DNA of 64,000 bases, from contig NZ_JAUSBV010000005.1 in the NCBI RefSeq assembly GCF_030651915.1, positions 372,001-436,000 on the forward strand, read 5' to 3'. Position numbers and translations under genes: made by a program. The notes beneath the pieces were generated by a model. It ran no database searches and was not told the origin of the DNA. It was given only the letters and a program-made list of their open reading frames with translations. Below, one piece after another: positions 1-64,000 of this stretch. Positions within the stretch are counted from its first letter, which is position 1; every line of letters starts with the position of its first letter. Source of the DNA: Parvibaculum sp. GTDB taxonomy: Bacteria > Pseudomonadota > Alphaproteobacteria > Parvibaculales > Parvibaculaceae.

Positions 1-2255
1 TGCTGGCAGACGCGCGCATAATATTGCGCGGCATAGAGCGGGCGTTCGCCATCCGACATCGCGTCGGGATCGTCGAGATCGTAGATCACAATCAGATCGA
101 GATCGGAACTTGCGCTCATTTCCTCGCTGCCGAGCTTGCCCATGGCAACAACGCAGAAGCGGCCGCCGGGCATGCGTCCATGCTTCTCGGCCACGCGCGT
201 TTCGGCGACGGGGGCAAGGACCGCCACGAGCTCGGCCGCGAGCGCCGCATAGGCCGGGCCCGCCTCCTCGGCATCGGCGCTGCCGGTCAACACACGCACG
301 CCAAGACGGAAGCGGTATTCGCGCGCCCAGACGCGCACGAAATCGAGCGTGTCCTGATAGTCGCTGGCGTGAGCCAGCATATCGGCGAGGCTTCGATGCA
401 GCTCGACCGGATCGGGCAAGCCCTTGAAGAAGTCGGGATCGACGACCGCTTCCAGCACACGCGGGTTCTGACTGAGGTAGCGCGCCAGACGCGGCGCGGT
501 GCCGCAAATGCCGGCCAGCAGATCGAGCAGGCTCGGATTGGAATAGAGCATCGAGAAAAGCTGCACGCCCGCCGGCAGGCCGGTGAGGAATTTATCGAAA
601 CGGGAAAAGGCGGTGTCGGGGCTTGAGGTGCGCGAGAGCGCGCGCAGAAGCGCCGGCATCAGGCTGGTCAGCAATTCGCGCGAGCGGGGCGTGCGTGTGG
701 CGGCGAAGCGGCCCGTGTGCCAACCGCGAATGGCCTCCGACATTTCCGAGACTTTCTCGAAACCGAGACCGCGCAGCGTGTCGAGCGTTTCGGGATCGTC
801 CTCGGTGCCGGTGAAGACCAGACTGCCGCCGTCCTCGCCGAGCGGCGGCGCCGTCTCGAACAGCTTGGCGTAGTGACCCTGCACGCATTGCAGCCGCTTC
901 GTCAGTTCTTCCGAAAACGACGCGCGGTTGTCGAAACCCATGAAGCAGGCGACGTGATCGAGCCCCTCGTCTGTCTTCGGCAGCGTGTGGGTCTGCTCGT
1001 CGTCGATCATCTGCAAGCGATGCTCGAGCTTGCGGAGAAAGCGATAGGCTTCCTTCAGTTCCGCCGCCGCTTCGGGCGCGATCCATTGCTTGCGCGCCAG
1101 CTCGTCGAGCATCGCGCAGGTTTGCTTGCCGCGCAGTTCATGATCGCGGCCGCCGGCGATCAATTGCTGCGTCTGAACGAAAAACTCGATCTCGCGGATG
1201 CCGCCGCGTCCGAGCTTGATGTTGTGACCGGCGACGGCGACGACGCCGTGGCCGCCGACGGCGTGGATCTGGCGCTTCATCGAATGAATGTCGTCGATGG
1301 CGGCGTAGTCGAGATTCTTGCGCCAGATATAGGGCGTCAGGATTTTCAGGAAGCGCTCGCCGGCCGCGATGTCGCCGGCGACGGCGCGGGCCTTGATGAA
1401 GGCCGCGCGCTCCCAGTTCTGGCCGCGGCTTTCGTAATAGCTTTCGGCCGCCGGCAGCGATACCGCGACCGGCGTGCCGCCCGGATCGGGGCGCAGGCGC
1501 AGATCGGTGCGGAAGACATAGCCGTCGCCGGTCCGTTCCTGCAGCAGCTTGACGAGGTCCTTGGTCAGGCGGACGAAAAAATCGCCGTCGTCGAGACCCT
1601 GTTTCAACGGCAGCTGGCCGGGCTCGTAGAAGACGACGAGATCGATGTCGCTCGAATAGTTCAGCTCCCGGGCGCCGTATTTGCCCATGCCGAGAATGGC
1701 CAGACCCGAGCCGCGCGCCGAAACCTCTTCCGGTGCGCGGGCGATCTGGCCGCGTCTGGCCGCATCGACGAGGAGCCAGTCGATGCCGGCACCGACCGCC
1801 GCATCGGCGAAGGCGCTCAATGCGCCGGTGACCGCTTCCAGGTCCCAGGCGCCGCAGATGTCCGCCATGGCGATCAGCAGCGCCGCTTCGGACTTGGCCA
1901 TGCGCAGGGCGGCCATGATGTCGGCCTGCGTCGCGCAGGCGGCGGCCCCGTGCACGCGGCCGATCAGATCGTCCAGCGCCGTTTCAGGCGTGTGCAGGAG
2001 AAGGCGCGGCAGCCATTCCGGATGGCGGCGCAGGATGCGCGTCAGAAAGGGGGAGTTGCCCTGGATCGAGGCCAGAAGATGACGAACGGCCGCGTCGTCG
2101 AGCAGCGCGGCCAGCGCGTGGGCCGGTTCGTCCGTCGAGGCGGCGCGCGCTGCCTCGATATCGCCGGTCTCGCGCGCCACGCGCGCCTGATCGTAAGGTT
2201 GCGGCGCCAGGGACGCCCATTCGCGCAGCGTCTTCGCGCCGCTTACCCTTGTCAC
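1..2255 (-). CDS. glnE: Bifunctional glutamine synthetase adenylyltransferase/deadenylase (3' end outside window)
   Basis: GlnE attaches AMP to, and removes it from, glutamine synthetase in response to nitrogen status. About 751 N-terminal residues are in the window; the family is usually 950-1000, so the C-terminus lies beyond base 1. Both nucleotidyltransferase cores are visible: an N-terminal one (GMGKYGARELNYSSDIDLVV, adenylyl-removing half) and a second one near the edge (VAMGKLGSEEMSASSDLDLI, adenylylating half). I chose the GTG start at 2255, preceded by a GGACGAGG Shine-Dalgarno. It lies 58 bp after the histidine kinase gene on the same strand, probably the tail of the degP-two-component operon. 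Confidence 0.95.
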   Translation of the reverse strand, partial: MTRVSGAKTLREWASLAPQPYDQARVARETGDIEAARAASTDEPAHALAALLDDAAVRHLLASIQGNSPFLTRILRRHPEWLPRLLLHTPETALDDLIGRVHGAAACATQADIMAALRMAKSEAALLIAMADICGAWDLEAVTGALSAFADAAVGAGIDWLLVDAARRGQIARAPEEVSARGSGLAILGMGKYGARELNYSSDIDLVVFYEPGQLPLKQGLDDGDFFVRLTKDLVKLLQERTGDGYVFRTDLRLRPDPGGTPVAVSLPAAESYYESRGQNWERAAFIKARAVAGDIAAGERFLKILTPYIWRKNLDYAAIDDIHSMKRQIHAVGGHGVVAVAGHNIKLGRGGIREIEFFVQTQQLIAGGRDHELRGKQTCAMLDELARKQWIAPEAAAELKEAYRFLRKLEHRLQMIDDEQTHTLPKTDEGLDHVACFMGFDNRASFSEELTKRLQCVQGHYAKLFETAPPLGEDGGSLVFTGTEDDPETLDTLRGLGFEKVSEMSEAIRGWHTGRFAATRTPRSRELLTSLMPALLRALSRTSSPDTAFSRFDKFLTGLPAGVQLFSMLYSNPSLLDLLAGICGTAPRLARYLSQNPRVLEAVVDPDFFKGLPDPVELHRSLADMLAHASDYQDTLDFVRVWAREYRFRLGVRVLTGSADAEEAGPAYAALAAELVAVLAPVAETRVAEKHGRMPGGRFCVVAMGKLGSEEMSASSDLDLIVIYDLDDPDAMSDGERPLYAAQYYARVCQ

Positions 2256-2313
2256 GTGCCTCGTCCTTCGTCCTTTGCGCGCCGGTCCGGCGCACAGGCT
2301 AGCAGATTCCCGT

Positions 2314-3714
2314 TCAGCGGCCGGCGATCGGAAGGTGCAGGCTGACCTTGAGTCCGGGATGATTGTCGTCCAGCCGGATCTTGCCGCCATGCAGCCGGGT
2401 CACGGCGGCAACGAGGCTGAGACCGAGACCACTGCCCGGCGTGTTGCGGCTCGCCTCCAGCCGCACGAAGCGCTCGAGAACATGTTGCCGCTCGTCCGCC
2501 GGGATGCCGACGCCGTGATCGGCAACGGCGAGGATGACGCCGCGGCCGGGCTGCTCCGGATCGGCCATGGCCGAGACCGTGATGCTGCGCTCGACATCGG
2601 GCGCCGGCGGCAGTCCGTGTTTGACCGCATTGTCGAGAAGATTGGCCGTCGCCTGAGAGAGCAGCTCGCGATTGCCGCGGATCTGCAGGCCCTCCTGCAC
2701 ATCGACATGCAATGTCATGCCGCTTTGTTCGGCAACGGGCTCGTAGAGCTCGGCAGCGTCGTTGACGATCACCGCGAGATCGACCCAGGTCATCGATTCG
2801 CGCAGCGAGCCCGCTTCGGCGCGCGCGATCATCAGCAGCGCGTTGAAGGTGCCCAGCAGGTTGTCGGCCTCGGCGATGGTGCGTTCGAGCGCGTGACGGT
2901 AGTCGGCCGGCGAGGCTTCCTGCATCAATGTGACTTCGAGGCGGTTGCGCAGGCGGTTGAGCGGGCTGCGCAGATCATGCGCGATATTGTCGGTGACCTG
3001 CCGCATGCCGGTCATCAGCGCCTCGATCTGGTCGAGCATGGCGTTGAGGTTGCGGCCCAGCTGATCGAGTTCGTCACCCGTGCCGGCAATGGGCAGGCGC
3101 TGCGAAAGATCGCCCTCCATGATGTCGCGGCTCGACTTGTTGATGTCGTCGACGCGCGCCAGCATGTTGCGGCTCATGAAGAGACCACCGGCCAGACCGA
3201 GCGCCACCGTCATGGCGATCGCCCAGATCAGCGCGTTGGTGATCAGGCTTTCGATCTCGCGCCGTTCCTGCACGTCGCGACCGACCAGCAGGAAATAGCC
3301 TTCCTGCAGGAAAAAGGCGCGGGCGCGGGCCGCCTTCACTTCCGTGCCGTCGAGCGTCTTGCGGTTGTAGTCGAAATCGAACCAGCCGTCGGGACCGACT
3401 GTCACCGAGGGACGCGCGTCCAGCGTGCCCGCCAGAACGCGGCCGGCAGGGTCGAGCACGAGATAGAGGCTCTGGCCGGGATCGCGCGAGCGCTGGATGA
3501 CGGTGTGGACCAGAAGCGGCAGTCCGCCTTGCCGGTATTGCTCGGCAAGGCCGGCAATTTCGGCCTCCACCGCTTCGTCGGTCTGGCGGGCCAGAAAACC
3601 GGCGGTATTCCAATAGACATAGGCCAGAAGCGTGATCGCCGAAGCGGCAAACAACGCCAGATAGATGACCGCGAGCCGAAAGGTCGAGGTCTTGAGGAGA
3701 TTAGTCAGCGGCAC
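2314..3714 (-). CDS. OmpR-partner sensor histidine kinase
   Basis: This is a membrane sensor kinase of the EnvZ/QseC type, about 466 residues. Order of parts: N-terminal membrane helix (about residues 10-30), periplasmic sensor segment, second helix near 165-185, HAMP linker, HisKA domain with phospho-acceptor His246 (IAHDLRSPLNRL), and a C-terminal HATPase with N box (NLLDNAVKHG), G1 (DHGVGIP) and G2 (GSGLGLSL). The GTG start at 3714 overlaps the regulator gene by 14 bp, so the two are translationally coupled. A longer reading frame to 3804 would run deep into the regulator. The signal sensed is not evident; the link to degP suggests envelope stress (inference). Confidence 0.9.
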   Translation of the reverse strand: MPLTNLLKTSTFRLAVIYLALFAASAITLLAYVYWNTAGFLARQTDEAVEAEIAGLAEQYRQGGLPLLVHTVIQRSRDPGQSLYLVLDPAGRVLAGTLDARPSVTVGPDGWFDFDYNRKTLDGTEVKAARARAFFLQEGYFLLVGRDVQERREIESLITNALIWAIAMTVALGLAGGLFMSRNMLARVDDINKSSRDIMEGDLSQRLPIAGTGDELDQLGRNLNAMLDQIEALMTGMRQVTDNIAHDLRSPLNRLRNRLEVTLMQEASPADYRHALERTIAEADNLLGTFNALLMIARAEAGSLRESMTWVDLAVIVNDAAELYEPVAEQSGMTLHVDVQEGLQIRGNRELLSQATANLLDNAVKHGLPPAPDVERSITVSAMADPEQPGRGVILAVADHGVGIPADERQHVLERFVRLEASRNTPGSGLGLSLVAAVTRLHGGKIRLDDNHPGLKVSLHLPIAGR

Positions 3715-4378
3715 GTAGCGAGTATCCGGCTCCCCGAACGGTATGCAAGAGCGGCTGCTGGAAATTCTTGTCGATCTTGGCTCGCAGCCGCGAGATATGC
3801 ACATCGATCACATTTGTCTGCGGGTCGAAATGATACTCCCAGACGTTCTCCAGCAACATGGTCCGTGTGACGACCTGGCCCGCATGCTTCATCAGATATT
3901 CGAGCAGCCGGAATTCGCGCGGCTGGAGGTCGATTTCCTGGCCTTCGCGGACGACTTTCCGAGCCAGCAGGTCGATTTCAAGATTGCCGACCTGAAGCCG
4001 GGTGCGGACCTGGTCGGGATTGGAGCGGCGCACCAGCACTTCGATTCGGGCCAGCAATTCGGCGAAGGCATATGGTTTGGTCAGATAATCGTCGCCGCCA
4101 GCCTTCAGGCCCTTGATGCGGTCGTCCACTTCGCCGAGGGCGGAGAGAAACAGCACCGGCGTCCTGACGGCCTCTTCCCGCAAGGTCTCGACGACGCTCA
4201 GGCCGTCGCGCTTCGGCAGCATCCGGTCGACGATCATCACGTCGAAGGTGCTGGAGAAAGCCAGCGTCAGGCCTTCCTCGCCATCTGCCGCGTGATCGAC
4301 GATATGGCCACTTTCGCGCAGGCCCTTCACGACATAGGCGGCGGCTTCCAGGTCGTCCTCGATCACCAGAATGCGCAT
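3701..4378 (-). CDS. OmpR/PhoB-family response regulator
   Basis: Two-domain transcription regulator of 225 residues. The receiver domain has acidic residues E7, D8 and D9, phospho-acceptor Asp51 (IVDRMLP), a switch Ser and Lys in the TKPYAF segment, and is followed by a winged-helix DNA-binding domain (residues about 125-222, with LQPREFRLLEYL and DVHISRLRAKID). The ATG at 4378 starts MRILVIEDD, the usual family start; the longer frame adds 16 unconserved residues. It sits 183 bp downstream of degP and overlaps the kinase gene by 14 bp, so it is the cognate regulator of that kinase. Confidence 0.92.
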   Translation of the reverse strand: MRILVIEDDLEAAAYVVKGLRESGHIVDHAADGEEGLTLAFSSTFDVMIVDRMLPKRDGLSVVETLREEAVRTPVLFLSALGEVDDRIKGLKAGGDDYLTKPYAFAELLARIEVLVRRSNPDQVRTRLQVGNLEIDLLARKVVREGQEIDLQPREFRLLEYLMKHAGQVVTRTMLLENVWEYHFDPQTNVIDVHISRLRAKIDKNFQQPLLHTVRGAGYSLRAAD

Positions 4379-4561
4379 GTTCCAATCAAACTCCCAGCTC
4401 TCGATGGCGCCTGCGACGGCAGGCAAACGGGCGAACCGCGCCGCCGATGCTGCGGGGGGGTGGCATCGGACGGCGCGGTCCTGCAGCCCAAATCCGGTGG
4501 GGTCCGGGCTGCATCGTTACCATGCGTCCGCCCCTTCCGTTCCCCGGGGGGCGTGAGGCGC

Positions 4562-6019
4562 TTACGATTTGTTCAACGACAGCGCCACGAAGCGCTGCTG
4601 TTCTTCACTGCGCAAAAGCAGAAGCACCGAGCTCTTGTCGGCCTTGCTTGCCGCTTCCACGCCGGCCACGACGTCGCCGGGCTTCTTCACGTCCTTGCCG
4701 GAAACCTTCACGATCACATCGCCGGGACGCACACCCTTTTCGGCTGCGTCGCTGGCCGGATCGACACTCTGCACGACCACGCCATCGGGCGTTTCGGTCA
4801 ACGCAAGCCCAAGGCTCATCGTTGCACCGGCAGCCGGCGTCTCGCTCGGTGTTGCGGCGGCCACATCGATCGTGTCGGGGAAGGTGCCGATATTGGCGGT
4901 CAGCGTGCGGCGCTTGCCGTCGCGCCAGACGACGATCTTCGAGCGTGTGTCGGGTTTGAGTTCGGCGACAGTGCGGCTGACCGCGCGGACATCTTCCATG
5001 TCCTTGCCATCGACATTGAGAATGACGTCGCCGGTCAGGACGCCGGCCTTCTTTGCCGGGCTGTCCTCGGCCACCTGCGCCACAAGTGCACCTTGCGGTT
5101 TGTCGAGCGCCAGCGAGGTTGCCATTTCCGGGTCGACCTGCTGGATCGTGACGCCGAGCCAGCCGCGCGTGACCCGGCCGCTTTCCTTGAGATCAGCGAT
5201 CACCTTCGAGGCGATCGAAGACGGAATGGCAAAGCCGATGCCGACGCTGCCGCCGGTCGGCGAAAAGATCGCCGTATTGACGCCGATCACATTGCCATGC
5301 ACGTCGAAGGTCGGACCGCCGGAATTGCCGCGATTGATCGAGGCGTCGATCTGAATGAAATCGTCATAAGGGCCGGCGCCGATTTCACGGCCGCGCGCCG
5401 ATACGATGCCCGTCGTGACCGTGCCGCCGAGACCGAAAGGATTGCCGACCGCCAGCACCCAGTCGCCGACGCGAACCGTGTCGGAATTGCCGAAGGCCAC
5501 ATAGGGAAGATCGGTCTTGCTCTCGATCTTGACCAGCGCCAGATCGGTCTTCGGATCGCGGCCGATCAGCTTTGCGGCCATCTCGGTGCCGTCATTGCGG
5601 ACGACGGTGATGTCCTTGCCCTCGCCGACGACATGGTTGTTGGTGACGACATACCCATCGGCCGAGATAATGAAGCCCGAGCCCAACGCCATCGCCTGAC
5701 GTCCGCGCGGTGCACTACCCGGATCCTGCGGCTGCAGGTCGCGGAAGAAACGTTCGAACGGGCTGCCGGGCGGAAACGGCAGATCGGGAACGCCCGCCGG
5801 CGCGCGAACGGCACGTTCCTCGGCGACGCGAATGCTGACCACGGCGGGACTGACTTTTTCCACAAGGTCGGCAAAGCTCGGCAGGCGCTCAAGGGCACTG
5901 GCAGCGGGCGCGGCCGACCTGGTGTCGAGTGGCTGGGCCTGCACACCGGAGGCTGCGAGCGCCAAAGCCAGAGCGCCGAACGCCATGGAAACGACGTAGT
6001 TCTTTCCGCCCATCTTCAT
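4562..6019 (-). CDS. degP: Do/DegP-family periplasmic serine protease
   Basis: HtrA/Do protease that degrades or chaperones misfolded envelope proteins. The protein is 485 residues, with a signal peptide (MKMGGKN start, cleavage near VQA-Q) and a trypsin-like domain with triad His129 (TNNHVVGEG), Asp159 (KTDLALVK) and Ser233 (RGNSGGPTF). Two PDZ domains follow (around 290-375 and 395-480). The start at 6019 has an AGGAGAT Shine-Dalgarno 7 nt upstream, which excludes the longer frame to 6061. It lies 130 bp downstream of ccmH and upstream of the two-component pair, the conserved rhizobial order. Confidence 0.95.
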   Translation of the reverse strand: MKMGGKNYVVSMAFGALALALAASGVQAQPLDTRSAAPAASALERLPSFADLVEKVSPAVVSIRVAEERAVRAPAGVPDLPFPPGSPFERFFRDLQPQDPGSAPRGRQAMALGSGFIISADGYVVTNNHVVGEGKDITVVRNDGTEMAAKLIGRDPKTDLALVKIESKTDLPYVAFGNSDTVRVGDWVLAVGNPFGLGGTVTTGIVSARGREIGAGPYDDFIQIDASINRGNSGGPTFDVHGNVIGVNTAIFSPTGGSVGIGFAIPSSIASKVIADLKESGRVTRGWLGVTIQQVDPEMATSLALDKPQGALVAQVAEDSPAKKAGVLTGDVILNVDGKDMEDVRAVSRTVAELKPDTRSKIVVWRDGKRRTLTANIGTFPDTIDVAAATPSETPAAGATMSLGLALTETPDGVVVQSVDPASDAAEKGVRPGDVIVKVSGKDVKKPGDVVAGVEAASKADKSSVLLLLRSEEQQRFVALSLNKS

Positions 6020-6149
6020 TGCAGTGATCTCCTGTCGATGCGGTCCAACCGCACTGCACACGTTACTTTGGGGATCAGCATCATGTCCTGATCCTTACCA
6101 ATTCATGTCTGGAATATTACAAATCCGTAAGGCCAAAATATGGCGGTGC

Positions 6150-6629
6150 TTATTCGGATTTGTCCGCCGTTTCGGCGTTTGCCAGCGCCGCCAGACGCGC
6201 CTCTTCATCGGCGGTCAGCCGCTGGCCCTCATCTCCGGTCCGGGCCCGGCGCAGTATCAGCAGCGCAATGCCGCCGCCGACCACGAGCACGAGACCCGGC
6301 GCCAGCCAGAGCAGCCATGTCGCGGGCGTGAAAGGCGGCGTCATCAGAACGAAGTCGCCGTATCGCGCAACGACAAAGGCAAACACCTCGGCGTCGGTGT
6401 CACCAGCGCGGATGCGGTCGCGAACAAGGGCGCGAAGATCGTGCGCGAGTTCGGCATCGGAATCGTCGATCGACTGGTTCTGACAAACGAGGCAGCGCAG
6501 TTCCTTCGAAATTGCACGGGCGCGCGCTTCGGCGGCGGGTTCGTCGAGCATCTCCGATGGATTGAGCGCGGCGAAACCGGGTCCGACGAGCGCCAGAAGA
6601 AGCAGAATGGCTGCCAGCGCCGCGCGCAT
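6150..6629 (-). CDS. ccmH: Cytochrome c maturation thiol oxidoreductase CcmH (CycL)
   Basis: CcmH reduces the CxxC thiols of apocytochrome c before heme ligation. The 159-residue protein has a signal peptide (cleavage near GFA-A), the family motif LRCLVCQNQSIDDS with both redox cysteines around residues 46-49, and one membrane helix near 107-127 followed by a charged cytoplasmic tail, as in the short (non-fused) alphaproteobacterial CcmH. The start is 4 nt after the ccmF stop, so it belongs to the same transcript. Confidence 0.95.
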   Translation of the reverse strand: MRAALAAILLLLALVGPGFAALNPSEMLDEPAAEARARAISKELRCLVCQNQSIDDSDAELAHDLRALVRDRIRAGDTDAEVFAFVVARYGDFVLMTPPFTPATWLLWLAPGLVLVVGGGIALLILRRARTGDEGQRLTADEEARLAALANAETADKSE

Positions 6630-6633
6630 GGGG

Positions 6634-8622
6634 CTACTCCGCGGCTACGGGCCTTGCGCCCGCATGAGTCTTTGCGCTGACCGGCGCACCGACGCGCAAA
6701 CGCCGGTCGGTCAGCGATATGGCGCCGCCGATTGCCATGATCATGCCGCCGATCCATATCCATGGCGCCAGCGCATTGCGATAGGCCCGCACGACCCATT
6801 TGCCCTCGCCGGCCACATCGCCCAATACGACATAGATGTCGCTCAACCAGTTGGTATGGATGCCGGCTTCGGTTTTTTCCTGCCGCTCAGCCGGAAAGCG
6901 CCGCTTCTCGGGCATCAAACGGGCGACAAAGCGGTCGCCGCGATCAATACGGACGACGCCGGTCGTTGCCTCGAAGTTCGGGCCATCGCGCATGCCGACC
7001 GCCTCGAGCGTCAGCGTGTATCCAGCCAGCTGCGTACTTTCGCCCGGTGCGAGCGCAACGATGGTCTCGGCGCGCCATGCCGTGACGCCGACAATGCCGG
7101 CCACCGCGATGCCGAGACCGCCATGCGCCAGCGCCATGCCCCAGGCAGCGCGCGGCGAACGGCGCGCACGGGCCATGCTCTCCGTGAGCGGAACCGAAAA
7201 GAGCTTGATGCGCCAGGCGATTTCCGATGCCGCGCCGGCAACCAGCCAGACCGCCAGCGCCATGCCGAGCGGTGCAAGCCATGGGCCCTCCCACATGAAG
7301 GCATAGGCCAGCAGCATCGCGACGAAAGCGAGACCGGCGGCCACCATCAGCCGTTCGGCGGCGCCCTGAATGTCAGCCCGCTTCCAGCCAAGAAAGGGGC
7401 CGAACGGCACCAGCAGCAACAGCACAACGAAAATCGGCACGAAAGTCAGATTGAAGAATGTCGGTCCCACCGTGATCTTGGGTCCGTTCACGGCATCAAG
7501 CAGCAATGGATAGAGCGTACCGAAAAACACCGCAGCGGTGGCCGCCGCCAGCAGCAGATTGTTGACCAGCAGCGCGCCTTCGCGGCTGGCCGGCGCAAAG
7601 ATGCCGCCGGTCTTCAGCAAGGGCGCGCGCCACGCGTAAAGCGCAAGCGATCCGCCGACAAAGAAAATCAGTATGCCGAGAATGAAAATGCCGCGCTCGG
7701 GGTCGACCGCAAATGCGTGAACCGACGTCAGCACACCGGAGCGCACGAGAAAGGTTCCCAGCAGCGACAGTGAGAAAGCGATGATGGCAAGCAGCAACGT
7801 CCAGCTTTTCAGCGCACCGCGCTTCTCGGCGACAATCGCAGAATGCAAAAGTGCCGTGCCAACGATCCACGGCATCAGCGACGCATTTTCAACCGGATCC
7901 CAGAACCAGAAGCCGCCCCAACCCAGCGTGTAATAGGCCCACCACGAGCCCATGGCGATGCCGATGGTCAGCGACAGCCATGCGGCCAGCGCCCAGGGAC
8001 GAACCCAACGCGCCCAGCTCGCGTCGACACGGCCTTCGATCAACGCGGCGACAGCAAATGAGAAGGTCATCGAGTAGCCGACATAGCCGGCATAGAGCCA
8101 TGGCGGATGGAAAGCGAGTGCCCGATCCTGCAGCAGCGGGTTAAGGCCGGTTCCTTCGAACGGCGCCGGATCGAGCCGAATGAACGGATTGGAGGTCAAA
8201 ACGATGAAGAGCAGGAAGGCAACCGCAATCGACGCCTGTACCGACAACACACGCGCGCGCAATGTGTCGGGCAGGTTGCGGCCGAAGAGTGCCACCATCG
8301 CACCGAACAGCGCGAGGATCAGCACCCAGAGAACCATCGAACCCTCGTGGTTGCCCCAAACGCCGGAAATCTTGAAGATCAGTGGCTTCGCCGAATGCGA
8401 ATTGTCGTAGGCGAGCTTCAGCGAGAAATCGGAGACCAGGAAAGCCCAGGTCAGCGCGGCGAAGGCGAGCGACACCAGCGCGAGCTGCAATAACGCCGCC
8501 GGACCGGCAATCGCCATGAGCGCCGCATCGCGGCGATAGGCACCCAGCATCGGCACAGCCGTCTGCGCGATCGCAACGGCCAGCGCCAGCACCAGCGCGA
8601 AATGGCCAATCTCGACAATCAT
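6634..8622 (-). CDS. ccmF: Heme lyase CcmF (CycK)
   Basis: Polytopic inner-membrane heme lyase that, with CcmH and CcmI, joins heme from CcmE to apocytochrome c. It is 662 residues with many membrane helices and the tryptophan-rich WWD segment (GSWWAYYTLGWGGFWFWDP, about residues 223-241), followed by MPWIVGTALLHS and further helices. The ATG start at 8622 encodes MIVEIGHFAL, the family N-terminus. A 13-bp sequence that includes this start codon is repeated just upstream (see findings), so the start is 10 bp past the ccmE stop rather than overlapping it. Confidence 0.96.
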   Translation of the reverse strand: MIVEIGHFALVLALAVAIAQTAVPMLGAYRRDAALMAIAGPAALLQLALVSLAFAALTWAFLVSDFSLKLAYDNSHSAKPLIFKISGVWGNHEGSMVLWVLILALFGAMVALFGRNLPDTLRARVLSVQASIAVAFLLFIVLTSNPFIRLDPAPFEGTGLNPLLQDRALAFHPPWLYAGYVGYSMTFSFAVAALIEGRVDASWARWVRPWALAAWLSLTIGIAMGSWWAYYTLGWGGFWFWDPVENASLMPWIVGTALLHSAIVAEKRGALKSWTLLLAIIAFSLSLLGTFLVRSGVLTSVHAFAVDPERGIFILGILIFFVGGSLALYAWRAPLLKTGGIFAPASREGALLVNNLLLAAATAAVFFGTLYPLLLDAVNGPKITVGPTFFNLTFVPIFVVLLLLVPFGPFLGWKRADIQGAAERLMVAAGLAFVAMLLAYAFMWEGPWLAPLGMALAVWLVAGAASEIAWRIKLFSVPLTESMARARRSPRAAWGMALAHGGLGIAVAGIVGVTAWRAETIVALAPGESTQLAGYTLTLEAVGMRDGPNFEATTGVVRIDRGDRFVARLMPEKRRFPAERQEKTEAGIHTNWLSDIYVVLGDVAGEGKWVVRAYRNALAPWIWIGGMIMAIGGAISLTDRRLRVGAPVSAKTHAGARPVAAE

Positions 8623-8637
8623 GACTCGACAATCATG
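8611..8637. repeat. 13-bp tandem repeat at the ccmE/ccmF junction
   Basis: CTCGACAATCATG occurs at 8611-8623 and again at 8625-8637, period 14. On the minus strand each copy carries ATG ATT GTC GAG, the first four codons of ccmF. The upstream ATG (8636) overlaps the ccmE TGA stop but now reads only five codons (M-I-V-E-S) to a TGA that overlaps the real ccmF ATG at 8622. Confidence 0.9.
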
Positions 8638-9115
8638 GGTAACTGCCCTGCCCGTAAGTCTCGGCATGGGAGGCTTCGGCGCCTTCACCCTGCCAGTTGC
8701 CGCCGCGCTTCAGCGCGTCGACGACTTCGGGCGGCATGTAGGTTTCGTCATGCTTGGCGAGCACCGTGTCGGCGGCGAATGTTCCGTCTTCGAGCAACAT
8801 GCCCTCGGCGATGACGCCCTGGTTCTCGCGGAAGAGATCGGGAAGGATGCCGCGGTAGGAAACGGTGATCGTCTCGACCATATCGGTGACGTTAAAGCGC
8901 GCGGCGCCGTCGGAGAGCGTTTCGACCGACCCGGTTTCCACGAGACCGCCGAGGCGAATGCGCTGACCCGGCGCCACCTCGCGTTCGACAACGTCGCTGG
9001 GGCTGTAGAAAAAGACGATGCTGTCGCGCATCGCATAAAGCACCAGCCCGACGGCCAGCGCCAGAATGGCAAGGCCGACGGCGATGAAGGCGGCGCGGCG
9101 CTGCTTGCGCGTCAT
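8633..9115 (-). CDS. ccmE: Periplasmic heme chaperone CcmE (CycJ)
   Basis: CcmE binds heme covalently in the periplasm and hands it to CcmF. The 160-residue protein has one N-terminal membrane anchor (about 9-29), a beta-barrel (OB-like) domain ([24 protein letters not shown]), and the heme-binding histidine followed by tyrosine in AKHDETYMP (around residue 124). The disordered C-terminal tail is typical. It is separated from ccmI by the chitosanase-like gene, which is not usual in this operon. Confidence 0.96.
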
Positions 9116-9232
9116 GACTGTTCCTTTGTCCCTGTCACAAGGCTCCGGGATGGCAAGATATAGCGGGGGCCGCCGGGCCGATCAAACCGCTAAATGGTCG
9201 CGGCAAAAGGGGTTTTTGTTCCAAAATGAGGG

Positions 9233-10165
9233 TTAAAGCCCCAATATCATCCTTGTCGCCGGGCCCGCGATGCCATCGGCAACGAGGCCGTATTCCTTCT
9301 GGAAGGATTTCAGCGCGCCTTCGAGACCCGCATCGAACACACCATCGACATTGATCGCGTAGCCCTCCTTCACCAGCGCCTCTTCCAGGGCGCGAACATC
9401 GGCGCCGGTCATGCAGGGCGTCGTCAGACGCAGATTGCGCGTCGCGGCGTCGACGGCCGAGACGGGCACGGGCGGGCGATAGTCGAAAACGGTCTGGTCG
9501 ATCCGGACGCCGCGCACCGTCATCGGCAGCGCGAGTTGCCAGTTCTTCGTCCCGATCAATGTCTCGAAGGTATCCATGCGGTAGACGGTTTTTCCGAGCA
9601 GCGTATTCGGATGGGTGGCGAGCCAGTTCCGCCGCTCCTTCACGTAAGCCGCAACCCAGGCGCGCTCGCCGGCTGCTGACGGCTGGCCCATTTTCGCCAG
9701 TGTCCGGTCGCGCATGGCACCCCATGAGCCATGGATCGTGCTGTCATAGACGACCGCAACGGAGAGCGGCTCGACGAGACCGAGCTTTGCGGCGGCTTCG
9801 GCCGATGGCCGCCAGAACACACGATCGAAGAAATTGTCCTGCGTTTCCCGCATGACAGGATCGGCGCCGGCGTCCTTCAAAAGGCCGCGAAACGTCATGT
9901 CATTGTCGAGGCGCAGATCGATATCGGCGAGACGCTGCAGATAGGGTTTCAGCGCGCCGGCATAGGCCGCGCCTTGTGCCGCGCAATAGGCCTTGATCAA
10001 CAGGTAGAGATTGCCGCTGCCGAGCGTCGTCTGCGCCATGCCGTAGGTCAGGTGCCCGCTATCGCCGACCAGCAATGTCACGCGGCCATAGTCGCCCTGC
10101 GCGCGGCCGGTCTCGAAAATATTGACGACGGCCTTGGCCGTCTGCTTCTGAAGTTCAGTCAGCAT
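9233..10165 (-). CDS. Chitosanase-like (GH46-type) protein with C-terminal peptidoglycan-binding domain
   Basis: The N-terminal two thirds of this 310-residue protein resemble the GH46 chitosanase/lysozyme-superfamily fold. Glu18 (NIFETG) and Asp35 (VGDSGHLTYG) are spaced like the catalytic Glu/Asp pair of that family, and the repeated SGHLTYG and GSGNLYLLIKAY segments fit. Residues about 240-308 form a PG_binding_1 domain (LTGADVRALEEAL, DGVFDAGLEGALKSFQ). No signal peptide is visible, odd for a wall-active enzyme. It lies between ccmI and ccmE on the same strand with gaps of 74 and 117 bp. The substrate could be chitosan or peptidoglycan glycan; I assign the family by motif, not by alignment. 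Confidence 0.7.
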   Translation of the reverse strand: MLTELQKQTAKAVVNIFETGRAQGDYGRVTLLVGDSGHLTYGMAQTTLGSGNLYLLIKAYCAAQGAAYAGALKPYLQRLADIDLRLDNDMTFRGLLKDAGADPVMRETQDNFFDRVFWRPSAEAAAKLGLVEPLSVAVVYDSTIHGSWGAMRDRTLAKMGQPSAAGERAWVAAYVKERRNWLATHPNTLLGKTVYRMDTFETLIGTKNWQLALPMTVRGVRIDQTVFDYRPPVPVSAVDAATRNLRLTTPCMTGADVRALEEALVKEGYAINVDGVFDAGLEGALKSFQKEYGLVADGIAGPATRMILGL

Positions 10166-10239
10166 GCTGCTCCTCCGCCCGAACGCGCCACCGGCGCGAG
10201 TCGGCGACCATGCTAACCCAGCGCACCCGATACCGGGGA

Positions 10240-11106
10240 TTACTCTTTGGCCGTTTCGGCCTCAATGCCGGTAATCCGGGCCTGAACGGCGGGCGCCCAG
10301 AGGGCGTCGTCCGGCGCATCGGCCAGCATCGCTTTCCAGCGGGCGAGCGCGGCATCCCGGCGGCCGTCGTCGTAATCGGCGACCCCAAGAAAATACTGCG
10401 CACGCGGTTCGGATGGATCGAGCGCGGCGGCTTTCTCGAAGTCGGCCTTCGCGCCAGACGTCACACGGCCCTCCGCAGCAAACACGCGCGCCTCGCCGCG
10501 CGCCGCCAGCCGATCCGCCGTTGCGCCGTCGAGAATGATCGCCCGCGTCCACGCACCGGCCGCGTCGTCGTAGCGGCCGAGGCGCAGATAGGTCGGCGCA
10601 ATCAGTTCCCATCCTTGCAGGTCGTCCGGTTCCGCCTTCAGACGCCGCTCGATGCGAACCACCAGTGCCTCGACGGGCAGACTGTCGGCCGAAACCGCCA
10701 GTCGCGGCGCGAGCGGGCGATCCGGCAGCCCGGGCGAGCCGGCCTGTAAATAGATGGCAAGCGCCAGGAACGGCACGCCCAGGGCGAGCGCGGCCGCCAT
10801 GCCCTTGCGCCAACGCGGATTGGCAATCGTGGAGGTTCGCGCCAGCTTTTGCCGCGCCTCGTCGGCGGCCAACAGGCGGCGTGAAACTTCGACACGTGCC
10901 GCATCCGCCTCGGCCGCGCCGATCACGCCCCGATCCAGATCCCGGCCGATTTCGGCAAGCTGGTCGCGATAAAGTGCGACCTCGCTGTCGCCGGCACCAG
11001 CGCGCGCGCGGTCTGTCGTCCACAGGGGACGCAGCAGCAGCGTCACGACCACGCCGGCCATAAAGGCGAGCGCAACGAAAAGCGGAATGTCGCCAAAAAA
11101 TGCCAA
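10240..11106 (-). CDS. ccmI: Cytochrome c maturation protein CcmI (CycH)
   Basis: CcmI is the apocytochrome c chaperone of the heme ligation complex. The 288-residue protein has two N-terminal membrane helices (about 8-26 and 90-108) around a cytoplasmic leucine-zipper-like loop (VALYRDQLAEIGRDLDRG), then a periplasmic TPR-like domain (GWELIAPTYLRLGRYDDAA and following repeats). The first codon appears to be TTG (11104-11106), preceded by AAAGG. It is the first gene of the minus-strand ccm run and diverges from the acylase gene at 11268; both promoters must lie in the 161 bp between. Confidence 0.9.
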   Translation of the reverse strand: MAFFGDIPLFVALAFMAGVVVTLLLRPLWTTDRARAGAGDSEVALYRDQLAEIGRDLDRGVIGAAEADAARVEVSRRLLAADEARQKLARTSTIANPRWRKGMAAALALGVPFLALAIYLQAGSPGLPDRPLAPRLAVSADSLPVEALVVRIERRLKAEPDDLQGWELIAPTYLRLGRYDDAAGAWTRAIILDGATADRLAARGEARVFAAEGRVTSGAKADFEKAAALDPSEPRAQYFLGVADYDDGRRDAALARWKAMLADAPDDALWAPAVQARITGIEAETAKE

Positions 11107-11267
11107 GGACGCGCCTTTCGCATGGGCTGTTGCGGGACGCCCCTTGTATAGAGGCTGACGGCGCGGCGCAAAAGCGGCGCAGGGACGCAGGCGGCAGACG
11201 CTGACGGCTTTGCGGATTGCAGCCCGGCGGCTAGTCTCCGGCGCAACGTGGAAATCAGGAGGTGCCG

Positions 11268-13427
11268 GTGCTGCGGATCGTCAAGACGGGTGGATTGGGT
11301 CTCATCGGCTGCGCGCTGGCGGTGCTGGCCATCATTCTGGTGCGGGGCGCCATCGAAGCCCCTGCCCCGCTCGACCCGGCAGCGCTGATCAAGCGCGCCA
11401 CCGACTACGATGTGGTCATTCGCCGCGATGAGTGGGGCGTTCCGCATGTTCTCGGCAAGACGGATGCCGATGCCGCTTTCGGCGTCGGCTTTGCGCATGC
11501 AGAGGACGACTATGCGACGATCGAGGAGGTCGCCATCGCGACGCGCGGCCAGCTTGCCTCGATCAAGGGACAGCAGGCGGCCGTCAACGACTATCTCGTT
11601 CATCTGATGCGCGTGTGGGAAACCGTCGAGGCGCGTTACGACAGCGATCTCAGCCCGGAGGTCCGGCGTGTCATTGAGGCCTATGCGGACGGCGTCAACT
11701 ACCATGCGGCCCTCCATCCGGATCGGGTGGTGCCGGGCTTCCTGCCCCTGACCGGCAAGGATGTCGCCGCCGGCTTCATGTTCAAGACGCCGTTCTTCTA
11801 CGGCCTCGACAAAACGCTGACGGCAATTTTCGAAGGACGGATCGGCACGGCCGGCGGTCTTTCCAAGGAGGGGGTCGACGCTTTCCTTCCGACACAAGCG
11901 CCTCTGCCGGTCGGTTCCAATGCCGTCGCCCTGAGCCCGGTGCGCTCGGCCGACGGCACGACCCGGCTGCTCGTCAACTCGCACCAGCCTTTTACCGGTC
12001 CGGTTGCCTGGTGGGAAGCGGTTGTGCGCAGCGAGGAGGGCTGGCACGTGGCCGGCGGATTTTTTCCCGGCACGCCTTTCATGCTGCACGGACACAACCG
12101 GCATCTTGGATGGGCCAATACGGTCAACGAGCCGGATCTCATCGACGTCTATGCGCTGACCGTCAATCCCGACAATGCGGATCAGTATTGGCTCGACAAT
12201 GAGTGGCGCAACTTCGAAAAACAGGTGGCGACAATTCGCGTCGATCTCTGGGGTCCGTTCTGGTGGACGGCCAAACGCGACGTTCTGTTTTCCGCACATG
12301 GGCCGGTGCTGAAAACCGAGGCCGGCGCCTATGCCGTCCGTTATGCGGGGATGGGTGAAATCCGCCAGGTCGAGCAATATTACGCGCTCAACAAGGCCAC
12401 ACAGCTCGGCGAATGGATCGAAGCCATGAAGCTGCAGGCGCTGCCCAGCATCAACTACATCTATGCCGACCGGCAGGGCAACATCGCCTATGTCTACAAT
12501 GCGCAATTTCCGGCGCGCGCCGACGGACCCGATTGGTCGGGCGTCCTGCCCGGCGACGATTCAAGCCTGATCTGGCAGGGCTATCTGCCCTTCGATGCGG
12601 TGCCGAAGCTCTTCAATCCCAATTCAGGCTTTCTCTACAACGCCAACAACACGCCGTTCCGCGCGACGGCCGCGAACGACAATCTGAGGCCGGAAGATTT
12701 TCCGGCGACGATGGGTATCCAGACCGACATGACCAACCGGGCGTTGCGCGCCGAGGAGACATGGGGCGCCGACCGGTCGATCACGGCCGAGAAATTCCGT
12801 ATCTACAAGTACGATCTCCAATACAGCGACAGCTCGCATATGGCGAAACTGATCGACCAGATATTGCAGGCCGACGCCGGTGACGATGCCGATTTGGCGG
12901 AGGCACAGCGCATTCTCGCCGGTTGGGACCGCGTGGCGAACCAAGAGAGCCGGGGCGCGGCTCTCGGCGTCTTGATGGCCGAACCGGTGGTCCGTGCCGG
13001 TCTTGCCGGCCGGCCGGCGCCCGCCGCGCTCGACACGCTGCGCGATGCGATCGGAACGCTCAAGACCCATCACGGCCGGCTCGATCCGGCATGGGGCGAG
13101 GTCAACCGGCTGAGACGCGGCAGCGTCGACCTGCCGGTGGACGGCGGGCCCGATACTTTGCGTGCGATCTACGGTGCGCTGCAGGACGACGGCACATTGA
13201 CAGCGCGGGGCGGCGACACGTTGATCATGTTTGTGGAGTGGGACCGAGCCGGACGGCTGAGGTCGGAAAGCGTTCACCAATTCGGCACCGCGACGCGTGA
13301 CGAAAGCTCGCCCCACTATGCCGATCAAGCGCCGCTTTTTGCGGCGATGCAGACAAAGCCCGTATATTTCGAGGAAGAAGACCTGACGGGCCACGTCGTG
13401 GAGAGCTACCGGCCCGGCGCGCGATGA
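11268..13427 (+). CDS. Penicillin acylase/AHL acylase family N-terminal-nucleophile hydrolase
   Basis: Members hydrolyse amide bonds of penicillins, aculeacin or acyl-homoserine lactones. After self-cleavage the beta chain should start at Ser217 (PVGSNAVALSP). The alpha-chain WGVPHVLGKTDADAAFGVGFAHAEDD motif is present in pieces, as is the HGHNRHLGWANTVNEPD segment with its catalytic Asn. An N-terminal hydrophobic segment (about 8-27) should export or anchor it. SNA rather than SNxW at the nucleophile is closer to AHL/aculeacin acylases than to penicillin G acylase (family knowledge); the substrate remains unknown. I chose GTG 11268 because AGGAGG (11257-11262) overlaps the earlier GTG at 11262. 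The stop is 1 bp from the convergent kinase gene. Confidence 0.88.
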   Translation: MLRIVKTGGLGLIGCALAVLAIILVRGAIEAPAPLDPAALIKRATDYDVVIRRDEWGVPHVLGKTDADAAFGVGFAHAEDDYATIEEVAIATRGQLASIKGQQAAVNDYLVHLMRVWETVEARYDSDLSPEVRRVIEAYADGVNYHAALHPDRVVPGFLPLTGKDVAAGFMFKTPFFYGLDKTLTAIFEGRIGTAGGLSKEGVDAFLPTQAPLPVGSNAVALSPVRSADGTTRLLVNSHQPFTGPVAWWEAVVRSEEGWHVAGGFFPGTPFMLHGHNRHLGWANTVNEPDLIDVYALTVNPDNADQYWLDNEWRNFEKQVATIRVDLWGPFWWTAKRDVLFSAHGPVLKTEAGAYAVRYAGMGEIRQVEQYYALNKATQLGEWIEAMKLQALPSINYIYADRQGNIAYVYNAQFPARADGPDWSGVLPGDDSSLIWQGYLPFDAVPKLFNPNSGFLYNANNTPFRATAANDNLRPEDFPATMGIQTDMTNRALRAEETWGADRSITAEKFRIYKYDLQYSDSSHMAKLIDQILQADAGDDADLAEAQRILAGWDRVANQESRGAALGVLMAEPVVRAGLAGRPAPAALDTLRDAIGTLKTHHGRLDPAWGEVNRLRRGSVDLPVDGGPDTLRAIYGALQDDGTLTARGGDTLIMFVEWDRAGRLRSESVHQFGTATRDESSPHYADQAPLFAAMQTKPVYFEEEDLTGHVVESYRPGAR

Positions 13428-13428
13428 G

Positions 13429-15291
13429 CTAGATCGCCGCTGTTTCTTTCGACGACGCGTCACGACCAACAATGCGTGAGAGCGGCAGATTGACAATGAC
13501 GGTTGTGCCGACGCCCACCGCGCTTTCGATGGTGAGCGTGCCGCCATGCAGCTCTGTCAGGTGCTTGGCGAGCGGCAGTCCGAGCCCGGTGCCTTCATGC
13601 GCCCGCGACAACGAGCCGTCGACCTGGGTGAAAGGTGTCAAGGCCTTCGGAATGTCGTTCTCGGCGATGCCGATTCCCTTGTCGATAATGGCAATGCGCA
13701 GGCTTTCGGCACAAACCTGAGTCTCGATTCTGACGGCGCTCCCTTCGGGACTGAACTTCACCGCATTCGAAACCAGATTGATCAGCACCTGCTTCAGCGC
13801 CCGCTCGTCCGCGACGAGGAAGAGAGGGGGCGCGGGCAGATCGCATTCGATGGCGATGTTCGATTGCTGGGCGCGGTGACGAACGATGCGGGTTGCCGCC
13901 TGGACGAGGCGATCGAGTTCGGTTTCGTCTTCATGCAATTTGAAATGGCCGGCTTCGATCTTCGACAGATCGAGAATGTCGTTGATGAGACTCAGCAGAT
14001 GAACGCCGCTGTCATGAATGTCCTCGGCATATTCGCGATACCGCGGATTTCCGACCGGACCGAAAAGCTCGCGCTCGAGCGCTTCCGAAAAGCCAATAAT
14101 GGCGTTGAGCGGCGTTCGCAGTTCATGGCTCATATTGGCCAGGAATTCCGATTTCGAGCGGCTCGCCGCTGTCGCCAGGTCGCGCGCTTCGCGCAACGTC
14201 TCGGCCTCCTTGTGGCGCGCGGTCACGTCCTGAATGCCGATCAACAGTACCGTTCGGCCGCGAAACTGCACCGTCGCGGCCGACACCAGCGCCCAGATCA
14301 GCGAACCGTCGCGACGCTTCAACCGGAACTCGACTGGTACACCGGCGCGGCCGCTGACCAGCAGACGATCGAGACGTGCATCGAGATCTTCCTCGGCAAA
14401 GAAAGCCCGGACATCGAAGCCAATGGCGTCTTCTCCGGAAATGCCGAAGAGCTTCAGCGCGGCAATATTGGCCTGAACCAACCGATAGTCCGCCGGGTCG
14501 ATCAGCGAGATGGGCAAGGGCGCGGCATAAAAGAGGCTCTGGAAACTCTCTTCGGTCGAACGCACGGCCTGCTCGGCCTCGCGCCGCACCTCGACTTCAC
14601 GCTTCAGCTGATCATAGAGTTCCTGCTGGCGCATCAGCGTCAGAAAGCCGGTGCGTCGCAGGCGGTTTGCGGTTCGCACCAATTCAACACCAATGGCGTT
14701 GACGACAGCAAAAAGCGCTCCGATCTGCCCGAGTGCCGCCAGCGGCACATCCGCCAGCCACGGGCAGATCACCACAAAGGTAAAGCTCAAGGCTGCCGAT
14801 ATGGCCAGCGTCGACGCCAATCCGGTCGGCAGCGAGATATAGAACGCGAAGAGCACCACCACAATCGCAAGGAGGCTGGCGGAAAAATCCACATTGCCAA
14901 GCACCAGCGAGAGCGGCGCGACGATCGCGACAAGCGCTTGCGTCGCCATAGCGCAAAACATGAACTTCCTGTGATCGTCGTACCTGGCGAAACGCTTGAG
15001 TGCGATGAGAATGGCCGCGAGCGTCGCCAGACGACCCGCCGTCAGCGCGGCAAATGCCCAACCGGGCCCAATCAGCAGAAAATCGAAAACAGCCCAGCCG
15101 ACATAGATGTAGACGGCGATCAGCACGACATGCAGCCGCGCGCGTGTCTCGGTCCAGCTCGCGCGCGCGTAAGCGTCCTCAAGCGACGGATCGGCGAACT
15201 CGCCGGTCCAGCGGAAGGCACGCTCGACCTCCGGCGCGTCCGCACCGGATTCGGGCAAAGCTTCTCCAGCCGTGTCCTCGGACCCCCTCAC
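13429..15291 (-). CDS. Membrane-bound PAS-domain hybrid-less sensor histidine kinase
   Basis: This 620-residue kinase has an N-terminal region of about six membrane helices (residues about 50-220) without a recognisable periplasmic sensor. A short coiled coil (QELYDQLKREVEVRREAE) leads to a PAS domain (about 245-360), then HisKA with His389 (FLANMSHELRTPLNAI) and an HATPase (NLVSNAVKFS, DKGIGIAENDIPKALTPF, GTGLGLPLAKHL). No receiver domain is attached and no response regulator gene is adjacent. The GTG start at 15291 has GGGAG 4 nt upstream. It resembles DivJ/PleC-type kinases in layout only. Divergent from the CoA-transferase gene and convergent with the acylase. Confidence 0.88.
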   Translation of the reverse strand: MRGSEDTAGEALPESGADAPEVERAFRWTGEFADPSLEDAYARASWTETRARLHVVLIAVYIYVGWAVFDFLLIGPGWAFAALTAGRLATLAAILIALKRFARYDDHRKFMFCAMATQALVAIVAPLSLVLGNVDFSASLLAIVVVLFAFYISLPTGLASTLAISAALSFTFVVICPWLADVPLAALGQIGALFAVVNAIGVELVRTANRLRRTGFLTLMRQQELYDQLKREVEVRREAEQAVRSTEESFQSLFYAAPLPISLIDPADYRLVQANIAALKLFGISGEDAIGFDVRAFFAEEDLDARLDRLLVSGRAGVPVEFRLKRRDGSLIWALVSAATVQFRGRTVLLIGIQDVTARHKEAETLREARDLATAASRSKSEFLANMSHELRTPLNAIIGFSEALERELFGPVGNPRYREYAEDIHDSGVHLLSLINDILDLSKIEAGHFKLHEDETELDRLVQAATRIVRHRAQQSNIAIECDLPAPPLFLVADERALKQVLINLVSNAVKFSPEGSAVRIETQVCAESLRIAIIDKGIGIAENDIPKALTPFTQVDGSLSRAHEGTGLGLPLAKHLTELHGGTLTIESAVGVGTTVIVNLPLSRIVGRDASSKETAAI

Positions 15292-15492
15292 GCGGCTCCC
15301 TTTCCCACAAATATCGCTTTTCGACGCGTCTCCCCACCCGTCGCGTCCGGCTACAATACGGACCAAAGGCTAAATAAAACGCAAAATTTTCCCAGGCGGT
15401 CTTCCGCAAAACCGACGCGCCGCCTATCGTTTCCGCGTCTGTCCGGTGTACCAAAACGAGACAGGGCGAACGTTCAGGGAGAGGCAAACGAT

Positions 15493-16725
15493 ATGGCGGA
15501 ACGGGACGGTGATGACAATTCGGCGCGCGGCATTCTGGCAGGCGTCCGCGTGCTTGATTTCGGTCGCTATATCGCTGGCCCTTATTGCGCCGCGCTTCTG
15601 GGCGATATTGGCGCCGAGGTCATCCGCATTGAAAAGCGCGAAGGCAGCGAGGATCGTTTCGTGCAGCCGATCGTACCGGGTGCCGGCCCCGGTGAAGGCG
15701 GCGAAGGCGCAATGTTCCTGCAAATGAACCGGAACAAGAGGGGCCTGACGCTCGATCCGATGACAGAAACCGGACGTGGCATTGTCCGCCGGCTGGTCGC
15801 GACGGCCGATGTCGTGGTCGCAAACCTGCCGCCCTCGACCCTGAAAGCAATGGGGCTCGACTATGAAAGCCTCACCGCGGTGAAGCCCGACATCATTCTG
15901 ACCACCGTATCGGCATTCGGTCATGGCGGTCCCTATAGCGAGCGAACCGGCTTCGACGGCGTCGCGCAGTCGATGGTCGGCGCTGCCTATCTGACGGGCT
16001 ACCCGGACGAGCCGGTCAAGAGTTATGCGCCCTGGGTCGATTTCGGTACCGCCTCGCTCTCCGCTTTCGGCACGATGGCGGCGCTGATGGAGCGGCAGAA
16101 ATCCGGCCGGGGCCAGATCGTCGAAGGCGCGCTGCTATCGACGGCGCTGGCCTATTTCAACTTTCATCTGATCGAGCAGCAACTGCGTCATACCGATCGC
16201 GTTGCCATCGGCAATCGCTCCCCCTATGCGGGGCCGGCCGACATCGTGCGCACGAAAGACGGATGGATTCTGGTGCAGGCGATTGGTGCGCCACTGTTCA
16301 AACGCTGGGCGCGACTGATGGGCGAGGAGCACTGGCTCACCGATCCGCGCTTCAAGGATGATCTGTCGCGCGGCGACAATGGCAAGGTTCTGTCGGAGCG
16401 CACCGCGCGCTGGGCCGAAACGCGCACGACCGAGGAAGCGCTGGCCGAACTCGAAAAGGCACGCCTTCCCGCCGGGCCGGTCTATACGCCGCAGCAAGCA
16501 CTCGACGACCGGCACATCCGCGAAATGAGCTATCTGAAACCGCTCGACTTTCCGGGTCTGCCGGCTCCCGCCCCGGTCATGGAAACGCCGATCCGGCTCT
16601 CCCGCACACCGGCGGCAATCCGGGAGCGCGCGCCGGTTCTCGGCGAGCATACCGACGTCATTCTGGGCGAGCTCGGCTATTCGGCCAGCGAGATCGCCGC
16701 GTTCCGTGCCGAAGGGGTTATTTGA
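15493..16725 (+). CDS. CaiB/BaiF (class III) CoA-transferase family protein
   Basis: Class III CoA-transferases move CoA between carboxylic acids, usually in breakdown of unusual organic acids. The 410-residue protein has the family N-terminus (GVRVLDFGRYIAGPYCAALL, GAEVIRIEKREGSEDR), the MFLQMNRNKRGLTLD segment and a probable catalytic Asp in APWVDFGTASLSA. The C-terminal lid region (PAGPVYTPQQALDD) is complete. ATG 15493 is preceded by GGGAGAGG. The plus-strand frame upstream of it, open back to 13546, is antisense to the kinase gene and not coding. Its stop overlaps the possible start of the next gene, so the pair is an operon. Confidence 0.92.
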   Translation: MAERDGDDNSARGILAGVRVLDFGRYIAGPYCAALLGDIGAEVIRIEKREGSEDRFVQPIVPGAGPGEGGEGAMFLQMNRNKRGLTLDPMTETGRGIVRRLVATADVVVANLPPSTLKAMGLDYESLTAVKPDIILTTVSAFGHGGPYSERTGFDGVAQSMVGAAYLTGYPDEPVKSYAPWVDFGTASLSAFGTMAALMERQKSGRGQIVEGALLSTALAYFNFHLIEQQLRHTDRVAIGNRSPYAGPADIVRTKDGWILVQAIGAPLFKRWARLMGEEHWLTDPRFKDDLSRGDNGKVLSERTARWAETRTTEEALAELEKARLPAGPVYTPQQALDDRHIREMSYLKPLDFPGLPAPAPVMETPIRLSRTPAAIRERAPVLGEHTDVILGELGYSASEIAAFRAEGVI

Positions 16726-17744
16726 CCGTGGCGGACCCACTCGCCCGCTTTTCCCGCTTTCCGCTCGCTCATCTGCCAACGCCACTCACCGAAATGGCGC
16801 GCCTGCGGACGGCGCTGGCACAACGCATGAACACGATGCCGCCGCGCCTGTTCATCAAGCGCGACGATTGCACGGGGCTGGCTGGCGGCGGCAACAAGAC
16901 ACGCAAGCTCGAATTTCTGATCGGCGATGCGCTGGAGAAAGGTTGCGATACGATCGTGACGGCAGGGGCGCTGCAATCCAACCATGCGCGGCAGACGGCG
17001 GCGGCGGCAGCAGCGGCGGGACTTCGATGTGTGCTGGTCCTCTTCGACAGCGTGCCCTATGACGAGCACGCCTATCGCCGGTCGGGCAACTTGCTGCTTG
17101 ACCGCATTCTTGGCGCAGACGTTCGCGTTGAGCCCGCCGATGCCGACGCGGGGGCTGTCTTTCGACGCATCATGGCCGAGATCGAAGCCGGCAGTGGCAA
17201 ACCATATCTGGTGCCGGTCGGCGGTTCGAACGCCGTCGGGTCGCTTGGCTATGTCGCCGCCTATCTCGAAATCGCCGACGAAATCGCCGCGTGTGGCTTC
17301 GACGCGTCGCGGATCGTCCATGCTTCATCGAGTGGTGGCACACAGGCAGGTCTCGTCGCGGGCCGCATGTTGCGCGGCGCCGGTCCGTCGATCATGGGCA
17401 TCAATGTCTATCGTTCCGACAACGGCGCAATGACCGACGACATTCAGGCGCTGGCCGCAAAGACGACGACACTGCTGGGGCTTTCCTCGCCCAATTCTGA
17501 TGCAGTGGTGCTGGACGGTGCTCATCTTGGCACGCGATACGGCATGCCGACGCCGGAAATGATAGCGGCGGTCGAATGCGTTGCACGCGAGGAAGGTGTG
17601 TTGCTCGACCCTGTCTACACCGGCAAGGGCATGGCCGGCTTCATCGCGCAAATTGTGGCGGGCCGTCATGCCGATATCGAGGCGCTGGTGTTTCTGCACA
17701 CCGGCGGCATGCCGGGTCTCTTTGCCTATGAGGCGGAGTTCTAG
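16722..17744 (+). CDS. D-cysteine desulfhydrase / ACC deaminase-family PLP enzyme
   Basis: PLP-dependent fold-type II enzyme of 340 residues. The PLP lysine is in GGGNKTRKLEF (around residue 62), followed by TAGALQSNHARQTAAAA, and a glycine-rich phosphate loop (SSGGTQAG, around 206-213). The family includes D-cysteine desulfhydrase, ACC deaminase and cuA-like enzymes; motif reading favours D-cysteine desulfhydrase but does not prove it. The TTG at 16722 overlaps the CoA-transferase stop; GTG 16728 (VADPLARF) is an alternative, with GAAGGGG 10 nt upstream. The two genes are translationally coupled. Its stop overlaps the stop of the convergent gene at 17741. Confidence 0.85.
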   Translation: MTVADPLARFSRFPLAHLPTPLTEMARLRTALAQRMNTMPPRLFIKRDDCTGLAGGGNKTRKLEFLIGDALEKGCDTIVTAGALQSNHARQTAAAAAAAGLRCVLVLFDSVPYDEHAYRRSGNLLLDRILGADVRVEPADADAGAVFRRIMAEIEAGSGKPYLVPVGGSNAVGSLGYVAAYLEIADEIAACGFDASRIVHASSSGGTQAGLVAGRMLRGAGPSIMGINVYRSDNGAMTDDIQALAAKTTTLLGLSSPNSDAVVLDGAHLGTRYGMPTPEMIAAVECVAREEGVLLDPVYTGKGMAGFIAQIVAGRHADIEALVFLHTGGMPGLFAYEAEF

Positions 17745-19198
17745 CTCGCTGCCTGCAGCGCCACACCGGCGCGGCGTCGCAACACATCGGCAAGTCGATC
17801 CTCGCCGAGTGCTTCGCGAAATCCGGCGGCGATCTCGATGAATGCTTCGGCATTCATGCGTGCCGATCCGCTTGCGGTCCTCATTTCGTCCAGCAACCGG
17901 TCTTCGTAGATGTTGAGATAGGTTGTGATCTGTCCGCGGATGCTGTTGCAGTGACTTTGCGCGCCAACTGCATCGCATATTGGCGCCAGCCCTCGAATGA
18001 AACGCAGGCAGGTGCCCATGCGGGCGGTGCGCGCCGGGTCGGGCGCGTTCGAAAGATCGGGACGCAGCGGGCCACCCCGTCCATATTGTCCAATCTGATG
18101 CAGCGGCAGGGCGCGTGGCAGGTCGGTTTCGAAGCGTGCCATTTCCTGCGAGAGCGCCGCCGAGAGGCGCGCACGGGCGCCGAGCAGGCGTTGCCCCCAC
18201 TCGCCATGACGTCGCAAATCGATTTCAGCGGTGAATCCCTTCGACATACGCGCAAAACGCCGCACGTCTTCAAGCAGCTTGTCGAGGTCGGCATGTCCCG
18301 GTCGCTTGCCTTCAGCGCTGCGGGCGATCCGGTCCAGATCGGCGAGCAGCAATTCGCCAAGGACCGCGAGTTCGCTACGGCTGATCAGCATGTCGTTGCG
18401 ATAGTGGGCGACCTTGCGCGCAAGCCGAAGGATCTGCCAGGACTCGGCAAGGCGCGCCATGGCGACAAAAGGTACATAGAGCGCCGCTTCGACCGAGCTC
18501 TCGCGGGCATCTTCGTAGAGCTCCTTGACGAGATTGACTTGCCCCTCATCGAAATCGGCAACGGCTTTCGGCAAGATCGACTGCAGCTTCAGCATGGCGG
18601 GTGCGATCGACAGCACAGCCGCAATGGCGCGCGCATCCTCGATGCCCGTTTCACCACCAAGCTGCGCTTCGATCTCCCGGCGTCGGGTTGCGTCACGGCG
18701 CGCTTCGTCGAGCGCCGCTTCGATGGCCCCGGCGGCTGAGGCATGCAAGACCGACACCGCCGCATCGAGCGCGATGCGGTCGTTTTTCAACGTGTGGTCG
18801 ATGATACGCCCGGCCAGGTCGGGCAGCGCATCCGGCAGCAGTTCGGTTTCGAGCCACATCCACATCGGCTCGATAACGCGACGCGCGATCCGGCCCCGCT
18901 GGCGGTCGATGGTCTGTTCGTCGGAAAGGAGATCCTCGAATGGCTGACAGAAGCGGCGCACCGGATCGGCCATGCCCGGCCGCACGCCCCGAAAGGCGGC
19001 CAACAGAGGACGCAGGCCCGAAAGGATCGTTGCATAGGGCAGACCGGCCGTGCCGCGCAGCTTTTCGCGCTCGAGCCCCGATGCAAGCTTCACCACGGCA
19101 GGCGGCGGCAATTGCGCCAGGTAGGCAGCCAGGCGCTCTGACAGCGATGCGTTCGGTTCGTTGGCCATGACGTCCCGGCTGAACTCGGCGTGCCCCAT
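17741..19198 (-). CDS. Conserved alpha-helical protein of unknown function
   Basis: Unrecognised protein of about 485 residues, predicted mostly helical, rich in Ala, Leu, Arg and Glu, with no membrane helix or signal peptide and no catalytic motif I can identify. Features seen: MADPVRRFCQPFEDLL, a run rich in paired basic residues (ARRDATRRREIEAQL), and HYRNDMLISRSELAVLGELL. Three starts are possible: 19225, 19198 (MGHAEF) and 19168 (MANEPNASL); I list the middle one. The last four bases overlap the end of the convergent D-cysteine desulfhydrase gene. It is transcribed away from the cold-shock gene. Confidence 0.7.
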   Translation of the reverse strand: MGHAEFSRDVMANEPNASLSERLAAYLAQLPPPAVVKLASGLEREKLRGTAGLPYATILSGLRPLLAAFRGVRPGMADPVRRFCQPFEDLLSDEQTIDRQRGRIARRVIEPMWMWLETELLPDALPDLAGRIIDHTLKNDRIALDAAVSVLHASAAGAIEAALDEARRDATRRREIEAQLGGETGIEDARAIAAVLSIAPAMLKLQSILPKAVADFDEGQVNLVKELYEDARESSVEAALYVPFVAMARLAESWQILRLARKVAHYRNDMLISRSELAVLGELLLADLDRIARSAEGKRPGHADLDKLLEDVRRFARMSKGFTAEIDLRRHGEWGQRLLGARARLSAALSQEMARFETDLPRALPLHQIGQYGRGGPLRPDLSNAPDPARTARMGTCLRFIRGLAPICDAVGAQSHCNSIRGQITTYLNIYEDRLLDEMRTASGSARMNAEAFIEIAAGFREALGEDRLADVLRRRAGVALQAAS

Positions 19199-19302
19199 GC
19201 CGCCCTTGGGCTCAAACCTAGGCACCCGTGCTTAAAATTTGGTTCCGTATCGACACAAATGACCGAAATTCGCCATTTCTGCCGATGAATTGGGAGAGGG
19301 CC

Positions 19303-19351
19303 GGCTCCGGCATTCGCCCTTTCCAGCAGCGGATTTTCGTTGGCCGGAGCC
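19303..19351 (+). promoter_or_regulatory. Possible structured leader of the cold-shock gene
   Basis: Perfect 9-bp arms GGCTCCGGC (19303-19311) and GCCGGAGCC (19343-19351) enclose 31 nt, followed by AATTTTCG, about 90 nt before the csp start. The gap between the upstream divergent gene and csp is about 240 bp, giving room for a long 5' UTR such as enteric cspA uses for thermal control. Function is inferred. Confidence 0.4.
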
Positions 19352-19439
19352 AATTTTCGATGGTAGCGTTTTTGGCTGGATGCCGTCTTTTACAGCGGTA
19401 TCCGTTCGTTCTATCTCTTTACGAGGCATTCAACGCACA

Positions 19440-19646
19440 ATGGCTAGCGGAGTCGTGAAGTGGTTTAACACCACGAAGGGTTACGGATTCATCGCACCTG
19501 CCGACGGGAGCAAGGACGTTTTCGTCCATATCTCGGCCGTCGAGCAGGCTGGTCAGAAGACCCTGCAGGAAGGACAGCAAGTCCAGTACGAACTGGTCGA
19601 GGGGCGCAACGGCCGCTCCTCTGCCGAAAATCTGGTACTCGGCTGA
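19440..19646 (+). CDS. Cold-shock domain protein (CspA family)
   Basis: Single OB-fold RNA chaperone of 68 residues. The RNP1 (KGYGFIAP, residues 13-20) and RNP2 (VFVHIS, 27-32) motifs are intact, with the family start [10 protein letters not shown]. It melts RNA secondary structure during cold or growth-phase change. The frame extends upstream to 19290 but the family start at 19440 is clear. It stands alone between a long leader and a terminator-like hairpin at 19690. Confidence 0.95.
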
Positions 19647-19690
19647 TCGACACAGCATCGGCGCGGGCGACCTCGCCCGCCCCTGAAAAA

Positions 19691-19721
19691 GCCAAGGCCC
19701 TCCCCTCATGGCGGAGGGCCT
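19691..19721 (+). terminator. Terminator-like hairpin after csp
   Basis: AAGGCCCTCC and GGAGGGCCTT form 10-bp arms around a short loop, followed by TCG and a weak T run. It lies about 45 bp after the csp stop. The upstream ATG of the next reading frame (19708) falls inside the hairpin, supporting the later start of the yihY-like gene. Confidence 0.7.
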
Positions 19722-19755
19722 TTCGATTGTCGGACGCCACGTCTACCATGGCGCC

Positions 19756-21123
19756 ATGTTCGGCTCCGCTTCGCTCATCGAGCGCCTCCACGACCTCATC
19801 TGGGATCAGTCTCTCGACGACCAGAGTTTCTGGCGGCGCACCACGCTTCTGACCGCGCGGATCGGCTGGGCGGTCGTCCGCGAGCTTGTGGGCGGCGCGC
19901 TGAGCCTGCGGGCGATGAGCCTTGTCTACACGACACTGCTGGCACTGGTGCCGGCGCTCGCCATCGCCTTCGCCATCTTCCGTGCCTTTGGCTTCGACAG
20001 CTATATCGAAACCATCATGGCCGACTTTCTGTCGCCGCTTGGCGATCAGGGCGAGGAGATTACCGCGCGCATGATGGAGTTCGTGCAGCGCGTCAATGTC
20101 AATGTTCTCGGTACGGTGGGTTTTGCATTTCTGCTCTACACCGTCATTTCGCTGATCAACAAGGTCGAGTCGGCGTTCAACAGCATCTGGCATGTCGAGG
20201 CCAGCCGCTCCTTTGCGCGACAGTTCACCGAAATCGTCAGCATGGGCATTCTCGGGCCGCTGATCGTCTTGACGGTCATCGGTATCATGGCCGGTGCGAT
20301 TTCCAACAGTTTCATCGGCGACATCGCCGAGTATTGGCTTGTCGTTTATCTGGTCGAGCAGTCGAGCAAGCTCTTGCCCTTCGCGGTGCTGATCGCTGCT
20401 TTCACCTTCATCTACATGATGATCCCCAACACGCGGGTCAGGTTCGATGCGGCGCTTGTCGGCGCTGTTGTGGCGGGTATCACCTGGGGCGCGGCCGGCT
20501 GGACGTTCGCCACCTTCGTCGTCAAGTCGGCACAATATGTTGCGATCTATTCGGCCTTTGCCAGTCTGGTCTTCTTCATGATCTGGCTTTATGCCGCCTG
20601 GCTGATCCTGCTCGGCGGTTGCGCGATCGCCTTCTACTACCAGAACCGCACCTACCTCTCGGCGCAATCGGGCATCAACCCGCTGACACTACGTCAACTC
20701 GACCGCATGGCGGTGCAGGCGCTCCTGTTGATCCATGATGCTTTCGACCGGGCATCGACGCCGTGGACGGAGGAGGCGCTGGCGCGGCGGCTGCATGTAC
20801 CGATGGAAGCGATGGGCGAAATTGCCGGTGCCTTGTGCAATGCCGGGCTCGTGACCTTTTCATCCAGCAATCCGAGCCGCTTTGTGCCAACCCGTCCGGC
20901 CGACAAGACCCGCATCGCCGATGTCATGGCCGCCGTGCGGGCCCAACGCTACAAGCGCCAGATCGATGATGCGACGCTCGCGCACGAGCCGCGCGTGGAC
21001 GCATTTTTCGGCACGCTGGCAGCGCGGGAGTCGGAACTGGCCGGGCCGACGACCATCGCGTCTCTGCTGGCTGCCGAGGAACCCGCTCCGGCCGCCGACG
21101 CCGCCGCAACACCCGGCCATTAA
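19756..21123 (+). CDS. YihY/BrkB-family inner-membrane protein
   Basis: Protein of 455 residues with six to seven membrane helices in the first 300 (for example SLVYTTLLALVPALAIAFAI, VGFAFLLYTVISLINKVE, WILLGGCAIAFYYQNRTY) and a C-terminal winged-helix-like cytoplasmic domain (EEALARRLHVPMEAMGEIAGALC). This fused C-terminal region is common in alphaproteobacterial YihY proteins. The family was once called RNase BN but has no shown nuclease role. I chose ATG 19756 (MFGSASLIERLHDLI) because the 19708 ATG lies within a terminator hairpin. Confidence 0.88.
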   Translation: MFGSASLIERLHDLIWDQSLDDQSFWRRTTLLTARIGWAVVRELVGGALSLRAMSLVYTTLLALVPALAIAFAIFRAFGFDSYIETIMADFLSPLGDQGEEITARMMEFVQRVNVNVLGTVGFAFLLYTVISLINKVESAFNSIWHVEASRSFARQFTEIVSMGILGPLIVLTVIGIMAGAISNSFIGDIAEYWLVVYLVEQSSKLLPFAVLIAAFTFIYMMIPNTRVRFDAALVGAVVAGITWGAAGWTFATFVVKSAQYVAIYSAFASLVFFMIWLYAAWLILLGGCAIAFYYQNRTYLSAQSGINPLTLRQLDRMAVQALLLIHDAFDRASTPWTEEALARRLHVPMEAMGEIAGALCNAGLVTFSSSNPSRFVPTRPADKTRIADVMAAVRAQRYKRQIDDATLAHEPRVDAFFGTLAARESELAGPTTIASLLAAEEPAPAADAAATPGH

Positions 21124-21327
21124 CTTTTTGATTCGTTGTCGAAAATGTTCCGACTCCGCGACAGGCGGCCGTTCGAACGTTGTGACACGCACCGCTTCCG
21201 GCATCGGAAATGCCAGCAATGACGGCCATCCTGCACACTCGATCGTGTGTGTGCCAATTCTTCACACACATTCACTTGACGAGCGCGGCCGGGAGATTCA
21301 GGCTCTCACTACTGGGTTCAACAATTG

Positions 21328-21341
21328 AAAGGAGGTGATCC
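21328..21341 (+). promoter_or_regulatory. Complete anti-SD complement as ribosome binding site
   Basis: AAAGGAGGTGATCC is complementary to the whole 3' tail of 16S rRNA (14 nt). It ends 1 nt before the ATG at 21343, with AGGAGG at the normal 7-nt spacing. Few genes have so long a match. Confidence 0.85.
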
Positions 21342-21342
21342 G

Positions 21343-21453
21343 ATGTCTAACGGTCTGGTGACACCGTTTGCCATCGCCAAGTTTTCGATCTCGACAGAGG
21401 GTCGTATGGCGAGGCAGGTAAGGTCGGCAACTTCCGGGGGCCTTTCTGCCTGA
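21343..21453 (+). CDS. 36-residue ORF behind a perfect ribosome binding site
   Basis: ATG-initiated ORF of 36 codons ending in TGA, starting MSNGLVTPFAIAKFSIS and ending SATSGGLSA. I do not recognise the family. The only strong evidence for translation is the 14-nt Shine-Dalgarno. It has one weakly hydrophobic stretch (LVTPFAIAKF) and several Arg residues. It sits alone in a 539-bp gap between yihY-like and the convergent lipoprotein gene, and a strong terminator at 21576 ends its transcript. It could be a true small protein, or a translated leader of a small RNA. Confidence 0.55.
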   Translation: MSNGLVTPFAIAKFSISTEGRMARQVRSATSGGLSA

Positions 21454-21575
21454 GCCTTTATCCTTTATCGCCGTACCGGTGTCTGGCACGGCGACTCTGC
21501 AATCGAAATAGATGGACGCAAACGGGGCGGTCCAGAGAGAAGACAAACGGACTGCGTCGCTGCCGTTTCCGAACT

Positions 21576-21611
21576 GGCCGCCGCCTCCCTCAGGGAGAGC
21601 GGCGGCCTTTT
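21576..21611 (+). terminator. Rho-independent terminator
   Basis: GGCCGCCGC (21576-21584) and GCGGCGGCC (21599-21607) form a 9-bp GC stem with a 14-nt loop, followed by TTTT. It terminates rightward transcription carrying the 36-codon ORF; about 120 nt of apparently non-coding RNA lie between that ORF and the hairpin. Confidence 0.85.
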
Positions 21612-21662
21612 CACATCCCGCATCATTCGAAGTCGATGTCTCACGAAGGCGGGAAGGTGGCG

Positions 21663-22148
21663 TCAGTTCACGATCTGCCAACTGCCGTCCGGCTGACGGC
21701 ACGCCGTGCCGTAAGCCTGCTCGGCGCGGCCGCCGATATAGACGGTCTGGCTGTATTCGCGGCAATAGCCTGAATTCGACTGGTAGGAACGGCGCGGCTC
21801 GACATAACCGTAATTGCCGCTGTCCGGATTGCGCCACTGCGTCGGCTGACCGGTCTGGAACGCGTTGTAGGACGCATTCTGGAGATACGCCTGATCGGCG
21901 CGGTCGAGACTGCGGCCGATATTGTTGCCAACCAGCGCGCCCACCAAAACGCCGGCGCCGGTGGCCCAGAGCCGGCCCGAACCGCCGCCGATCTGCGAAC
22001 CGGCAAGGCCGCCCGCGACGGCGCCGGCCAGTGTCCCGAAGCCTTCCTTCGGGCCCGTGCCGCCATATCCATAACCGGGGCCGCCCGTCTGGCAGCCCGC
22101 CAGGGCCAAGGCCAGAGTGCCCATGAGCAGAGTGCTTTTGATCGTCAT
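21663..22148 (-). CDS. Glycine-zipper surface lipoprotein (17 kDa antigen-like)
   Basis: Lipoprotein of 161 residues. Lipobox LALAGC puts the lipidated Cys near residue 19. A glycine-zipper segment follows (GTLAGAVAGGLAGSQIGGGSG, then GALVGNNIGRSLDRAD), then a C-terminal domain with YCREYSQTVYIGGRAEQAYGTACRQPDGSW, as in the RT0821/Lpp0805 family of Rickettsia-type 17 kDa surface antigens. The two Cys in the tail may pair. The ATG at 22148 (MTIKST) gives a normal signal peptide; the frame to 22181 adds a polar extension. It stands alone, convergent with the small ORF unit. Confidence 0.85.
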   Translation of the reverse strand: MTIKSTLLMGTLALALAGCQTGGPGYGYGGTGPKEGFGTLAGAVAGGLAGSQIGGGSGRLWATGAGVLVGALVGNNIGRSLDRADQAYLQNASYNAFQTGQPTQWRNPDSGNYGYVEPRRSYQSNSGYCREYSQTVYIGGRAEQAYGTACRQPDGSWQIVN

Positions 22149-22260
22149 AGCTGTACCCCATGTCCTGATTGGGTGATCCAACAGTCACGAGGATAGGAAA
22201 CCGCCGTTGAGCGGACGCTGAATGCGCCGTTCATCCGGCATTCAGCTTGGCGCGGCCGTT

Positions 22261-23631
22261 TCAGTCGGCTGAAGCCGGCAGATAGAGTTCGGCTCGCAAT
22301 CCGCCCATTTTCGACGTTTCGAGGCGCAATTCGCCGCCATAGAGTTCCGCGATCTCGGTCACGATAGAGAGGCCGAGGCCCGATCCCGGCTTGGTTTCAT
22401 CGAGCCGTGCACCGCGTTTCAATACGGTCTTGCGCGCTTCTTCCGGCAAACCCGGCCCATCATCCTCCACCGCCAGCATGAAGAAGGCGCGGCCGTTTCG
22501 GGCCTCGCCGGCTGTCACCGTCAACACGACGCGCGAGGCGGCCCATTTGCAGGCATTGTCGACGAGGTTGCCGGCGACCTCCTCCAGATCCTGCGCCTCG
22601 CCGCGAAAGCCGGTCGTCTCGGGGCAATCGACGGAGAGAGCGAGCCCGCGATCGGCATGGATACGTTCAAGCGCGCGGCAGATTCGCGTCAGCACCGGGG
22701 CGACCGGCGTGTTGACGCCGAGCACATTGGCCGACGCCGCCATGCGCGCACGCGCCAGATGATGATCGATCTGCTCGCGCATTTGCCCCGCTACCCGGTC
22801 CACCGTTTCGCCGAACGGGTCGTCATGCGCGCGCGCTTCATTGGTCAGCACGCTCAAGGGCGTTTTCAGCGCATGCGCCAGATTTCCGACATGGGTGCGC
22901 GCCCGCTCCAGCACTTCGCGATTGCCGTCGAGCAGCCGGTTGAGTTCGTCGGCCAGCGGCTCGATTTCGGAGGGAAATTCGCCTTCAAGCTTCGTCGTCT
23001 GTCCCGAACGAATTTGCGCCAACGCCAGACGCACCCGTTCGAGCGGCCGCAGCCCGAAACGCACCTGGATCAGCAGCGCGACGATGAGACCTGCCCCCAT
23101 GGCGGCCATGGCAGCAAAAAGCCAGGTATTGAAGCCTTGTATCTCGGCATCGATCTCGCTGCGGTCGCCGGCCACCGCGAAGGAAACCCGCACGTCGTAA
23201 TCCGGAAGCGTAACGCGCCGCTCGGCGACGCGCAGCCGTTGATCTTCGGGGCCCAGAACGTCGAAGACCTTGAGGCCGAAATCGTTGCGGCCGGCGCCGC
23301 GCCCCGGCGCCAGATCGAGCGACTGGTCGAAGAGCGACCGCGAACGCAACGCCGGACGCGCGGTCAGTGGCGACACCTGCCAGTACCAGCCCGAATAGGC
23401 GAGATCGAAGCGCGTTTCGGAAAGTTCGCGGGCACGGACAAGCTGGCCGGCCGCGTCGACTTCAGTGGTCGCGATCAGGCTGTCGAGCAGCACGTCGAGC
23501 CGTCCGTCGAAGCTGCGCTCGACCGAATTGCGAAAAATGGCCGAGAGGATCAGGCCGCCGACAACGAGCGCGACGACGCTCCAAAGCGCGGCCCCCGCAA
23601 CGAGGCGAAATGCGAGACTGTCAGACCGCAT
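22261..23631 (-). CDS. Sensor histidine kinase, FeuQ/PhoQ-like
   Basis: Kinase of 456 residues: membrane helix near 11-31, a periplasmic sensor of about 140 residues, second helix near 168-190, HAMP, a HisKA variant with His253 (NLAHALKTPLSVL) and an HATPase (NLVDNACKWA, DDGPGLPEEARK, GSGLGLSIV). The HALKTP form of the phospho-acceptor is typical of the PhoQ subgroup. The start overlaps the regulator gene by 11 bp. In rhizobia, FeuPQ controls cyclic glucan export and osmoadaptation; that role here is inference. Confidence 0.88.
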   Translation of the reverse strand: MRSDSLAFRLVAGAALWSVVALVVGGLILSAIFRNSVERSFDGRLDVLLDSLIATTEVDAAGQLVRARELSETRFDLAYSGWYWQVSPLTARPALRSRSLFDQSLDLAPGRGAGRNDFGLKVFDVLGPEDQRLRVAERRVTLPDYDVRVSFAVAGDRSEIDAEIQGFNTWLFAAMAAMGAGLIVALLIQVRFGLRPLERVRLALAQIRSGQTTKLEGEFPSEIEPLADELNRLLDGNREVLERARTHVGNLAHALKTPLSVLTNEARAHDDPFGETVDRVAGQMREQIDHHLARARMAASANVLGVNTPVAPVLTRICRALERIHADRGLALSVDCPETTGFRGEAQDLEEVAGNLVDNACKWAASRVVLTVTAGEARNGRAFFMLAVEDDGPGLPEEARKTVLKRGARLDETKPGSGLGLSIVTEIAELYGGELRLETSKMGGLRAELYLPASAD

Positions 23632-24292
23632 CTTCCGGCGCCGTCAGCCTGTAGCCGAGCCCGCGCACGGTCTCGATCACATCCTTGCCGAGCTTGCGGC
23701 GCAAGCGTCCCACAAACACTTCGATGGTGTTGGAGTCGCGATCGAAATCCTGGTCGTAAAGATGCTCGACGAGTTCGGTGCGCGAGATGACGCGGTCGCG
23801 ATGATGCATCATATAGGCGAGCAACCGGTATTCGAGCGAGGTCAGTTTGATTGATCTTCCGTCGACCGTCACGCGGGAGCTGCGTGTGTCGACGCGGACC
23901 GATCCGCATTCGAGTTCGCTGGTCGCGTGACCCGTCGCGCGGCGCAGCAGCGCGCGCAAGCGCGCCAGCACTTCCTCCATGAAAAAGGGTTTGGCCACAT
24001 AGTCGTCGGCGCCGGCGTCGAAACCGGCGACCTTGTCCGACCAGCGGTCGCGCGCGGTCAGGATCAGCACCGGCATGATCTTGCCGTCACGGCGCCACTT
24101 TTCCAGCACCGTCACACCGTCCATTTCCGGCAGGCCGAGATCCAGCACCACCGCATCATAGGGTTCGGTGTCGCCGAGGAAATGCCCTTCCTCGCCGTCG
24201 CGGGCGCTGTCCACCACATAGCCCGCTTCCTCCAGCGCGCCGACAAGCTGGCGGTTGAGGTCGGGATCGTCTTCGACAACCAGTAGCCGCAT
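23621..24292 (-). CDS. OmpR-family response regulator, FeuP/PhoP-like
   Basis: Regulator of 223 residues: receiver domain with E7, D8, D9, Asp51 (VVLDLGLPEMDG) and Lys in AKPFFMEE, then a winged-helix output domain (LTSLEYRLLAYMMHH, EVFVGRLRRKLG). The ATG start gives the family N-terminus MRLLVVEDDPDLNRQL. It is preceded by the PepSY gene (25 bp) and overlaps the kinase gene, forming a three-gene operon. Confidence 0.92.
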   Translation of the reverse strand: MRLLVVEDDPDLNRQLVGALEEAGYVVDSARDGEEGHFLGDTEPYDAVVLDLGLPEMDGVTVLEKWRRDGKIMPVLILTARDRWSDKVAGFDAGADDYVAKPFFMEEVLARLRALLRRATGHATSELECGSVRVDTRSSRVTVDGRSIKLTSLEYRLLAYMMHHRDRVISRTELVEHLYDQDFDRDSNTIEVFVGRLRRKLGKDVIETVRGLGYRLTAPEDAV

Positions 24293-24317
24293 ATCCCTTG
24301 CCTCCGCTCTCTGCCCG

Positions 24318-24668
24318 TTAACGGGCGCCCTCGACCCGGCCCGAAGAGGCGTCGACCGACACCACGACGACCCGGTTGTCCGGCGTTCTGATCTTCACAT
24401 AGTAGGTCTGGCCCGCAAGGCTCATGTCGAGATAGCGGCCCGGATAACTCGACAGGGCCGCCTGTTTGGCCTGTCCCGGCGAGATCACCCGGCCCTGGCG
24501 CACGGCGTCGCGCGCATTGTCGTCGCGGTCCCAGTACTGGGCCTCGACCAGCAGCGCCGCCGCCGGTGCCTGCCCGATCACCTGATCGGCGCGCGCCGGC
24601 CCCGACCCCATCAGAAAGAGGGCCAAAGCGGCGGTCGTCAGGGCGACCCATGTGAATTTCTGTCCCAT
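24318..24668 (-). CDS. Secreted PepSY-domain protein
   Basis: Protein of 116 residues with a signal peptide (cleavage near ARA-D, residue 28) and a PepSY domain (SPGQAKQAALSSYPGRYLDM, then YYVKIRTPDNRVVVVSVDAS). It is the first gene of the operon with the FeuPQ-like pair. In Sinorhizobium a small periplasmic protein, FeuN, restrains the FeuQ kinase; this protein is a good candidate for the same job, by position and location only. Confidence 0.85.
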   Translation of the reverse strand: MGQKFTWVALTTAALALFLMGSGPARADQVIGQAPAAALLVEAQYWDRDDNARDAVRQGRVISPGQAKQAALSSYPGRYLDMSLAGQTYYVKIRTPDNRVVVVSVDASSGRVEGAR

Positions 24669-24741
24669 GCCCCCGGTCTTAAGCCATCCCGACTGAACCC
24701 GCGATGAACGGGCGTTGCGGCTTCCTGTCAGAATTCGCCGC

Positions 24742-25413
24742 TCAGAAACCGCTGAACGTCACGAATTCCTCGAGCGGTGCGCGATCCGTGCGCAATTGGT
24801 TAATGGGGGCTGCCTCATCCATGTAGCCGAGCCCCATGCCACAGAACAGCATAAGCTCTTCCGGTATCCCGACAAACTCGCCGACCGTCTTGTACCAGAT
24901 CGCCCAGGCTTCCTGCGGCGCGGTGTGCAGCCCGTGCTCGCGGGCGGCCAGCATCACCGACTGGATGAACATGCCGAGATCGGACCACTGGCCGAGGCCC
25001 ATCTGCCGGTCGATGGCGAAAAACAGCGCCACCGGCGCGTCGAAGAAACGGAAATTGCGGGCGAACTGCGCCTGCCGCCCGGCCTTGTCCTCGCGCGTCA
25101 CGCCGATGGTCGCATACATGTCCTCGCCGCATTTGAAGCGCCGGCCCTTGTAGGGCTCGGTCAGGCCCTTCGGATAGATGTCGTATTCGAGACCATCGCC
25201 GAACGGCGTGTCTTTCTGCTTCTCGGCCACGATGGCCAGAAATTCCTTCAGCCGGTCGCCGGCCACCACATAAACATGCCAGGGCTGCAGATTGCCGCCC
25301 GAGGGCGCGTATTTCGCTTCTTCGAGAATCTGGCGCACGGTCGCCTCGGGCACCGGCTTGTCGAGAAAGGCGCGGCAGGTGATGCGGCTCTTCAAGGCTT
25401 CGGAGACTTTCAT
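24742..25413 (-). CDS. Nitroreductase-family FMN oxidoreductase
   Basis: Protein of 223 residues of the NfsB/BluB fold. Seen: N-terminal RITCRAFLDKPVPEATVRQILEEAKYAPSG in pieces (FMN-phosphate site), WHVYVVAGD, LGQWSDLGMFIQSVMLAAREHG, and a C-terminal GLGYMDEAAPINQLRTDR. The ATG at 25413 (MKVSEALKSR) is the family start; the frame to 25548 adds an arginine-rich antisense-like extension. It is the last gene of the acyl-CoA dehydrogenase operon, 29 bp downstream. The substrate is unknown. Confidence 0.88.
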   Translation of the reverse strand: MKVSEALKSRITCRAFLDKPVPEATVRQILEEAKYAPSGGNLQPWHVYVVAGDRLKEFLAIVAEKQKDTPFGDGLEYDIYPKGLTEPYKGRRFKCGEDMYATIGVTREDKAGRQAQFARNFRFFDAPVALFFAIDRQMGLGQWSDLGMFIQSVMLAAREHGLHTAPQEAWAIWYKTVGEFVGIPEELMLFCGMGLGYMDEAAPINQLRTDRAPLEEFVTFSGF

Positions 25414-25442
25414 CGGCGGGGCTCTCTCTTCGGTTGCAAATT

Positions 25443-26462
25443 CTATCGCGCCGTCACATAGGGCCAGAGCGCGTCGGCGCCGCGCGCGATCGTCTCGCGG
25501 CCGAGGCTTTCGGCCCATTCGGCGCCGGCGCCGAACTCGGCGCGCCACGACCAGAGGCGGCGCGTCGCGAAGTGGAGGCCATGCTCATAGGTGAAACCGA
25601 TCGCGCCATGCACCTGATGGGCAATCGAGGTTGCGATGCTCGAGGCATCGTCGGCGCGGATCTTGGCGACGGCAATCTCGAATGCCGCGTCATTCTTGCG
25701 CCGCGCGGCCTGCGCGCAGGCATGGTCGGCGGCAATGCCTGTCGCGGCGGCCTGCGTCGCCAGAACGGCGAGTTGCTGCTGGATCGCCTGAAACTTGCCG
25801 ATGGGCTTGCCGAACTGCGTCCGTTCATTGGCATAGGCGACCGTCTGCGCCGCCAGATAGTCGAGCGCACCGGCCATCTGGCAGGCCCGCACCAGCGCGC
25901 CGTAAAGCCGCAACGCGTTCTCCGGCAGCGCGACGGGCGCGGATTGCGCCGCTACGGCTTTCAGCGTCAGCGTGTCGCGCGGCTCGCGCGCCACATTGAT
26001 GTCGGGCGCGACCGATGCGCCGTCGAGCGACGCCAGTACCAGATTGCCGCCGACCAGCGCAACGCCATGCGCCGCCTGACGGCCCCAGGGCACGCGGCGC
26101 GCCGTGCCCGAAAGCCTGCCGGCCGAAAGCGTGAAATCGCCTTCCATCACCGTCAGCACGCCGTCGGGCGCCGCAATACCGGCTTCGGCCAGCAGCCAAT
26201 GCGCGAGCACGGCTTCGGCGAGCGGCAGCGGCGCGACATGGCGGCCCGCCGCCTTCAACACGATGGCCGCGTCGGCCCATGTGCCGCCCGCGCCGCCTTG
26301 CGCCTCCGGCGCCAGCACGCGGGTCAGCCCGTTGGCTTCGAGTTCGCTCCACAAGGCTTCGGGCCAGACGCCGTCCTCGGCGCTCTGGATCAGGTTCTTC
26401 GTCACGCGCTCGGCCAGCAAGCCGTTGACGCTGTCGGCGAGGATCGTCTGCAATTCGTTCAT
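25443..26462 (-). CDS. Acyl-CoA dehydrogenase, short subunit-type
   Basis: Flavoprotein-family protein of 339 residues, shorter than the usual 380-400. The C-terminal helical domain is clear (ALDYLAAQTVAYANERTQFGKPIGKFQAIQQ in pieces, HQVHGAIGFTYEHGLH), while the middle beta domain is reduced. It contains a Glu in FTYEHG near the position where some family members place the base. It starts 10 bp after the larger dehydrogenase gene. Such unequal adjacent pairs form alpha2beta2 enzymes in actinobacterial steroid degradation; a heteromeric enzyme is likely here too (inference). Confidence 0.85.
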   Translation of the reverse strand: MNELQTILADSVNGLLAERVTKNLIQSAEDGVWPEALWSELEANGLTRVLAPEAQGGAGGTWADAAIVLKAAGRHVAPLPLAEAVLAHWLLAEAGIAAPDGVLTVMEGDFTLSAGRLSGTARRVPWGRQAAHGVALVGGNLVLASLDGASVAPDINVAREPRDTLTLKAVAAQSAPVALPENALRLYGALVRACQMAGALDYLAAQTVAYANERTQFGKPIGKFQAIQQQLAVLATQAAATGIAADHACAQAARRKNDAAFEIAVAKIRADDASSIATSIAHQVHGAIGFTYEHGLHFATRRLWSWRAEFGAGAEWAESLGRETIARGADALWPYVTAR

Positions 26463-26472
26463 GTTCCGCTCC

Positions 26473-27627
26473 TCACCGCAGCCCGAGCCCGCGGGCGATG
26501 ATGCCACGCAGGATTTCGCGCGTGCCGCCGCGCAACGAGAAGGACGGCGTCGTCTGCGTCAGATAACCCAGCACCTGTTCATAGTCGCTGCCCGCGCCGA
26601 CCGTCGGCTCGATGCCCAGCAATTCATGCGCGCGCACCGGCATGTCCTGCTCGAAGATCGCGCCGAGGTCTTTCACCACCGAGGCCTCGAGCGCCGGGTT
26701 CTCGCCCTTGTCGAGCATGCCGGCGACCGAGAGCGACATCTGCCGGAGCGTCACCAGATGCGCGACGAGACGGCCGATCTCGCGCGCGCCTTCCGCGCCG
26801 CCGCGCTTTTCGAGTTCGCGGATCATTTCGACCATCAGGATGAAGCTCGAGAGATAGCGTTCGGGGCCGGAGCGTTCGAAGGCGAGTTCCGCCGTCACCT
26901 GGTTCCAGCCGCCGCCTTCGGTGCCGACCAGCATGTCGTCGGGCACGAAAGCATCCTGAAACACCACCTCGTTGAAATGCGCCTTGCCAGCCAGATCCCG
27001 GATCGGGCGGATCGTGATGCCCCCGGTCGTTTTCAGATCGACCAGAAATTGCGTCAGCCCCGCATGTTTGTTCTGCGGATCGAGATGGGTGCGGAACAAC
27101 CCGATCATGTAATGCGCGGTATGGGCGCCCGAGGTCCAGAGCTTGGTGCCGTTGACCTTGTAGCCGCCGTCGACCTTGTCGGCGCGGGTGCGCGTCGCGG
27201 CAAGGTCGGAGCCTGAATCCGGCTCCGACATGCCGATGCAGAAATAACATTCGCCTTTCGCAACGCGTGGCAGGATTTTCTGGCGCTGCTCCTCGGTACC
27301 GAAGCGCATCAAGAGCGGACCCGACTGCCGGTCGCCGATCCAGTGCGCGCCCACCGGCGCGCCGGCGGCCAGCAGTTCCTCCAGCACCACATAGCGGTCG
27401 AAGGCGCTCTTCTCATGGCCGCCATATTTCTTCGGCCAGGTCATTGCGATCCAGCCCTTCGCACCCATCTTGCGGCTGAATTCGGGATCCGATCCCGACC
27501 AGGTCTGCGCCCGCGTCACCGCCGGCACCTTTGCGAGCTCCTCGGCGAGGAAGGCGCGCACGTCGGCGCGCAGGCCTCTGGTTTCGTCCGGCAATTCGCA
27601 AAGATCGAAGCGGAAGGCCTGCATCAT
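26473..27627 (-). CDS. Acyl-CoA dehydrogenase, long subunit-type
   Basis: Protein of 384 residues with all three acyl-CoA dehydrogenase domains: N-terminal helices (KGWIAMTWPKKYGGHEKS), FAD/substrate-binding beta domain (CYFCIGMSEPDSGSDLAATRT, KLWTSGAHTAHYM) and C-terminal helical bundle. At the site of the usual catalytic YEGT motif the sequence is LRGGTREI, so the canonical Glu is replaced by Gly. The base must come from elsewhere, perhaps from the partner subunit encoded next. It starts 7 bp after the SDR stop. Confidence 0.88.
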   Translation of the reverse strand: MMQAFRFDLCELPDETRGLRADVRAFLAEELAKVPAVTRAQTWSGSDPEFSRKMGAKGWIAMTWPKKYGGHEKSAFDRYVVLEELLAAGAPVGAHWIGDRQSGPLLMRFGTEEQRQKILPRVAKGECYFCIGMSEPDSGSDLAATRTRADKVDGGYKVNGTKLWTSGAHTAHYMIGLFRTHLDPQNKHAGLTQFLVDLKTTGGITIRPIRDLAGKAHFNEVVFQDAFVPDDMLVGTEGGGWNQVTAELAFERSGPERYLSSFILMVEMIRELEKRGGAEGAREIGRLVAHLVTLRQMSLSVAGMLDKGENPALEASVVKDLGAIFEQDMPVRAHELLGIEPTVGAGSDYEQVLGYLTQTTPSFSLRGGTREILRGIIARGLGLR

Positions 27628-27634
27628 TCTGTCC

Positions 27635-28426
27635 TCACGTCACCAGGGCGGTCGTACCGCCGTCGATCCGGATATTCAGCGCGTTGATCGCGCCCGCGCG
27701 CGGACTGGCGACGAAAGCCACCAGATCGGCGATTTCCTCAGGCAGCGGAATCTTTCCCGTCAGATTGCCCATGAAATTCTTCAGCACATGCGGCTCGACC
27801 TCGTCCCATGTCGTGCCCCAGCCGCGCTCGCGGCCTTGCGCCAGAAACCGTTCTTCGACTTCCTTGGTGCGGATCAGGCCCGGTGAAACGAGATTGACGG
27901 TGATGCCGCTGCCCTTGAGTTCCTTCGCTAGCGAAATCGTCATCGTCGCCAGTGCGCCCTTCGACGCATAATATTGCGGCATGCGCGCGGCGGGCTCGGT
28001 CGAGCCGATGGTGCCGAGCATCACGATGCGGCCCCAGCCCTTGCGCTGCATCGCGCCCATGAAGGCGCGCGTCAGGCGCATCGCCGACAGCACGTTCTTT
28101 TCATAGGCCTCGATCCAGTCCGGCGTTTCGGACTTCGTCCACGAGCCTGCATCGGCCGTGCCGTAATTGTTGATCAGAATGTCGACATCGCCCGCAGCGG
28201 CGGCGACTTCGGCCGCACCGGCATCGTTCAGAATGTCGCCCGCGATACCGCGCGCCGAAAATCCGAGGCCGCGAATTTCGGCGGCGACCGCGTCGGCAGC
28301 ATCTTGCGCAAAGCCATGCACCAGCACATCGGCGCCCTCGCGCGCCAACGCATGCGCGATGGCGCGACCGGTGCCGCGATGCGCGCCCGAGACGAGCGCC
28401 GTCTTGCCGGTGAGATGAAAATCCAT
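27635..28426 (-). CDS. Short-chain dehydrogenase/reductase
   Basis: Classical SDR of 263 residues: nucleotide motif SGAHRGTGRA (TGxxxGxG type, residues 13-22), NNYG structural motif, catalytic Ser in LGTIGST and YYASK (Tyr/Lys). The C-terminus ends in the usual DGGTTALVT. It leads a four-gene operon with the two acyl-CoA dehydrogenases and the nitroreductase, so it may act as a 3-hydroxyacyl-CoA or ring-alcohol dehydrogenase in one degradation pathway (inference). Confidence 0.88.
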   Translation of the reverse strand: MDFHLTGKTALVSGAHRGTGRAIAHALAREGADVLVHGFAQDAADAVAAEIRGLGFSARGIAGDILNDAGAAEVAAAAGDVDILINNYGTADAGSWTKSETPDWIEAYEKNVLSAMRLTRAFMGAMQRKGWGRIVMLGTIGSTEPAARMPQYYASKGALATMTISLAKELKGSGITVNLVSPGLIRTKEVEERFLAQGRERGWGTTWDEVEPHVLKNFMGNLTGKIPLPEEIADLVAFVASPRAGAINALNIRIDGGTTALVT

Positions 28427-28567
28427 AAACGCCGTTCCTGCCCGTCGCCCCTTATCGTTCGGAGGCGTTTCTAGCAGGATATGGTTCGCCTGTCCGCGTG
28501 GGAACAGGGGCGTTTCGGATTTGGAAGGAGATCGTGGGGGAAGAGCGCCGCGAAGGCTGGTGGCGGA

Positions 28568-28774
28568 TCAGAATTCCGCTGCGGCAAGCGTCACCGGCGC
28601 AACATCGACGGCGACCTGCGCCGTGACCGGAAGTGACGCGACACTGAACAAGGCGGGATAGTTCTTGCCGGTATAGACGCCCGCCGAAAAGAGCATCGCG
28701 GCGCAGGCGCAAATGCCTGCCACCGCGGCCATGCGGCGGCGTGAGCGGCGATTGTAGAAGATCTTTCGGGCCAT
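28568..28774 (-). CDS. Small membrane or secreted protein of unknown function
   Basis: Sixty-eight residues: a very basic N-terminus (KIFYNRRSRRR), one hydrophobic helix (residues 15-35) and a short tail ending in VAPVTLAAAEF. No family recognised. Either a single-pass membrane protein or a signal-anchored peptide. It stands alone, 141 bp upstream of the SDR operon. Confidence 0.5.
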   Translation of the reverse strand: MARKIFYNRRSRRRMAAVAGICACAAMLFSAGVYTGKNYPALFSVASLPVTAQVAVDVAPVTLAAAEF

Positions 28775-28906
28775 CGGAGTTGTCCCCCTGACGTCTCAAG
28801 TCCGTTCGGTTCGGGGTACGCTACAATGACGATTTTATGGTGAAATATTTAAGAGATTTCTAATCGAACCCGTCTGTTTCGATGCAATATTGAGCGAATA
28901 TTTGTA

Positions 28907-28935
28907 CCCCCGGCGCGGTTTTCCGGCGCCGGGGG
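28907..28935 (-). terminator. GC hairpin at the 3' end of the GTA cluster
   Basis: CCCCCGGCGC (28907-28916) and GCGCCGGGGG (28926-28935) form a perfect 10-bp stem with a 9-nt loop just past the last cluster gene. On the minus strand it is followed by TACAAATATT rather than a clean T run; the T run (GGTTTTTC) is on the plus side. Probable end of the cluster transcript. Confidence 0.6.
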
Positions 28936-28944
28936 TGGTTTTTC

Positions 28945-29154
28945 TCAGAAATACCGGCGATCGGCCTCTTCCTTGGCGTGCCCGATATTCAGTGCCACAC
29001 AGTCAAGCACCCGGTAGAGCTTGCCGATCAGCGTGTCGTCCTTCGGCGTCGGCGTTGCGGCGGCAATGGCCGAGGCAGCGCCGACAATTGCCAGCGCGGC
29101 CTCGAGCCACACCAGCCAGCCGCCAGGCAATATCGATGCAAGAAATTCCAGCAT
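28945..29154 (-). CDS. Small single-helix protein at the end of the GTA cluster, holin-like
   Basis: Protein of 69 residues, start MLEFLASILPGG, with one hydrophobic helix (about 12-34) and a charged C-terminal half (KDDTLIGKLYRVLDCVALN, HAKEEADRRYF). It follows the megatron gene by 50 bp. Its size and topology would fit a holin or a head/tail accessory protein of phage origin, but I recognise no named family. The longer frame to 29199 starts within a poorly conserved leader. Confidence 0.5.
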   Translation of the reverse strand: MLEFLASILPGGWLVWLEAALAIVGAASAIAAATPTPKDDTLIGKLYRVLDCVALNIGHAKEEADRRYF

Positions 29155-29204
29155 GTTTCGGTCCTCCGGTTGAGCCCTTGGGGCGGGCGAAAGGTACAAA
29201 ACGG

Positions 29205-32200
29205 TCAGACGGTCAAGGTCGCGCGTCGGCCCGCGCCGCGGCCGAAGCTGGCGCTCAATTGACAGACGGTGACCTCGAGCGCCGGAAATCCGGAGCTGCC
29301 GAAATCGGCAATCTGGTCGGCTGCGCTGTAGACCGCGCGCGGCTCTGTTGCCGCGATAACGCGCTTGACCGCCTCACCGTCGTGGATGTCGATTTCGTAA
29401 GCTTCGCTTTCCTCGCCGAGCGGCACGTCGAGACCGGTCCAGCTGTCGCCGCCAATGCGGGTGCGGCGGATCCAGCCGAGTTCAATATCGCCGCCTTCGC
29501 CGCGCCGCACGCGCAGATGCACCGGGCTCAGCGGACGCAGGCCGATACCGTCAAAAATGCGCTCGATGCTGACATAGGTTTCATCGTCGAGCGGCAGCGG
29601 CGCCGGCCCATAGGCCCAGAGCCGTGCGAGGCCGCGTTCGGTATCGCTCATGCCGAGTTCGCTCACCGCCTCGTCGAGCAGCACAAAGCGCGCACCGGGC
29701 GCGAGCGGCGCGCGCATGGCGCCCTCGCTTCCGCCCTGCCCGCGCAGCAAGCCGGACAGCAACACCTCATTGGGCGCGACCAGCAGTGCCGCGCGAAACT
29801 GGATGATCTCCCAGTCGCCTTCCGGCGTTTCAAGAGCGGCGGCATTGGCGCCTGCCAGCACTGACAGCATGTCGGCGCTGGCCAGCTCGCCGCTTGAAAG
29901 CGCGATCGTCAGCTCGTTCGCCTCGTCCCAGCGGCCAACCGGCCCCGGCATCAGCGGCGTCAGTGTGAAGCCGAGCGTCGCCGGCCGCGTGACCACGCGG
30001 TCAAAGGCGAAGCCCGCGCCGGCGCTTTTGAAAACGGCGATGCCGCCCGGCCATGGATCGGCGGCCACGGCAATACGCGGCGCATGCGGCGTCTCTTCGC
30101 CGGTCAGCAGCGGCAAATCCATGAAGACGGCGAGCGGCGTTCCATAGCTCGGTGCCGCCGCCGGCGAACTTGAGCGGACGGGTGCCGTGACCGGCCCGTA
30201 AAGGCTCTCTTCCGTCCCGACGCCACGGCAGCTCCGCATATGCGTGTCGGCGATCTCGGTCAGGCGAAAGCGTGCTTCACGATGCGGCAATTCGAGCGTC
30301 ACCACATCGCCGGCATCGAGCGCGAGACGGCTCGGCGGCAATGCGAGTGCGGCACGCTCGCGTTCGCTCCAGGCTTTCTGCATCCAGATATCGGCAATCG
30401 CTTGCGCGGCCGGTTGCGTCAGCACCATCGGCAGCGTCGCCGTCGCCACGCGCGCGCTGCGGCCCGCCAGCCGCCGCGCCTCGACCGCCGCCTGCCGGTA
30501 TTCGCCGCCGCCATCGATATAGACGATCTTCGCCGCATTCGGCAGTTCGGTCTCCTGCCCGCGCGTCAAGGCATAACCGGGTGCGGCGCTGTTGTCGTCA
30601 ACCGCCAGTTCATCGGGCGTCAGGCGCGCGACCGGCACGTCGCCAAAATGACGGAAGCGAATGACACCCTGCGTTTCGGCGGCATCGAAGAAATGCGCCA
30701 GCATCAGCGGCTCCAGCGCCGCGCGCGGCGAGATGATCCGGTCGATGACGAAACCTTCGACCGTGCCGCCCAATTCGCCGACATCGAATTCCGCAAAGCC
30801 GGCCTCGCGCATGATCGCCGCGGCAAGGTCGGCAAGCGGCGCGGCGCCCATGCGGCCGTTGAGCCAGTGGCCGCGCTGCCAGTTCTCACCATCGGTCCAG
30901 ATGTCGATCCGTTCCGGAAAGGTCGGGAAGGGGCGTGCGTCCCAGGTCCAGAGGAAGATCCGCGCCGGATCGACCATCGGCCCGCCATAAACCGCCGACA
31001 CCGGATTGGCGCCGGCGACATGATCGGCATGCGCCGGGTTCCAGTAGCTCATCTGCGCTTCGATGAAACGGCGCTGGATGAAATCGTCGCGGGTGCCGCG
31101 CGAGAAATGCGGCAGCGCGCTTTCGGCCGATTTCGGATCGACGAAAACATTCGGCTGGTTGGTGCCCTTGTCGATGGCCGGGCAGCCGAGTTCGGTGAAC
31201 CAGATGGGCTTCGATTGCGGCAGCCAGGCCGTCGGCGCTTCGGCCTCGATGCCGCCCGGCCGGTTGTGGTGAGCGTTCGACCACCAGGACTTGATGTCCT
31301 TGGCGCTCCAGACCCAGGGTTTGCCATAGGCGCCGTCGGCGATCGGCGTGCGCAGCTGGCTCGCGCGGTCAGCTTCGCTCGCATAATACCAGTCGAAATC
31401 CTCGCCGCCGGCGATGCGGCTGTGCAGGTAGTCGAGATCGTTGATCGAGCGCCAGCCTTCTTCGGCGTCGAGATGGATCTGTCCGTCGCGCCAGTCGCTC
31501 AGCGGTGCGTAATTGTCGATGCCGATGAAATCCACATTGGCGTCGGCCCAGAGCGGATCGAGATGAAAATGGAGATCGCCTGTACCGTCGTCCGGGGCGT
31601 GACCGGCATATTCCGACCAGTCGGCGGCATAGGAGACCTTCGTTCCGGGTCCGAGGATCGTCTTCACATCGGCGGCAAGCGACTGCAATGCCACAACGGC
31701 CGGATAGGCATCGGCGCCGCTCCGCACCTGTGTCAGTGCCTTCAGTTCCGAGCCGATCAGGAAAGCATCGACCCCGCCCGCCTGCACGCAGAGATCGGCA
31801 TAGTGCAGCACCATGCGGCGATAGGACCATTCGCCGGCGCCGGGTGCGGCGCTACCGAAAAAGCTTTCGACCTGCGTCGCCGCGGCGCTCGTCTTGTCGG
31901 GCGTGCCGTCGCGGCCGGGCGCCGGATCGCAGGTGATCCGGCCGCGCCAGGGAAAGGACGGTTGGCTTGTCCCGCCCCAGGGATCGGGCTTGGTATTACC
32001 TGCCGGCACATCCATCAGCACGAAGGGATAGAAGACGGCGCTCATTCCGCGCGCCTTGATATCCTGCAACGCACGCACCACCGAGGCGTCCGAAGGCGTG
32101 CCGCCAAAGGCCGGGCGCCCCTCGATCTGGCTGACGGTCTGCGCGGCCGTGCGGCCGATCCCCGCCACGCTCCAGCTTCCGGGTTGCGTGATCTTGTGAC

Positions 32201-33110
32201 CGATCTCGACCTTGGGACGCACCGTGCAATGGCCGCAGCGCAGATCGTCGCCGAACCAGGCGACGACCAGCGACACGGCACGCGCATTCGGGCAGGTCGC
32301 CTCCAGTTCGTCGAGCGCCACATGCCAGTCGGCGCGGCCGTCCGAGCTGTGCCGATTGAGCGCCCGGCTCGATGTCTCGCTGAGGATCTCGCGTTGCGGC
32401 TGCGTGTCATAGACGAACTCCCCGGCGCCGGGAATCATCGTCACCGCGCGCACAAGGCCCTCGATCTCGCTCAGCGAGCGGAAGACCTCGAAGCTCAATT
32501 GCGGGATGCGGTTGCCGAAAGGCGTTACATCCATGTTCTCGAAGACGATATAGGCCGTGCCACGATAGGTCGGCGCGGCATCCGCGCCTTCAACCGCCTC
32601 GATCAACGGATCGCGCTGCTGCGCCGCGTCGCCCTTGTGCAACCGCCATGTCAGGCCCGAAAGCGAGAGCGGCTTGCCGTCGGCCCAGATACGGCCGATG
32701 CGCGTCACCGCGCCCTCGCAAAGCGCCACCGCGAAGGAAACGCTGTAGCTGTATTCGGTGACCGTAACGCTCGACCCGCCGCCGCCCTTGCCGCCGCCGG
32801 AGGAGCGCTTGCGCACATGCTCCTTGTAGTGGGTGGCCCAGATCACCTGTCCGGCGAGCCGCGCCCGCCCGTAGAGACGCGGGATCGGCGCGCCCTCGGT
32901 CGAGGCCATCACATGCAGTTCGTTGAGACGCGGTCCCTGCGCGCTGGCCGATGAACCGAAAAGCTGTGCATCGACATAGGCGCCGAGCCCGGTGCCGATC
33001 GCGCTGCCCAGCGCCGCGCCGCTGATGCTCGCGCCGAAAAAGCTCAGGCCCGACGGCAGGAGCGTGTTGCCGAGCGCCGAGCCGACCGAGGAAAGAACCA
33101 GCGTTGCCAT
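29205..33110 (-). CDS. GTA baseplate megatron protein (gp15, TIM-barrel host-specificity protein)
   Basis: The largest gene of the window, 1301 residues. It corresponds to RcGTA gp15: an N-terminal hydrophobic glycine-rich stretch, phage-tail domain (PIPRLYGRARLAGQVIW), a glycoside-hydrolase-like TIM barrel (about 400-760; FIGIDNYAPLSDW, KPIWFTELGCPAIDKGTN) and C-terminal beta-rich modules (residues 800 on). It forms the tail tip that contacts the recipient cell. The 904-codon frame on the opposite strand here is antisense and not coding. The start is 3 bp past the gp14 stop. Confidence 0.93.
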   Translation of the reverse strand: MATLVLSSVGSALGNTLLPSGLSFFGASISGAALGSAIGTGLGAYVDAQLFGSSASAQGPRLNELHVMASTEGAPIPRLYGRARLAGQVIWATHYKEHVRKRSSGGGKGGGGSSVTVTEYSYSVSFAVALCEGAVTRIGRIWADGKPLSLSGLTWRLHKGDAAQQRDPLIEAVEGADAAPTYRGTAYIVFENMDVTPFGNRIPQLSFEVFRSLSEIEGLVRAVTMIPGAGEFVYDTQPQREILSETSSRALNRHSSDGRADWHVALDELEATCPNARAVSLVVAWFGDDLRCGHCTVRPKVEIGHKITQPGSWSVAGIGRTAAQTVSQIEGRPAFGGTPSDASVVRALQDIKARGMSAVFYPFVLMDVPAGNTKPDPWGGTSQPSFPWRGRITCDPAPGRDGTPDKTSAAATQVESFFGSAAPGAGEWSYRRMVLHYADLCVQAGGVDAFLIGSELKALTQVRSGADAYPAVVALQSLAADVKTILGPGTKVSYAADWSEYAGHAPDDGTGDLHFHLDPLWADANVDFIGIDNYAPLSDWRDGQIHLDAEEGWRSINDLDYLHSRIAGGEDFDWYYASEADRASQLRTPIADGAYGKPWVWSAKDIKSWWSNAHHNRPGGIEAEAPTAWLPQSKPIWFTELGCPAIDKGTNQPNVFVDPKSAESALPHFSRGTRDDFIQRRFIEAQMSYWNPAHADHVAGANPVSAVYGGPMVDPARIFLWTWDARPFPTFPERIDIWTDGENWQRGHWLNGRMGAAPLADLAAAIMREAGFAEFDVGELGGTVEGFVIDRIISPRAALEPLMLAHFFDAAETQGVIRFRHFGDVPVARLTPDELAVDDNSAAPGYALTRGQETELPNAAKIVYIDGGGEYRQAAVEARRLAGRSARVATATLPMVLTQPAAQAIADIWMQKAWSERERAALALPPSRLALDAGDVVTLELPHREARFRLTEIADTHMRSCRGVGTEESLYGPVTAPVRSSSPAAAPSYGTPLAVFMDLPLLTGEETPHAPRIAVAADPWPGGIAVFKSAGAGFAFDRVVTRPATLGFTLTPLMPGPVGRWDEANELTIALSSGELASADMLSVLAGANAAALETPEGDWEIIQFRAALLVAPNEVLLSGLLRGQGGSEGAMRAPLAPGARFVLLDEAVSELGMSDTERGLARLWAYGPAPLPLDDETYVSIERIFDGIGLRPLSPVHLRVRRGEGGDIELGWIRRTRIGGDSWTGLDVPLGEESEAYEIDIHDGEAVKRVIAATEPRAVYSAADQIADFGSSGFPALEVTVCQLSASFGRGAGRRATLTV

Positions 33111-33113
33111 GCG

Positions 33114-33557
33114 TCAGTCGTCCGTTCCGGGAAAGCGAAAGGCAAAGGCCGCCCGTGCGCGCCACCAGCGGCCCATGCTGGTTTCGACAACGGCGCGGCC
33201 CGACCAGGCATGAATCATCCGCTCCGGCGCGCTCAGGATCGCGGCATGTTTGGCCGGGCCGCCGGGGCGCATGCGGAACAGCATCACCTCGCCGGCCTGC
33301 GCGTCGGCAACCGCGATTTCCGTCATGTGCCGCCGCGCGGCGTCCGCCATCGTCTCCTCGGTCGCGCTGCCCGGCGCCTCGGCCCAGTCGGGCGTATAGG
33401 GCGGCGGCGCTTCGGGCTCGGCGCCGATTGTCTCGCGCCAGACGCCGCGCACCAGACCGAGACAATCGGTGCCGGCGCCTTTCAGGCTCGCCTGATGGCG
33501 ATAGGGCGTGCCGATCCAGCCGCGCGCGGCGGCGACGATGTCCGCGCGTGTCGTCAT
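33114..33557 (-). CDS. GTA NlpC/P60 cell-wall peptidase (gp14)
   Basis: Peptidase of 147 residues of the NlpC/P60 fold, at the tail tip to cut peptidoglycan during DNA delivery. Catalytic Cys is in GTDCLGLVRGVW and His in PAKHAAILSA; the DIVAAARGWIGTPYRHQAS start is typical of the GTA version. ATG 33557 is 1 nt after the gp13 TGA (TGAGATG); the frame back to 33590 overlaps gp13. Confidence 0.93.
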   Translation of the reverse strand: MTTRADIVAAARGWIGTPYRHQASLKGAGTDCLGLVRGVWRETIGAEPEAPPPYTPDWAEAPGSATEETMADAARRHMTEIAVADAQAGEVMLFRMRPGGPAKHAAILSAPERMIHAWSGRAVVETSMGRWWRARAAFAFRFPGTDD

Positions 33558-33558
33558 C

Positions 33559-34443
33559 TCAGGCCCGCCGGCTGCCGTCGTTCGGGCCATCGCCCGCGCG
33601 CGCCAGCACGAAATCGTTACCCGGCATATGCGGGAAGCCGCGAAAATTGACGCCGTTCGAAAATTTGGCGCGACAGGTCGCGAACTGCTTGTCGCAACCG
33701 GCCGTCACGACGAATGTGTCGTCGGGCGCAACGCCGCGCGCCATCGCCCGCCAGAGTTCGAGCCGTGTGCCTTCGGGCGTCAGGGCATGTGCCTTCACTT
33801 CCATCGCCGCACCGTCATTCGCGCCGCCGCTGAAGACAATCCTGCCGCGCTCGAACCAACCTTCGGCGAAAGCCTCGAGCCCGCTCGCCACGATGATGCG
33901 GTCGCCCTCGGCGCTGACGACGGTGCCCGCGCCGCGAAATTGATCCGCATCGAGCGCAATGCCGCAACGCGCGTCGCCGAGATCGGCGTCGCAGCCATAC
34001 TGGAAGATGCGCCCCACCGGCTGATTGAGGCGATGGGCAAGGCCGCGCAGTTCGGCGCTGAAGGCCACACCCGACCGCGTCACCTCGCCGAGATTGCCCT
34101 TGCGCAGCAACATGCGCTCTTCCACCGCCTGCCAGTTGACGCGCCAGATTTCGAATTCGGCATCGTCATAGAGTCCGGCGGCGAGATCGCCCTCCTCGAT
34201 CCGCGCCGATGAAAGCGCGCCGGCGACATCGAGATTGTCGACGGCGAGCCCCGAGGAATGCTCGAGCGCCGTTGCCGTGAAACCGCCCGCGGCTTCGTAG
34301 GTCAGGCCGTCGAAGCCGAGATCGCGGTCGTGATCGGTAAAGCCCATCGCCGTGCCATCGGCGCGGGTCAGCTTCCAGCAGGTCGCCAGCGTCGTTGCGC
34401 CGGACGCCAGATGCGCGGCAAGCGCGGGGGGCAGGGTTTTCAT
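33559..34443 (-). CDS. GTA tail hub protein (gp13, DUF2163/BR0599 family)
   Basis: Protein of 294 residues with an N-terminal DUF2163 domain (WKLTRADGTAMGFTDHDRDL) and a C-terminal phage BR0599-type domain with paired cysteines (FQYGCDADLGDARCGI, AGCDKQFATCRAKFSNGVNF, PHMPGNDF). The RcGTA gp13 equivalent binds an iron-sulfur cluster through such cysteines (family knowledge). The ATG at 34443 follows gp12 by 4 bp; the longer frame overlaps gp12. Confidence 0.92.
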   Translation of the reverse strand: MKTLPPALAAHLASGATTLATCWKLTRADGTAMGFTDHDRDLGFDGLTYEAAGGFTATALEHSSGLAVDNLDVAGALSSARIEEGDLAAGLYDDAEFEIWRVNWQAVEERMLLRKGNLGEVTRSGVAFSAELRGLAHRLNQPVGRIFQYGCDADLGDARCGIALDADQFRGAGTVVSAEGDRIIVASGLEAFAEGWFERGRIVFSGGANDGAAMEVKAHALTPEGTRLELWRAMARGVAPDDTFVVTAGCDKQFATCRAKFSNGVNFRGFPHMPGNDFVLARAGDGPNDGSRRA

Positions 34444-34447
34444 CGGT

Positions 34448-35080
34448 TCAGATCCGGATTTCGATGATCGGCACGTCGGGGACGCTGCCGGCGTCGAAGG
34501 CGCCGAGGTTGATGTCGAGAAAATCGGTGTCGAAGCGCACCGGCACGTCGAATTCGAAGCCCGCCGTAACCATTGCGCCCGCCTCGGGTGCGGCCGTGAA
34601 AGCGACAAGGCCGGCTGTCGGGTCGGCCGTGAAATCGGTACCCGCCGCCATCTCGATGCCGCCGACCGCGACGCGCACGCTGTCCGCCACCGGCTTGGCG
34701 ATTGCGCGCGTGTAGCTCGCGCCGCCTGAACTGTAATGCTTGACCAGCGGGAAACTCAGCCGCGCGCCGTCGCCCGTGCCCAGCAGCTGGTCGGCTGGCG
34801 CGACGCTCGCGCCCGGCGCGCAACTCTTGCCGTCGACGCGGTCGTGCCAGCGGAAGCCGTGCAGCCGCCCGTGACGCGCCTCGAAAAATTCGATCAGCGT
34901 GTGAATGTCGTCGAGCGCGCGCAGGCCGAGGCCGGCATTCCAGCGCCGCCGCGACAGCGCCCAGGGGCTGTTGCGCTCCTCATGGCCCGAGCCCAGTGTC
35001 ACGATCTCGGTGCGCCGCTCCGGCCCGCCCGAGGCGCCGAAGCCGATCGCCAGCGGAAAGCGGATTTCATGAAAGGCCAT
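34448..35080 (-). CDS. GTA distal tail protein (gp12, DUF2460)
   Basis: Protein of 210 residues with the DUF2460 signature FHEIRFPLAIGFGASGGPER, TEIVTLGSGHEERN and WNAGLGLRALDDIHTLIEFFEARHG in pieces. It forms the ring joining tail tube and hub. The start is 1 bp from the gp11 stop, within the tightly packed tail block. Confidence 0.93.
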   Translation of the reverse strand: MAFHEIRFPLAIGFGASGGPERRTEIVTLGSGHEERNSPWALSRRRWNAGLGLRALDDIHTLIEFFEARHGRLHGFRWHDRVDGKSCAPGASVAPADQLLGTGDGARLSFPLVKHYSSGGASYTRAIAKPVADSVRVAVGGIEMAAGTDFTADPTAGLVAFTAAPEAGAMVTAGFEFDVPVRFDTDFLDINLGAFDAGSVPDVPIIEIRI

Positions 35081-35081
35081 G

Positions 35082-35711
35082 TCAGAGGTTCCGGGCGCCG
35101 CGCGCCGCCGCGCGGGCCAGCATCGCGGCGATCTGGGATTCGGAACGGCGGAAGCTCTCGGCGTCGGTGGCGGTCACATTGAAGGTGACGTTGATGACGC
35201 CCGCGCCGGCTTCCGCCGCCACGCCGAGGCGGCCGTCGCGGCTGCGCTTCAGCGGTAAGATCGCTTCGGGCCCGGCCTCGCCGGCAAGCCCGGTTCCGCC
35301 GCGCAATGGAAACAGCAGCGGACTGTTGACGACGCCGCCTTTGGCGAAGGGCAGCACACGGCCATCGGCAAAGGTATTGCCCCGGGCGCTGCCGACCAGC
35401 GCACCGAACATGCCGCCGATCCCGCCCGCCACGGCGCCCGAGATCGAGCGCGTCAGGCTTTCCAGCGCCAGGCGCGAAATGTCGAGCGCCAGTTTGCGCA
35501 GCACATCGGAGAGCGAACGGCCCTTCAGCGCGACGCCTTCGAAGGCGGATGTCAGCGCGCGGCCGAAATCGCGCCCGCCCGCGCCGGCGCGGCGATAATC
35601 CTCAGTGACGCCGCGCAAGGTGCGTTGCGTTTCGAGGCCGAAGGCGCGCGTTGCCGCGGCCGCCGCCTCCATGGCGCGCGTCAGCGCCGCCGGATCGGTG
35701 TCGGGGGTCAT
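35082..35711 (-). CDS. GTA tape measure protein (gp11)
   Basis: Short tape-measure protein of 209 residues: helical N-terminus (LTRAMEAAAAATRAFGLETQ), a glycine-rich hydrophobic stretch (ISGAVAGGIGGMFGALVGSARG) and a C-terminal beta region (FAKGGVVNSPLLFPLRGGTG, EAILPLKRSRDGRLGV). The length is near that of RcGTA gp11, which predicts a comparably short tail. The start at 35711 (MTPDTDPAAL) is used; upstream, where gp10.1 would normally be adjacent, lie two lipoprotein genes. Confidence 0.88.
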   Translation of the reverse strand: MTPDTDPAALTRAMEAAAAATRAFGLETQRTLRGVTEDYRRAGAGGRDFGRALTSAFEGVALKGRSLSDVLRKLALDISRLALESLTRSISGAVAGGIGGMFGALVGSARGNTFADGRVLPFAKGGVVNSPLLFPLRGGTGLAGEAGPEAILPLKRSRDGRLGVAAEAGAGVINVTFNVTATDAESFRRSESQIAAMLARAAARGARNL

Positions 35712-35742
35712 GATGGTCCTGAAATGGCTTGGAGGTCGCGGT

Positions 35743-36381
35743 CTATCTGGCGTTCTGGATCGGCGTTGCCGACACGTCGATCGTGCCGCCATGCGAATAG
35801 GTCATCTGCGTCGTCGATTCCGAGCCGGTATAGACGGCGAACATCGCCGTGCCGGTCGAGATCATCTGCTGATGGGTCCGGCCGCTCAGCCGCGCGATGT
35901 CCTGGCCCACCAGCTGCGGATCGGAGGCGATGACCAGATAGCGTTCCTCGTCGCGGATGCGCAGCACCGCCGACAGGGCCTGACCGCGGAACAGCAGTGC
36001 TTCGCGGTCGATGCGGCGCGTCTCGGCGCCTTCTGCATCGAGCAGCGCCAGCTGCGGCGCGAAAATGCTGTTCTGCCCGGGCAGGCTGCGCAGCGTCACC
36101 ATGTAGGGCTCGCCGGGCGCCGGCAGCGCCAGGATACGGTAGAGGCTTTTGGCGCCGTCCCGTTCGATGCAGGGACTGCCGGCGTCGATGGTCACGCGTT
36201 CGGGCTTCTTCTTGTCCTCGGCGTCGAAGGGCAGCGACTGCGCCCGCGCGAGGCTGGGGCTTTCGCTGCAGTTCGACGGTGCGATCTGCACGATCGGCGG
36301 CGGGCCGGGCTGCGTCGTCTCGCAACCTGCCAGCGCCAGCGCCGCCAGCGCCGGCAGTGCCTTCGACAAGGCTGTTCTCAT
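35743..36381 (-). CDS. Lipoprotein with MalM-like domain, inserted in GTA cluster
   Basis: Lipoprotein of 212 residues; lipobox LALAGC (Cys20). The C-terminal region (residues 90-205) resembles MalM, the periplasmic protein of the maltose operon: FAPQLALLDAEG, SAVLRIRDEERYLVIASDP and a conserved late beta strand. I infer this from motif order, not alignment. Nothing ties it to virion assembly. It shares strand with the cluster and precedes gp11 by 31 bp, so it is probably co-transcribed with the tail genes. Confidence 0.6.
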   Translation of the reverse strand: MRTALSKALPALAALALAGCETTQPGPPPIVQIAPSNCSESPSLARAQSLPFDAEDKKKPERVTIDAGSPCIERDGAKSLYRILALPAPGEPYMVTLRSLPGQNSIFAPQLALLDAEGAETRRIDREALLFRGQALSAVLRIRDEERYLVIASDPQLVGQDIARLSGRTHQQMISTGTAMFAVYTGSESTTQMTYSHGGTIDVSATPIQNAR

Positions 36382-36406
36382 CGCCGCACCCCTCCCCTTC
36401 CGCGTG

Positions 36407-37135
36407 TCAGCGCATCAGTGCCGCGATGGCTTCGGTCGATTTGACGAAAGCCGTGTCGAGGCCCGCTACGGCGTGTTCCGGACTGCCCGTCAGGGTGTCG
36501 AAGGAACCGAAGGAATATTCCGCATCCGGCGCAATGGTCACATGCCGGGCCTGGTCATAGGTGCCGATCGGGTTGTAATAGATGCTGTCCTCCATCAGCA
36601 CGCTCGAATTGCGCGCGCTGACGAGACGCACGGTCGCCGCCAGTGTCGGGCGATAGGGCGTGCCCGCCGTGATGCCGGCAGCGATATAGCCATAGTGATT
36701 GAGCACGACATCGAGATAGGCATCGACTTTCGGCTCGCCGCTCGCGGGCGGATAGGTTTCGAGAAAGGCGGTGGTGCTGGTCCGTGTCGTCGGCACCGAG
36801 ACCACCGTATAGCCTTGTGCCTCCAGCGAGGCCTTGATGCCGTCGGTCAGCCGATCGCGTGCGGAGAAATTTTGGCCACTCAGCAGCGACGACAGCTTGC
36901 TCTCACGATTGGCCTGGATGCCGGCATCGATCAGCGCGCCCACCAGGCCGAAACTCTGGCCAACGGTACTGGCCAGCACCGCGGAGGGCCCACTGGGCGT
37001 TGCCGGGCTCACCAGCCCGATGGTCTTCATCTCGCCCGAGGAACTGCGATCGAACGGCACGACAGGTTTTGTTGCACAAGCGGCCAGAAACGACAGCGCG
37101 GCGAATGCCAGCGCGACGCGAGTGAAAGCGATCAT
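36407..37135 (-). CDS. Lipoprotein of unknown function, inserted in GTA cluster
   Basis: Lipoprotein of 242 residues; signal peptide with lipobox SFLAAC (Cys around 19). The mature part contains MKTIGLVSPATPSGPS, a stretch reading GLVGALIDAGIQANRESKL, and alternating beta segments (DAYLDVVLNHYGYIAAG, ATVRLVSARNSSVLMEDSIYY), like outer-membrane-assembly lipoproteins that sense or bind envelope partners. No named family assigned. Start MIAFTRVALAF at 37135 gives a proper signal peptide. It is 25 bp upstream of the MalM-like gene; the pair looks like one insertion. Confidence 0.65.
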   Translation of the reverse strand: MIAFTRVALAFAALSFLAACATKPVVPFDRSSSGEMKTIGLVSPATPSGPSAVLASTVGQSFGLVGALIDAGIQANRESKLSSLLSGQNFSARDRLTDGIKASLEAQGYTVVSVPTTRTSTTAFLETYPPASGEPKVDAYLDVVLNHYGYIAAGITAGTPYRPTLAATVRLVSARNSSVLMEDSIYYNPIGTYDQARHVTIAPDAEYSFGSFDTLTGSPEHAVAGLDTAFVKSTEAIAALMR

Positions 37136-37318
37136 CGGTATGCCCCCGGAATTATGTCCCCCATGCAGGACCGGCAGCTTGTGCAGCGGCCCCGACACTA
37201 AAACGCTACTTTCGGAATGCGGCTTGCGCAATCGTCAAATGCCGGACGGGGCGATGTATATCGGCAACAGGCCCTCGATTTTTGTCAACATTTCGCGCGG
37301 AGCGCGCCTTTTCCGTCA

Positions 37319-37534
37319 TCAGTCTGCGGATGAAGCGGGCGGTGCATCCGGAAACCGCGTCATCAATGCCGCAAGCTCGCCGCGCGCCATCGGTGCATCG
37401 GTCGCCGGCTGAAGCGCCCGCGCGGCGGCGGCGAGTTCGGGCAGGGTCAGCCGCCAGAAGCGATCGGGCGCGAGGCGCAGCCGCCCGAGGCCCAGCGTCA
37501 TCGCTTCCGCCCAGGGAAAGCGCGGTGGGCTCAC
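37319..37534 (-). CDS. GTA tail assembly chaperone (gp10.1-like)
   Basis: Small protein of 71 residues, VSPPRFPWAEAMTLGLGRLR at the start, with the FWRLTLPELAAAARAL helix typical of the DUF2376 phage tail assembly chaperone. The GTG start overlaps the gp10 TGA stop in the sequence GTGA, which fits translational coupling. It is followed by a 183-bp gap that starts with a short CGCGC/GCGCG hairpin and carries a TTGACA box on the minus strand. Confidence 0.85.
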   Translation of the reverse strand: MSPPRFPWAEAMTLGLGRLRLAPDRFWRLTLPELAAAARALQPATDAPMARGELAALMTRFPDAPPASSAD

Positions 37535-37857
37535 GATGCCGCCGCGCCGCCGAATGTCGCCGCCAGCAGATCGGCGACGATGGCGATGTAGCCCGCGGCA
37601 CCGCCATCGGCCGTCAGCCGCGCCACTTCGGCGTCCGAAATCTCGGCGCCGGCACCACGCAACCCCGCGCCGATCACGCACACGGCGTCCATCGCCGAAA
37701 TGCGTCCGGTCTCGAAGCGTGCGGCCAGCGCCAGCATGTCCTCGCCGCCAAAGGCCTGTTCGAGTTCGGCCAGCGCGCCCAGCGTCAGCACCAGCAGGCG
37801 CCGCTCGCCGCCCAGCATGGCCTCGATTTCGCCTCTGTGCCGGTTGGCCATGCTCAC
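37531..37857 (-). CDS. GTA gp10 family protein
   Basis: Protein of 108 residues of the GTA gp10 family (MANRHRGEIEAMLGGERRLL, LTLGALAELEQAFGGEDML, AAGYIAIVADLLAATFGG). It corresponds to the tail tube chaperone G-like gene of HK97-type phages. Coupled at both ends: its ATG overlaps the gp9 stop (ATGA) and its TGA overlaps the next GTG. Confidence 0.9.
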   Translation of the reverse strand: MSMANRHRGEIEAMLGGERRLLVLTLGALAELEQAFGGEDMLALAARFETGRISAMDAVCVIGAGLRGAGAEISDAEVARLTADGGAAGYIAIVADLLAATFGGAAAS

Positions 37858-38267
37858 GCGCCGGCAAAGGAAATCTGGCCGGCGCTTTCCAGCGCCAGGT
37901 CGAATGTCACCTCGCCGTCATGTTCGCCGGAAAATTCCAGCGCCACGATCTGGAACGGGCCCTCGACGGTGCCGAAATCGGGGATCACCACCTGCCAGTC
38001 GCGGATCGCGCCGTCGAAGAAGATCTGCCGCACGCTCGCATCCGAGCCCGCATCCTTGAAGATGCCGCGCCCCGTGATCGCCGCCGTGCGGACGCCGGCG
38101 CCTTCCAGCAGCTCGCGCCAGCGCCCGGCCGATTCCGCATGGGTGATATCGACGGGCCGTGCATTGAAGGCCAGCGCGCGGGTGCGCAGTCCGGCCACGG
38201 TGGCGAAGCTGCCGCTGCCGGTCTCGTCGAGCTTCACCAGCAGGTCCTTGCCTTTCTGGGCGGTCAT
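37854..38267 (-). CDS. GTA major tail protein (gp9, TP901-1 family)
   Basis: Tail tube protein of 137 residues: MTAQKGKDLLVKLDETGSGS start, GLRTRALAFNARPVDITHAES, GAIRDWQVVIPDFGTVEGPF and a C-terminal FSGEHDGEVTFDLALESAG. This is the canonical GTA gp9 order. It follows gp8 by 16 bp. Confidence 0.93.
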   Translation of the reverse strand: MTAQKGKDLLVKLDETGSGSFATVAGLRTRALAFNARPVDITHAESAGRWRELLEGAGVRTAAITGRGIFKDAGSDASVRQIFFDGAIRDWQVVIPDFGTVEGPFQIVALEFSGEHDGEVTFDLALESAGQISFAGA

Positions 38268-38283
38268 CTGTCGCTCCTTCCTG

Positions 38284-38685
38284 TCATGCTTCCTCGGTCA
38301 CGGCGCGGAAGCGGATGGTGCCGCGCCAGGTCGTGCCGTCGGCCTCGCGCCGCGTCTCGCTGTCGCGCAGCCGCAGATTGACCAGCGCATGACCTTCCAG
38401 AGTCAGCGCCGCGTCATGCAGCCGGGCGCCGACCGCGGCGAGGATCTCTTTCGCTTCCGCCCGGCCGCCGCGCCGCGAAAAAGCGTGCAACGACAGAAGA
38501 TGTTCGGCGCCGCGGCTCTCGCCGGTGCTCCAGTCGCGTGTCTCGCTTTCGCCCAGCGTCAGGTAGGGCAGCCCCACATCGTCGGGCGGATTGTCGTAAA
38601 TGCGCGCGGCCACCAGCGCCGCCAGCGCGGCGTCGGCGGCGAGCGCCGCATAGACGGCCTTCTGCAACGCCAGATCCGCGCTCAT
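38284..38685 (-). CDS. GTA tail terminator (gp8, DUF3168)
   Basis: Protein of 133 residues with the DUF3168 pattern (LALQKAVYAALAADAAL, ARIYDNPPDDVGLPYLTLGE, LLSLHAFSRRGGRAEAKEIL). It caps the tail tube at the head side. ATG 38685 overlaps the gp7 stop; the frame to 38775 lies inside gp7. Confidence 0.92.
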   Translation of the reverse strand: MSADLALQKAVYAALAADAALAALVAARIYDNPPDDVGLPYLTLGESETRDWSTGESRGAEHLLSLHAFSRRGGRAEAKEILAAVGARLHDAALTLEGHALVNLRLRDSETRREADGTTWRGTIRFRAVTEEA

Positions 38686-39002
38686 GTGCCGCCCTCCTCG
38701 CAATCGATCAGCAGCGTGTGGCGCTTGCCGTCGATATCGCTGACGCTGCGAATGTCGAGCGCCCGCCCTTGCCACAAGAGCCGCATGTCGGCGCTCACGC
38801 CGCTGCGATAGCGGATCATCACCTGCAAGGCGCGCCGCGCCTCCATGCGCTCGCCGGCCGGACGCTCGCCGCCGCCCCGCGTCATCACATGCGCCCAGAC
38901 GGTCGCGACATCGCTCCAGGTCACGACGGCACCGCCGGCGCCATCGGACGTCCGCAGCGGTGCCTGCAGCGTCACGCGTTCGCGCATCGCGCCCGCGCTC
39001 AC
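38682..39002 (-). CDS. GTA head closure/stopper protein (gp7)
   Basis: Protein of 106 residues of the phage head-closure family (AMRERVTLQAPLRTSDGAGG, VVTWSDVATVWAHVMTRGGG, LLWQGRALDIRSVSDID). It seals the packaged head and docks the tail. Both ends overlap neighbours by 4 bp. Confidence 0.92.
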   Translation of the reverse strand: MSAGAMRERVTLQAPLRTSDGAGGAVVTWSDVATVWAHVMTRGGGERPAGERMEARRALQVMIRYRSGVSADMRLLWQGRALDIRSVSDIDGKRHTLLIDCEEGGT

Positions 39003-39556
39003 AGCCGCAGCCGCCGGTAAGGCGCGACCAGCGCCGTGATCATGCGCGGCAGCTCGGTCCCGGCGCCGACCGGCTCGCGATGCTCGAACCAGTGCGCGAC
39101 CAGCAGCAGCAACGCCTGTTTCAAGGGCGGCGGCACGTCGGCGGCGGCGCCATAGCCGGCGGTGAAATCGATCTCGATGCCGGCCAGCCTTGTTGCCGGT
39201 TGCGGCCAGGCCTTAGTCGGCGCGAGGCGCGGCGCGTCGCCGGCCAGCGCCGTTTCATAAAGCGCCGCATCGAGGGCCGCCATCGCGCCCGCCGCGTCCG
39301 CAACCGCCACCGACGTCACATCCTGCACCGGCGCCAGCGGCAACATCACCGCGCCATGCGGCCAGGCATCGAGCGTCAGCCGCCAGCTCTGCGTCACGAA
39401 GGCCCGCCGCGTCTCGGCCTCGAGCGCGGTGCGCGCCGCCGCGATCAGCGCCTCGACCAGCGGGTTCTCCTCCGTCCCGTCGAGACGCAGATGCGCGCGC
39501 GCTTCCGCCAGCGTCACCGGCTCGACGGCCGGAGCGGTTAGAAGGATCAGGGCCAT
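38999..39556 (-). CDS. GTA head-tail connector/adaptor (gp6)
   Basis: Protein of 185 residues of the phiE125 gp8/HK97 gp6-like connector family: TAPAVEPVTLAEARAHLRL, LVEALIAAARTALEAETRRA, QSWRLTLDAWP and AHWFEHREPVG near the C-terminus. ATG 39556 (MALILLTAPAVEP) is the family start; a reading frame to 39700 would run into the REP-like repeat. Confidence 0.9.
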   Translation of the reverse strand: MALILLTAPAVEPVTLAEARAHLRLDGTEENPLVEALIAAARTALEAETRRAFVTQSWRLTLDAWPHGAVMLPLAPVQDVTSVAVADAAGAMAALDAALYETALAGDAPRLAPTKAWPQPATRLAGIEIDFTAGYGAAADVPPPLKQALLLLVAHWFEHREPVGAGTELPRMITALVAPYRRLRL

Positions 39557-39592
39557 GGGGATGGGTTCTCTCTGGGAGGTCAAAAACCTTGG

Positions 39593-39787
39593 TGTCATCC
39601 CGGCGAAAGCCGGGACATGGACCGCTGCGGCCCGTGGCAAGGTGAAGATTTTGCACGCGGAGACGCGGAGACACGGAGAAGGGAAGCAAGAAAATTTCAA
39701 GCAGTGGTACAGGGAACGTTTCCTGGCGCTTCGCGCCGAAGGCGCAACAATTTTTCTTCTCTCCGCGTCTCCGCGCCTCCGCGTGAA
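39593..39787. repeat. Repeat cluster between GTA gp6 and the capsid-side genes
   Basis: The 287-bp gap holds a REP-like hairpin at 39593-39620 (CCCGGCGAAAGCCGGG core) and an inverted pair built from heptads of the form CTCCGCG: CACGCGGAGACGCGGAGA at 39654 onward and CTCCGCGTCTCCGCGCCTCC at 39761 onward. The same heptad family recurs at 46.2-46.4 kb, 47.3 kb and 49.5 kb. No gene is seen in the gap. Confidence 0.8.
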
Positions 39788-39843
39788 CCCTTCTTCTTCC
39801 CTTCACCTCACCCTTTGAGGGTGGAAGAAGAGAGCGCGCGCCC

Positions 39844-40272
39844 TCACACCGGCTTCAGATGCGCATGGGCGAGCAGCGCCAGCGCGGCAATCGGCGTGCC
39901 CTCTTCATGCGTGCCGGTCAGCACCACCGCGACGCGGCTGTAGCGCGCCGGGCCGACATAGCCGATGCGGTAGTCGCGCTGGTCGCCGGCCACATCGTCG
40001 ATGGTGGCGAAGACGCCGTTTTCGTCCGGCGTCCCGCCCAGCACCTCATGCGCCGCCGTCACCGGCTGCCAGTCGCCGCCATTTTCCGAAACCTCGATCG
40101 CGCAGGCGATCGAAAGCGCCGGCGACAGCGTCTCGCCCGTCGTGCCGATACAGACGATGTGTTCGACCGCCGCAAAGCCGCGGCGGTCGACCGGCGCGCC
40201 ATAGCGCGAAATCGTGGTGACGGCCGGGTCGAGCGTCTGCACCGTGGCGATATTGTTGTGAATGTCGCGCAT
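39844..40272 (-). CDS. Phage-type protein of unknown function in GTA cluster
   Basis: Protein of 142 residues with no signal or membrane helix and predicted beta-rich sequence (ATVQTLDPAVTTISRYGAPV, GGDWQPVTAAHEVLGGTPDE, DQRDYRIGYVGPARYSRVAVV). It follows the capsid gene by 10 bp with a GGAGGG ribosome site, so it is co-translated with the head genes. RcGTA has no gene at this point; many HK97-type phages have a small head decoration or unknown gene here. A minor head protein is a reasonable guess. Confidence 0.65.
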   Translation of the reverse strand: MRDIHNNIATVQTLDPAVTTISRYGAPVDRRGFAAVEHIVCIGTTGETLSPALSIACAIEVSENGGDWQPVTAAHEVLGGTPDENGVFATIDDVAGDQRDYRIGYVGPARYSRVAVVLTGTHEEGTPIAALALLAHAHLKPV

Positions 40273-40282
40273 CGTTCCCTCC

Positions 40283-41578
40283 TCAAGCCGCGAACTTCAA
40301 CAGCTTGATCGCCTCGAAATTCTGCACCCCGCCGCCGACGCGCTTGGTGGTGTAGAACAGCACATAGGGTTTGGCGCTGTAGGGATCGCGCAACACGCGC
40401 ACGCCGAGCCGGTCGACGATCAGATAGCCGCGGCGGAAATCGCCAAAGGCGATTGCCGTTTCATCGGCGCCGATCGACGGCATCTCTTCGGCTTCCGTCA
40501 CCGGATAATTGAGCAGCGTCGGCGGCTGGCCGGCCGCCAGCGCCGGCTGCCAGAGATAATTGCCGTCGCCATCCTTGAACTTGCGGATCACCGCCTGGGT
40601 CGTGCGGTTCATCACGAAGCGGCCGCCGGCGCGGTAGCCCGATTTCAGCGCATAGACGAGATCGATCAGCCTGTCGGCCGGGTTGGACGCCGGAAAGGCG
40701 CCGGCGCTCCCCGTCGTAATGAAGCCGAGCTTGCCCCATTCCCAGGCGCCGTCAGCGACCTGGTCGTAATCGAGAAAGCCGCGCGGCTTTTTGACGCCGT
40801 CGCCATGGATGAAGGCCGCGCCCTCCTGTTCGACAAAGGCCGTCTGCACTTCCTCGGCCAGCCACTGGTCGATATTGACCGCCGCGTCGTCCAAGAGCGT
40901 CGGCGTCGCCGCCGGCATCGCATAAAGCTCCATCGCCGGAAACTCGATTTCGCTGAGCGTCGGCGTCGCGGTCTGCGGCCGCGCTTCGGTTTCGCCGACC
41001 CAGCCCGTCTGCGCGCCGCCGGTCGCAAAGGGCTTCTTGAAGCTCGCCGCGCCGATCTTGCGGATGCCGGCAATGGCGCGGATCGGCGAGGCCTCCGACA
41101 CCAGCCGCTCGATCGCGCGCTCGGTTTCGGCCGGCACCAGATAGCCGCCATCGGGATCGGACTGCGCCGAAAGCGCCTTCGCCTCGAGCCCGCGCAGCTG
41201 ATGCGCCTCGCCCTTGCGGACGTAAGTCTCGAAGGCGGCCTTGTGTTCGCGCAAAGCGGCCGGCCCGGCGCGTTCGCCGCCGAGTTCGGGGCGTTGGGCC
41301 GCCAGCGCCAGCGCCTCGACCTTCTTGGTCTGCCGGTCGAGCGCGCTGTCGAGGCGGGCGAGCTTTTCTTCGGTCAGCGGATCGGCGGCGAGCTTGCGCT
41401 CGATATCGCCCAGGCGTTCGTCATTCGCTTCCTTGAAAGCCTCGAAGGACGACATCAGCTCGTCCATCGCCTCGCGCACTTCCGTGGCGGCGGGCGCCGC
41501 CGGTGCTTCGGCGCTTTTGCTTTCGGCTTCCTTCAGCGCCGCGCCGATGCGCGGCAGATCGTCGTTCCAGTGGGACAT
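40283..41578 (-). CDS. GTA major capsid protein (gp5, HK97 fold)
   Basis: Protein of 431 residues. The first about 115 residues are a helical, coiled-coil scaffolding (delta) domain (MDELMSSFEAFKEANDERLG) expected to be removed by the prohead protease, then the HK97 capsid fold (QSDPDGGYLVPAETERAIER, FATGGAQTGWVGETEARPQT, FGDFRRGYLIVDRLGVRVLRD). Complete, with no break. Located 28 bp downstream of the protease gene. Confidence 0.95.
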   Translation of the reverse strand: MSHWNDDLPRIGAALKEAESKSAEAPAAPAATEVREAMDELMSSFEAFKEANDERLGDIERKLAADPLTEEKLARLDSALDRQTKKVEALALAAQRPELGGERAGPAALREHKAAFETYVRKGEAHQLRGLEAKALSAQSDPDGGYLVPAETERAIERLVSEASPIRAIAGIRKIGAASFKKPFATGGAQTGWVGETEARPQTATPTLSEIEFPAMELYAMPAATPTLLDDAAVNIDQWLAEEVQTAFVEQEGAAFIHGDGVKKPRGFLDYDQVADGAWEWGKLGFITTGSAGAFPASNPADRLIDLVYALKSGYRAGGRFVMNRTTQAVIRKFKDGDGNYLWQPALAAGQPPTLLNYPVTEAEEMPSIGADETAIAFGDFRRGYLIVDRLGVRVLRDPYSAKPYVLFYTTKRVGGGVQNFEAIKLLKFAA

Positions 41579-41606
41579 GGATCGTCTCCGTTCGGGGGGT
41601 GAAACG

Positions 41607-42155
41607 TCAGCTTCGGAAAATTCGCGCCGCCGCGCGCAGGGCGCGGACCAGCGCCGCGTCGGGCGGCGGCAGGCGCTTGACGGCGCTGATCCGCGCCGCC
41701 GGCAGCATCGGAAAAGTCACGACCGAGATTTCCCAGAGGTCGAGCTCGATCAGGCGGCGCGCGCCGCGTTTGCCGTCCTTCTCGGCCCGCACCACGTGAT
41801 AGCCGATCGACAAGCCGTCGACGGCGCCCGCCCGCATCAGCGCCAGCACCTCGCGGGCCCGCGTCACATCGGCCAGCAGCCGCCCGCGCACGAAAAGCCC
41901 GCGCGCGTCCTCGCGGATCTCGCTCCAGACGCCGATCACCTCGCCCGCATCATGCTGGTAAAGGAGCTTGACGCCCTTCGGCCCGCGCCGCGCCAGCGAG
42001 GCCCGGAAGGCCCCCGGCATCACGATATCGCGGCCGAGATCCTCGGCGCCGAACACGCTCGCATAGCCCTCGAAACTCCCGTCGGGCCGGACATTCTTCG
42101 CCTCGAACCGCGCCGACTTCCGCTCGGCCGCACCTATACGTTCCGCCTCGCTCAC
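41607..42155 (-). CDS. GTA prohead protease (gp4, HK97 family)
   Basis: Serine protease of 182 residues that trims the capsid delta domain. Catalytic His is in LLYQHDAGEVIG and Ser in VDGLSIGYH; the family start RFEAKNVRPDGSFEGYASVF is clear. The start is GTG at 42155 with GGAGGAAG upstream. Unlike most GTA clusters it is not tightly linked to the portal side: a terminator (42209-42230) and 2.6 kb of other genes lie between. Confidence 0.93.
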   Translation of the reverse strand: MSEAERIGAAERKSARFEAKNVRPDGSFEGYASVFGAEDLGRDIVMPGAFRASLARRGPKGVKLLYQHDAGEVIGVWSEIREDARGLFVRGRLLADVTRAREVLALMRAGAVDGLSIGYHVVRAEKDGKRGARRLIELDLWEISVVTFPMLPAARISAVKRLPPPDAALVRALRAAARIFRS

Positions 42156-42203
42156 GCGCTTCCTCCGTTGTCGGATGGTTTCGGGGGTTGTCGTTCAGGC
42201 AAC

Positions 42204-42230
42204 AAAAAAGGCGCCTCGGGGAGGCGCCTT
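42204..42230 (-). terminator. Strong terminator splitting the GTA cluster
   Basis: AAGGCGCCTC and GAGGCGCCTT form a perfect 10-bp stem with a 2-nt loop. Reading the minus strand the stem is followed by six T (the A run at 42204-42209). It ends leftward transcripts from the lipoprotein gene at 42300 and would block read-through from the portal side into the protease and capsid genes. Confidence 0.85.
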
Positions 42231-42251
42231 GGTTCATTCATCACTCAAAAA

Positions 42252-42288
42252 CGTCATGGCCCGCTTTATGCGGGCCATCCACGTCTTT
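42252..42288. repeat. REP-like palindrome, family A copy 1
   Basis: CGTCATGGCCCGC-TTTAT-GCGGGCCATCCACGTCTT: an imperfect palindrome with GGCCCGC/GCGGGCC arms and a fixed CACGTCTT tail. Further copies: 42939-42975 (inverted), 49346-49382 (direct), 49398-49434 (inverted). Confidence 0.85.
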
Positions 42289-42299
42289 CTCTCAACGGG

Positions 42300-42860
42300 C
42301 TAGCGAATTCGATAGGTTATTGAACTCGGTGTTGCATCTATCACTTCGATAAGCTTTCCGCTGACAACAAACTCTCTTTCCTTCGATAGATCGACCAGGA
42401 AAACGACCTCTGCTTGCGGCATGACCTGCGCCGCAGGTGGATTCGCCGGAATGACGGTCGGTGGCCCATAGGTCGTTGAAGTCGCGGCAACGGGCGTCGT
42501 CCCGATGTACCCGCTCGTTGTCGTTGTTTGCGTATTGGGAATAACGATAGGCGAACTGTTCATCGTTGTTGCGCCGGTATTGATATCCACCGCGCGACGG
42601 ACAAATTTCGCGTTCGTCCCGTCAGTTCCCAGATATTGTACCGTGATCAATCCCGTTGGGGTCGTGCGTCCAAACAGGTCAGCCCGCCCAAAAGCGTTCG
42701 GCAAACTCTTTTCAGAGTTGATCGTGACTATTGCGTCGCCAATTCCGGCTCTCAGAACTTGATCGACAGGCTGCGCAATTGTGTTTTTGTGCTCGACCTG
42801 CGCGCACGCCTGAATATGAATGGCGGCCAACACGATTACCAATCCAGAGCGATTCAGCAT
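42300..42860 (-). CDS. Lipoprotein gene flanked by inverted REP-like repeats
   Basis: Lipoprotein of 186 residues: lipobox HIQAC (Cys19). The mature part has a Thr/Pro/Ser-rich middle (NTQTTTTSGYIGTTPVAATS) between two short beta-type regions (DAIVTINSEKSLPN; VVFLVDLSKEREFVVSGKLI). Unknown function. It is bounded by opposed copies of the family A repeat (42252-42288 and 42939-42975) and followed by a terminator. Base composition is more AT-rich than the GTA genes, which points to acquisition. Confidence 0.6.
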   Translation of the reverse strand: MLNRSGLVIVLAAIHIQACAQVEHKNTIAQPVDQVLRAGIGDAIVTINSEKSLPNAFGRADLFGRTTPTGLITVQYLGTDGTNAKFVRRAVDINTGATTMNSSPIVIPNTQTTTTSGYIGTTPVAATSTTYGPPTVIPANPPAAQVMPQAEVVFLVDLSKEREFVVSGKLIEVIDATPSSITYRIR

Positions 42861-42938
42861 TGCGCTTCCCCCATTGCAGCAATCAGCCCGCAGCGAGGCT
42901 CCCGCTCCGACCCTACAAAGTCAAGCAGCCAACCCCCG

Positions 42939-42975
42939 AAAGACGTGGATGGCCCGAATAAATCGGGCCATGACG
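42939..42975. repeat. REP-like palindrome, family A copy 2 (inverted)
   Basis: AAGACGTGGATGGCCCGA-ATAAA-TCGGGCCATGACG is the reverse-oriented partner of the copy at 42252. With it, the repeat brackets the lipoprotein gene exactly. Confidence 0.85.
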
Positions 42976-43015
42976 AACTGAGGGATGTGGGTAAGGACGC
43001 AACATCATCCACCCT

Positions 43016-43258
43016 CTACCTCTCCAACCGCGCCTCGATCCTTGCCAGCGACGCGGTCACGCCCTTCGCGCGCTCCTCGAGCCTGGCCGTGCGCTCGACC
43101 ATTTCGTCGATCCGCGCCGCGCGCGTCTCCAGCGTCGTCAGGCGCTCGGCGGCCGAGCCGGCCCAGACCAGCGCCGCCGCCGATTGCAGCAGCAGCGTCA
43201 CGATCACCGCGATCGGCACCCGCCGGTCGAGATGCCAGTGTTTTTCGTCGCCGTTCAT
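43016..43258 (-). CDS. GTA gp3.5-like small membrane protein
   Basis: About 80 residues from MNGDEKHWHLDRRVPIAVIV (ATG 43258; an earlier ATG at 43279 is possible). One membrane helix (around 13-35) is followed by a coiled coil (AERLTTLETRAARIDEMVER, LEERAKGVTASLARIEARLE). Small W-LDRRVPIA proteins of this layout sit between portal and protease genes in HK97-type phages and GTA clusters; role unknown. Its position marks it as part of the original cluster, now separated from both neighbours. Confidence 0.7.
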   Translation of the reverse strand: MNGDEKHWHLDRRVPIAVIVTLLLQSAAALVWAGSAAERLTTLETRAARIDEMVERTARLEERAKGVTASLARIEARLER

Positions 43259-43302
43259 GTATGCTGCCTCCATCGCCATCCCCGCCGGAGACAGACCCCC
43301 GC

Positions 43303-43599
43303 ATGACCCCCGATGAATGGATGATCCTCGCCATGGGCATGGCGCTTGCCTGCGCGCCGATGCTGCTGATCTGGACCGAGAAGAAATCGCGCGCCCGTGG
43401 GCTCGCCGTACCGTCGCTCTTCACCATCAAGGGCTACAGTATTTCGCCCCATGCCGGCTTCGGCGCCGCCATCGCGGTGATGCTGCTCTACGTCTCCCAT
43501 GCGATGCGCGGCACCGGCATCAGCTTCGTCTTCATGGTCTTCGGCGTCGTCGCGCTGGTCGTCGTCCTCAATCACGTGCAGAAGACGAAGGCCGGTTGA
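43303..43599 (+). CDS. Small membrane protein on the strand opposite to the GTA genes
   Basis: Ninety-eight residues starting MTPDEWMILAMGMALACAPM, with three hydrophobic helices (about 6-24, 52-67, 75-91) and a basic loop (WTEKKSRARG). No family recognised. The start is preceded by GGAG at 43287. It is divergent from the gp3.5-like gene, 44 bp away, and the only plus-strand gene within the cluster, consistent with an inserted gene. Confidence 0.55.
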   Translation: MTPDEWMILAMGMALACAPMLLIWTEKKSRARGLAVPSLFTIKGYSISPHAGFGAAIAVMLLYVSHAMRGTGISFVFMVFGVVALVVVLNHVQKTKAG

Positions 43600-43627
43600 G
43601 GCGGCCTGACTATCGTACGCATCGTCG

Positions 43628-44050
43628 TTATCGTCCGCCAGGAGCACCTATCGGCATGCCCGGTTGATTCCACCATTGAGGAAATGGGGTGTTCGATAGA
43701 TCGCCCACACAGTTAGGCGCTGTATTAAAAAATTGGGTCGGATCTTTCCACTCAAGAACATCCAAATCCCGATTGACGCCGACTCCTTTTTTCCCGCCCG
43801 TCGCAATCTGAAACGTCGTTCTTGGATTAGAAATTTCGGGCATACTGCAGTTATGGCTGAACGTTCGACGACCGTCCCCTAGAGATTCATACTCCCCGCC
43901 AACATCATGACACGCGGTGCAGTAACCCCTTTGGAACGCCGATATCTCTTTCGAGCATTTCTCAATGGCCGCCGTGTCCTGCGCCCACGCGATTCGACCT
44001 GAAGCGAACAACGACACCAATGCCAAAGCCACGATCCAGAAGATTTTCAT
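43628..44050 (-). CDS. Secreted protein with one CxxCH motif, cytochrome c-like
   Basis: Protein of 140 residues with a signal peptide (cleavage near AWA-Q, residue 23) and one heme-attachment motif CTACHD (around residues 44-49). Other cysteines: EKCSKE, SHNCSMPE and APNCVGD. A Met in SMPEI or QPGMPIG could be the sixth heme ligand. It may be a small c-type cytochrome, but the rest does not match a class I cytochrome clearly; a Cys-rich secreted protein is the alternative. AGGAGG lies 6 nt before the ATG. AT-richer than the surrounding GTA genes. Confidence 0.55.
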   Translation of the reverse strand: MKIFWIVALALVSLFASGRIAWAQDTAAIEKCSKEISAFQRGYCTACHDVGGEYESLGDGRRTFSHNCSMPEISNPRTTFQIATGGKKGVGVNRDLDVLEWKDPTQFFNTAPNCVGDLSNTPFPQWWNQPGMPIGAPGGR

Positions 44051-44095
44051 CTGTCGCCTCCTGGTCAGCGAACGACGAGCGGGTGGATTGTTGGG

Positions 44096-44704
44096 CTAGC
44101 GGCGTCCAGAACTGTCATTCGGGTCAATTCTACCTTCGATAAACAGTGCTTGATCGGTCTGCGACACCTCGTGATGAACAATCATGCTCGCAACGAGCAA
44201 TCCGGCACCAATGACGACTATAACCAATCCGGGCGAGGCCGAAGCCAGAGCGACATTTACCCCCCTCCCTTCGACGTGAGCTCGAAAATGCGGGGCCGAC
44301 ACTTGACCCAAAACAAATATTGCCCCGAGCGTTACCAACACGGCGCCAAACATCGAGGTCAGAAATTTCATCCATGTCCGGCTTTGCAGCGCAACGACTG
44401 TCCGGTTGTGCCGCATTTTGATCACTTCAAGGTCGAGATATGCAAGGACGGCTGCACACTTGCCGACAGGATCCAATTTCTCAAATGTTGCTGTCTGTTC
44501 TGTACCAACCCAAAGTTTGTCCACCTTGTCTTCGATACGATGCAGTTGCGCGTAGCTTTGCCAAATGAAGACGGCGCTAAGCGTCACCACGACCAACATC
44601 AGCAATCCGCCGACCACCGGGGCCGGCACGCCCCAAATTCGCTCCGGCGTCTCAGTCACCGTCCCCTCCACTTCAAAAAGCGGCGTCTGGTCAAATACCG
44701 GCAC
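44096..44704 (-). CDS. Membrane protein of unknown function in GTA-cluster insert
   Basis: Protein of 202 residues with helices at about 28-50, 112-132 and 148-170, a short charged segment between (IEDKVDKLWVGTEQTATFEK) and a polar tail (EGRIDPNDSSGRR). The first codon is GTG (44704) with no clear ribosome site. No family recognised. It lies between the portal gene and the CxxCH gene in a stretch with lower GC than the GTA genes. Confidence 0.5.
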   Translation of the reverse strand: MPVFDQTPLFEVEGTVTETPERIWGVPAPVVGGLLMLVVVTLSAVFIWQSYAQLHRIEDKVDKLWVGTEQTATFEKLDPVGKCAAVLAYLDLEVIKMRHNRTVVALQSRTWMKFLTSMFGAVLVTLGAIFVLGQVSAPHFRAHVEGRGVNVALASASPGLVIVVIGAGLLVASMIVHHEVSQTDQALFIEGRIDPNDSSGRR

Positions 44705-44773
44705 AATCCAGGCGGCGCGACGATTATGGTTACTCTATAGTGCCGCCTTCGCCGCCGACAAGCTGACTTTCTG

Positions 44774-45976
44774 TCAGCTTACGGATTTTCTGTCTCCCCC
44801 ATACCCCACCGCCTCGCGTTTCTCCGCATCGCTGAGGAACCCGGCGCCGCCGACCCGCGCCCACAGCGCCTCGCGTTCCGACGACAGCGCCTCGATCGCA
44901 TCGGCGTCGTACCAGAGGCGCAGCTTCGCGCCGCCTTCGTAATGCGGGGCGAGCCAGCGCGTCAGCGCGCGTGCCGTGCGGCCGATGAGCGGCAGCACCG
45001 TTCCCCGCCAGAAGGCGCGGTTGGCCTCGCGGTAATTGGCATAGGTGTTGTCGCCCGGAATGCCGAGCAGCATCGGCGGCACGCCGAAGGCAAGCGCGAT
45101 GTCGCGCGCGGCGGCGTTCTTCGCCGCGATGAAATCCATGTCCTTAGGGCTAAGCCCCATCGGTTTCCAGTCCAGGCCGCCTTCGAGCAGCAGCGGCCGG
45201 CCGGCATTGGCGGGGCCTGCATAATTTTCGGCCAGCTCGCGCTTCAGCCGTTCGAACTGGTCCTCGCTCAGATTGGCGCCCGCCTCGCCGCCCTTGTAAA
45301 CCAGCGCGCCCGAAGGCCGCGCGGCGTTGTCGAGCAGCGCCTTGTTCCAGCCGCCGGCGGCATTGTGGATGTCGATGGCGCAGGCCGCCGCTTCGAGCGG
45401 ACTGAGCCCGTAATGATCGTCAAGCGGATGGAAGAGCCGCATATGCAGCACCGGGTTTTCGCCGGCGCCCGCATCGCAGGGGATCGTCACCACCCGTCCG
45501 TTGACGGAGTACTCATAAGCCTCCGGCCAGCCCGACGCCCCCGGCACCACTTTCATGCGGTCGGGCCGCAGCACATGCAGCTCGCGGGGCGTGCCGTCCA
45601 CCGCCACCTGTTCGAGATAGGCATTGCCCGAAACCTGCAGGAAGCCGAACCAGCTCTCGAAGAGGTCGGGTCCCGCCTGCGCCGCATTCGGGCGCTCCAG
45701 CAGCGTCAGCAACGGATGCGCGTCGAGCTCGCGCGCGCCCTCGTAGAGCAGCCAGGGCACACTCGCAGCCGCCTCGGCGATTGCCCGCACGCAGCGATAG
45801 GCGACCGCATTGCGCTGAAACCCCTCATCGGCCAGCGCCGCATAATCCCGCGGCGTCCAGACCGGCCGCCCCAGCGTGTGAAAGGCAATCGCCGGCGCCA
45901 CGCGCGACCGCTTCGCTTCACGCGCGTCCGCGCGCGGCCGCATCAGCCGCGCAAGTTTTTGCAGCAGGTCGGCCAT
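44774..45976 (-). CDS. GTA portal protein (gp3, HK97 family)
   Basis: Portal subunit of 400 residues, forming the dodecameric DNA gate. Seen: VAYRCVRAIAEAAASVPWLL, LLTLLERPNAAQAGPDLFES, GNAYLEQVAVDGTPRELHVL and FGVPPMLLGIPGDNTYANYREA in pieces, all portal landmarks. ATG 45976 (MADLLQKLARL) is the start. The last residues, EKREAVGYGGDRKSVS, end in a sequence that continues past the stop as QKVSLSAAKAAL in the same frame (see findings), so the native C-terminus may have been replaced by a few residues. Confidence 0.92.
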   Translation of the reverse strand: MADLLQKLARLMRPRADAREAKRSRVAPAIAFHTLGRPVWTPRDYAALADEGFQRNAVAYRCVRAIAEAAASVPWLLYEGARELDAHPLLTLLERPNAAQAGPDLFESWFGFLQVSGNAYLEQVAVDGTPRELHVLRPDRMKVVPGASGWPEAYEYSVNGRVVTIPCDAGAGENPVLHMRLFHPLDDHYGLSPLEAAACAIDIHNAAGGWNKALLDNAARPSGALVYKGGEAGANLSEDQFERLKRELAENYAGPANAGRPLLLEGGLDWKPMGLSPKDMDFIAAKNAAARDIALAFGVPPMLLGIPGDNTYANYREANRAFWRGTVLPLIGRTARALTRWLAPHYEGGAKLRLWYDADAIEALSSEREALWARVGGAGFLSDAEKREAVGYGGDRKSVS

Positions 45977-46018
45977 GAATTTGCTCCTGATGTGCCGCAA
46001 CGGAAATCAAAAACTCTT

Positions 46019-46168
46019 CGTCATTGCGAGGTGAGGGGTGCTTTGCGCAAGCAAACGAAAAGGTCCGGTGGACCTTTTCGAACCCCGAACGCGAAGCAAC
46101 CCAGAAGCGGCAAACGCGGTGCTCGTCGCTTCTGGGTTGCTTCGTCGCTTGCGCTCCTCGCAATGACG
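46019..46168. repeat. 150-bp palindromic element with CGTCATTGCGAGG ends
   Basis: Outer 13-bp arms CGTCATTGCGAGG (46019-46031) and CCTCGCAATGACG (46156-46168) enclose a hairpin with 11-bp arms CGAAAAGGTCC/GGACCTTTTCG (46056-46080) and one with 17-bp perfect arms GAAGCAACCCAGAAGCG (46093-46109)/CGCTTCTGGGTTGCTTC (46127-46143). This looks like a MITE/REP-class element of the type scattered in alphaproteobacterial genomes. No coding capacity. Confidence 0.85.
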
Positions 46169-46202
46169 ATCTTGTTGATTTAGGACGGCGAAGAAAGATT
46201 TG

Positions 46203-46445
46203 GCACGCAGAGGCGCAGAGGGGACGGTGTGTGCGGCCGGTTCACGTTTCCTTTCGCCTGATTTCCTTTGCCGGGCGAAGCCCGGCAAGAAAAAGCGACG
46301 GAGGCGATGATCTGATGCACAAGCGCCGCATCATGACCCCTCTGCGTCTCTGCGCCTCTGCGTGAACAATTCTTCCTTCACTTCTTCGCGTCTTCGCGCC
46401 TTCGCGTGAACTTTTCTTTCTTCCTTCTCCGCGTCTCCGCGTGAG
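46203..46445. repeat. Field of heptad repeats between portal gene and HicBA-like pair
   Basis: Inverted heptad arrays: GCACGCAGAGGCGCAGAG (46203 on) facing CTCTGCGTCTCTGCGCCTC (46342 on). These are followed in series by CTTCGCG-type (46383-46410) and CTCCGCG-type (46426-46445) versions. A GCCGGGCGAAGCCCGGC hairpin lies between the arms near 46270. The 538-bp gap 45977-46514 holds only repeats; no gene is seen. Confidence 0.8.
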
Positions 46446-46514
46446 TCCTTCTTCTTCCTTCCCTTCCACAACCGCTGAGCGCTGAGCGCTGAACGAAGGT
46501 CACGCTGGCTTTGG

Positions 46515-46769
46515 TCAGCGCGTGAAGCGGGTCTTTACGCCAAGTCTTCGTTCGATGCTCTCGATCATAGGGATGGTCACACGTTCATCCATAGGGATGT
46601 TCGGCAACGTGCAGTGGCCGCCGGTCGCGGGGTTCTTTACGTATCTGACTTTTATTGGACCGCGCGGCCCATACATCGCCTCGGAGAGGTCGATGATGGA
46701 ACAACCCAGGGTCTCCAGCTCGTCTATGAGTTCCGCTAGCGTCGGGCGGACGCCAAATGGCTCAGCCAA
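46515..46769 (-). CDS. HicA-like protein (putative toxin of TA pair)
   Basis: Eighty-four residues. The C-terminal half follows the HicA pattern: Gly-Gly-His52 (ATGGHCTLP, the catalytic His position), then VTIPMIESIERRLGVKTRF like the final HicA strand-helix. The N-terminal helix (LAELIDELETLGCSIIDLSE) precedes an insertion compared with compact HicA. HicA is an mRNA interferase; activity here is unproven. It begins 30 bp after the HicB-like gene. AT-richer than neighbours. Confidence 0.5.
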   Translation of the reverse strand: MAEPFGVRPTLAELIDELETLGCSIIDLSEAMYGPRGPIKVRYVKNPATGGHCTLPNIPMDERVTIPMIESIERRLGVKTRFTR

Positions 46770-46799
46770 CGTCCCCCCTTTGACGGTGCACAGGCTTGC

Positions 46800-47174
46800 T
46801 CAGGCATACGCGGATACGTTGCCGTTCTCCGTCGAGTTTTCAAACAACCGAAGAACCGGAATGAATGGCCGAGCCTCTCCCTGCTGAGATAGAGGAAGAC
46901 ACGTCGGCTCCAGTTGCGTCGCAGTCATACTCATGGAAGCGTGCTCGAACATGCGCCGGTATTTCTCCGGGGCGGGGGCTATGTCGTCAAGCGGCGAGAC
47001 GCCTTGGGCCAAGCCAATCATCGCGTTCGCACAAACGGCCTCTTCAAACGCCTGACACGCGTCTTTAATCGTGCGTCCTTGCGCGCAGATATCGTGCTCG
47101 ATGCCCTGCACAACCCAATAGTCACCGTCGGGAAACACGACCGCGCTTATCGTCACAGAGAATTCGTCAGACAT
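46800..47174 (-). CDS. HicB-like protein (putative antitoxin of TA pair)
   Basis: Protein of 124 residues. The first 55 residues fit the HicB partial RNase H fold: VTISAVVFPDGDYWVVQGIEH in pieces, DICAQGRTIKDACQAFEEAV. The C-terminus is long and polar without an obvious DNA-binding helix-turn-helix. Antitoxin-first order matches the HicBA arrangement of some systems. It lies between terminase and portal genes of the GTA cluster. It might instead be an orphan phage protein of the same fold. Confidence 0.5.
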   Translation of the reverse strand: MSDEFSVTISAVVFPDGDYWVVQGIEHDICAQGRTIKDACQAFEEAVCANAMIGLAQGVSPLDDIAPAPEKYRRMFEHASMSMTATQLEPTCLPLSQQGEARPFIPVLRLFENSTENGNVSAYA

Positions 47175-47359
47175 TTTGCTACCCTGGGAAGCATTAAAAC
47201 CAAGCCCCCCAGTTCCCCATCCATAGCCTGTAGTGCAAAGATTTAGGCCGAATTCCCTGCAGATTCAATAACTTATTGATACGCGAGGAAAATCAAGCAG
47301 TTACAAGGTCAATTTTTGGTTCCGTTTCGAGTTCTGCGCGCCTCCGCGTGCCACCTTCC

Positions 47360-48706
47360 TCACAACCGCCGCAGCTTCGGCTCGCCGGCCTCGCCCGACA
47401 GCATCAGCTCGGTCAGCGCCCAGACCAGCGCGTCGAGGCGGTCGGGGCTCTTTGCGCCCGGCGTCCAGTCGCACATCTGGTCTTCGAGTTTCGCAAAGGC
47501 GCCGACATGATGCACCAGCCCGCGTTCATACAACGCCGCCACCGGCTCGGCGCGCAGGCGTTTGCCGCGCGTTGCATGCACAAGGCGGATCGGCGCCTCG
47601 GGCATTTCCTGGCGCATCACCTGGGCGACCATCTCGCCGCCATTATTGGCTTCGGCCACAATCCGGTCGGCCTCATGCGCGCGGAAGCACCCCGCCACGC
47701 GCTTGGCCCAGGCGAGCGGCGAGAGCCTTCCCATCGAGCGGTCGTCGATGACATAGGCCCTTCCATCGGGCCCGAGGCCGACGCAGACAATGCCGCATTC
47801 ATCGGCGCCGGCGCCGCTCGAGGCCGGCGGATCGACCGCCACCACGACGCGGATGAAATCGCGCGCGCCGCGCAAGCGGCTCCGCTCGATCGTCTCGCGC
47901 GTCCACAGCGCGTCCGGATTGTCCTCGATCAGTTCGGCGTCGAGTTCCTGCCGCCCGAGCCGCGTGCCGGCATAGCGCGCCATCACATTGCGCAGGAAAC
48001 CGTCGGCGAGATTGATGCCGTTCGCCGCCGTCGTGGCCCGCGTCACCGCCGTTGACGGATCGGCGATCAGGCGCTTGACCAGCGGCACCGGCCTTGGCGT
48101 CGTCGTCATCACCTGGAGCGGGCGCGCGCCGAGCCGCAGCCCGAATTGCAGCATGTCCCAGGCCGCTTCGGCGTGGCGCCATTTCGCCAGCTCGTCGCCC
48201 CATGCCGCATCGAATTGCGGCCCGCGCAGGCTTTCGGGCTCGCCGGCCGAAAACACATAAGCCACCGCGCCGTTCGGCCACAAAAGCCGCTTGCGCGACA
48301 CTTCATAGCGCGGCCGCATGCCGGGCTTCGCCACCGCGCGCAGGCCGGACGGCCCGTCGATCATCACTTCGCGCACATCCGAAAGCGTCTCGCCGACCAG
48401 CGCGATGCGGCCGGCGCGGCGGCGGCGGACTTCCTCCGTCACCCATTCGGCGCCGGCCCGCGTCTTGCCGGCGCCGCGTCCGCCCAGCATCAGCCAGGTC
48501 GTCCAGTCGCCATCGGGGGCAAGCTGGTCTTCGCGGGCCCAGAAGCGCCAGAGGCTATTGAGTATCCATGTCTCCTGCTTCGCTAGCGTCCGGGCGAAGT
48601 CGCTTCTGATCCACAAAGGCGAAATAGCGAGCGAATCGAGATTGAAGCTCGGCGTAAACACGGTCTTCCTCCGCGATCTGTCTTTCTCGGTCGCTTTCAG
48701 GGTCAT
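47360..48706 (-). CDS. GTA large terminase (gp2)
   Basis: DNA-packaging motor and nuclease. Walker A is GGRGAGKTRAG, Walker B is in AAWGDELAKW, motif III is TTTPRPVP; the C-terminal nuclease has VVVAVDPPAS, IVAEANNGGE and PDRLDALVWALTEL. Complete. The start is uncertain: ATG 48706 (MTLKATEKD) overlaps gp1 by 152 bp. A later non-ATG start around the gp1 stop (48555-48620) is possible, and would better match the roughly 40 residues usual before Walker A. Confidence 0.93.
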   Translation of the reverse strand: MTLKATEKDRSRRKTVFTPSFNLDSLAISPLWIRSDFARTLAKQETWILNSLWRFWAREDQLAPDGDWTTWLMLGGRGAGKTRAGAEWVTEEVRRRRAGRIALVGETLSDVREVMIDGPSGLRAVAKPGMRPRYEVSRKRLLWPNGAVAYVFSAGEPESLRGPQFDAAWGDELAKWRHAEAAWDMLQFGLRLGARPLQVMTTTPRPVPLVKRLIADPSTAVTRATTAANGINLADGFLRNVMARYAGTRLGRQELDAELIEDNPDALWTRETIERSRLRGARDFIRVVVAVDPPASSGAGADECGIVCVGLGPDGRAYVIDDRSMGRLSPLAWAKRVAGCFRAHEADRIVAEANNGGEMVAQVMRQEMPEAPIRLVHATRGKRLRAEPVAALYERGLVHHVGAFAKLEDQMCDWTPGAKSPDRLDALVWALTELMLSGEAGEPKLRRL

Positions 48707-49235
48707 TCTTTTTCGCCTGCCGTGCCGCCTGTTCGATTTCATGGAGCTTGTCGGCCGAACGCACCAGCGAGGCCAGCCGCCGCGCCTGCCGCTCGCCCAG
48801 CGCCTCGTCGCGCGTCACCTTGCGCTGCGCCTCGACATCGGCGATCTCGCGCGCGATCAGCTTGATCAGCCTTCCGGCCAGCGCCTCGGCATCGACCGGC
48901 AGCGCGCCGCCCGTGCGCGGCCGGCGCTCCGTCCTCACCTCGGCCCGCTTCGGCCAGCCGTCGCGTGTCGCGCGGGTCGTGATCTTCTGCCAGTTGATGC
49001 CGTGTTCCTGCGCGATGACCTTCAACGCCTTCGCCCCGATCTCGTAATCGGCGCGGATGCGGTCCCAGTCGATGCCCGCATCGTCCGGCTTGCACAGCGG
49101 CGCCTCGGGCGCAGCCTCCTTCTTCGCCGTCTTTTTCGGCGCGGCTACCTTCTTCGCCGCGGGTTTCTTCGGCGCGGGCTTCTTCACCGCGCGCGGTTTC
49201 GCCGCCGCCGGCGCTTCCTTGCGCTTCGTCGCCAT
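48555..49235 (-). CDS. GTA small terminase (gp1-like) with histone-like basic tail
   Basis: Protein of 226 residues, first gene of the cluster. Residues 1-45 are an Ala/Pro/Lys tail (KKPAPKKPAAKKVAAPKK) resembling histone H1 or AlgP tails. A helix-turn-helix-like region (WDRIRADYEIGAKALKVIAQ, HGINWQKITTRATRDGWPKR) and a coiled coil (EIADVEAQRKVTRDEALGER, LASLVRSADKLHEIEQAARQ) follow. RcGTA gp1 is a TerS that lacks site-specific DNA binding; this fits the position and domains. The basic tail is unusual and would raise nonspecific DNA affinity (inference). Confidence 0.75.
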   Translation of the reverse strand: MATKRKEAPAAAKPRAVKKPAPKKPAAKKVAAPKKTAKKEAAPEAPLCKPDDAGIDWDRIRADYEIGAKALKVIAQEHGINWQKITTRATRDGWPKRAEVRTERRPRTGGALPVDAEALAGRLIKLIAREIADVEAQRKVTRDEALGERQARRLASLVRSADKLHEIEQAARQAKKNDPESDRERQIAEEDRVYAELQSRFARYFAFVDQKRLRPDASEAGDMDTQ

Positions 49236-49345
49236 GCTCTGTCCGGATGCAATTCTGGAGATAGAACCTAAGTGGGGATCGAGCGGGCCGCTGACAACTG
49301 GGGATATCTTTTGAGACGCAATTTTTTGTCTCCCTCAAAAAAAAT

Positions 49346-49434
49346 CGTCATGGCCCGCTTTATGCGGGCCATCCACGTCTTCGTTCCACAGGAAAAGAAA
49401 GACGTGGACGGCCCGGACAAGCCGGGCCGTGACG
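49346..49434. repeat. Opposed pair of family A REP-like palindromes
   Basis: Copies at 49346-49382 and 49398-49434 face each other 15 bp apart, a BIME-like arrangement, just outside the start of the GTA cluster. A heptad block (CTCTGCGTCTCTGCGTG) follows at 49484-49501. The gap 49236-49579 contains these repeats and, at its left end, the presumed cluster promoter; no gene is seen. Confidence 0.85.
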
Positions 49435-49579
49435 CAACTGGGAAGTCGGCACAAATAACGCTGCTTTCGCGCCACCCGCGGCACCTCTGCGTCTCTGCGT
49501 GCAAACCCCTTCCCTTCGAGAAACCGCCCCAACCGCCCCCGACTCGGCTATGCTCGCCCCGCCTCAACCCGGAGTTCCC

Positions 49580-50044
49580 ATGCTGCGCCGCTATATCATC
49601 GCTCTTCGCTACACGTTGCGCCGCCACACGCGCAGCGCGCCGCAGCGCCAGGTCGGCGCGATCCCCTATGCGGTGATCGACGGCAAGGTGGCGGTGCTGC
49701 TGGTCACCTCGCGGCGCACCGGGCGCTGGATTTTTCCGAAGGGCGGTCTGATCGAGGGGCTGACGCCGGCCGAAGCCGCGGCGCGCGAGGCCTTCGAGGA
49801 AGCCGGCGTCGAGGGCGAGATATCGCCGGCGCCGCTCGGCAGCTATGGCAGCTTCAAGCGGCGCGGCTTGCGCCCGCTCCAGATCGAGGTCGACCTCTAC
49901 CCCTTGCGCGTCATGCAGCAGCATGACGACTGGCCCGAAAAGCGTCAGCGCCGTCGTCACTGGGCCTCGCTGACCGAAGCGAAGAAGCTGCTCTCCGAAC
50001 CGCGGCTTGCCGAGCTGGCGCTGATGCTGCGCGGGCAGCCGTAG
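49580..50044 (+). CDS. Nudix hydrolase (DIPP-like)
   Basis: Protein of 154 residues. The Nudix box is GGLIEGLTPAEAAAREAFEEAGV: the RExxEExG core is intact but the first conserved Glu is Leu, a change common in diphosphoinositol-polyphosphatase-like alphaproteobacterial members. The PKGG lead-in and GSYGSFKRRGLRPLQIEVDLY segment support this. Substrate unknown (a nucleoside or inositol pyrophosphate). ATG 49580 has GGAG 5 nt upstream. Confidence 0.88.
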   Translation: MLRRYIIALRYTLRRHTRSAPQRQVGAIPYAVIDGKVAVLLVTSRRTGRWIFPKGGLIEGLTPAEAAAREAFEEAGVEGEISPAPLGSYGSFKRRGLRPLQIEVDLYPLRVMQQHDDWPEKRQRRRHWASLTEAKKLLSEPRLAELALMLRGQP

Positions 50045-50054
50045 CGGCCGCGCC

Positions 50055-51560
50055 TCAGGCCATCGTGAGCTTCAGCACCACATAGATACCGCCCGCGAGC
50101 AGGCCCGCCGCCGGCACGGTAATGACCCAGGCAGCGGCGATCGTCAGCACATGCCGCCGCCGCACCAGTCTTCGCGTCTCGCGTTTGATCTGCCTGCGGA
50201 TCGCTTCTTCGGGCGTCTTGTTCAGCGTGTCGGGGTCGCCGGGATGCACTTTCTTCTTCGGCGCATCGGCGTTCAAACCGATATTGGCCAGGTACTCGCG
50301 CAGGAAGCCGACGCCGAAAACGCCGCCGATCGCGATATGGGTCGAGGACACCGGCAGTCCCATCGCCGAGGCGATCAGCACGGTGATGGCGGCGGCCAGC
50401 GCGACGCAGAAGGCGCGCACCGCGTCCATCTTGGTGATTTTCTCGCCCACCGTGCGGATCAGGCGCGGGCCGAACAGCGCCAGGCCGAGCGCGATGCCCA
50501 TGGCACCGATCAGCAGCACCCAGAGCGGCAGCACCACCTTGTCGGGCGCGGCCGCGCCGGATTCGGCAGCCGCCACGATGGCCGCCAGCGGGCCGACGGC
50601 ATTGGCCACGTCGTTGGCGCCATGCGCAAATGAAAGCAGCGCGGCGGCGAAGATCAGTGGCAGCGTGAAAAGTTTCGCCACATGCTTGCGGCGGTTTTCG
50701 ATCAGCATCGCGCGGCGCGCGACCCAGGGGCGGGTCAGCCACCAGCCGGCCGCAAAACCCGCCGCACCCAGCATCCAGACCGTCAGCGCATCGGGCTTCC
50801 AGACGCGCGAGAAACCTTTCAGCGCCAGATACATCGCGAAGGTGCCGGCCATCAGACCGATCATCACCGGCACCCAGCGCTTGGCCGCCTCGATCCTGTC
50901 GTCGTCGCGAAACAGCACCGTCCATTTGATGAAGCCGAGCAGGGCCGCCGCGATGATGCCGCCCATCAGCGGCGAGATCACCCAGCTCGCCGCGATGGCG
51001 CCCATCATCGACCAGTTGATCGCCGCCATGCCGGCCGCCGCGATGCCGGCGCCGACCACGCCGCCGACGATCGAATGCGTCGTCGAGACGGGTGCGTTGA
51101 GGAAGGTCGCCAGATGCAGCCACATACCGGCGGCAAGGAGAGACGCCACCATCAGCATCACGAAGTCGAGCACATCGAGCGCTTCGGCGGGCCTGACGAT
51201 ATTGCGCGAGATCGTGTTGACGACATCGCCGCCCGCCAGGATCGCACCCGCCGCCTCGCAGATCGCGGCGATGACCAGCGCGGCCGCCAGAGGCAGCGCG
51301 CGGCTGCCGACCGCCGGTCCCATATTGTTGGCGACGTCGTTGGCGCCGATATTGAGCGCCATGTAGCCGGCGATGACGCCACCGGCGATCACGAAGATGC
51401 TGAGCGGTCCGACCGGCGCCAGACCGGCCATGAAAAGAAAGACCGCCAGCAGGAAAATCAGGGCAAGGCCCGGCGCCGCGATCGAGCGCGACAGCGCATA
51501 GGTCGCCTCTTCGAGGCTGACGACCTTTTTCAGGTCCTTGTCGAGTGCGCTCTTCGCCAA
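50055..51560 (-). CDS. pit: Low-affinity inorganic phosphate transporter (PiT family)
   Basis: Proton-coupled phosphate carrier of 501 residues. Both family signatures are present: GANDVANNMGPAVGS (about residues 72-86) and GANDVANAVGPLAAI (around 317-331), with 10 or more membrane helices and a large central cytoplasmic loop (NRRKHVAK region). The PVSTTHSIVGG and PVSSTHIAIGG motifs complete the pseudo-twofold repeat. Convergent with the Nudix gene 10 bp away. A three-repeat Pho box lies upstream, so expression should follow PhoB. Confidence 0.95.
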   Translation of the reverse strand: MAKSALDKDLKKVVSLEEATYALSRSIAAPGLALIFLLAVFLFMAGLAPVGPLSIFVIAGGVIAGYMALNIGANDVANNMGPAVGSRALPLAAALVIAAICEAAGAILAGGDVVNTISRNIVRPAEALDVLDFVMLMVASLLAAGMWLHLATFLNAPVSTTHSIVGGVVGAGIAAAGMAAINWSMMGAIAASWVISPLMGGIIAAALLGFIKWTVLFRDDDRIEAAKRWVPVMIGLMAGTFAMYLALKGFSRVWKPDALTVWMLGAAGFAAGWWLTRPWVARRAMLIENRRKHVAKLFTLPLIFAAALLSFAHGANDVANAVGPLAAIVAAAESGAAAPDKVVLPLWVLLIGAMGIALGLALFGPRLIRTVGEKITKMDAVRAFCVALAAAITVLIASAMGLPVSSTHIAIGGVFGVGFLREYLANIGLNADAPKKKVHPGDPDTLNKTPEEAIRRQIKRETRRLVRRRHVLTIAAAWVITVPAAGLLAGGIYVVLKLTMA

Positions 51561-51643
51561 ATCCGGCTCCCCCGATTCGCCCGCCGCATCCGGGCGGATC
51601 GGCCGGGGAGAGCCTTTAGCATTTCGGGCGATCTGCGCCTAGG

Positions 51644-51676
51644 GTTTGTGACAGTTTTTTGACAGTTTTGTGACAG
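51644..51676 (-). promoter_or_regulatory. Pho box (PhoB binding site) upstream of pit
   Basis: On the minus strand CTGTCA occurs three times with exactly 11-bp period (starting at 51676, 51665 and 51654), with A-rich spacers (CAAAA, AAAAA, CAAAC). This matches the PhoB consensus of 11-bp CTGTCAT-type direct repeats. It ends 83 bp before the pit start. Confidence 0.85.
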
Positions 51677-51705
51677 AGGGGGGGGGTCCGCTGCCATTTC
51701 CGCTG

Positions 51706-52167
51706 TCACTCGGGTGGCATCAGGGGCCAGTCGACGATGCGGTCCTCGAGGTCTTCCAGGTCGACCTCGTCCTCGTAGAGGAACCGTCCGTGGACGGACA
51801 TTCCGGCCAGCCGCACCGCCTCGTATTCGCCCGAAACCAGCGGGTGCCACCAGGGCAGATCCTTGCCTTCCTTCAACAGCTTGTAGGCGCAGGAAGGCGG
51901 CATCCAGTCGATATCTTCGAGGTTTTTCGGCGTCAGCGTCACACAGTCCGGCACGCGCACCGAGCGGTTCGGATAGTCCGAGCAGCGGCAGGTCTCCGCG
52001 TCGAGCAGCCGGCAGGCGATGTCGGTATATTCGATCGCGCCGGTGTCCTCGTCCTCGAGCTTGGTCAGGCAGCACTTCGCGCAACCGTCGCAAAGGCTCT
52101 CCCACTCCTCGCGGTTCATTTCGTCAAGGCGCTTCACGCGCCAGAAGGGTTCGCCGGTGCCGCTCAT
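51706..52167 (-). CDS. YcgN-family cysteine-cluster protein
   Basis: Protein of 153 residues from ATG 52167 ([17 protein letters not shown]). Eight cysteines in the YcgN/UPF0260 pattern: [47 protein letters not shown], suited to an iron-sulfur or zinc cluster. Function unknown in all members. The longer frame to 52239 lacks support. It lies upstream of pit on the same strand; the Pho box is between them. Confidence 0.9.
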
Positions 52168-52371
52168 TCCGGGACAGAAGCGCGCGCCGCGTCCGCCGTC
52201 AAGCGGTTCCGCAAAGTCGTGGTTTTCCTGCCCTCGCATCGCCGCGATACCGCCCTATTCCCTGCACAAAGTTGATCCAGTCTCGTTTCGGTGCAGTCGG
52301 GGCTGGCACAAGGCTCGCATGAAACCCCTGTCCGGTTCACGCCGGACGTGTAGCTATCGAGGCAGTTAACC

Positions 52372-54426
52372 GTGTCGCAGGACGACCACGATCCCTATCC
52401 GATGCGCGCGCAGCAACAGCGCGCGCCGCTGCACGACCTGCCGGAGCCGCCGGACGGGAATGACGACGACCGCCCGCGTGCCAAACGGCGCTGGCGTCCT
52501 GGTATCCTTGCCACCTCATCCTTCGTTCTGACGGCGCTGTTTGTCGGCGCCTTTCTTCTTGTTTCGCGAACGCTGCCCGACCTGCAACGCGTGATTGATG
52601 CCGGGCCCGATGAAACGCTGATGCTGACGGTGCTCGATGCCAATGGCGACGAGATCGGAAGCCGCGGCCGGCGCACCGCGCCCACGGTGCCGCTCGGCGA
52701 ATTGCCGCCCTATCTGATCATGGCGGTGCTCGCGACCGAGGATCGCCGATTCTACGAACACAACGGTTTTGATCCGCGCGGCATCGCGCGCGCTATGTGG
52801 TCCAACCTCAAAGCACTCGACTTCGTCGAAGGCGGGTCGACCATCACACAACAGGTGGCGAAGAACCTCTATCTCGACAACAGACGTACGGTGATGCGCA
52901 AGGCACAAGAAGCGCTGATCACGCTCTGGCTCGAGAACAATCTGACCAAGGCCGAAATCCTGACGCTCTATCTCAATCGCATCTATATGGGTGCCGGCAA
53001 TTACGGCATGGATGCAGCGGCGCGCTACTACTATGGCAAATCGGTGCGCGAAGTTTCGCTGGCCGAAGCCGCGATCCTCGCCGGCCTGCCGAAAGCACCG
53101 AGCCGCTTTGCACCCACCAACGATCTCGAACGGGCCCGCGCCCGCGCCGGACAGGTGCTCGACCGGCTTGTCAGTTCAGGCACGCTGACTTCCCAGGAGG
53201 TCGCCGGTGCGCGCGCCAATCCAGCCGATGTCGTTATCCGCGGGCAGGCCGAAGGTCAGGAATATTTCGTCGACTGGGTCGCCGGTCAGGCAACGGCCAT
53301 GATACCGGATACGACCGGGCGTTACACCATTCGCACAACGCTCGATCCCCGCCGGCAGAAAGCGGCCGATGCGGCGATCAAGCAAACGCTCGCGGGCGCC
53401 GGGACCGAACGCCACGTGTCGCAAGGGGCGCTTGTCGCTCTCGGACCCGACGGCGCGGTGCTCGCAATGGTCGGCGGCCAGTCCTATCTCGAAAGCCAGT
53501 TCAACCGCGCGACACAGGCGCTGCGGCAACCGGGTTCGGCGTTCAAACCCATCGTCTATCTGGCGGCGCTCGAAGCCGGCTATACGCCGGACAGTCCGAT
53601 TACGGACGAAGCCGTGTCGATGGGCGGCTGGATGCCGCGCAATGTAGCGGCGCGTGACTGGGGGACGGTCAGCCTTGCCACCGCACTGGCGCAATCGATC
53701 AACACAATCGCCGTGCAGGTTGGCGACAAGGTCGGCATGGACCGGATCGGCGATGCGGCGCGACGACTCGGTCTCGAACGGCCGCTGCCGCGCAACCTGT
53801 CCGTCGTGCTCGGCAGTTCCGAAGTGACGGTGCTGGAGCTGACATCGGCCTATTCGGTATTCGGGAACGAGGGCCGGAGAGCCGCTCCCTACGGCATTTT
53901 CGAAATCGTCGCCGAGAATGGCGACGTGGTCTACACGCATACACCCGAGGTCACGCAGGCGACCAAGCCGGAGCATGCGCATGACATGACGTACATGCTC
54001 TACAACGTGATGACGGACGGTACGGGCCGCGGCGCGCAGATCGGCGGCCGGCTCGCTGCCGGAAAAACCGGCACCAGCCAGGATAACCGCGACGCCTGGT
54101 TCATCGGCTACACCGGTAACGAAACGGCCGGCGTCTGGTTCGGCAATGACGACAATTCGCCGACAGACGGCGCGGCCGGCGGCAATGTTGCCGCGAGCGC
54201 CTGGAAGGCCTACATGACCGCCGCACAACAAGGACAGCTGGCGGCGCCCCTGCCCGGCGCCGTGCGCTTCCGCGACACCACGATCAGGACCGCCACCAGC
54301 GCGCCGAGCGGATTTTTCGTCGAACTTGGCGACCTCTTCGCGGCCGCACCGAAACTCGAAGGCGGCTCGACCGATTGGGGCCGGGGCTTCCGCCGCGGCG
54401 GCGAAACGCTGGGCGGCAAGCGCTAG
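52372..54426 (+). CDS. Class A penicillin-binding protein (PBP1A-type glycosyltransferase/transpeptidase)
   Basis: Bifunctional peptidoglycan synthase of 684 residues. Short polar cytoplasmic N-terminus, membrane helix about 44-64, transglycosylase domain with catalytic Glu123 (ATEDRRFYEH) and GGSTITQQVAKNLYL, then transpeptidase with Ser389 in GSAFKP (SxxK), SIN (SxN) and KTGTSQ (KTG). Compact compared with 800-residue enteric PBP1a. The start is GTG 52372 with GAGG upstream. The ABC-F gene follows 71 bp later. Confidence 0.95.
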   Translation: MSQDDHDPYPMRAQQQRAPLHDLPEPPDGNDDDRPRAKRRWRPGILATSSFVLTALFVGAFLLVSRTLPDLQRVIDAGPDETLMLTVLDANGDEIGSRGRRTAPTVPLGELPPYLIMAVLATEDRRFYEHNGFDPRGIARAMWSNLKALDFVEGGSTITQQVAKNLYLDNRRTVMRKAQEALITLWLENNLTKAEILTLYLNRIYMGAGNYGMDAAARYYYGKSVREVSLAEAAILAGLPKAPSRFAPTNDLERARARAGQVLDRLVSSGTLTSQEVAGARANPADVVIRGQAEGQEYFVDWVAGQATAMIPDTTGRYTIRTTLDPRRQKAADAAIKQTLAGAGTERHVSQGALVALGPDGAVLAMVGGQSYLESQFNRATQALRQPGSAFKPIVYLAALEAGYTPDSPITDEAVSMGGWMPRNVAARDWGTVSLATALAQSINTIAVQVGDKVGMDRIGDAARRLGLERPLPRNLSVVLGSSEVTVLELTSAYSVFGNEGRRAAPYGIFEIVAENGDVVYTHTPEVTQATKPEHAHDMTYMLYNVMTDGTGRGAQIGGRLAAGKTGTSQDNRDAWFIGYTGNETAGVWFGNDDNSPTDGAAGGNVAASAWKAYMTAAQQGQLAAPLPGAVRFRDTTIRTATSAPSGFFVELGDLFAAAPKLEGGSTDWGRGFRRGGETLGGKR

Positions 54427-54497
54427 AACCGCATTTGCTTCGGATCGCCCGATGCGCCATACAGGCCCATTGTCACCAACACGCAGAGATTTCCAGA

Positions 54498-56306
54498 TTG
54501 GCTCCGCCACTTCTTGCCCTTCGCGATATTCGCGTCGCCTTCGCCGATCAGGTGTTGATCGCAGGCGCCAGCTTTGCGCTGGCTGCGGGCGACCGTCTGT
54601 GCCTGGTCGGACGGAACGGCTCCGGCAAGTCGACCTTGTTGCGGATCGCGGCCGGCCTTGTCGAGCCCGACGGCGGTGAGATTTTCCGGCAGCCTGGTAC
54701 GCGCATTGCCTATCTCGAACAGATGCCGGACTTTGGCGGCGCGCCGAGTGTGCTCGACTATGCAACAGCCGGCGGCGCCGAACCGCACAAAGCACTGGCC
54801 GCACTTGATGAGCTGAAGCTCTCGCCCGCCGCCGTTCCATCGACCCTTTCGGGCGGTGAGGGACGCAAGGCCGCGCTGGCGCGCGTGCTTGCCGAGGAGC
54901 CCGATATTCTGCTTCTCGACGAACCGACCAACCATCTCGATTTGCCTTCAATCGAATGGCTCGAAGAGACGCTGTCGCAATTTCGTGGCGCCTTCGTCCT
55001 GATCAGCCATGACCGTGCCTTTCTCCGTCGTCTCACGGCAGGTTGTCTCTGGCTCGATCGTGGCGCCATCCGCCGGCTCGACAAGGGCTTCTCCGCCTTC
55101 GATGTCTGGTCGGACCAGATTCTCGCCGAGGAGGAAACGGTCGCACACAAGCTCGACCGTTTGATCGAACAGGAAACGCAATGGTCGCGCGAAGGCATTT
55201 CAGCGCGGCGTACACGCAATCAAGGACGGCTGCGCCGTCTCCACTCGATGCGCGCCGATCGCGCGCGGCGGGTCGGCCAGACCGGTCGCGTGGAACTGGT
55301 GGCAGATAGCGGGGCGGCCTCCGGTTCACTGGTTGTCGAGGCGACCGCTATTTCAAAGAGCTGGCCGCAGACCAACGGCAGCGAGCGTGTCACTGTCCGC
55401 GATTTTTCGACACGCATCATGCGAGGCGACAAAGTCGGCCTGATCGGACCCAACGGCGCGGGCAAGACAACGCTTCTGAAGATTTTGACCGGCGCGCTCA
55501 AGCCCGATAGCGGCACCATACGCCTCGGCACGAACCTCACGCCCGTTTATGTCGACCAGACACGCGCGGCGCTCGATCCGGATGCAACCCTCTGGCAGAC
55601 GCTTTGCGAGGGCGGTGGCGACCAGGTGCTGGTGCGCGGACGGCCGCGCCACGTCGTTTCCTATCTCAAGGATTTTCTGTTTCGCGAGTCGCAAGCGCGC
55701 CAGCCCGTGAAAGCACTCTCCGGCGGTGAGCAATGCCGGTTGTTGCTGGCGCAGGCGCTCGCGAAGCCGTCGAACCTTCTCATTCTCGACGAACCGACCA
55801 ACGATCTCGACATGGAAACGCTCGATCTGCTGCAGGAGATGTTGGCCGATTACGACGGAACGGTTTTGCTGGTCAGTCACGATCGTGACTTTCTCGACCG
55901 CGTCGTCACCTCCGTCGTCGCCCTGGACGGCAGCGGCAGCGCTGTGGAGTATCCCGGCGGCTATTCGGACTACCTGTCCCAGTCCCGGCATGAAAAGAAC
56001 GCGGCGGTCAAAGCAGCATCTGGCCGCCCGGTCCAGGCGTCCCGGTCCGACCGCTCGCGGCCAACTTCCAAGCTCAGCTACAAGGACGCACGCGCGCTGG
56101 AGGGGTTGCAGGAAAAAATGCCGCAATTGGCGCAAGAGATTGCCGAACTTGAGAAAAAGCTCGCAGATGCAAGCCTTTACACGCGCAATGCCGATGAATT
56201 TCACAAGACGACGGCGCGCCATGACGCCCTCAAGGCTGAACTCGCCGAGGCCGAGGAACGCTGGCTGGAACTCGAATTGAAGCGCGAAGCGCTGGCGGGC
56301 ACCTGA
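54498..56306 (+). CDS. ABC-F family ATPase (Uup-type)
   Basis: Soluble protein of about 602 residues with two ATP-binding domains: first Walker A GRNGSGKST, signature LSGGEGRKA, Walker B LLLDEPTNHLD; second GPNGAGKTT, LSGGEQCRL, LILDEPTNDLD. A linker (about 240-290) separates them and a C-terminal coiled coil (KMPQLAQEIAELEKKLADAS) is of the Uup type, which binds branched DNA or ribosomes. No in-frame ATG follows the PBP stop before the ABC start; TTG 54498 (encoding LAPPLLALRDI) fits the family start, while ATG 54375 lies inside the PBP gene. Confidence 0.9.
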   Translation: MAPPLLALRDIRVAFADQVLIAGASFALAAGDRLCLVGRNGSGKSTLLRIAAGLVEPDGGEIFRQPGTRIAYLEQMPDFGGAPSVLDYATAGGAEPHKALAALDELKLSPAAVPSTLSGGEGRKAALARVLAEEPDILLLDEPTNHLDLPSIEWLEETLSQFRGAFVLISHDRAFLRRLTAGCLWLDRGAIRRLDKGFSAFDVWSDQILAEEETVAHKLDRLIEQETQWSREGISARRTRNQGRLRRLHSMRADRARRVGQTGRVELVADSGAASGSLVVEATAISKSWPQTNGSERVTVRDFSTRIMRGDKVGLIGPNGAGKTTLLKILTGALKPDSGTIRLGTNLTPVYVDQTRAALDPDATLWQTLCEGGGDQVLVRGRPRHVVSYLKDFLFRESQARQPVKALSGGEQCRLLLAQALAKPSNLLILDEPTNDLDMETLDLLQEMLADYDGTVLLVSHDRDFLDRVVTSVVALDGSGSAVEYPGGYSDYLSQSRHEKNAAVKAASGRPVQASRSDRSRPTSKLSYKDARALEGLQEKMPQLAQEIAELEKKLADASLYTRNADEFHKTTARHDALKAELAEAEERWLELELKREALAGT

Positions 56307-56446
56307 CGGTTAACCAGCTATCCACAATCCCTTTGACTGTTGCGCCGGCACAAGTTTGGATAGCTGGCGTCTCGATTCGCGGGGGGGGTACGGCGAAGCG
56401 ATACGCCTGTCGGTTTCGGGTCCAGGAGGATCCGGGTGGGGGATCA

Positions 56447-57031
56447 TTGAAGCTCGTCCTGAAGCTTCTGGCATCTTTTGTCGTCGCGCTCGTTCTGGGC
56501 GTCGGCTCGGCGCTGCTGCTCCTGCGCGGCGGTGCCGGACTTGGCGGAGCGATCGCCGTCGGCCCGTGGACAACGAGTGCGGAAACAGGCTCGGCCGATG
56601 CCGATCCCTACACGCGTGCCCGTATAGCCATCGGTGGACTTCTGGCGCTCAGCCGCAGCGAAACCATCTATTTCACCGCCGCGACCGACGATGCGGGTGC
56701 GCCGCTGCGGACCCGATGTGCCTACAGGATCATCGGTACCGATCCGCCAGCGCGCTGGTGGAGCATCACGGCCTATGGCGCCGACCACTTCCTGATACCC
56801 AATCCGCAGGACCGCTATTCCTTTGGCGGCAACACATTGGCGCGCGAGGATGACGGAAGTTTCGTCATTTTCGTCGGTCCGGCGGCCGCCGATGGCAACT
56901 GGATACCGACGGGCGAGAAGGAAGGGACGTTCACGCTGACGCTTAGACTTTACAATCCGAATGAGGACGCAGCGCGCGATCCGTCGAGGATCGAGCTGCC
57001 GCGCATCGCCGGGGAGGCATGCCCATCATGA
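56447..57031 (+). CDS. DUF1214-type membrane-anchored protein
   Basis: Protein of about 194 residues: membrane helix (VLKLLASFVVALVLGVGSAL), then a periplasmic beta-rich domain with WWSITAYGADHFLIPNPQDR, FGGNTLAREDDGSFVIFVGP and TGEKEGTFTLTLRLYNP, the DUF1214 landmarks. TTG 56447 starts at the helix; the frame to 56333 adds a basic stretch without support. It overlaps the DUF1254-type gene by 13 bp. In many bacteria the two domains are one polypeptide; here they are two coupled genes. Confidence 0.8.
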   Translation: MKLVLKLLASFVVALVLGVGSALLLLRGGAGLGGAIAVGPWTTSAETGSADADPYTRARIAIGGLLALSRSETIYFTAATDDAGAPLRTRCAYRIIGTDPPARWWSITAYGADHFLIPNPQDRYSFGGNTLAREDDGSFVIFVGPAAADGNWIPTGEKEGTFTLTLRLYNPNEDAARDPSRIELPRIAGEACPS

Positions 57032-57549
57032 AGACATGGCCCATATGGATCGCCGGCACTATCGTGCTTGCCGCGGTCTTGCATATCCTGACCATATTTG
57101 CCTTGCCCTACGGCATCATGGACCGTGCCATGGCCGGTATCGCCGCGCAGGCTGGCGGCGTCAACAAGGCAGTCTACCCCGATCCGGTGACGGCGGCTTC
57201 GCGCGGCATTGTCCGTCCAAGCCCCGATCTCCTCTATACGGCCTGCGTCTACGACATCGGTGCCCGGCCGCTGCGTATCACGTCGCCTGTGCCCGACACC
57301 TATTGGTCGCTGTCGATGTTTGCTTCCAACACCGACAATTTCTTCGTCGTCAACGACCGTCAAACGAAGGCCGGCAGGATAGAGATCATACTGGCAACCG
57401 ACGATACGGCGAAGAGCGGCAATGACACGCCGGTCGTCATCGCGCCGTCGAGCCGCGGCATCATTCTTTTCCGGTCGCTGATCGCTTCCGACGCGGCACG
57501 GCCCGAGGTCGATGCCCTGCGCCGGCAATCCCGTTGCGAGCCGCTCTGA
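57019..57549 (+). CDS. DUF1254-type membrane-anchored protein
   Basis: Protein of 176 residues with an N-terminal helix (WPIWIAGTIVLAAVLHILTIF) and a periplasmic domain (PSPDLLYTACVYDIGARPLR, PDTYWSLSMFASNTDNFFVV), matching the short membrane-anchored DUF1254 form. GGGGAGG precedes the ATG. Coupled to the DUF1214 gene. Biochemical role unknown. Confidence 0.8.
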   Translation: MPIMKTWPIWIAGTIVLAAVLHILTIFALPYGIMDRAMAGIAAQAGGVNKAVYPDPVTAASRGIVRPSPDLLYTACVYDIGARPLRITSPVPDTYWSLSMFASNTDNFFVVNDRQTKAGRIEIILATDDTAKSGNDTPVVIAPSSRGIILFRSLIASDAARPEVDALRRQSRCEPL

Positions 57550-57649
57550 CCCGACCTGACCCCCATTTCGCGCGGTAGCCCTCCGAGTTTCCCGCTGATA
57601 CCATCGCCCCGTTCACGCGCGCTGCCGCGCGTCCCACGGGGAGGCCTCC

Positions 57650-58693
57650 ATGAACCGGAATCTGATTTTGATCGCTGGTGCGGCAGCGGTTGCGGTTGCC
57701 CTTGTCATCGTGCTGGCGATCGGATCCGGCAGCCGGCCGGACAATGGGCTCACCCGCATCACCTTCGCGACCGACTGGAAAGCCCAGGCCGAACATGGCG
57801 GCTTCTATCAGGCGCAGGCCAACGGCTATTACGCCGAGGCCGGGCTCGACATAACGCTGGTACAGGGCGGCCCGGGTATCAACGTCCCGCAATTGCTGGC
57901 CGCGCATTCGGTTGATTTCGGCATCGGCTCCAACAATTTCATTCCGCTCAACATCGTCGCGGCTGGTGCCGGCGCCAAGGCCGTGATGGCCACCTTTCAG
58001 AAGGACCCGCAGGTCTTCATTGCCCATCCCCGCGACGACGTGAACTCGATCGCCGACATGAAGGGCATGCCGATCATGGTGTCCGATGCGACCGTCAGTG
58101 CGTTCTGGCAGTGGCTGAAAGCAAAGTACAATTTCGACGACAGTCAGATCCGCAAATACACATTCAACCTCGCACCGTTCCTGACCGACCCACAGGCGAT
58201 CCAACAAGGTTATCTGTCGTCGGAGCCCTATATGATCCGAAAGGAAACCGGCATCGAACCGCAGGTATTTCTGCTGTCGGACTATGGTTATCCGGGCTAC
58301 GCCGCCGTCGTTCTCGCCGCCGACCGGATGATCGCCGAACGGCCGGAGGTTGTGCAGGCATTTGTAGACGCCAGCATCCGCGGATGGGTAAGTTACCTCT
58401 ATGGCGATCCGGCGCCCGGCAATGCGCTGATCAAACGCGACAATCCCGAGATGACGGACGATGTCATCGCCAATGCGATTTCGATGATGAAGCAATACGG
58501 CATCGTCGATTCCGGCGACACGCTGACGCTCGGCGTCGGCGCCATGACCGAGGCGCGCTGGAAGGAATTTTATCTCACGATGGTGAGGGCCGGTGTCTAT
58601 TCGGCGGAACTCGACGTTCACAGCGCCTATACGCTCGAATTCGTCAATCAGGGCGAGGGGGCGGATCTCAAAAGGCAACTGACCGGCGAATGA
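57650..58693 (+). CDS. NMT1/THI5-like ABC transporter substrate-binding protein
   Basis: Binding protein of 347 residues with an N-terminal helix acting as signal or anchor (LILIAGAAAVAVALVIVLA) and the NMT1 fold: TRITFATDWKAQAEHGGFYQA, ANGYYAEAGLDITLVQGGPG, VDFGIGSN. It follows GGGGAGG. No lipobox Cys; the anchor may stay uncleaved. Relatives bind pyrimidines for thiamine, riboflavin, or sulfonates; WKAQAEHGGFYQA is typical of the pyrimidine/riboflavin group. No TPP riboswitch is seen upstream, so the ligand is open. Confidence 0.85.
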   Translation: MNRNLILIAGAAAVAVALVIVLAIGSGSRPDNGLTRITFATDWKAQAEHGGFYQAQANGYYAEAGLDITLVQGGPGINVPQLLAAHSVDFGIGSNNFIPLNIVAAGAGAKAVMATFQKDPQVFIAHPRDDVNSIADMKGMPIMVSDATVSAFWQWLKAKYNFDDSQIRKYTFNLAPFLTDPQAIQQGYLSSEPYMIRKETGIEPQVFLLSDYGYPGYAAVVLAADRMIAERPEVVQAFVDASIRGWVSYLYGDPAPGNALIKRDNPEMTDDVIANAISMMKQYGIVDSGDTLTLGVGAMTEARWKEFYLTMVRAGVYSAELDVHSAYTLEFVNQGEGADLKRQLTGE

Positions 58694-58712
58694 GAAAGGC
58701 GGCCGCCTGCGC

Positions 58713-59492
58713 ATGACCGAAGCCGACGCGCCAACACGGCCTCCTCTCGTCACGCTCACCGGTGTTGCCAAGACCTATGGCAACGGCACAGTAGCGCTGG
58801 CAGGTGTCGATGCCACAATCAAGCAGGGCGATTTCGTTTCTCTGGTCGGGCCTTCGGGCTGCGGCAAGAGCACGCTGCTCAGGATCGTCGCTGGATTGAT
58901 CGGCCCGAGCGCGGGCGACGTTCGCTGGCACACAACCGACGGCGCGCGACCTGCCGATGTCGGATTCGTCTTTCAGGACGCAACGCTGATGCCCTGGGCC
59001 TCCGTTCTCGACAATGTGTTCCTGCCGCTGAAACTCCGCGGCATCGCACGCGACAAGGCGCGGCCGCAACTGATGGAGGCGCTTGCGCGTGTCGGGCTTG
59101 CCGACTTTGCCGGCGCCTTTCCACGCGAGCTTTCGGGCGGCATGAAGATGCGGGTGTCGCTGGCGCGCGCGCTGGTGACCCAGCCGCCGGTGCTGCTGAT
59201 GGACGAACCGTTTGCGGCACTCGACGAATTCACCCGCGAAAAGCTCGACGACGATCTGCTGGAACTCTGGCGCAGCCAGCGCTGGACCGTGATCTTCGTG
59301 ACGCACAGCATTTACGAATCCGTCTATCTCTCCGAGCGCGTGCTGGTGATGGGCGCGCGGCCGGGACGCATTCTCGGCGAAGTCGTGATCGATGCACCAC
59401 ACCCGCGCGGGCCAGCGTTCCGCCGCTCACATGACTATGTCGATCACTGCGCCGCTGTCAGCGCCGCGTTGCGCGAGGGGGTTGCGACATGA
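58713..59492 (+). CDS. ABC transporter ATPase subunit
   Basis: ATPase of 259 residues: Walker A GPSGCGKST, Q-loop FQDATLMPW, signature LSGGMKMRVSLARAL, Walker B LLMDEPFAALDE, switch His in THSIYES. This is the nitrate/sulfonate/taurine-type (TauB/SsuB) class that pairs with NMT1-like binding proteins. It is 19 bp after the binding protein gene and overlaps the permease gene by 4 bp (ATGA). Confidence 0.92.
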   Translation: MTEADAPTRPPLVTLTGVAKTYGNGTVALAGVDATIKQGDFVSLVGPSGCGKSTLLRIVAGLIGPSAGDVRWHTTDGARPADVGFVFQDATLMPWASVLDNVFLPLKLRGIARDKARPQLMEALARVGLADFAGAFPRELSGGMKMRVSLARALVTQPPVLLMDEPFAALDEFTREKLDDDLLELWRSQRWTVIFVTHSIYESVYLSERVLVMGARPGRILGEVVIDAPHPRGPAFRRSHDYVDHCAAVSAALREGVAT

Positions 59493-60295
59493 ATGGCGAG
59501 GACAAGGCTCTGCCGCGCGCGATGCGTGTCGTCGTGCCGGTGCTTGTCGGCGTTGTCTTTATCGCAATCTGGGAGGCCTTGGTGCGGCTCGGCAATGTGC
59601 CGCCATTCGTGCTGCCGGCGCCGAGTGCCATATGGACCAGCCTCGTTCTCAATTTCGGCTCACTGATGGCGTCGCTCTGGGTGACGTTGCGCGTGACGCT
59701 GGCGGCGTTTCTGCTCGCCATTGTCGGGGGCATCGGCCTTGCCATCCTGTTTTCGCAGAGCCGTCGCATCGAGATGGCGCTCTTTCCCTACGCGGTCATA
59801 CTGCAGGTGACGCCCGTCGTTGCCATCGCGCCGCTCATTCTGATCTGGGTCGGCTATGACCGCATCGAACTGGCGCTGCTGATCCTTGCCTGGATTGTCG
59901 CCTTCTTTCCGATCCTCTCCAACACGACGCTGGGCCTGCGCTCCGCCGATCACAATCTGCGCGATCTCTTCCGGCTCTATGGGGCCGGCCGCTGGCAGGT
60001 TCTGACCGAGCTGCAATTGCCCTCGGCACTGCCCTACATTCTGGCCGGCATGAAGATTTCAGGCGGCCTGGCGCTGATCGGCGCCGTGGTGGCCGAATTC
60101 GTCGCCGGCTCGGGTACCGGTACCGGCCTTGCCTGGCGCATCGTCGAGGCCGGATACCGGCTCGACATCCCGCGCATGTTTGCCGCGCTTTTCCTGCTTT
60201 CGGGGCTCGGCATCGCCATTTTCTTCAGTCTGACCTGGGCCGAACATCTGTTGCTCCGGCGCTGGCATGAGAGCGCTGTCCGCCGCGAGTTCTGA
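59489..60295 (+). CDS. ABC transporter permease subunit
   Basis: Permease of 268 residues with about six membrane helices and the EAA-loop (GLRSADHNLRDLFRLYGAGRWQV) that contacts the ATPase. BPD_transp_1 family. Starts in the ATGA overlap with the ATPase gene and ends the three-gene import operon. Confidence 0.92.
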   Translation: MNGEDKALPRAMRVVVPVLVGVVFIAIWEALVRLGNVPPFVLPAPSAIWTSLVLNFGSLMASLWVTLRVTLAAFLLAIVGGIGLAILFSQSRRIEMALFPYAVILQVTPVVAIAPLILIWVGYDRIELALLILAWIVAFFPILSNTTLGLRSADHNLRDLFRLYGAGRWQVLTELQLPSALPYILAGMKISGGLALIGAVVAEFVAGSGTGTGLAWRIVEAGYRLDIPRMFAALFLLSGLGIAIFFSLTWAEHLLLRRWHESAVRREF

Positions 60296-60326
60296 GAGAC
60301 GCAGCGAAACGTCGGAAATCCGCCAG

Positions 60327-60359
60327 TTATTCATATTTACCTTTTTTTATTGTGAATAA
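60327..60359 (+). promoter_or_regulatory. AT-rich inverted repeat upstream of the sulfite reductase operon
   Basis: TTATTCA (60327-60333) and TGAATAA (60353-60359) are 7-bp inverted arms around an AT-rich, T-rich centre. It lies before a promoter-like TTGACG (60378-60383). It could be a regulator's operator or the end of the ABC operon transcript; a clean terminator stem is not seen. Confidence 0.4.
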
Positions 60360-60422
60360 TAACGTTCTACACTTCTATTGACGATCTTTAGCAAAAATCC
60401 CATGTTACCGGGTAGTTAGGAA

Positions 60423-60481
60423 CGGCTTCGCGCAGCCGGTGCTGCCTGCCCGCGATCGGGCGAAGGCAACGCCGAGGCAGC
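60423..60481 (+). ncRNA. Structured leader of the DUF2849-cysI-DUF934 operon, type unknown
   Basis: Hairpin CGGCT/AGCCG (60423-60438) is followed by a two-tier helix: outer arms GCTGCCT (60441-60447) and AGGCAGC (60475-60481) around an inner GCCCG/CGGGC hairpin (60448-60461). AAGGAG and the DUF2849 start follow within 30 nt. I cannot match it to a known riboswitch class. Confidence 0.4.
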
Positions 60482-60509
60482 GCGCCAGAAGCCTCAAGGA
60501 GCGTCCGAC

Positions 60510-60845
60510 ATGGCCCAGCACAGCCGCAAGGGAGCGCAGTTTCAGGCGCTCACGGCCAACCGCCTCGCCGATGGCATCGTCGTCTATCTGACAGCCGACA
60601 ACCGCTGGTCGGAGTCGTTGCAAGACGCCGATGTGACCGAAGGCAAGGAGGCCGGCGAGGCGTTGCTCGGCCGCGCGCAAGCCACGGTCGACGGTAATAT
60701 CGTGGTCGAGCCGTATCTCTTCGAAGTGACGCACAACGAAAACGGCATTCGCGCCGCCAGCGTGCGCGAAACCATCCGTCAGGCGGGCCCGACCGTGCGC
60801 CTCGATCTCGGCAAGCAGGCGGAGCTGCCGGGCGTTCATCGCTGA
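60510..60845 (+). CDS. DUF2849 protein of the sulfite reductase operon
   Basis: Protein of 111 residues (GAQFQALTANRLADGIVVYL, WSESLQDADVTEGKEAGEAL, VEPYLFEVTHNENGIRAASV), matching DUF2849, a small family that almost always sits directly upstream of cysI in alphaproteobacteria. Proposed to assist sulfite reductase (context inference). AAGGAG lies 8 nt before the ATG. Confidence 0.9.
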   Translation: MAQHSRKGAQFQALTANRLADGIVVYLTADNRWSESLQDADVTEGKEAGEALLGRAQATVDGNIVVEPYLFEVTHNENGIRAASVRETIRQAGPTVRLDLGKQAELPGVHR

Positions 60846-60878
60846 GCGCACGAACCCGCGAGAGGCAAAGGTTTACAG

Positions 60879-62537
60879 ATGTATCGCTACGATGAATTCG
60901 ACCACCAGCTCGTCAACGAGCGTGTCGCGCAGTTTCGCGGGCAAGTTGCGCGGCGGCTCTCGGGCGAGCTGACGGAGGACGAGTTCAAGCCGCTGCGGCT
61001 GATGAACGGCGTCTACCTGCAGCTTCACGCCTATATGCTGCGTGTTGCCATCCCCTATGGCACATTGTCGTCGAAGCAACTGCGCATGCTCGCCCATATC
61101 GGCCGCAAATATGACCGCGGCTACGGGCATTTCACGACGCGACAGAACCTCCAATACAACTGGCCGGCCCTGAAGGACATGCCCGATGTCCTGCACGACC
61201 TCGCAACCGTCGAGATGCATGCGATCCAGACCTCGGGCAACTGCATCCGCAACGTGACGTCGGATCAATATGCGGGCGCGGCGAAAGACGAGATCGAGGA
61301 TCCGCGCATCGTTTCGGAAATCATCCGCCAGTGGTCGACATTTCACCCGGAATTCTCGTTCCTGCCGCGCAAGTTCAAGATTGCCGTTTCCGGCACGCCG
61401 GACGACCGCGCCGCGATCCGCGTGCACGATATCGGCATCCAGATCGTGCGGAATGGCAAGGGCAAAATCGGCTACGAGGTCTATGTCGGCGGCGGGCTCG
61501 GCCGGACGCCGATGATCGGCAAGAAGATCGCCGACTTTGTTCCCAAAGAGGATTTGCTGGCCTATCTCGAGGCGGTCATGCGCGTCTACAACATGTATGG
61601 ACGGCGCGACAATATCTACAAGGCGCGCATCAAGATCCTGGTGCATGAGATCGGCGCGGAGGAAATGAAGCGGCAGGTGGATGCCGAATTCGCCGAAATC
61701 CGCAAGACCGGCGCTTTGCATCTGCCGGCCGAGGAAGTGGCGCGCATCCAAGCTTATTTTGCATCGCCCGCTTATGAAACGCTGCCCGACGAAAGCACCG
61801 AACTCAACAAGGCCGTCCTCGCCGATCCGGATTTTGCCAACTGGGTGAAATCCAATATCGCCGCGCACAGGGTGCCCGGCTATGCGATCGTCAATATCTC
61901 GCTGAAGCCCATCGGCGGCACGCCGGGCGACTGCTCGTCGGACCAGATGGACGCGGTTGCCGACATCGCCGAGAAATACAGTTTCGACGAGTTGCGCGTC
62001 ACACATGAGCAGAACCTGACGCTGGCCGATGTACGCAAGAAAGATCTGCCCGCCGTCCATGCGGCGCTGAAGGCTGCCGGTCTCGCAACTGCCAATATCA
62101 ATCTCATTACCGACCAGATCGCTTGCCCCGGCCTCGACTATTGCGCGCTCGCCAATGCGCGTTCGATCCCGCTGGCGCAGCAGATCTCGGAGCGCTTCAG
62201 CGACCTCAATCGCCAACATGATATCGGCGAGTTGAAGATCAACACGTCGGGCTGCATCAATGCCTGCGGCCACCATCATGTCGGCCATATCGGCATTCTC
62301 GGCGTCGACAAGAAGGGCGTCGAATATTATCAGGTGACGCTGGGCGGCGCGGCCGACGAGAAGACCGCCATCGGCGACATTGTCGGCCCGGCCTTCACCG
62401 AGGAGCAGATCGTCGATGCGATCGAGACGATCGTCACGACCTATCTCGGCCTGCGGCAACCCGGCGAACGCTTCATCGACACTTATCGCCGCACCGGAAT
62501 CGAACCGTTCAAGGAGAGCCTCTATGCAACTCATTAG
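60879..62537 (+). CDS. cysI: Sulfite reductase hemoprotein (nitrite/sulfite reductase family)
   Basis: Enzyme of 552 residues reducing sulfite to sulfide with siroheme and a 4Fe-4S cluster. Cluster ligands are CPGLDYC (C-x5-C) and SGCINACGHHHVGHIG (C-x3-C) in the C-terminal half; the N-terminal substrate-arginine region has HFTTRQNLQYNWP and TSGNCIRNVTSDQYAG. Neighbouring DUF2849 and DUF934 support sulfite rather than nitrite as substrate. The stop overlaps DUF934 by 14 bp. No cysH is present between cysI and DUF934, where many relatives have it. Confidence 0.93.
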   Translation: MYRYDEFDHQLVNERVAQFRGQVARRLSGELTEDEFKPLRLMNGVYLQLHAYMLRVAIPYGTLSSKQLRMLAHIGRKYDRGYGHFTTRQNLQYNWPALKDMPDVLHDLATVEMHAIQTSGNCIRNVTSDQYAGAAKDEIEDPRIVSEIIRQWSTFHPEFSFLPRKFKIAVSGTPDDRAAIRVHDIGIQIVRNGKGKIGYEVYVGGGLGRTPMIGKKIADFVPKEDLLAYLEAVMRVYNMYGRRDNIYKARIKILVHEIGAEEMKRQVDAEFAEIRKTGALHLPAEEVARIQAYFASPAYETLPDESTELNKAVLADPDFANWVKSNIAAHRVPGYAIVNISLKPIGGTPGDCSSDQMDAVADIAEKYSFDELRVTHEQNLTLADVRKKDLPAVHAALKAAGLATANINLITDQIACPGLDYCALANARSIPLAQQISERFSDLNRQHDIGELKINTSGCINACGHHHVGHIGILGVDKKGVEYYQVTLGGAADEKTAIGDIVGPAFTEEQIVDAIETIVTTYLGLRQPGERFIDTYRRTGIEPFKESLYATH

Positions 62538-63042
62538 GAACGGGAAGTTTGTTGCGGACGACTTCGCTGCTGTCGGCGACGAGGATATCCTGCCGGAAGG
62601 GGCCGTCATTGTCAGCCTTGAGCGGTGGCAGAAGGACCGCGACGCGCTGACCGCGCGCAACACGCCGCTCGGCGTGCGCCTGAAGAGCGGTCAGGAGCCT
62701 TCCGCCATCGCGGACGATCTCGACAAGCTCGCAGTGGTCGCGCTCGAATTTCCGGTGTATCGCAATGGCCGCGCCTATTCCTATGCGCGCCTCCTGCGCG
62801 AACGCCATGGCTACAAGGGCGAGGTTCGCGCGGTCGGCAATGTGCTGCGCGATCAGTTTCATTTCATGGTTCGCTGCGGCTTCGATGCGCTTGAGGTCGC
62901 TGACAATATCACGCCGGAAATATGGGCTGAAAGCGTCGGCGTCTTTTCTCATTCCTATCAACCGGCAACCGACGGCCGCGAGCCGGTTTTGTCGCTGCGC
63001 CAGCGCCTCGCCGCACGCGCGGCCACGCGCGAAGCGGTGTAG
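62524..63042 (+). CDS. DUF934 protein of the sulfite reductase operon
   Basis: Protein of 172 residues (VIVSLERWQKDRDALTARNT, VALEFPVYRNGRAYSYARLL, RERHGYKGEVRAVGNVLRDQ, FMVRCGFDALEV), the DUF934 pattern. It has been proposed as a subunit or electron-transfer helper in siroheme sulfite reductases (family knowledge). Its ATG is inside the cysI end, ensuring stoichiometric coupling. A terminator follows. Confidence 0.92.
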   Translation: MQLIRNGKFVADDFAAVGDEDILPEGAVIVSLERWQKDRDALTARNTPLGVRLKSGQEPSAIADDLDKLAVVALEFPVYRNGRAYSYARLLRERHGYKGEVRAVGNVLRDQFHFMVRCGFDALEVADNITPEIWAESVGVFSHSYQPATDGREPVLSLRQRLAARAATREAV

Positions 63043-63072
63043 GCGCGACACACCCTTTCCCCAACAAACAAG

Positions 63073-63105
63073 AAGCCCGGCACCCTTTTCAGGGGCCGGG
63101 CTTTT
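63073..63105 (+). terminator. Rho-independent terminator of the sulfite reductase operon
   Basis: AAGCCCGGC and GCCGGGCTT form a 9-bp stem around a 13-nt loop, followed by TT, 30 bp past the DUF934 stop. Confidence 0.85.
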
Positions 63106-63157
63106 GCTTACGCAACGATACTCAACAGACTCGGTCGCATGGAGCTTCGCGCGGAAA

Positions 63158-63532
63158 TTACGCGGCGCGGAGCTTCTCGAAAGCTTCGGTGAACTTCGCG
63201 GCGTAGGGGCTCACGGCCTCGCGCACGGCCGTCACGGTCAGCTCATTAAGCTCGCGCGCGGCATCGATGTTCCGCTTGATGGTGGCGCGAACGAGTTCGT
63301 TCTGGAGTTCCACTGCGGTCTTGATGCTGCCGGCCTTCATTGTGGCGCGGGCGGCCTCGACCGACTCTTCGAAGTTGGTGCGGGCCAGCGTCACGATAAT
63401 GCCGGACGCCACTTCAATCGGGTTCTTCGCCGCGGCCTTGGGGGCGGCCTTGGCGGTCTTCACCGATGCCTTCGCGGCGCGCGGCTTCGCGGTCGTTTTG
63501 GCCTTTTTCGCCTTGGGGGTCGTTTCGGTCAT
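63158..63532 (-). CDS. Phasin family protein with lysine-rich N-terminal tail
   Basis: Protein of 124 residues. Residues 1-37 are a Lys/Ala/Thr tail (KAKKAKTTAKPRAAKASVKT); residues about 38-124 form the phasin_2 helical domain (FEESVEAARATMKAGSIKTA, VSPYAAKFTEAFEKLRAA). Phasins coat polyhydroxyalkanoate granules. The basic tail may also bind DNA, as in PhaF-like granule-nucleoid linkers. Convergent with the sulfite reductase operon. Confidence 0.85.
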   Translation of the reverse strand: MTETTPKAKKAKTTAKPRAAKASVKTAKAAPKAAAKNPIEVASGIIVTLARTNFEESVEAARATMKAGSIKTAVELQNELVRATIKRNIDAARELNELTVTAVREAVSPYAAKFTEAFEKLRAA

Positions 63533-63703
63533 TTGATTTCCATCTCCTGTATCGCGTGGTCGCTCGCCTCGCTGCGAGCGTTTCCCCGCACATACCGGCG
63601 CGCCGGATTTGTGCGCTGCAACATGAGATAATTAACCTCCGCCTCTGCGTCAAGTTATTTTTGTGCATTGCACCAAAATCACGGTTGCAACGCGCAAAAC
63701 CCG

Positions 63704-64000
63704 TCAAAATCTCTTTATAGAGAAAGGACTTAGGGATAGTTGCGGCGCGCTGTCGCAGATCAGGTCGGCCAGCGCCGCGCCGCTGCCGGCCCCCAGCGTC
63801 CAGCCCAGCGTGCCGTGGCCGCTGTTGATGAAAAGATTCGAAAAAGGCTCAAGACGGCCGATCACCGGGCTGCCGTCCGGGGTCATCGGCCGCAGGCCGC
63901 ACCAGAATTCGGCCGCATCGGCAGCCACGCCCGCCTGCGGCAGGAGGCTCGTCAGCGCACTGAGCACCGATGCGGCGCGCGCGGGCTCCAGCGTCAGGTC
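63704..64000 (-). CDS. dadA: D-amino-acid dehydrogenase, C-terminal part (5' end outside window)
   Basis: The reading frame is open through the window edge and ends with a stop at 63704. The about 98 residues seen are the end of a DadA-type FAD oxidoreductase: EFWCGLRPMTPDGSPVIG, NLFINSGHGTLGWTLGAGSG and ALADLICD. The window edge cuts about three quarters of the gene. The AT-rich 170 bp to the phasin gene hold the phasin promoter. Confidence 0.85.
   Translation of the reverse strand, partial: DLTLEPARAASVLSALTSLLPQAGVAADAAEFWCGLRPMTPDGSPVIGRLEPFSNLFINSGHGTLGWTLGAGSGAALADLICDSAPQLSLSPFSIKRF

Follow-up and report, generated by a model that had tools for sequence, protein, structure and literature searches.

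A conserved small gene of the CC2171/rreB/rreR kind with an extended Shine-Dalgarno sequence in Parvibaculum

Our analysis concerns a small gene on the plus strand of a 64,000-nucleotide stretch of a Parvibaculum genome (the window). It follows, on the same strand, a gene for a YihY/BrkB-family protein (19708-21123), the C-terminal stretch of which weakly resembles an Rrf2 winged helix (PF02082, E 0.056, below the cut-off). The next gene (21663-22181) is on the minus strand, and a glycine-zipper lipoprotein-like gene and a two-component pair lie downstream on this opposite strand. The parts of the small gene are as follows.

21247-21271, plus strand: operator-like imperfect dyad GTGTGTG-N9-CACACACAT, directly upstream of the -35 box and conserved in relatives
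21276-21304, plus strand: promoter-like TTGACG-N17-CAGGCT, with TTGACG at 21276-21281 and a GC-rich -10-like box at 21299-21304, identified by alignment and conservation of TTGAC
21317-21322, plus strand: TTCAAC box of the 5' leader, conserved in alignments, with similar boxes in other families
21327-21341, plus strand: extended Shine-Dalgarno (SD) sequence GAAAGGAGGTGATCC, a 15-nt complement of the 16S tail
21343-21453, plus strand: 36-codon open reading frame (ORF) MSNGLVTPFAIAKFSISTEGRMARQVRSATSGGLSA
21468-21494, plus strand: 3' UTR helix H1, identified by covariation
21518-21525, plus strand: GCAAACGG, possible long-range partner of CCGTTTGC in the ORF (21364-21371), from single-sequence folding
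21520-21568, plus strand: 3' UTR helix H2, with a lower part AAACGG/CCGTTT and an upper part GCGGTCC/GGACTGC
21576-21611, plus strand: terminator-like hairpin H3 and T-tract, with pairing conserved in relatives

The ORF (ATG 21343 to TGA 21453) and the roughly 120 untranslated nucleotides after it (122 nt, 21454-21575) are as a first-pass annotation of this DNA had described them. That annotation also gave the ORF a strong terminator of its own; the GC-rich hairpin (21576-21607) is present and conserved, but is followed by four T only (TTTT, 21608-21611). A consensus promoter scan and a terminator scan of this place found neither signal, so both rest on conservation: the -35 box and hairpin H3 are conserved in relatives, and TTGAC lies within positions -85 to -45 in 26/26 copies (reversed control 0/26). 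The -10 box of the window copy is poor and far from TATAAT. The promoter stretch 21276-21302 has a second match in the genome (27 bases, 93%) at L002 (G000:C9:44959-44985), where a quick look did not find the same spelling of the -35 and -10 boxes. Upstream of the -35 box, the right half of the dyad (CRCAYACA) keeps a constant offset from TTGAC in 21/26 copies and the left half (GTRTG) is found in 14/26; at one mismatch or fewer, a scan of both strands of the genome finds the dyad pattern at 21247-21271 only. The count of AAC boxes was kept out of the evidence, its control being poor (CAACAA contains CAA). The gene is presumably transcribed. No Rfam family reached its gathering cut-off in a scan of the whole window, which rules out a riboswitch or known RNA at the Rfam cut-offs, and a tRNA/tmRNA scan found none.

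The extended SD sequence GAAAGGAGGTGATCC makes 15 contiguous Watson-Crick matches to the 16S tail of its own genome (locus L032, which we take to be the 16S end), and G21342 can contribute one G-U pair beyond these. The 14-nt complement reported in the first-pass annotation is therefore real and one nucleotide longer than stated. Within the whole genome the 13-mer AAAGGAGGTGATC occurs at two places, the small gene and the 16S end, and the calculated energy of the SD:anti-SD duplex is -29.7 kcal/mol, against -11.2 kcal/mol for a made-up AAGGAGG control. The GGAGG core lies at an ordinary distance from the start codon (7 nt), and the spacer between them is itself complementary to 16S rRNA. Of 192 elements measured, 179 match the 16S tail of the window genome without interruption over 15-17 bases. 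The base 5' of GAAAGG is the A that would extend the pairing in 12/181 elements; the complementarity stops at the same base, and pairing with the 16S precursor past its mature end is not supported.

The way in which the sequence drifts points in the same direction. Among the places matched by a class-wide search pattern (below), 33 are altered within the 15-nt SD, and changes were counted as family-level events. Over all 15 positions there are 19 changes that keep pairing (A>G or C>T), 7 transitions that break it and 8 transversions (p 0.006). The last base accounts for six of the eight transversions, and the first for six of the seven breaking transitions, G1 becoming A in 6 families. Positions 2-14 show 13 pairing-keeping changes (A>G), one breaking transition and one transversion (one-sided p 0.0003), and the start-proximal positions 10-15 show 15, one and six, respectively (p 0.0003). 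As read from these substitutions, pairing with 16S rRNA is under selection, and the extended SD changes mostly by steps that preserve it.

The gene is real and conserved. A search with a 381-base stretch of the locus gave matches in 48 of 81 genomes, its own included, the longest nearly full-length and the shortest cores of 22-43 bases, a few of them at other places of the query. The ORF is present in 25 of the 27 genomes of the genus; in the remaining two (L029, L030) the contig ends before the start region. Two genomes of a sister genus carry the element (L024, L026), and a metagenome-assembled Parvibaculaceae bacterium (L154) has the same sequence as L014 throughout the part compared. The pattern GAAAGGAGGTGATCCRATGTC, allowing up to two mismatches, occurs in 85 of 385 genomes of the class, at 86 places, and its reversed control in none. 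In a sample of the phylum 78 of 398 genomes match, comprising 76 of 135 Alphaproteobacteria and 2 of 263 others, both of the latter without GGAGG; the reversed control matches 2 of 398. A collection of named genomes gave at least 120 matches, and the 80 titles listed are Alphaproteobacteria by name except for two (L100, L114), which are named Proteobacteria without further detail. Because the search patterns already contain the TGTC start and most of the SD, the conservation of those letters is partly selected rather than discovered. Genus-wide presence, the two places of the 13-mer and the class-wide pattern together reject a chance origin. In other families the 5' module is preserved and the remainder differs (for example MSSEISSLTRKSKRVQGMMEQPSFTS, MSHGSAKGSVQFVGETRR, VSRVILERGVGTVRGAVA and VSYLKRCHLAGIAR), and the sequence of the 3' UTR varies between clades.

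Rfam family RF01867 is CC2171, a Caulobacter sRNA whose Rfam type is sRNA gene. Its model matches the window copy with 34.2 bits (E 1.2e-5 in 501 bases); with a cut-off of 75, the window copy is a relative of RF01867 and not a member by Rfam's rule. The two share the same 5' block (cAAcaAucGAAAGGAGGUGAUCCAGUGUCU in the model, to which CAACAAUUGAAAGGAGGUGAUCCgaUGUCU of the window copy is aligned) but differ in the 3' UTR: the 3' block UuCGaCaAUGGA and the long terminal hairpin are absent from the alignment of the window copy, and the tail of the model falls on the H1 region, where the ACAAUGG stretch is missing. The model exceeds the cut-off in five of 20 scanned loci, each time on an extended-SD element. 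Across the 385 class genomes, 96 have a match to the model at E <= 0.01 and 13 have one above the cut-off; of the 86 pattern places, 77 fall within RF01867 matches, and each of the 13 matches above the cut-off coincides with a pattern place. In 14 control genomes the model matches Caulobacter vibrioides and Deinobacterium chartae, one of the two above the cut-off. Among the articles listed by a literature search, two hold RF01867 and CC2171, both as table entries (PMC11701678, PMC5596092), one being a list of Mesorhizobium sRNAs that includes an RF01867 RNA (PMC5596092), and ribosome profiling of Caulobacter found that most ncRNA regions are not translated and that two earlier 'ncRNAs' are (PMC4117421). 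In a search of a literature collection with few subscription papers, no paper joining CC2171 with rreB/rreR was found.

The window element is presumably of the kind of small mRNA that Hahn et al. are said to have described in 2017 (RNA Biol 14:1353) as rreB in Bradyrhizobium and rreR in Rhodobacter/Roseobacter. These RNAs reportedly carry, just upstream of a small ORF, about 16-17 nt complementary to the 16S 3' end, and rreB reportedly co-sediments with the 30S subunit and has a stability that depends on its start codon. The window gene has this complementarity to the 16S tail upstream of its small ORF and resembles rreB and rreR in being, as they reportedly are, a presumed stand-alone small RNA with an extended SD and a very short ORF. 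The elements with ORFs of 14 amino acids in Bradyrhizobium and 18 in Rhodobacterales found here also agree with the lengths reported for rreB and rreR. Unlike these RNAs, the window gene has 36 amino acids, an AUG start, an unrelated peptide and a different 3' UTR, and pairs over 15 bases and one G-U rather than 17 bases; no peptide homologous to those of rreB/rreR-type elements was found when the clades were compared by eye. We regard the window gene as a divergent member of the CC2171/rreB/rreR kind.

Within the lineage the reading frame is maintained: the ORF has 35-37 codons, the other two frames are closed in 25/25 copies and alignment gaps are of three bases only. Its N-terminal part is also restrained, with a pN/pS of 0.26 in codons 2-12 and 0.93 from codon 13 to the end (25 unique sequences); the low ratio in codons 2-12 could mean a functional N-terminus, and both the length of the frame and its first 12 codons are conserved within the genus. 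For the whole ORF the ratio is 0.72 over the 25 unique sequences and 0.75 in the comparison with the neighbour gene, and in the shifted frames it is 1.10 and 0.90, above the 0.75 of the ORF, so a modest coding signal remains. All of this would be expected if the 36-amino-acid peptide were the product of the gene and the extended SD merely a strong ribosome-binding site. The ratio of 0.75, however, lies above every one of 90 windows of 35 codons in the upstream neighbour gene (0.08-0.70), five further clades, the largest with 39 sequences and the two smallest with only 6 and 7, give 0.73-1.28, and a Pfam search of the peptide gave no match at E <= 0.1; we regard this explanation as unlikely. 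The synonymous sites are at the same time unusually quiet: the ORF has a mean pS of 0.223 and the neighbour gene one of 0.547, the ORF being lower in 231/231 pairs (22 genomes) and below all of the 90 windows (0.421-0.670). Low pS together with high pN/pS shows that constraint on the letters of the ORF at the RNA level is no weaker than constraint acting through the peptide. Beyond a shared Met/Val-Ser, the peptides of the different clades look unrelated when compared by eye. The first-pass annotation looked to the ORF for a decision, holding that an unconserved ORF beside a conserved SD-like element would refute its reading; that situation is found between families, where the peptides look unrelated, but not within the genus, where the length of the frame and its first 12 codons are kept.

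An RNA abundant enough to titrate free 30S subunits, in the manner of a 6S RNA for ribosomes, would make use of just such near-maximal complementarity, conserved by G-U steps, in a gene that looks stand-alone. The element is nearly always present in a single copy per genome (86 places in 85 genomes), which does not suit a sponge, and a sponge would have no need of an open frame; here too we judge the probability to be low.

The 3' UTR is maintained as structure. The predicted fold of the RNA spanning 21308-21615 is better than those of 100 shuffles (z -3.36), and in a covariation test on 22 of the 25 3' UTRs extracted, the 37-pair structure is formed in 92.9% of cells, a figure favoured by the structure having been drawn from the window copy. 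Changes on both sides that keep pairing are found in 20 of the 37 pairs, against 8.5 expected; none of 500 shuffles reaches 20, and slid structures give 7-9. The signal comes from H1 (11/11 pairs, 86% of cells paired) and upper H2 (6/7 pairs). Lower H2 is nearly invariant (0/6), so that covariation speaks neither for nor against it, and the terminator hairpin H3 is paired in 97% of cells (22 copies) with two-sided changes in 3/13 pairs. RNAalifold alone finds the same three helix regions and draws lower H2 differently. A long-range helix between the ORF and the 3' UTR was also considered: in single folds CCGUUUGC of the ORF pairs with GCAAACGG of the UTR in 18 of 21 copies evaluated (of 23) and is low in the other three. 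The full-length consensus fold gives a probability of 0 to this helix and to lower H2, and synonymous shuffles of 18 chosen copies are weak and uneven (mean z -1.10 for all codons, -0.86 for codons 3-12, with L019, L020, L021 and L025 on the wrong side in the latter test); we reject it as a settled feature. A covarying 3' UTR in a family typed by Rfam as an sRNA gene might suggest a trans-acting RNA, whose conserved helices or unpaired stretches would regulate mRNAs by base pairing and whose ORF would only anchor it to ribosomes, but clades differ in the sequence of this very region, and such a role seems improbable.

That the gene is the leader or attenuator of a downstream gene, as a short ORF followed by a terminator-like hairpin could suggest, is barely credible: the next gene is on the minus strand, leaving no co-directional target, and no shared downstream gene is evident by eye in 26 loci. 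For the same reasons we see no leader role behind the 'ribosome-sequestering leader' of the first-pass annotation, although the tight 30S capture it implied fits the sequence. Its other suggestion, a dual-function small RNA and small protein, was of the right kind, as the maintained frame and the covarying 3' UTR indicate.

The gene is probably, as far as its sequence allows a judgement, a self-standing ribosome-controlled small RNA of about 0.3 kb, whose start site would tightly capture the 30S subunit and whose peptide would be secondary. The start site can pair with the 3' tail of 16S rRNA over all of its single-stranded length, and tight capture of the 30S subunit is then to be expected in the cell; the start-codon-proximal half of the duplex would have to melt, so entry into elongation should be slow. 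With a spacer that is itself complementary to 16S rRNA, tight docking followed by melting is the natural expectation, and would accord with what is reported of rreB. It would also be in keeping with the stable 30S-mRNA complex proposed for the extended SD of Flavobacterium rpsU (PMC9976891). The working part of the gene would be the RNA-30S complex and the peptide mostly a by-product; whether a ribosome sits at the start or passes it would set the lifetime of the RNA and the fold of its 3' UTR, and the gene would on this view act as a regulatory RNA under ribosome control. This control of RNA stability or 3' UTR fold by occupancy is a proposal to which we commit ourselves, not a result. Against easy docking counts the SD being predicted to be partly paired: in 27 copies the mean predicted accessibility of GGAGG is 0.38 for the whole RNA and 0.27 for the 5' part, and in the full-length consensus fold part of the SD is base-paired to the end of the ORF.

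A bolder form of this model, possible but doubtful, would make the element a class-wide sensor of ribosome state, with a throw-away frame as gate and the UTR as a switch reporting free 30S subunits. Capture of the 30S subunit at a maximal SD would then decide whether the 3' UTR forms local hairpins or joins the ORF in a long-range helix, and the output module would differ among clades, half of the Rhodobacterales copies showing a significant built-in anti-SD, with the sensor kept. In the Parvibaculum lineage masking of the SD by an anti-SD after the stop codon does not rise above shuffles (mean z -0.46, 27 copies). Rhodobacterales elements (e.g. L086, L113, L140, L152 and L155) carry a near-perfect anti-SD such as CCCATCTCCTT after the 18-amino-acid ORF, with a mean z of -2.08 over 14 copies, half of them below -2, and a predicted GGAGG accessibility that falls from 0.62 for the 5' part to 0.10 for the whole RNA. 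On these predicted folds, the anti-SD is likely a built-in off switch for rreR-type RNAs.

Our results suggest that CC2171, rreB/rreR and the copies in Sphingomonadales, Parvibaculaceae and elsewhere are one class-wide element, and that its conserved part is the ribosome-binding module and not the peptide. What the present analysis adds is a connection of CC2171 to the extended-SD elements, their spread throughout and limitation to the class in the samples searched, constraint at the RNA level with a loose peptide, covariation in the 3' UTR of the lineage, and drift of the extended SD that preserves pairing. A conserved RNA able to pair with the whole 16S tail offers a testable model for how cells might read out free 30S subunits. 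Extended SD sequences occur in other settings as well, and two articles allow a comparison. In Flavobacterium (PMC9976891) an extended SD likewise serves a special, ribosome-state-dependent start, but on the ribosomal protein gene rpsU rather than on a separate small RNA. In Staphylococcus aureus (PMC13009471) extended SD-aSD helices share with the window gene the extension of the duplex towards the start codon, but are used by many genes, whereas in the window genome the 13-mer is confined to this gene and the 16S end.

Several copies depart from the usual pattern. Genome G050 carries two elements of different types, with peptides beginning MSHGS and MSHCH (L039 and L040, in either order), which suggests an old duplication or two subfamilies. 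Among viral contigs the element was found on 6, five of them with host-like peptides (Bradyrhizobium- or VSHC-type); on the basis of these contigs, spread by phages was rejected. On a viral contig, L209, an extended SD (10075-10096) precedes a 71-amino-acid ORF unlike the host peptides, possibly a phage gene with the same start signal. In L056, L136, L174 and L188 the ORF has 56-59 amino acids and includes a cysteine and a hydrophobic stretch resembling a signal peptide; to judge by the predicted proteins, the module in these copies looks as if it had gained a real protein product.
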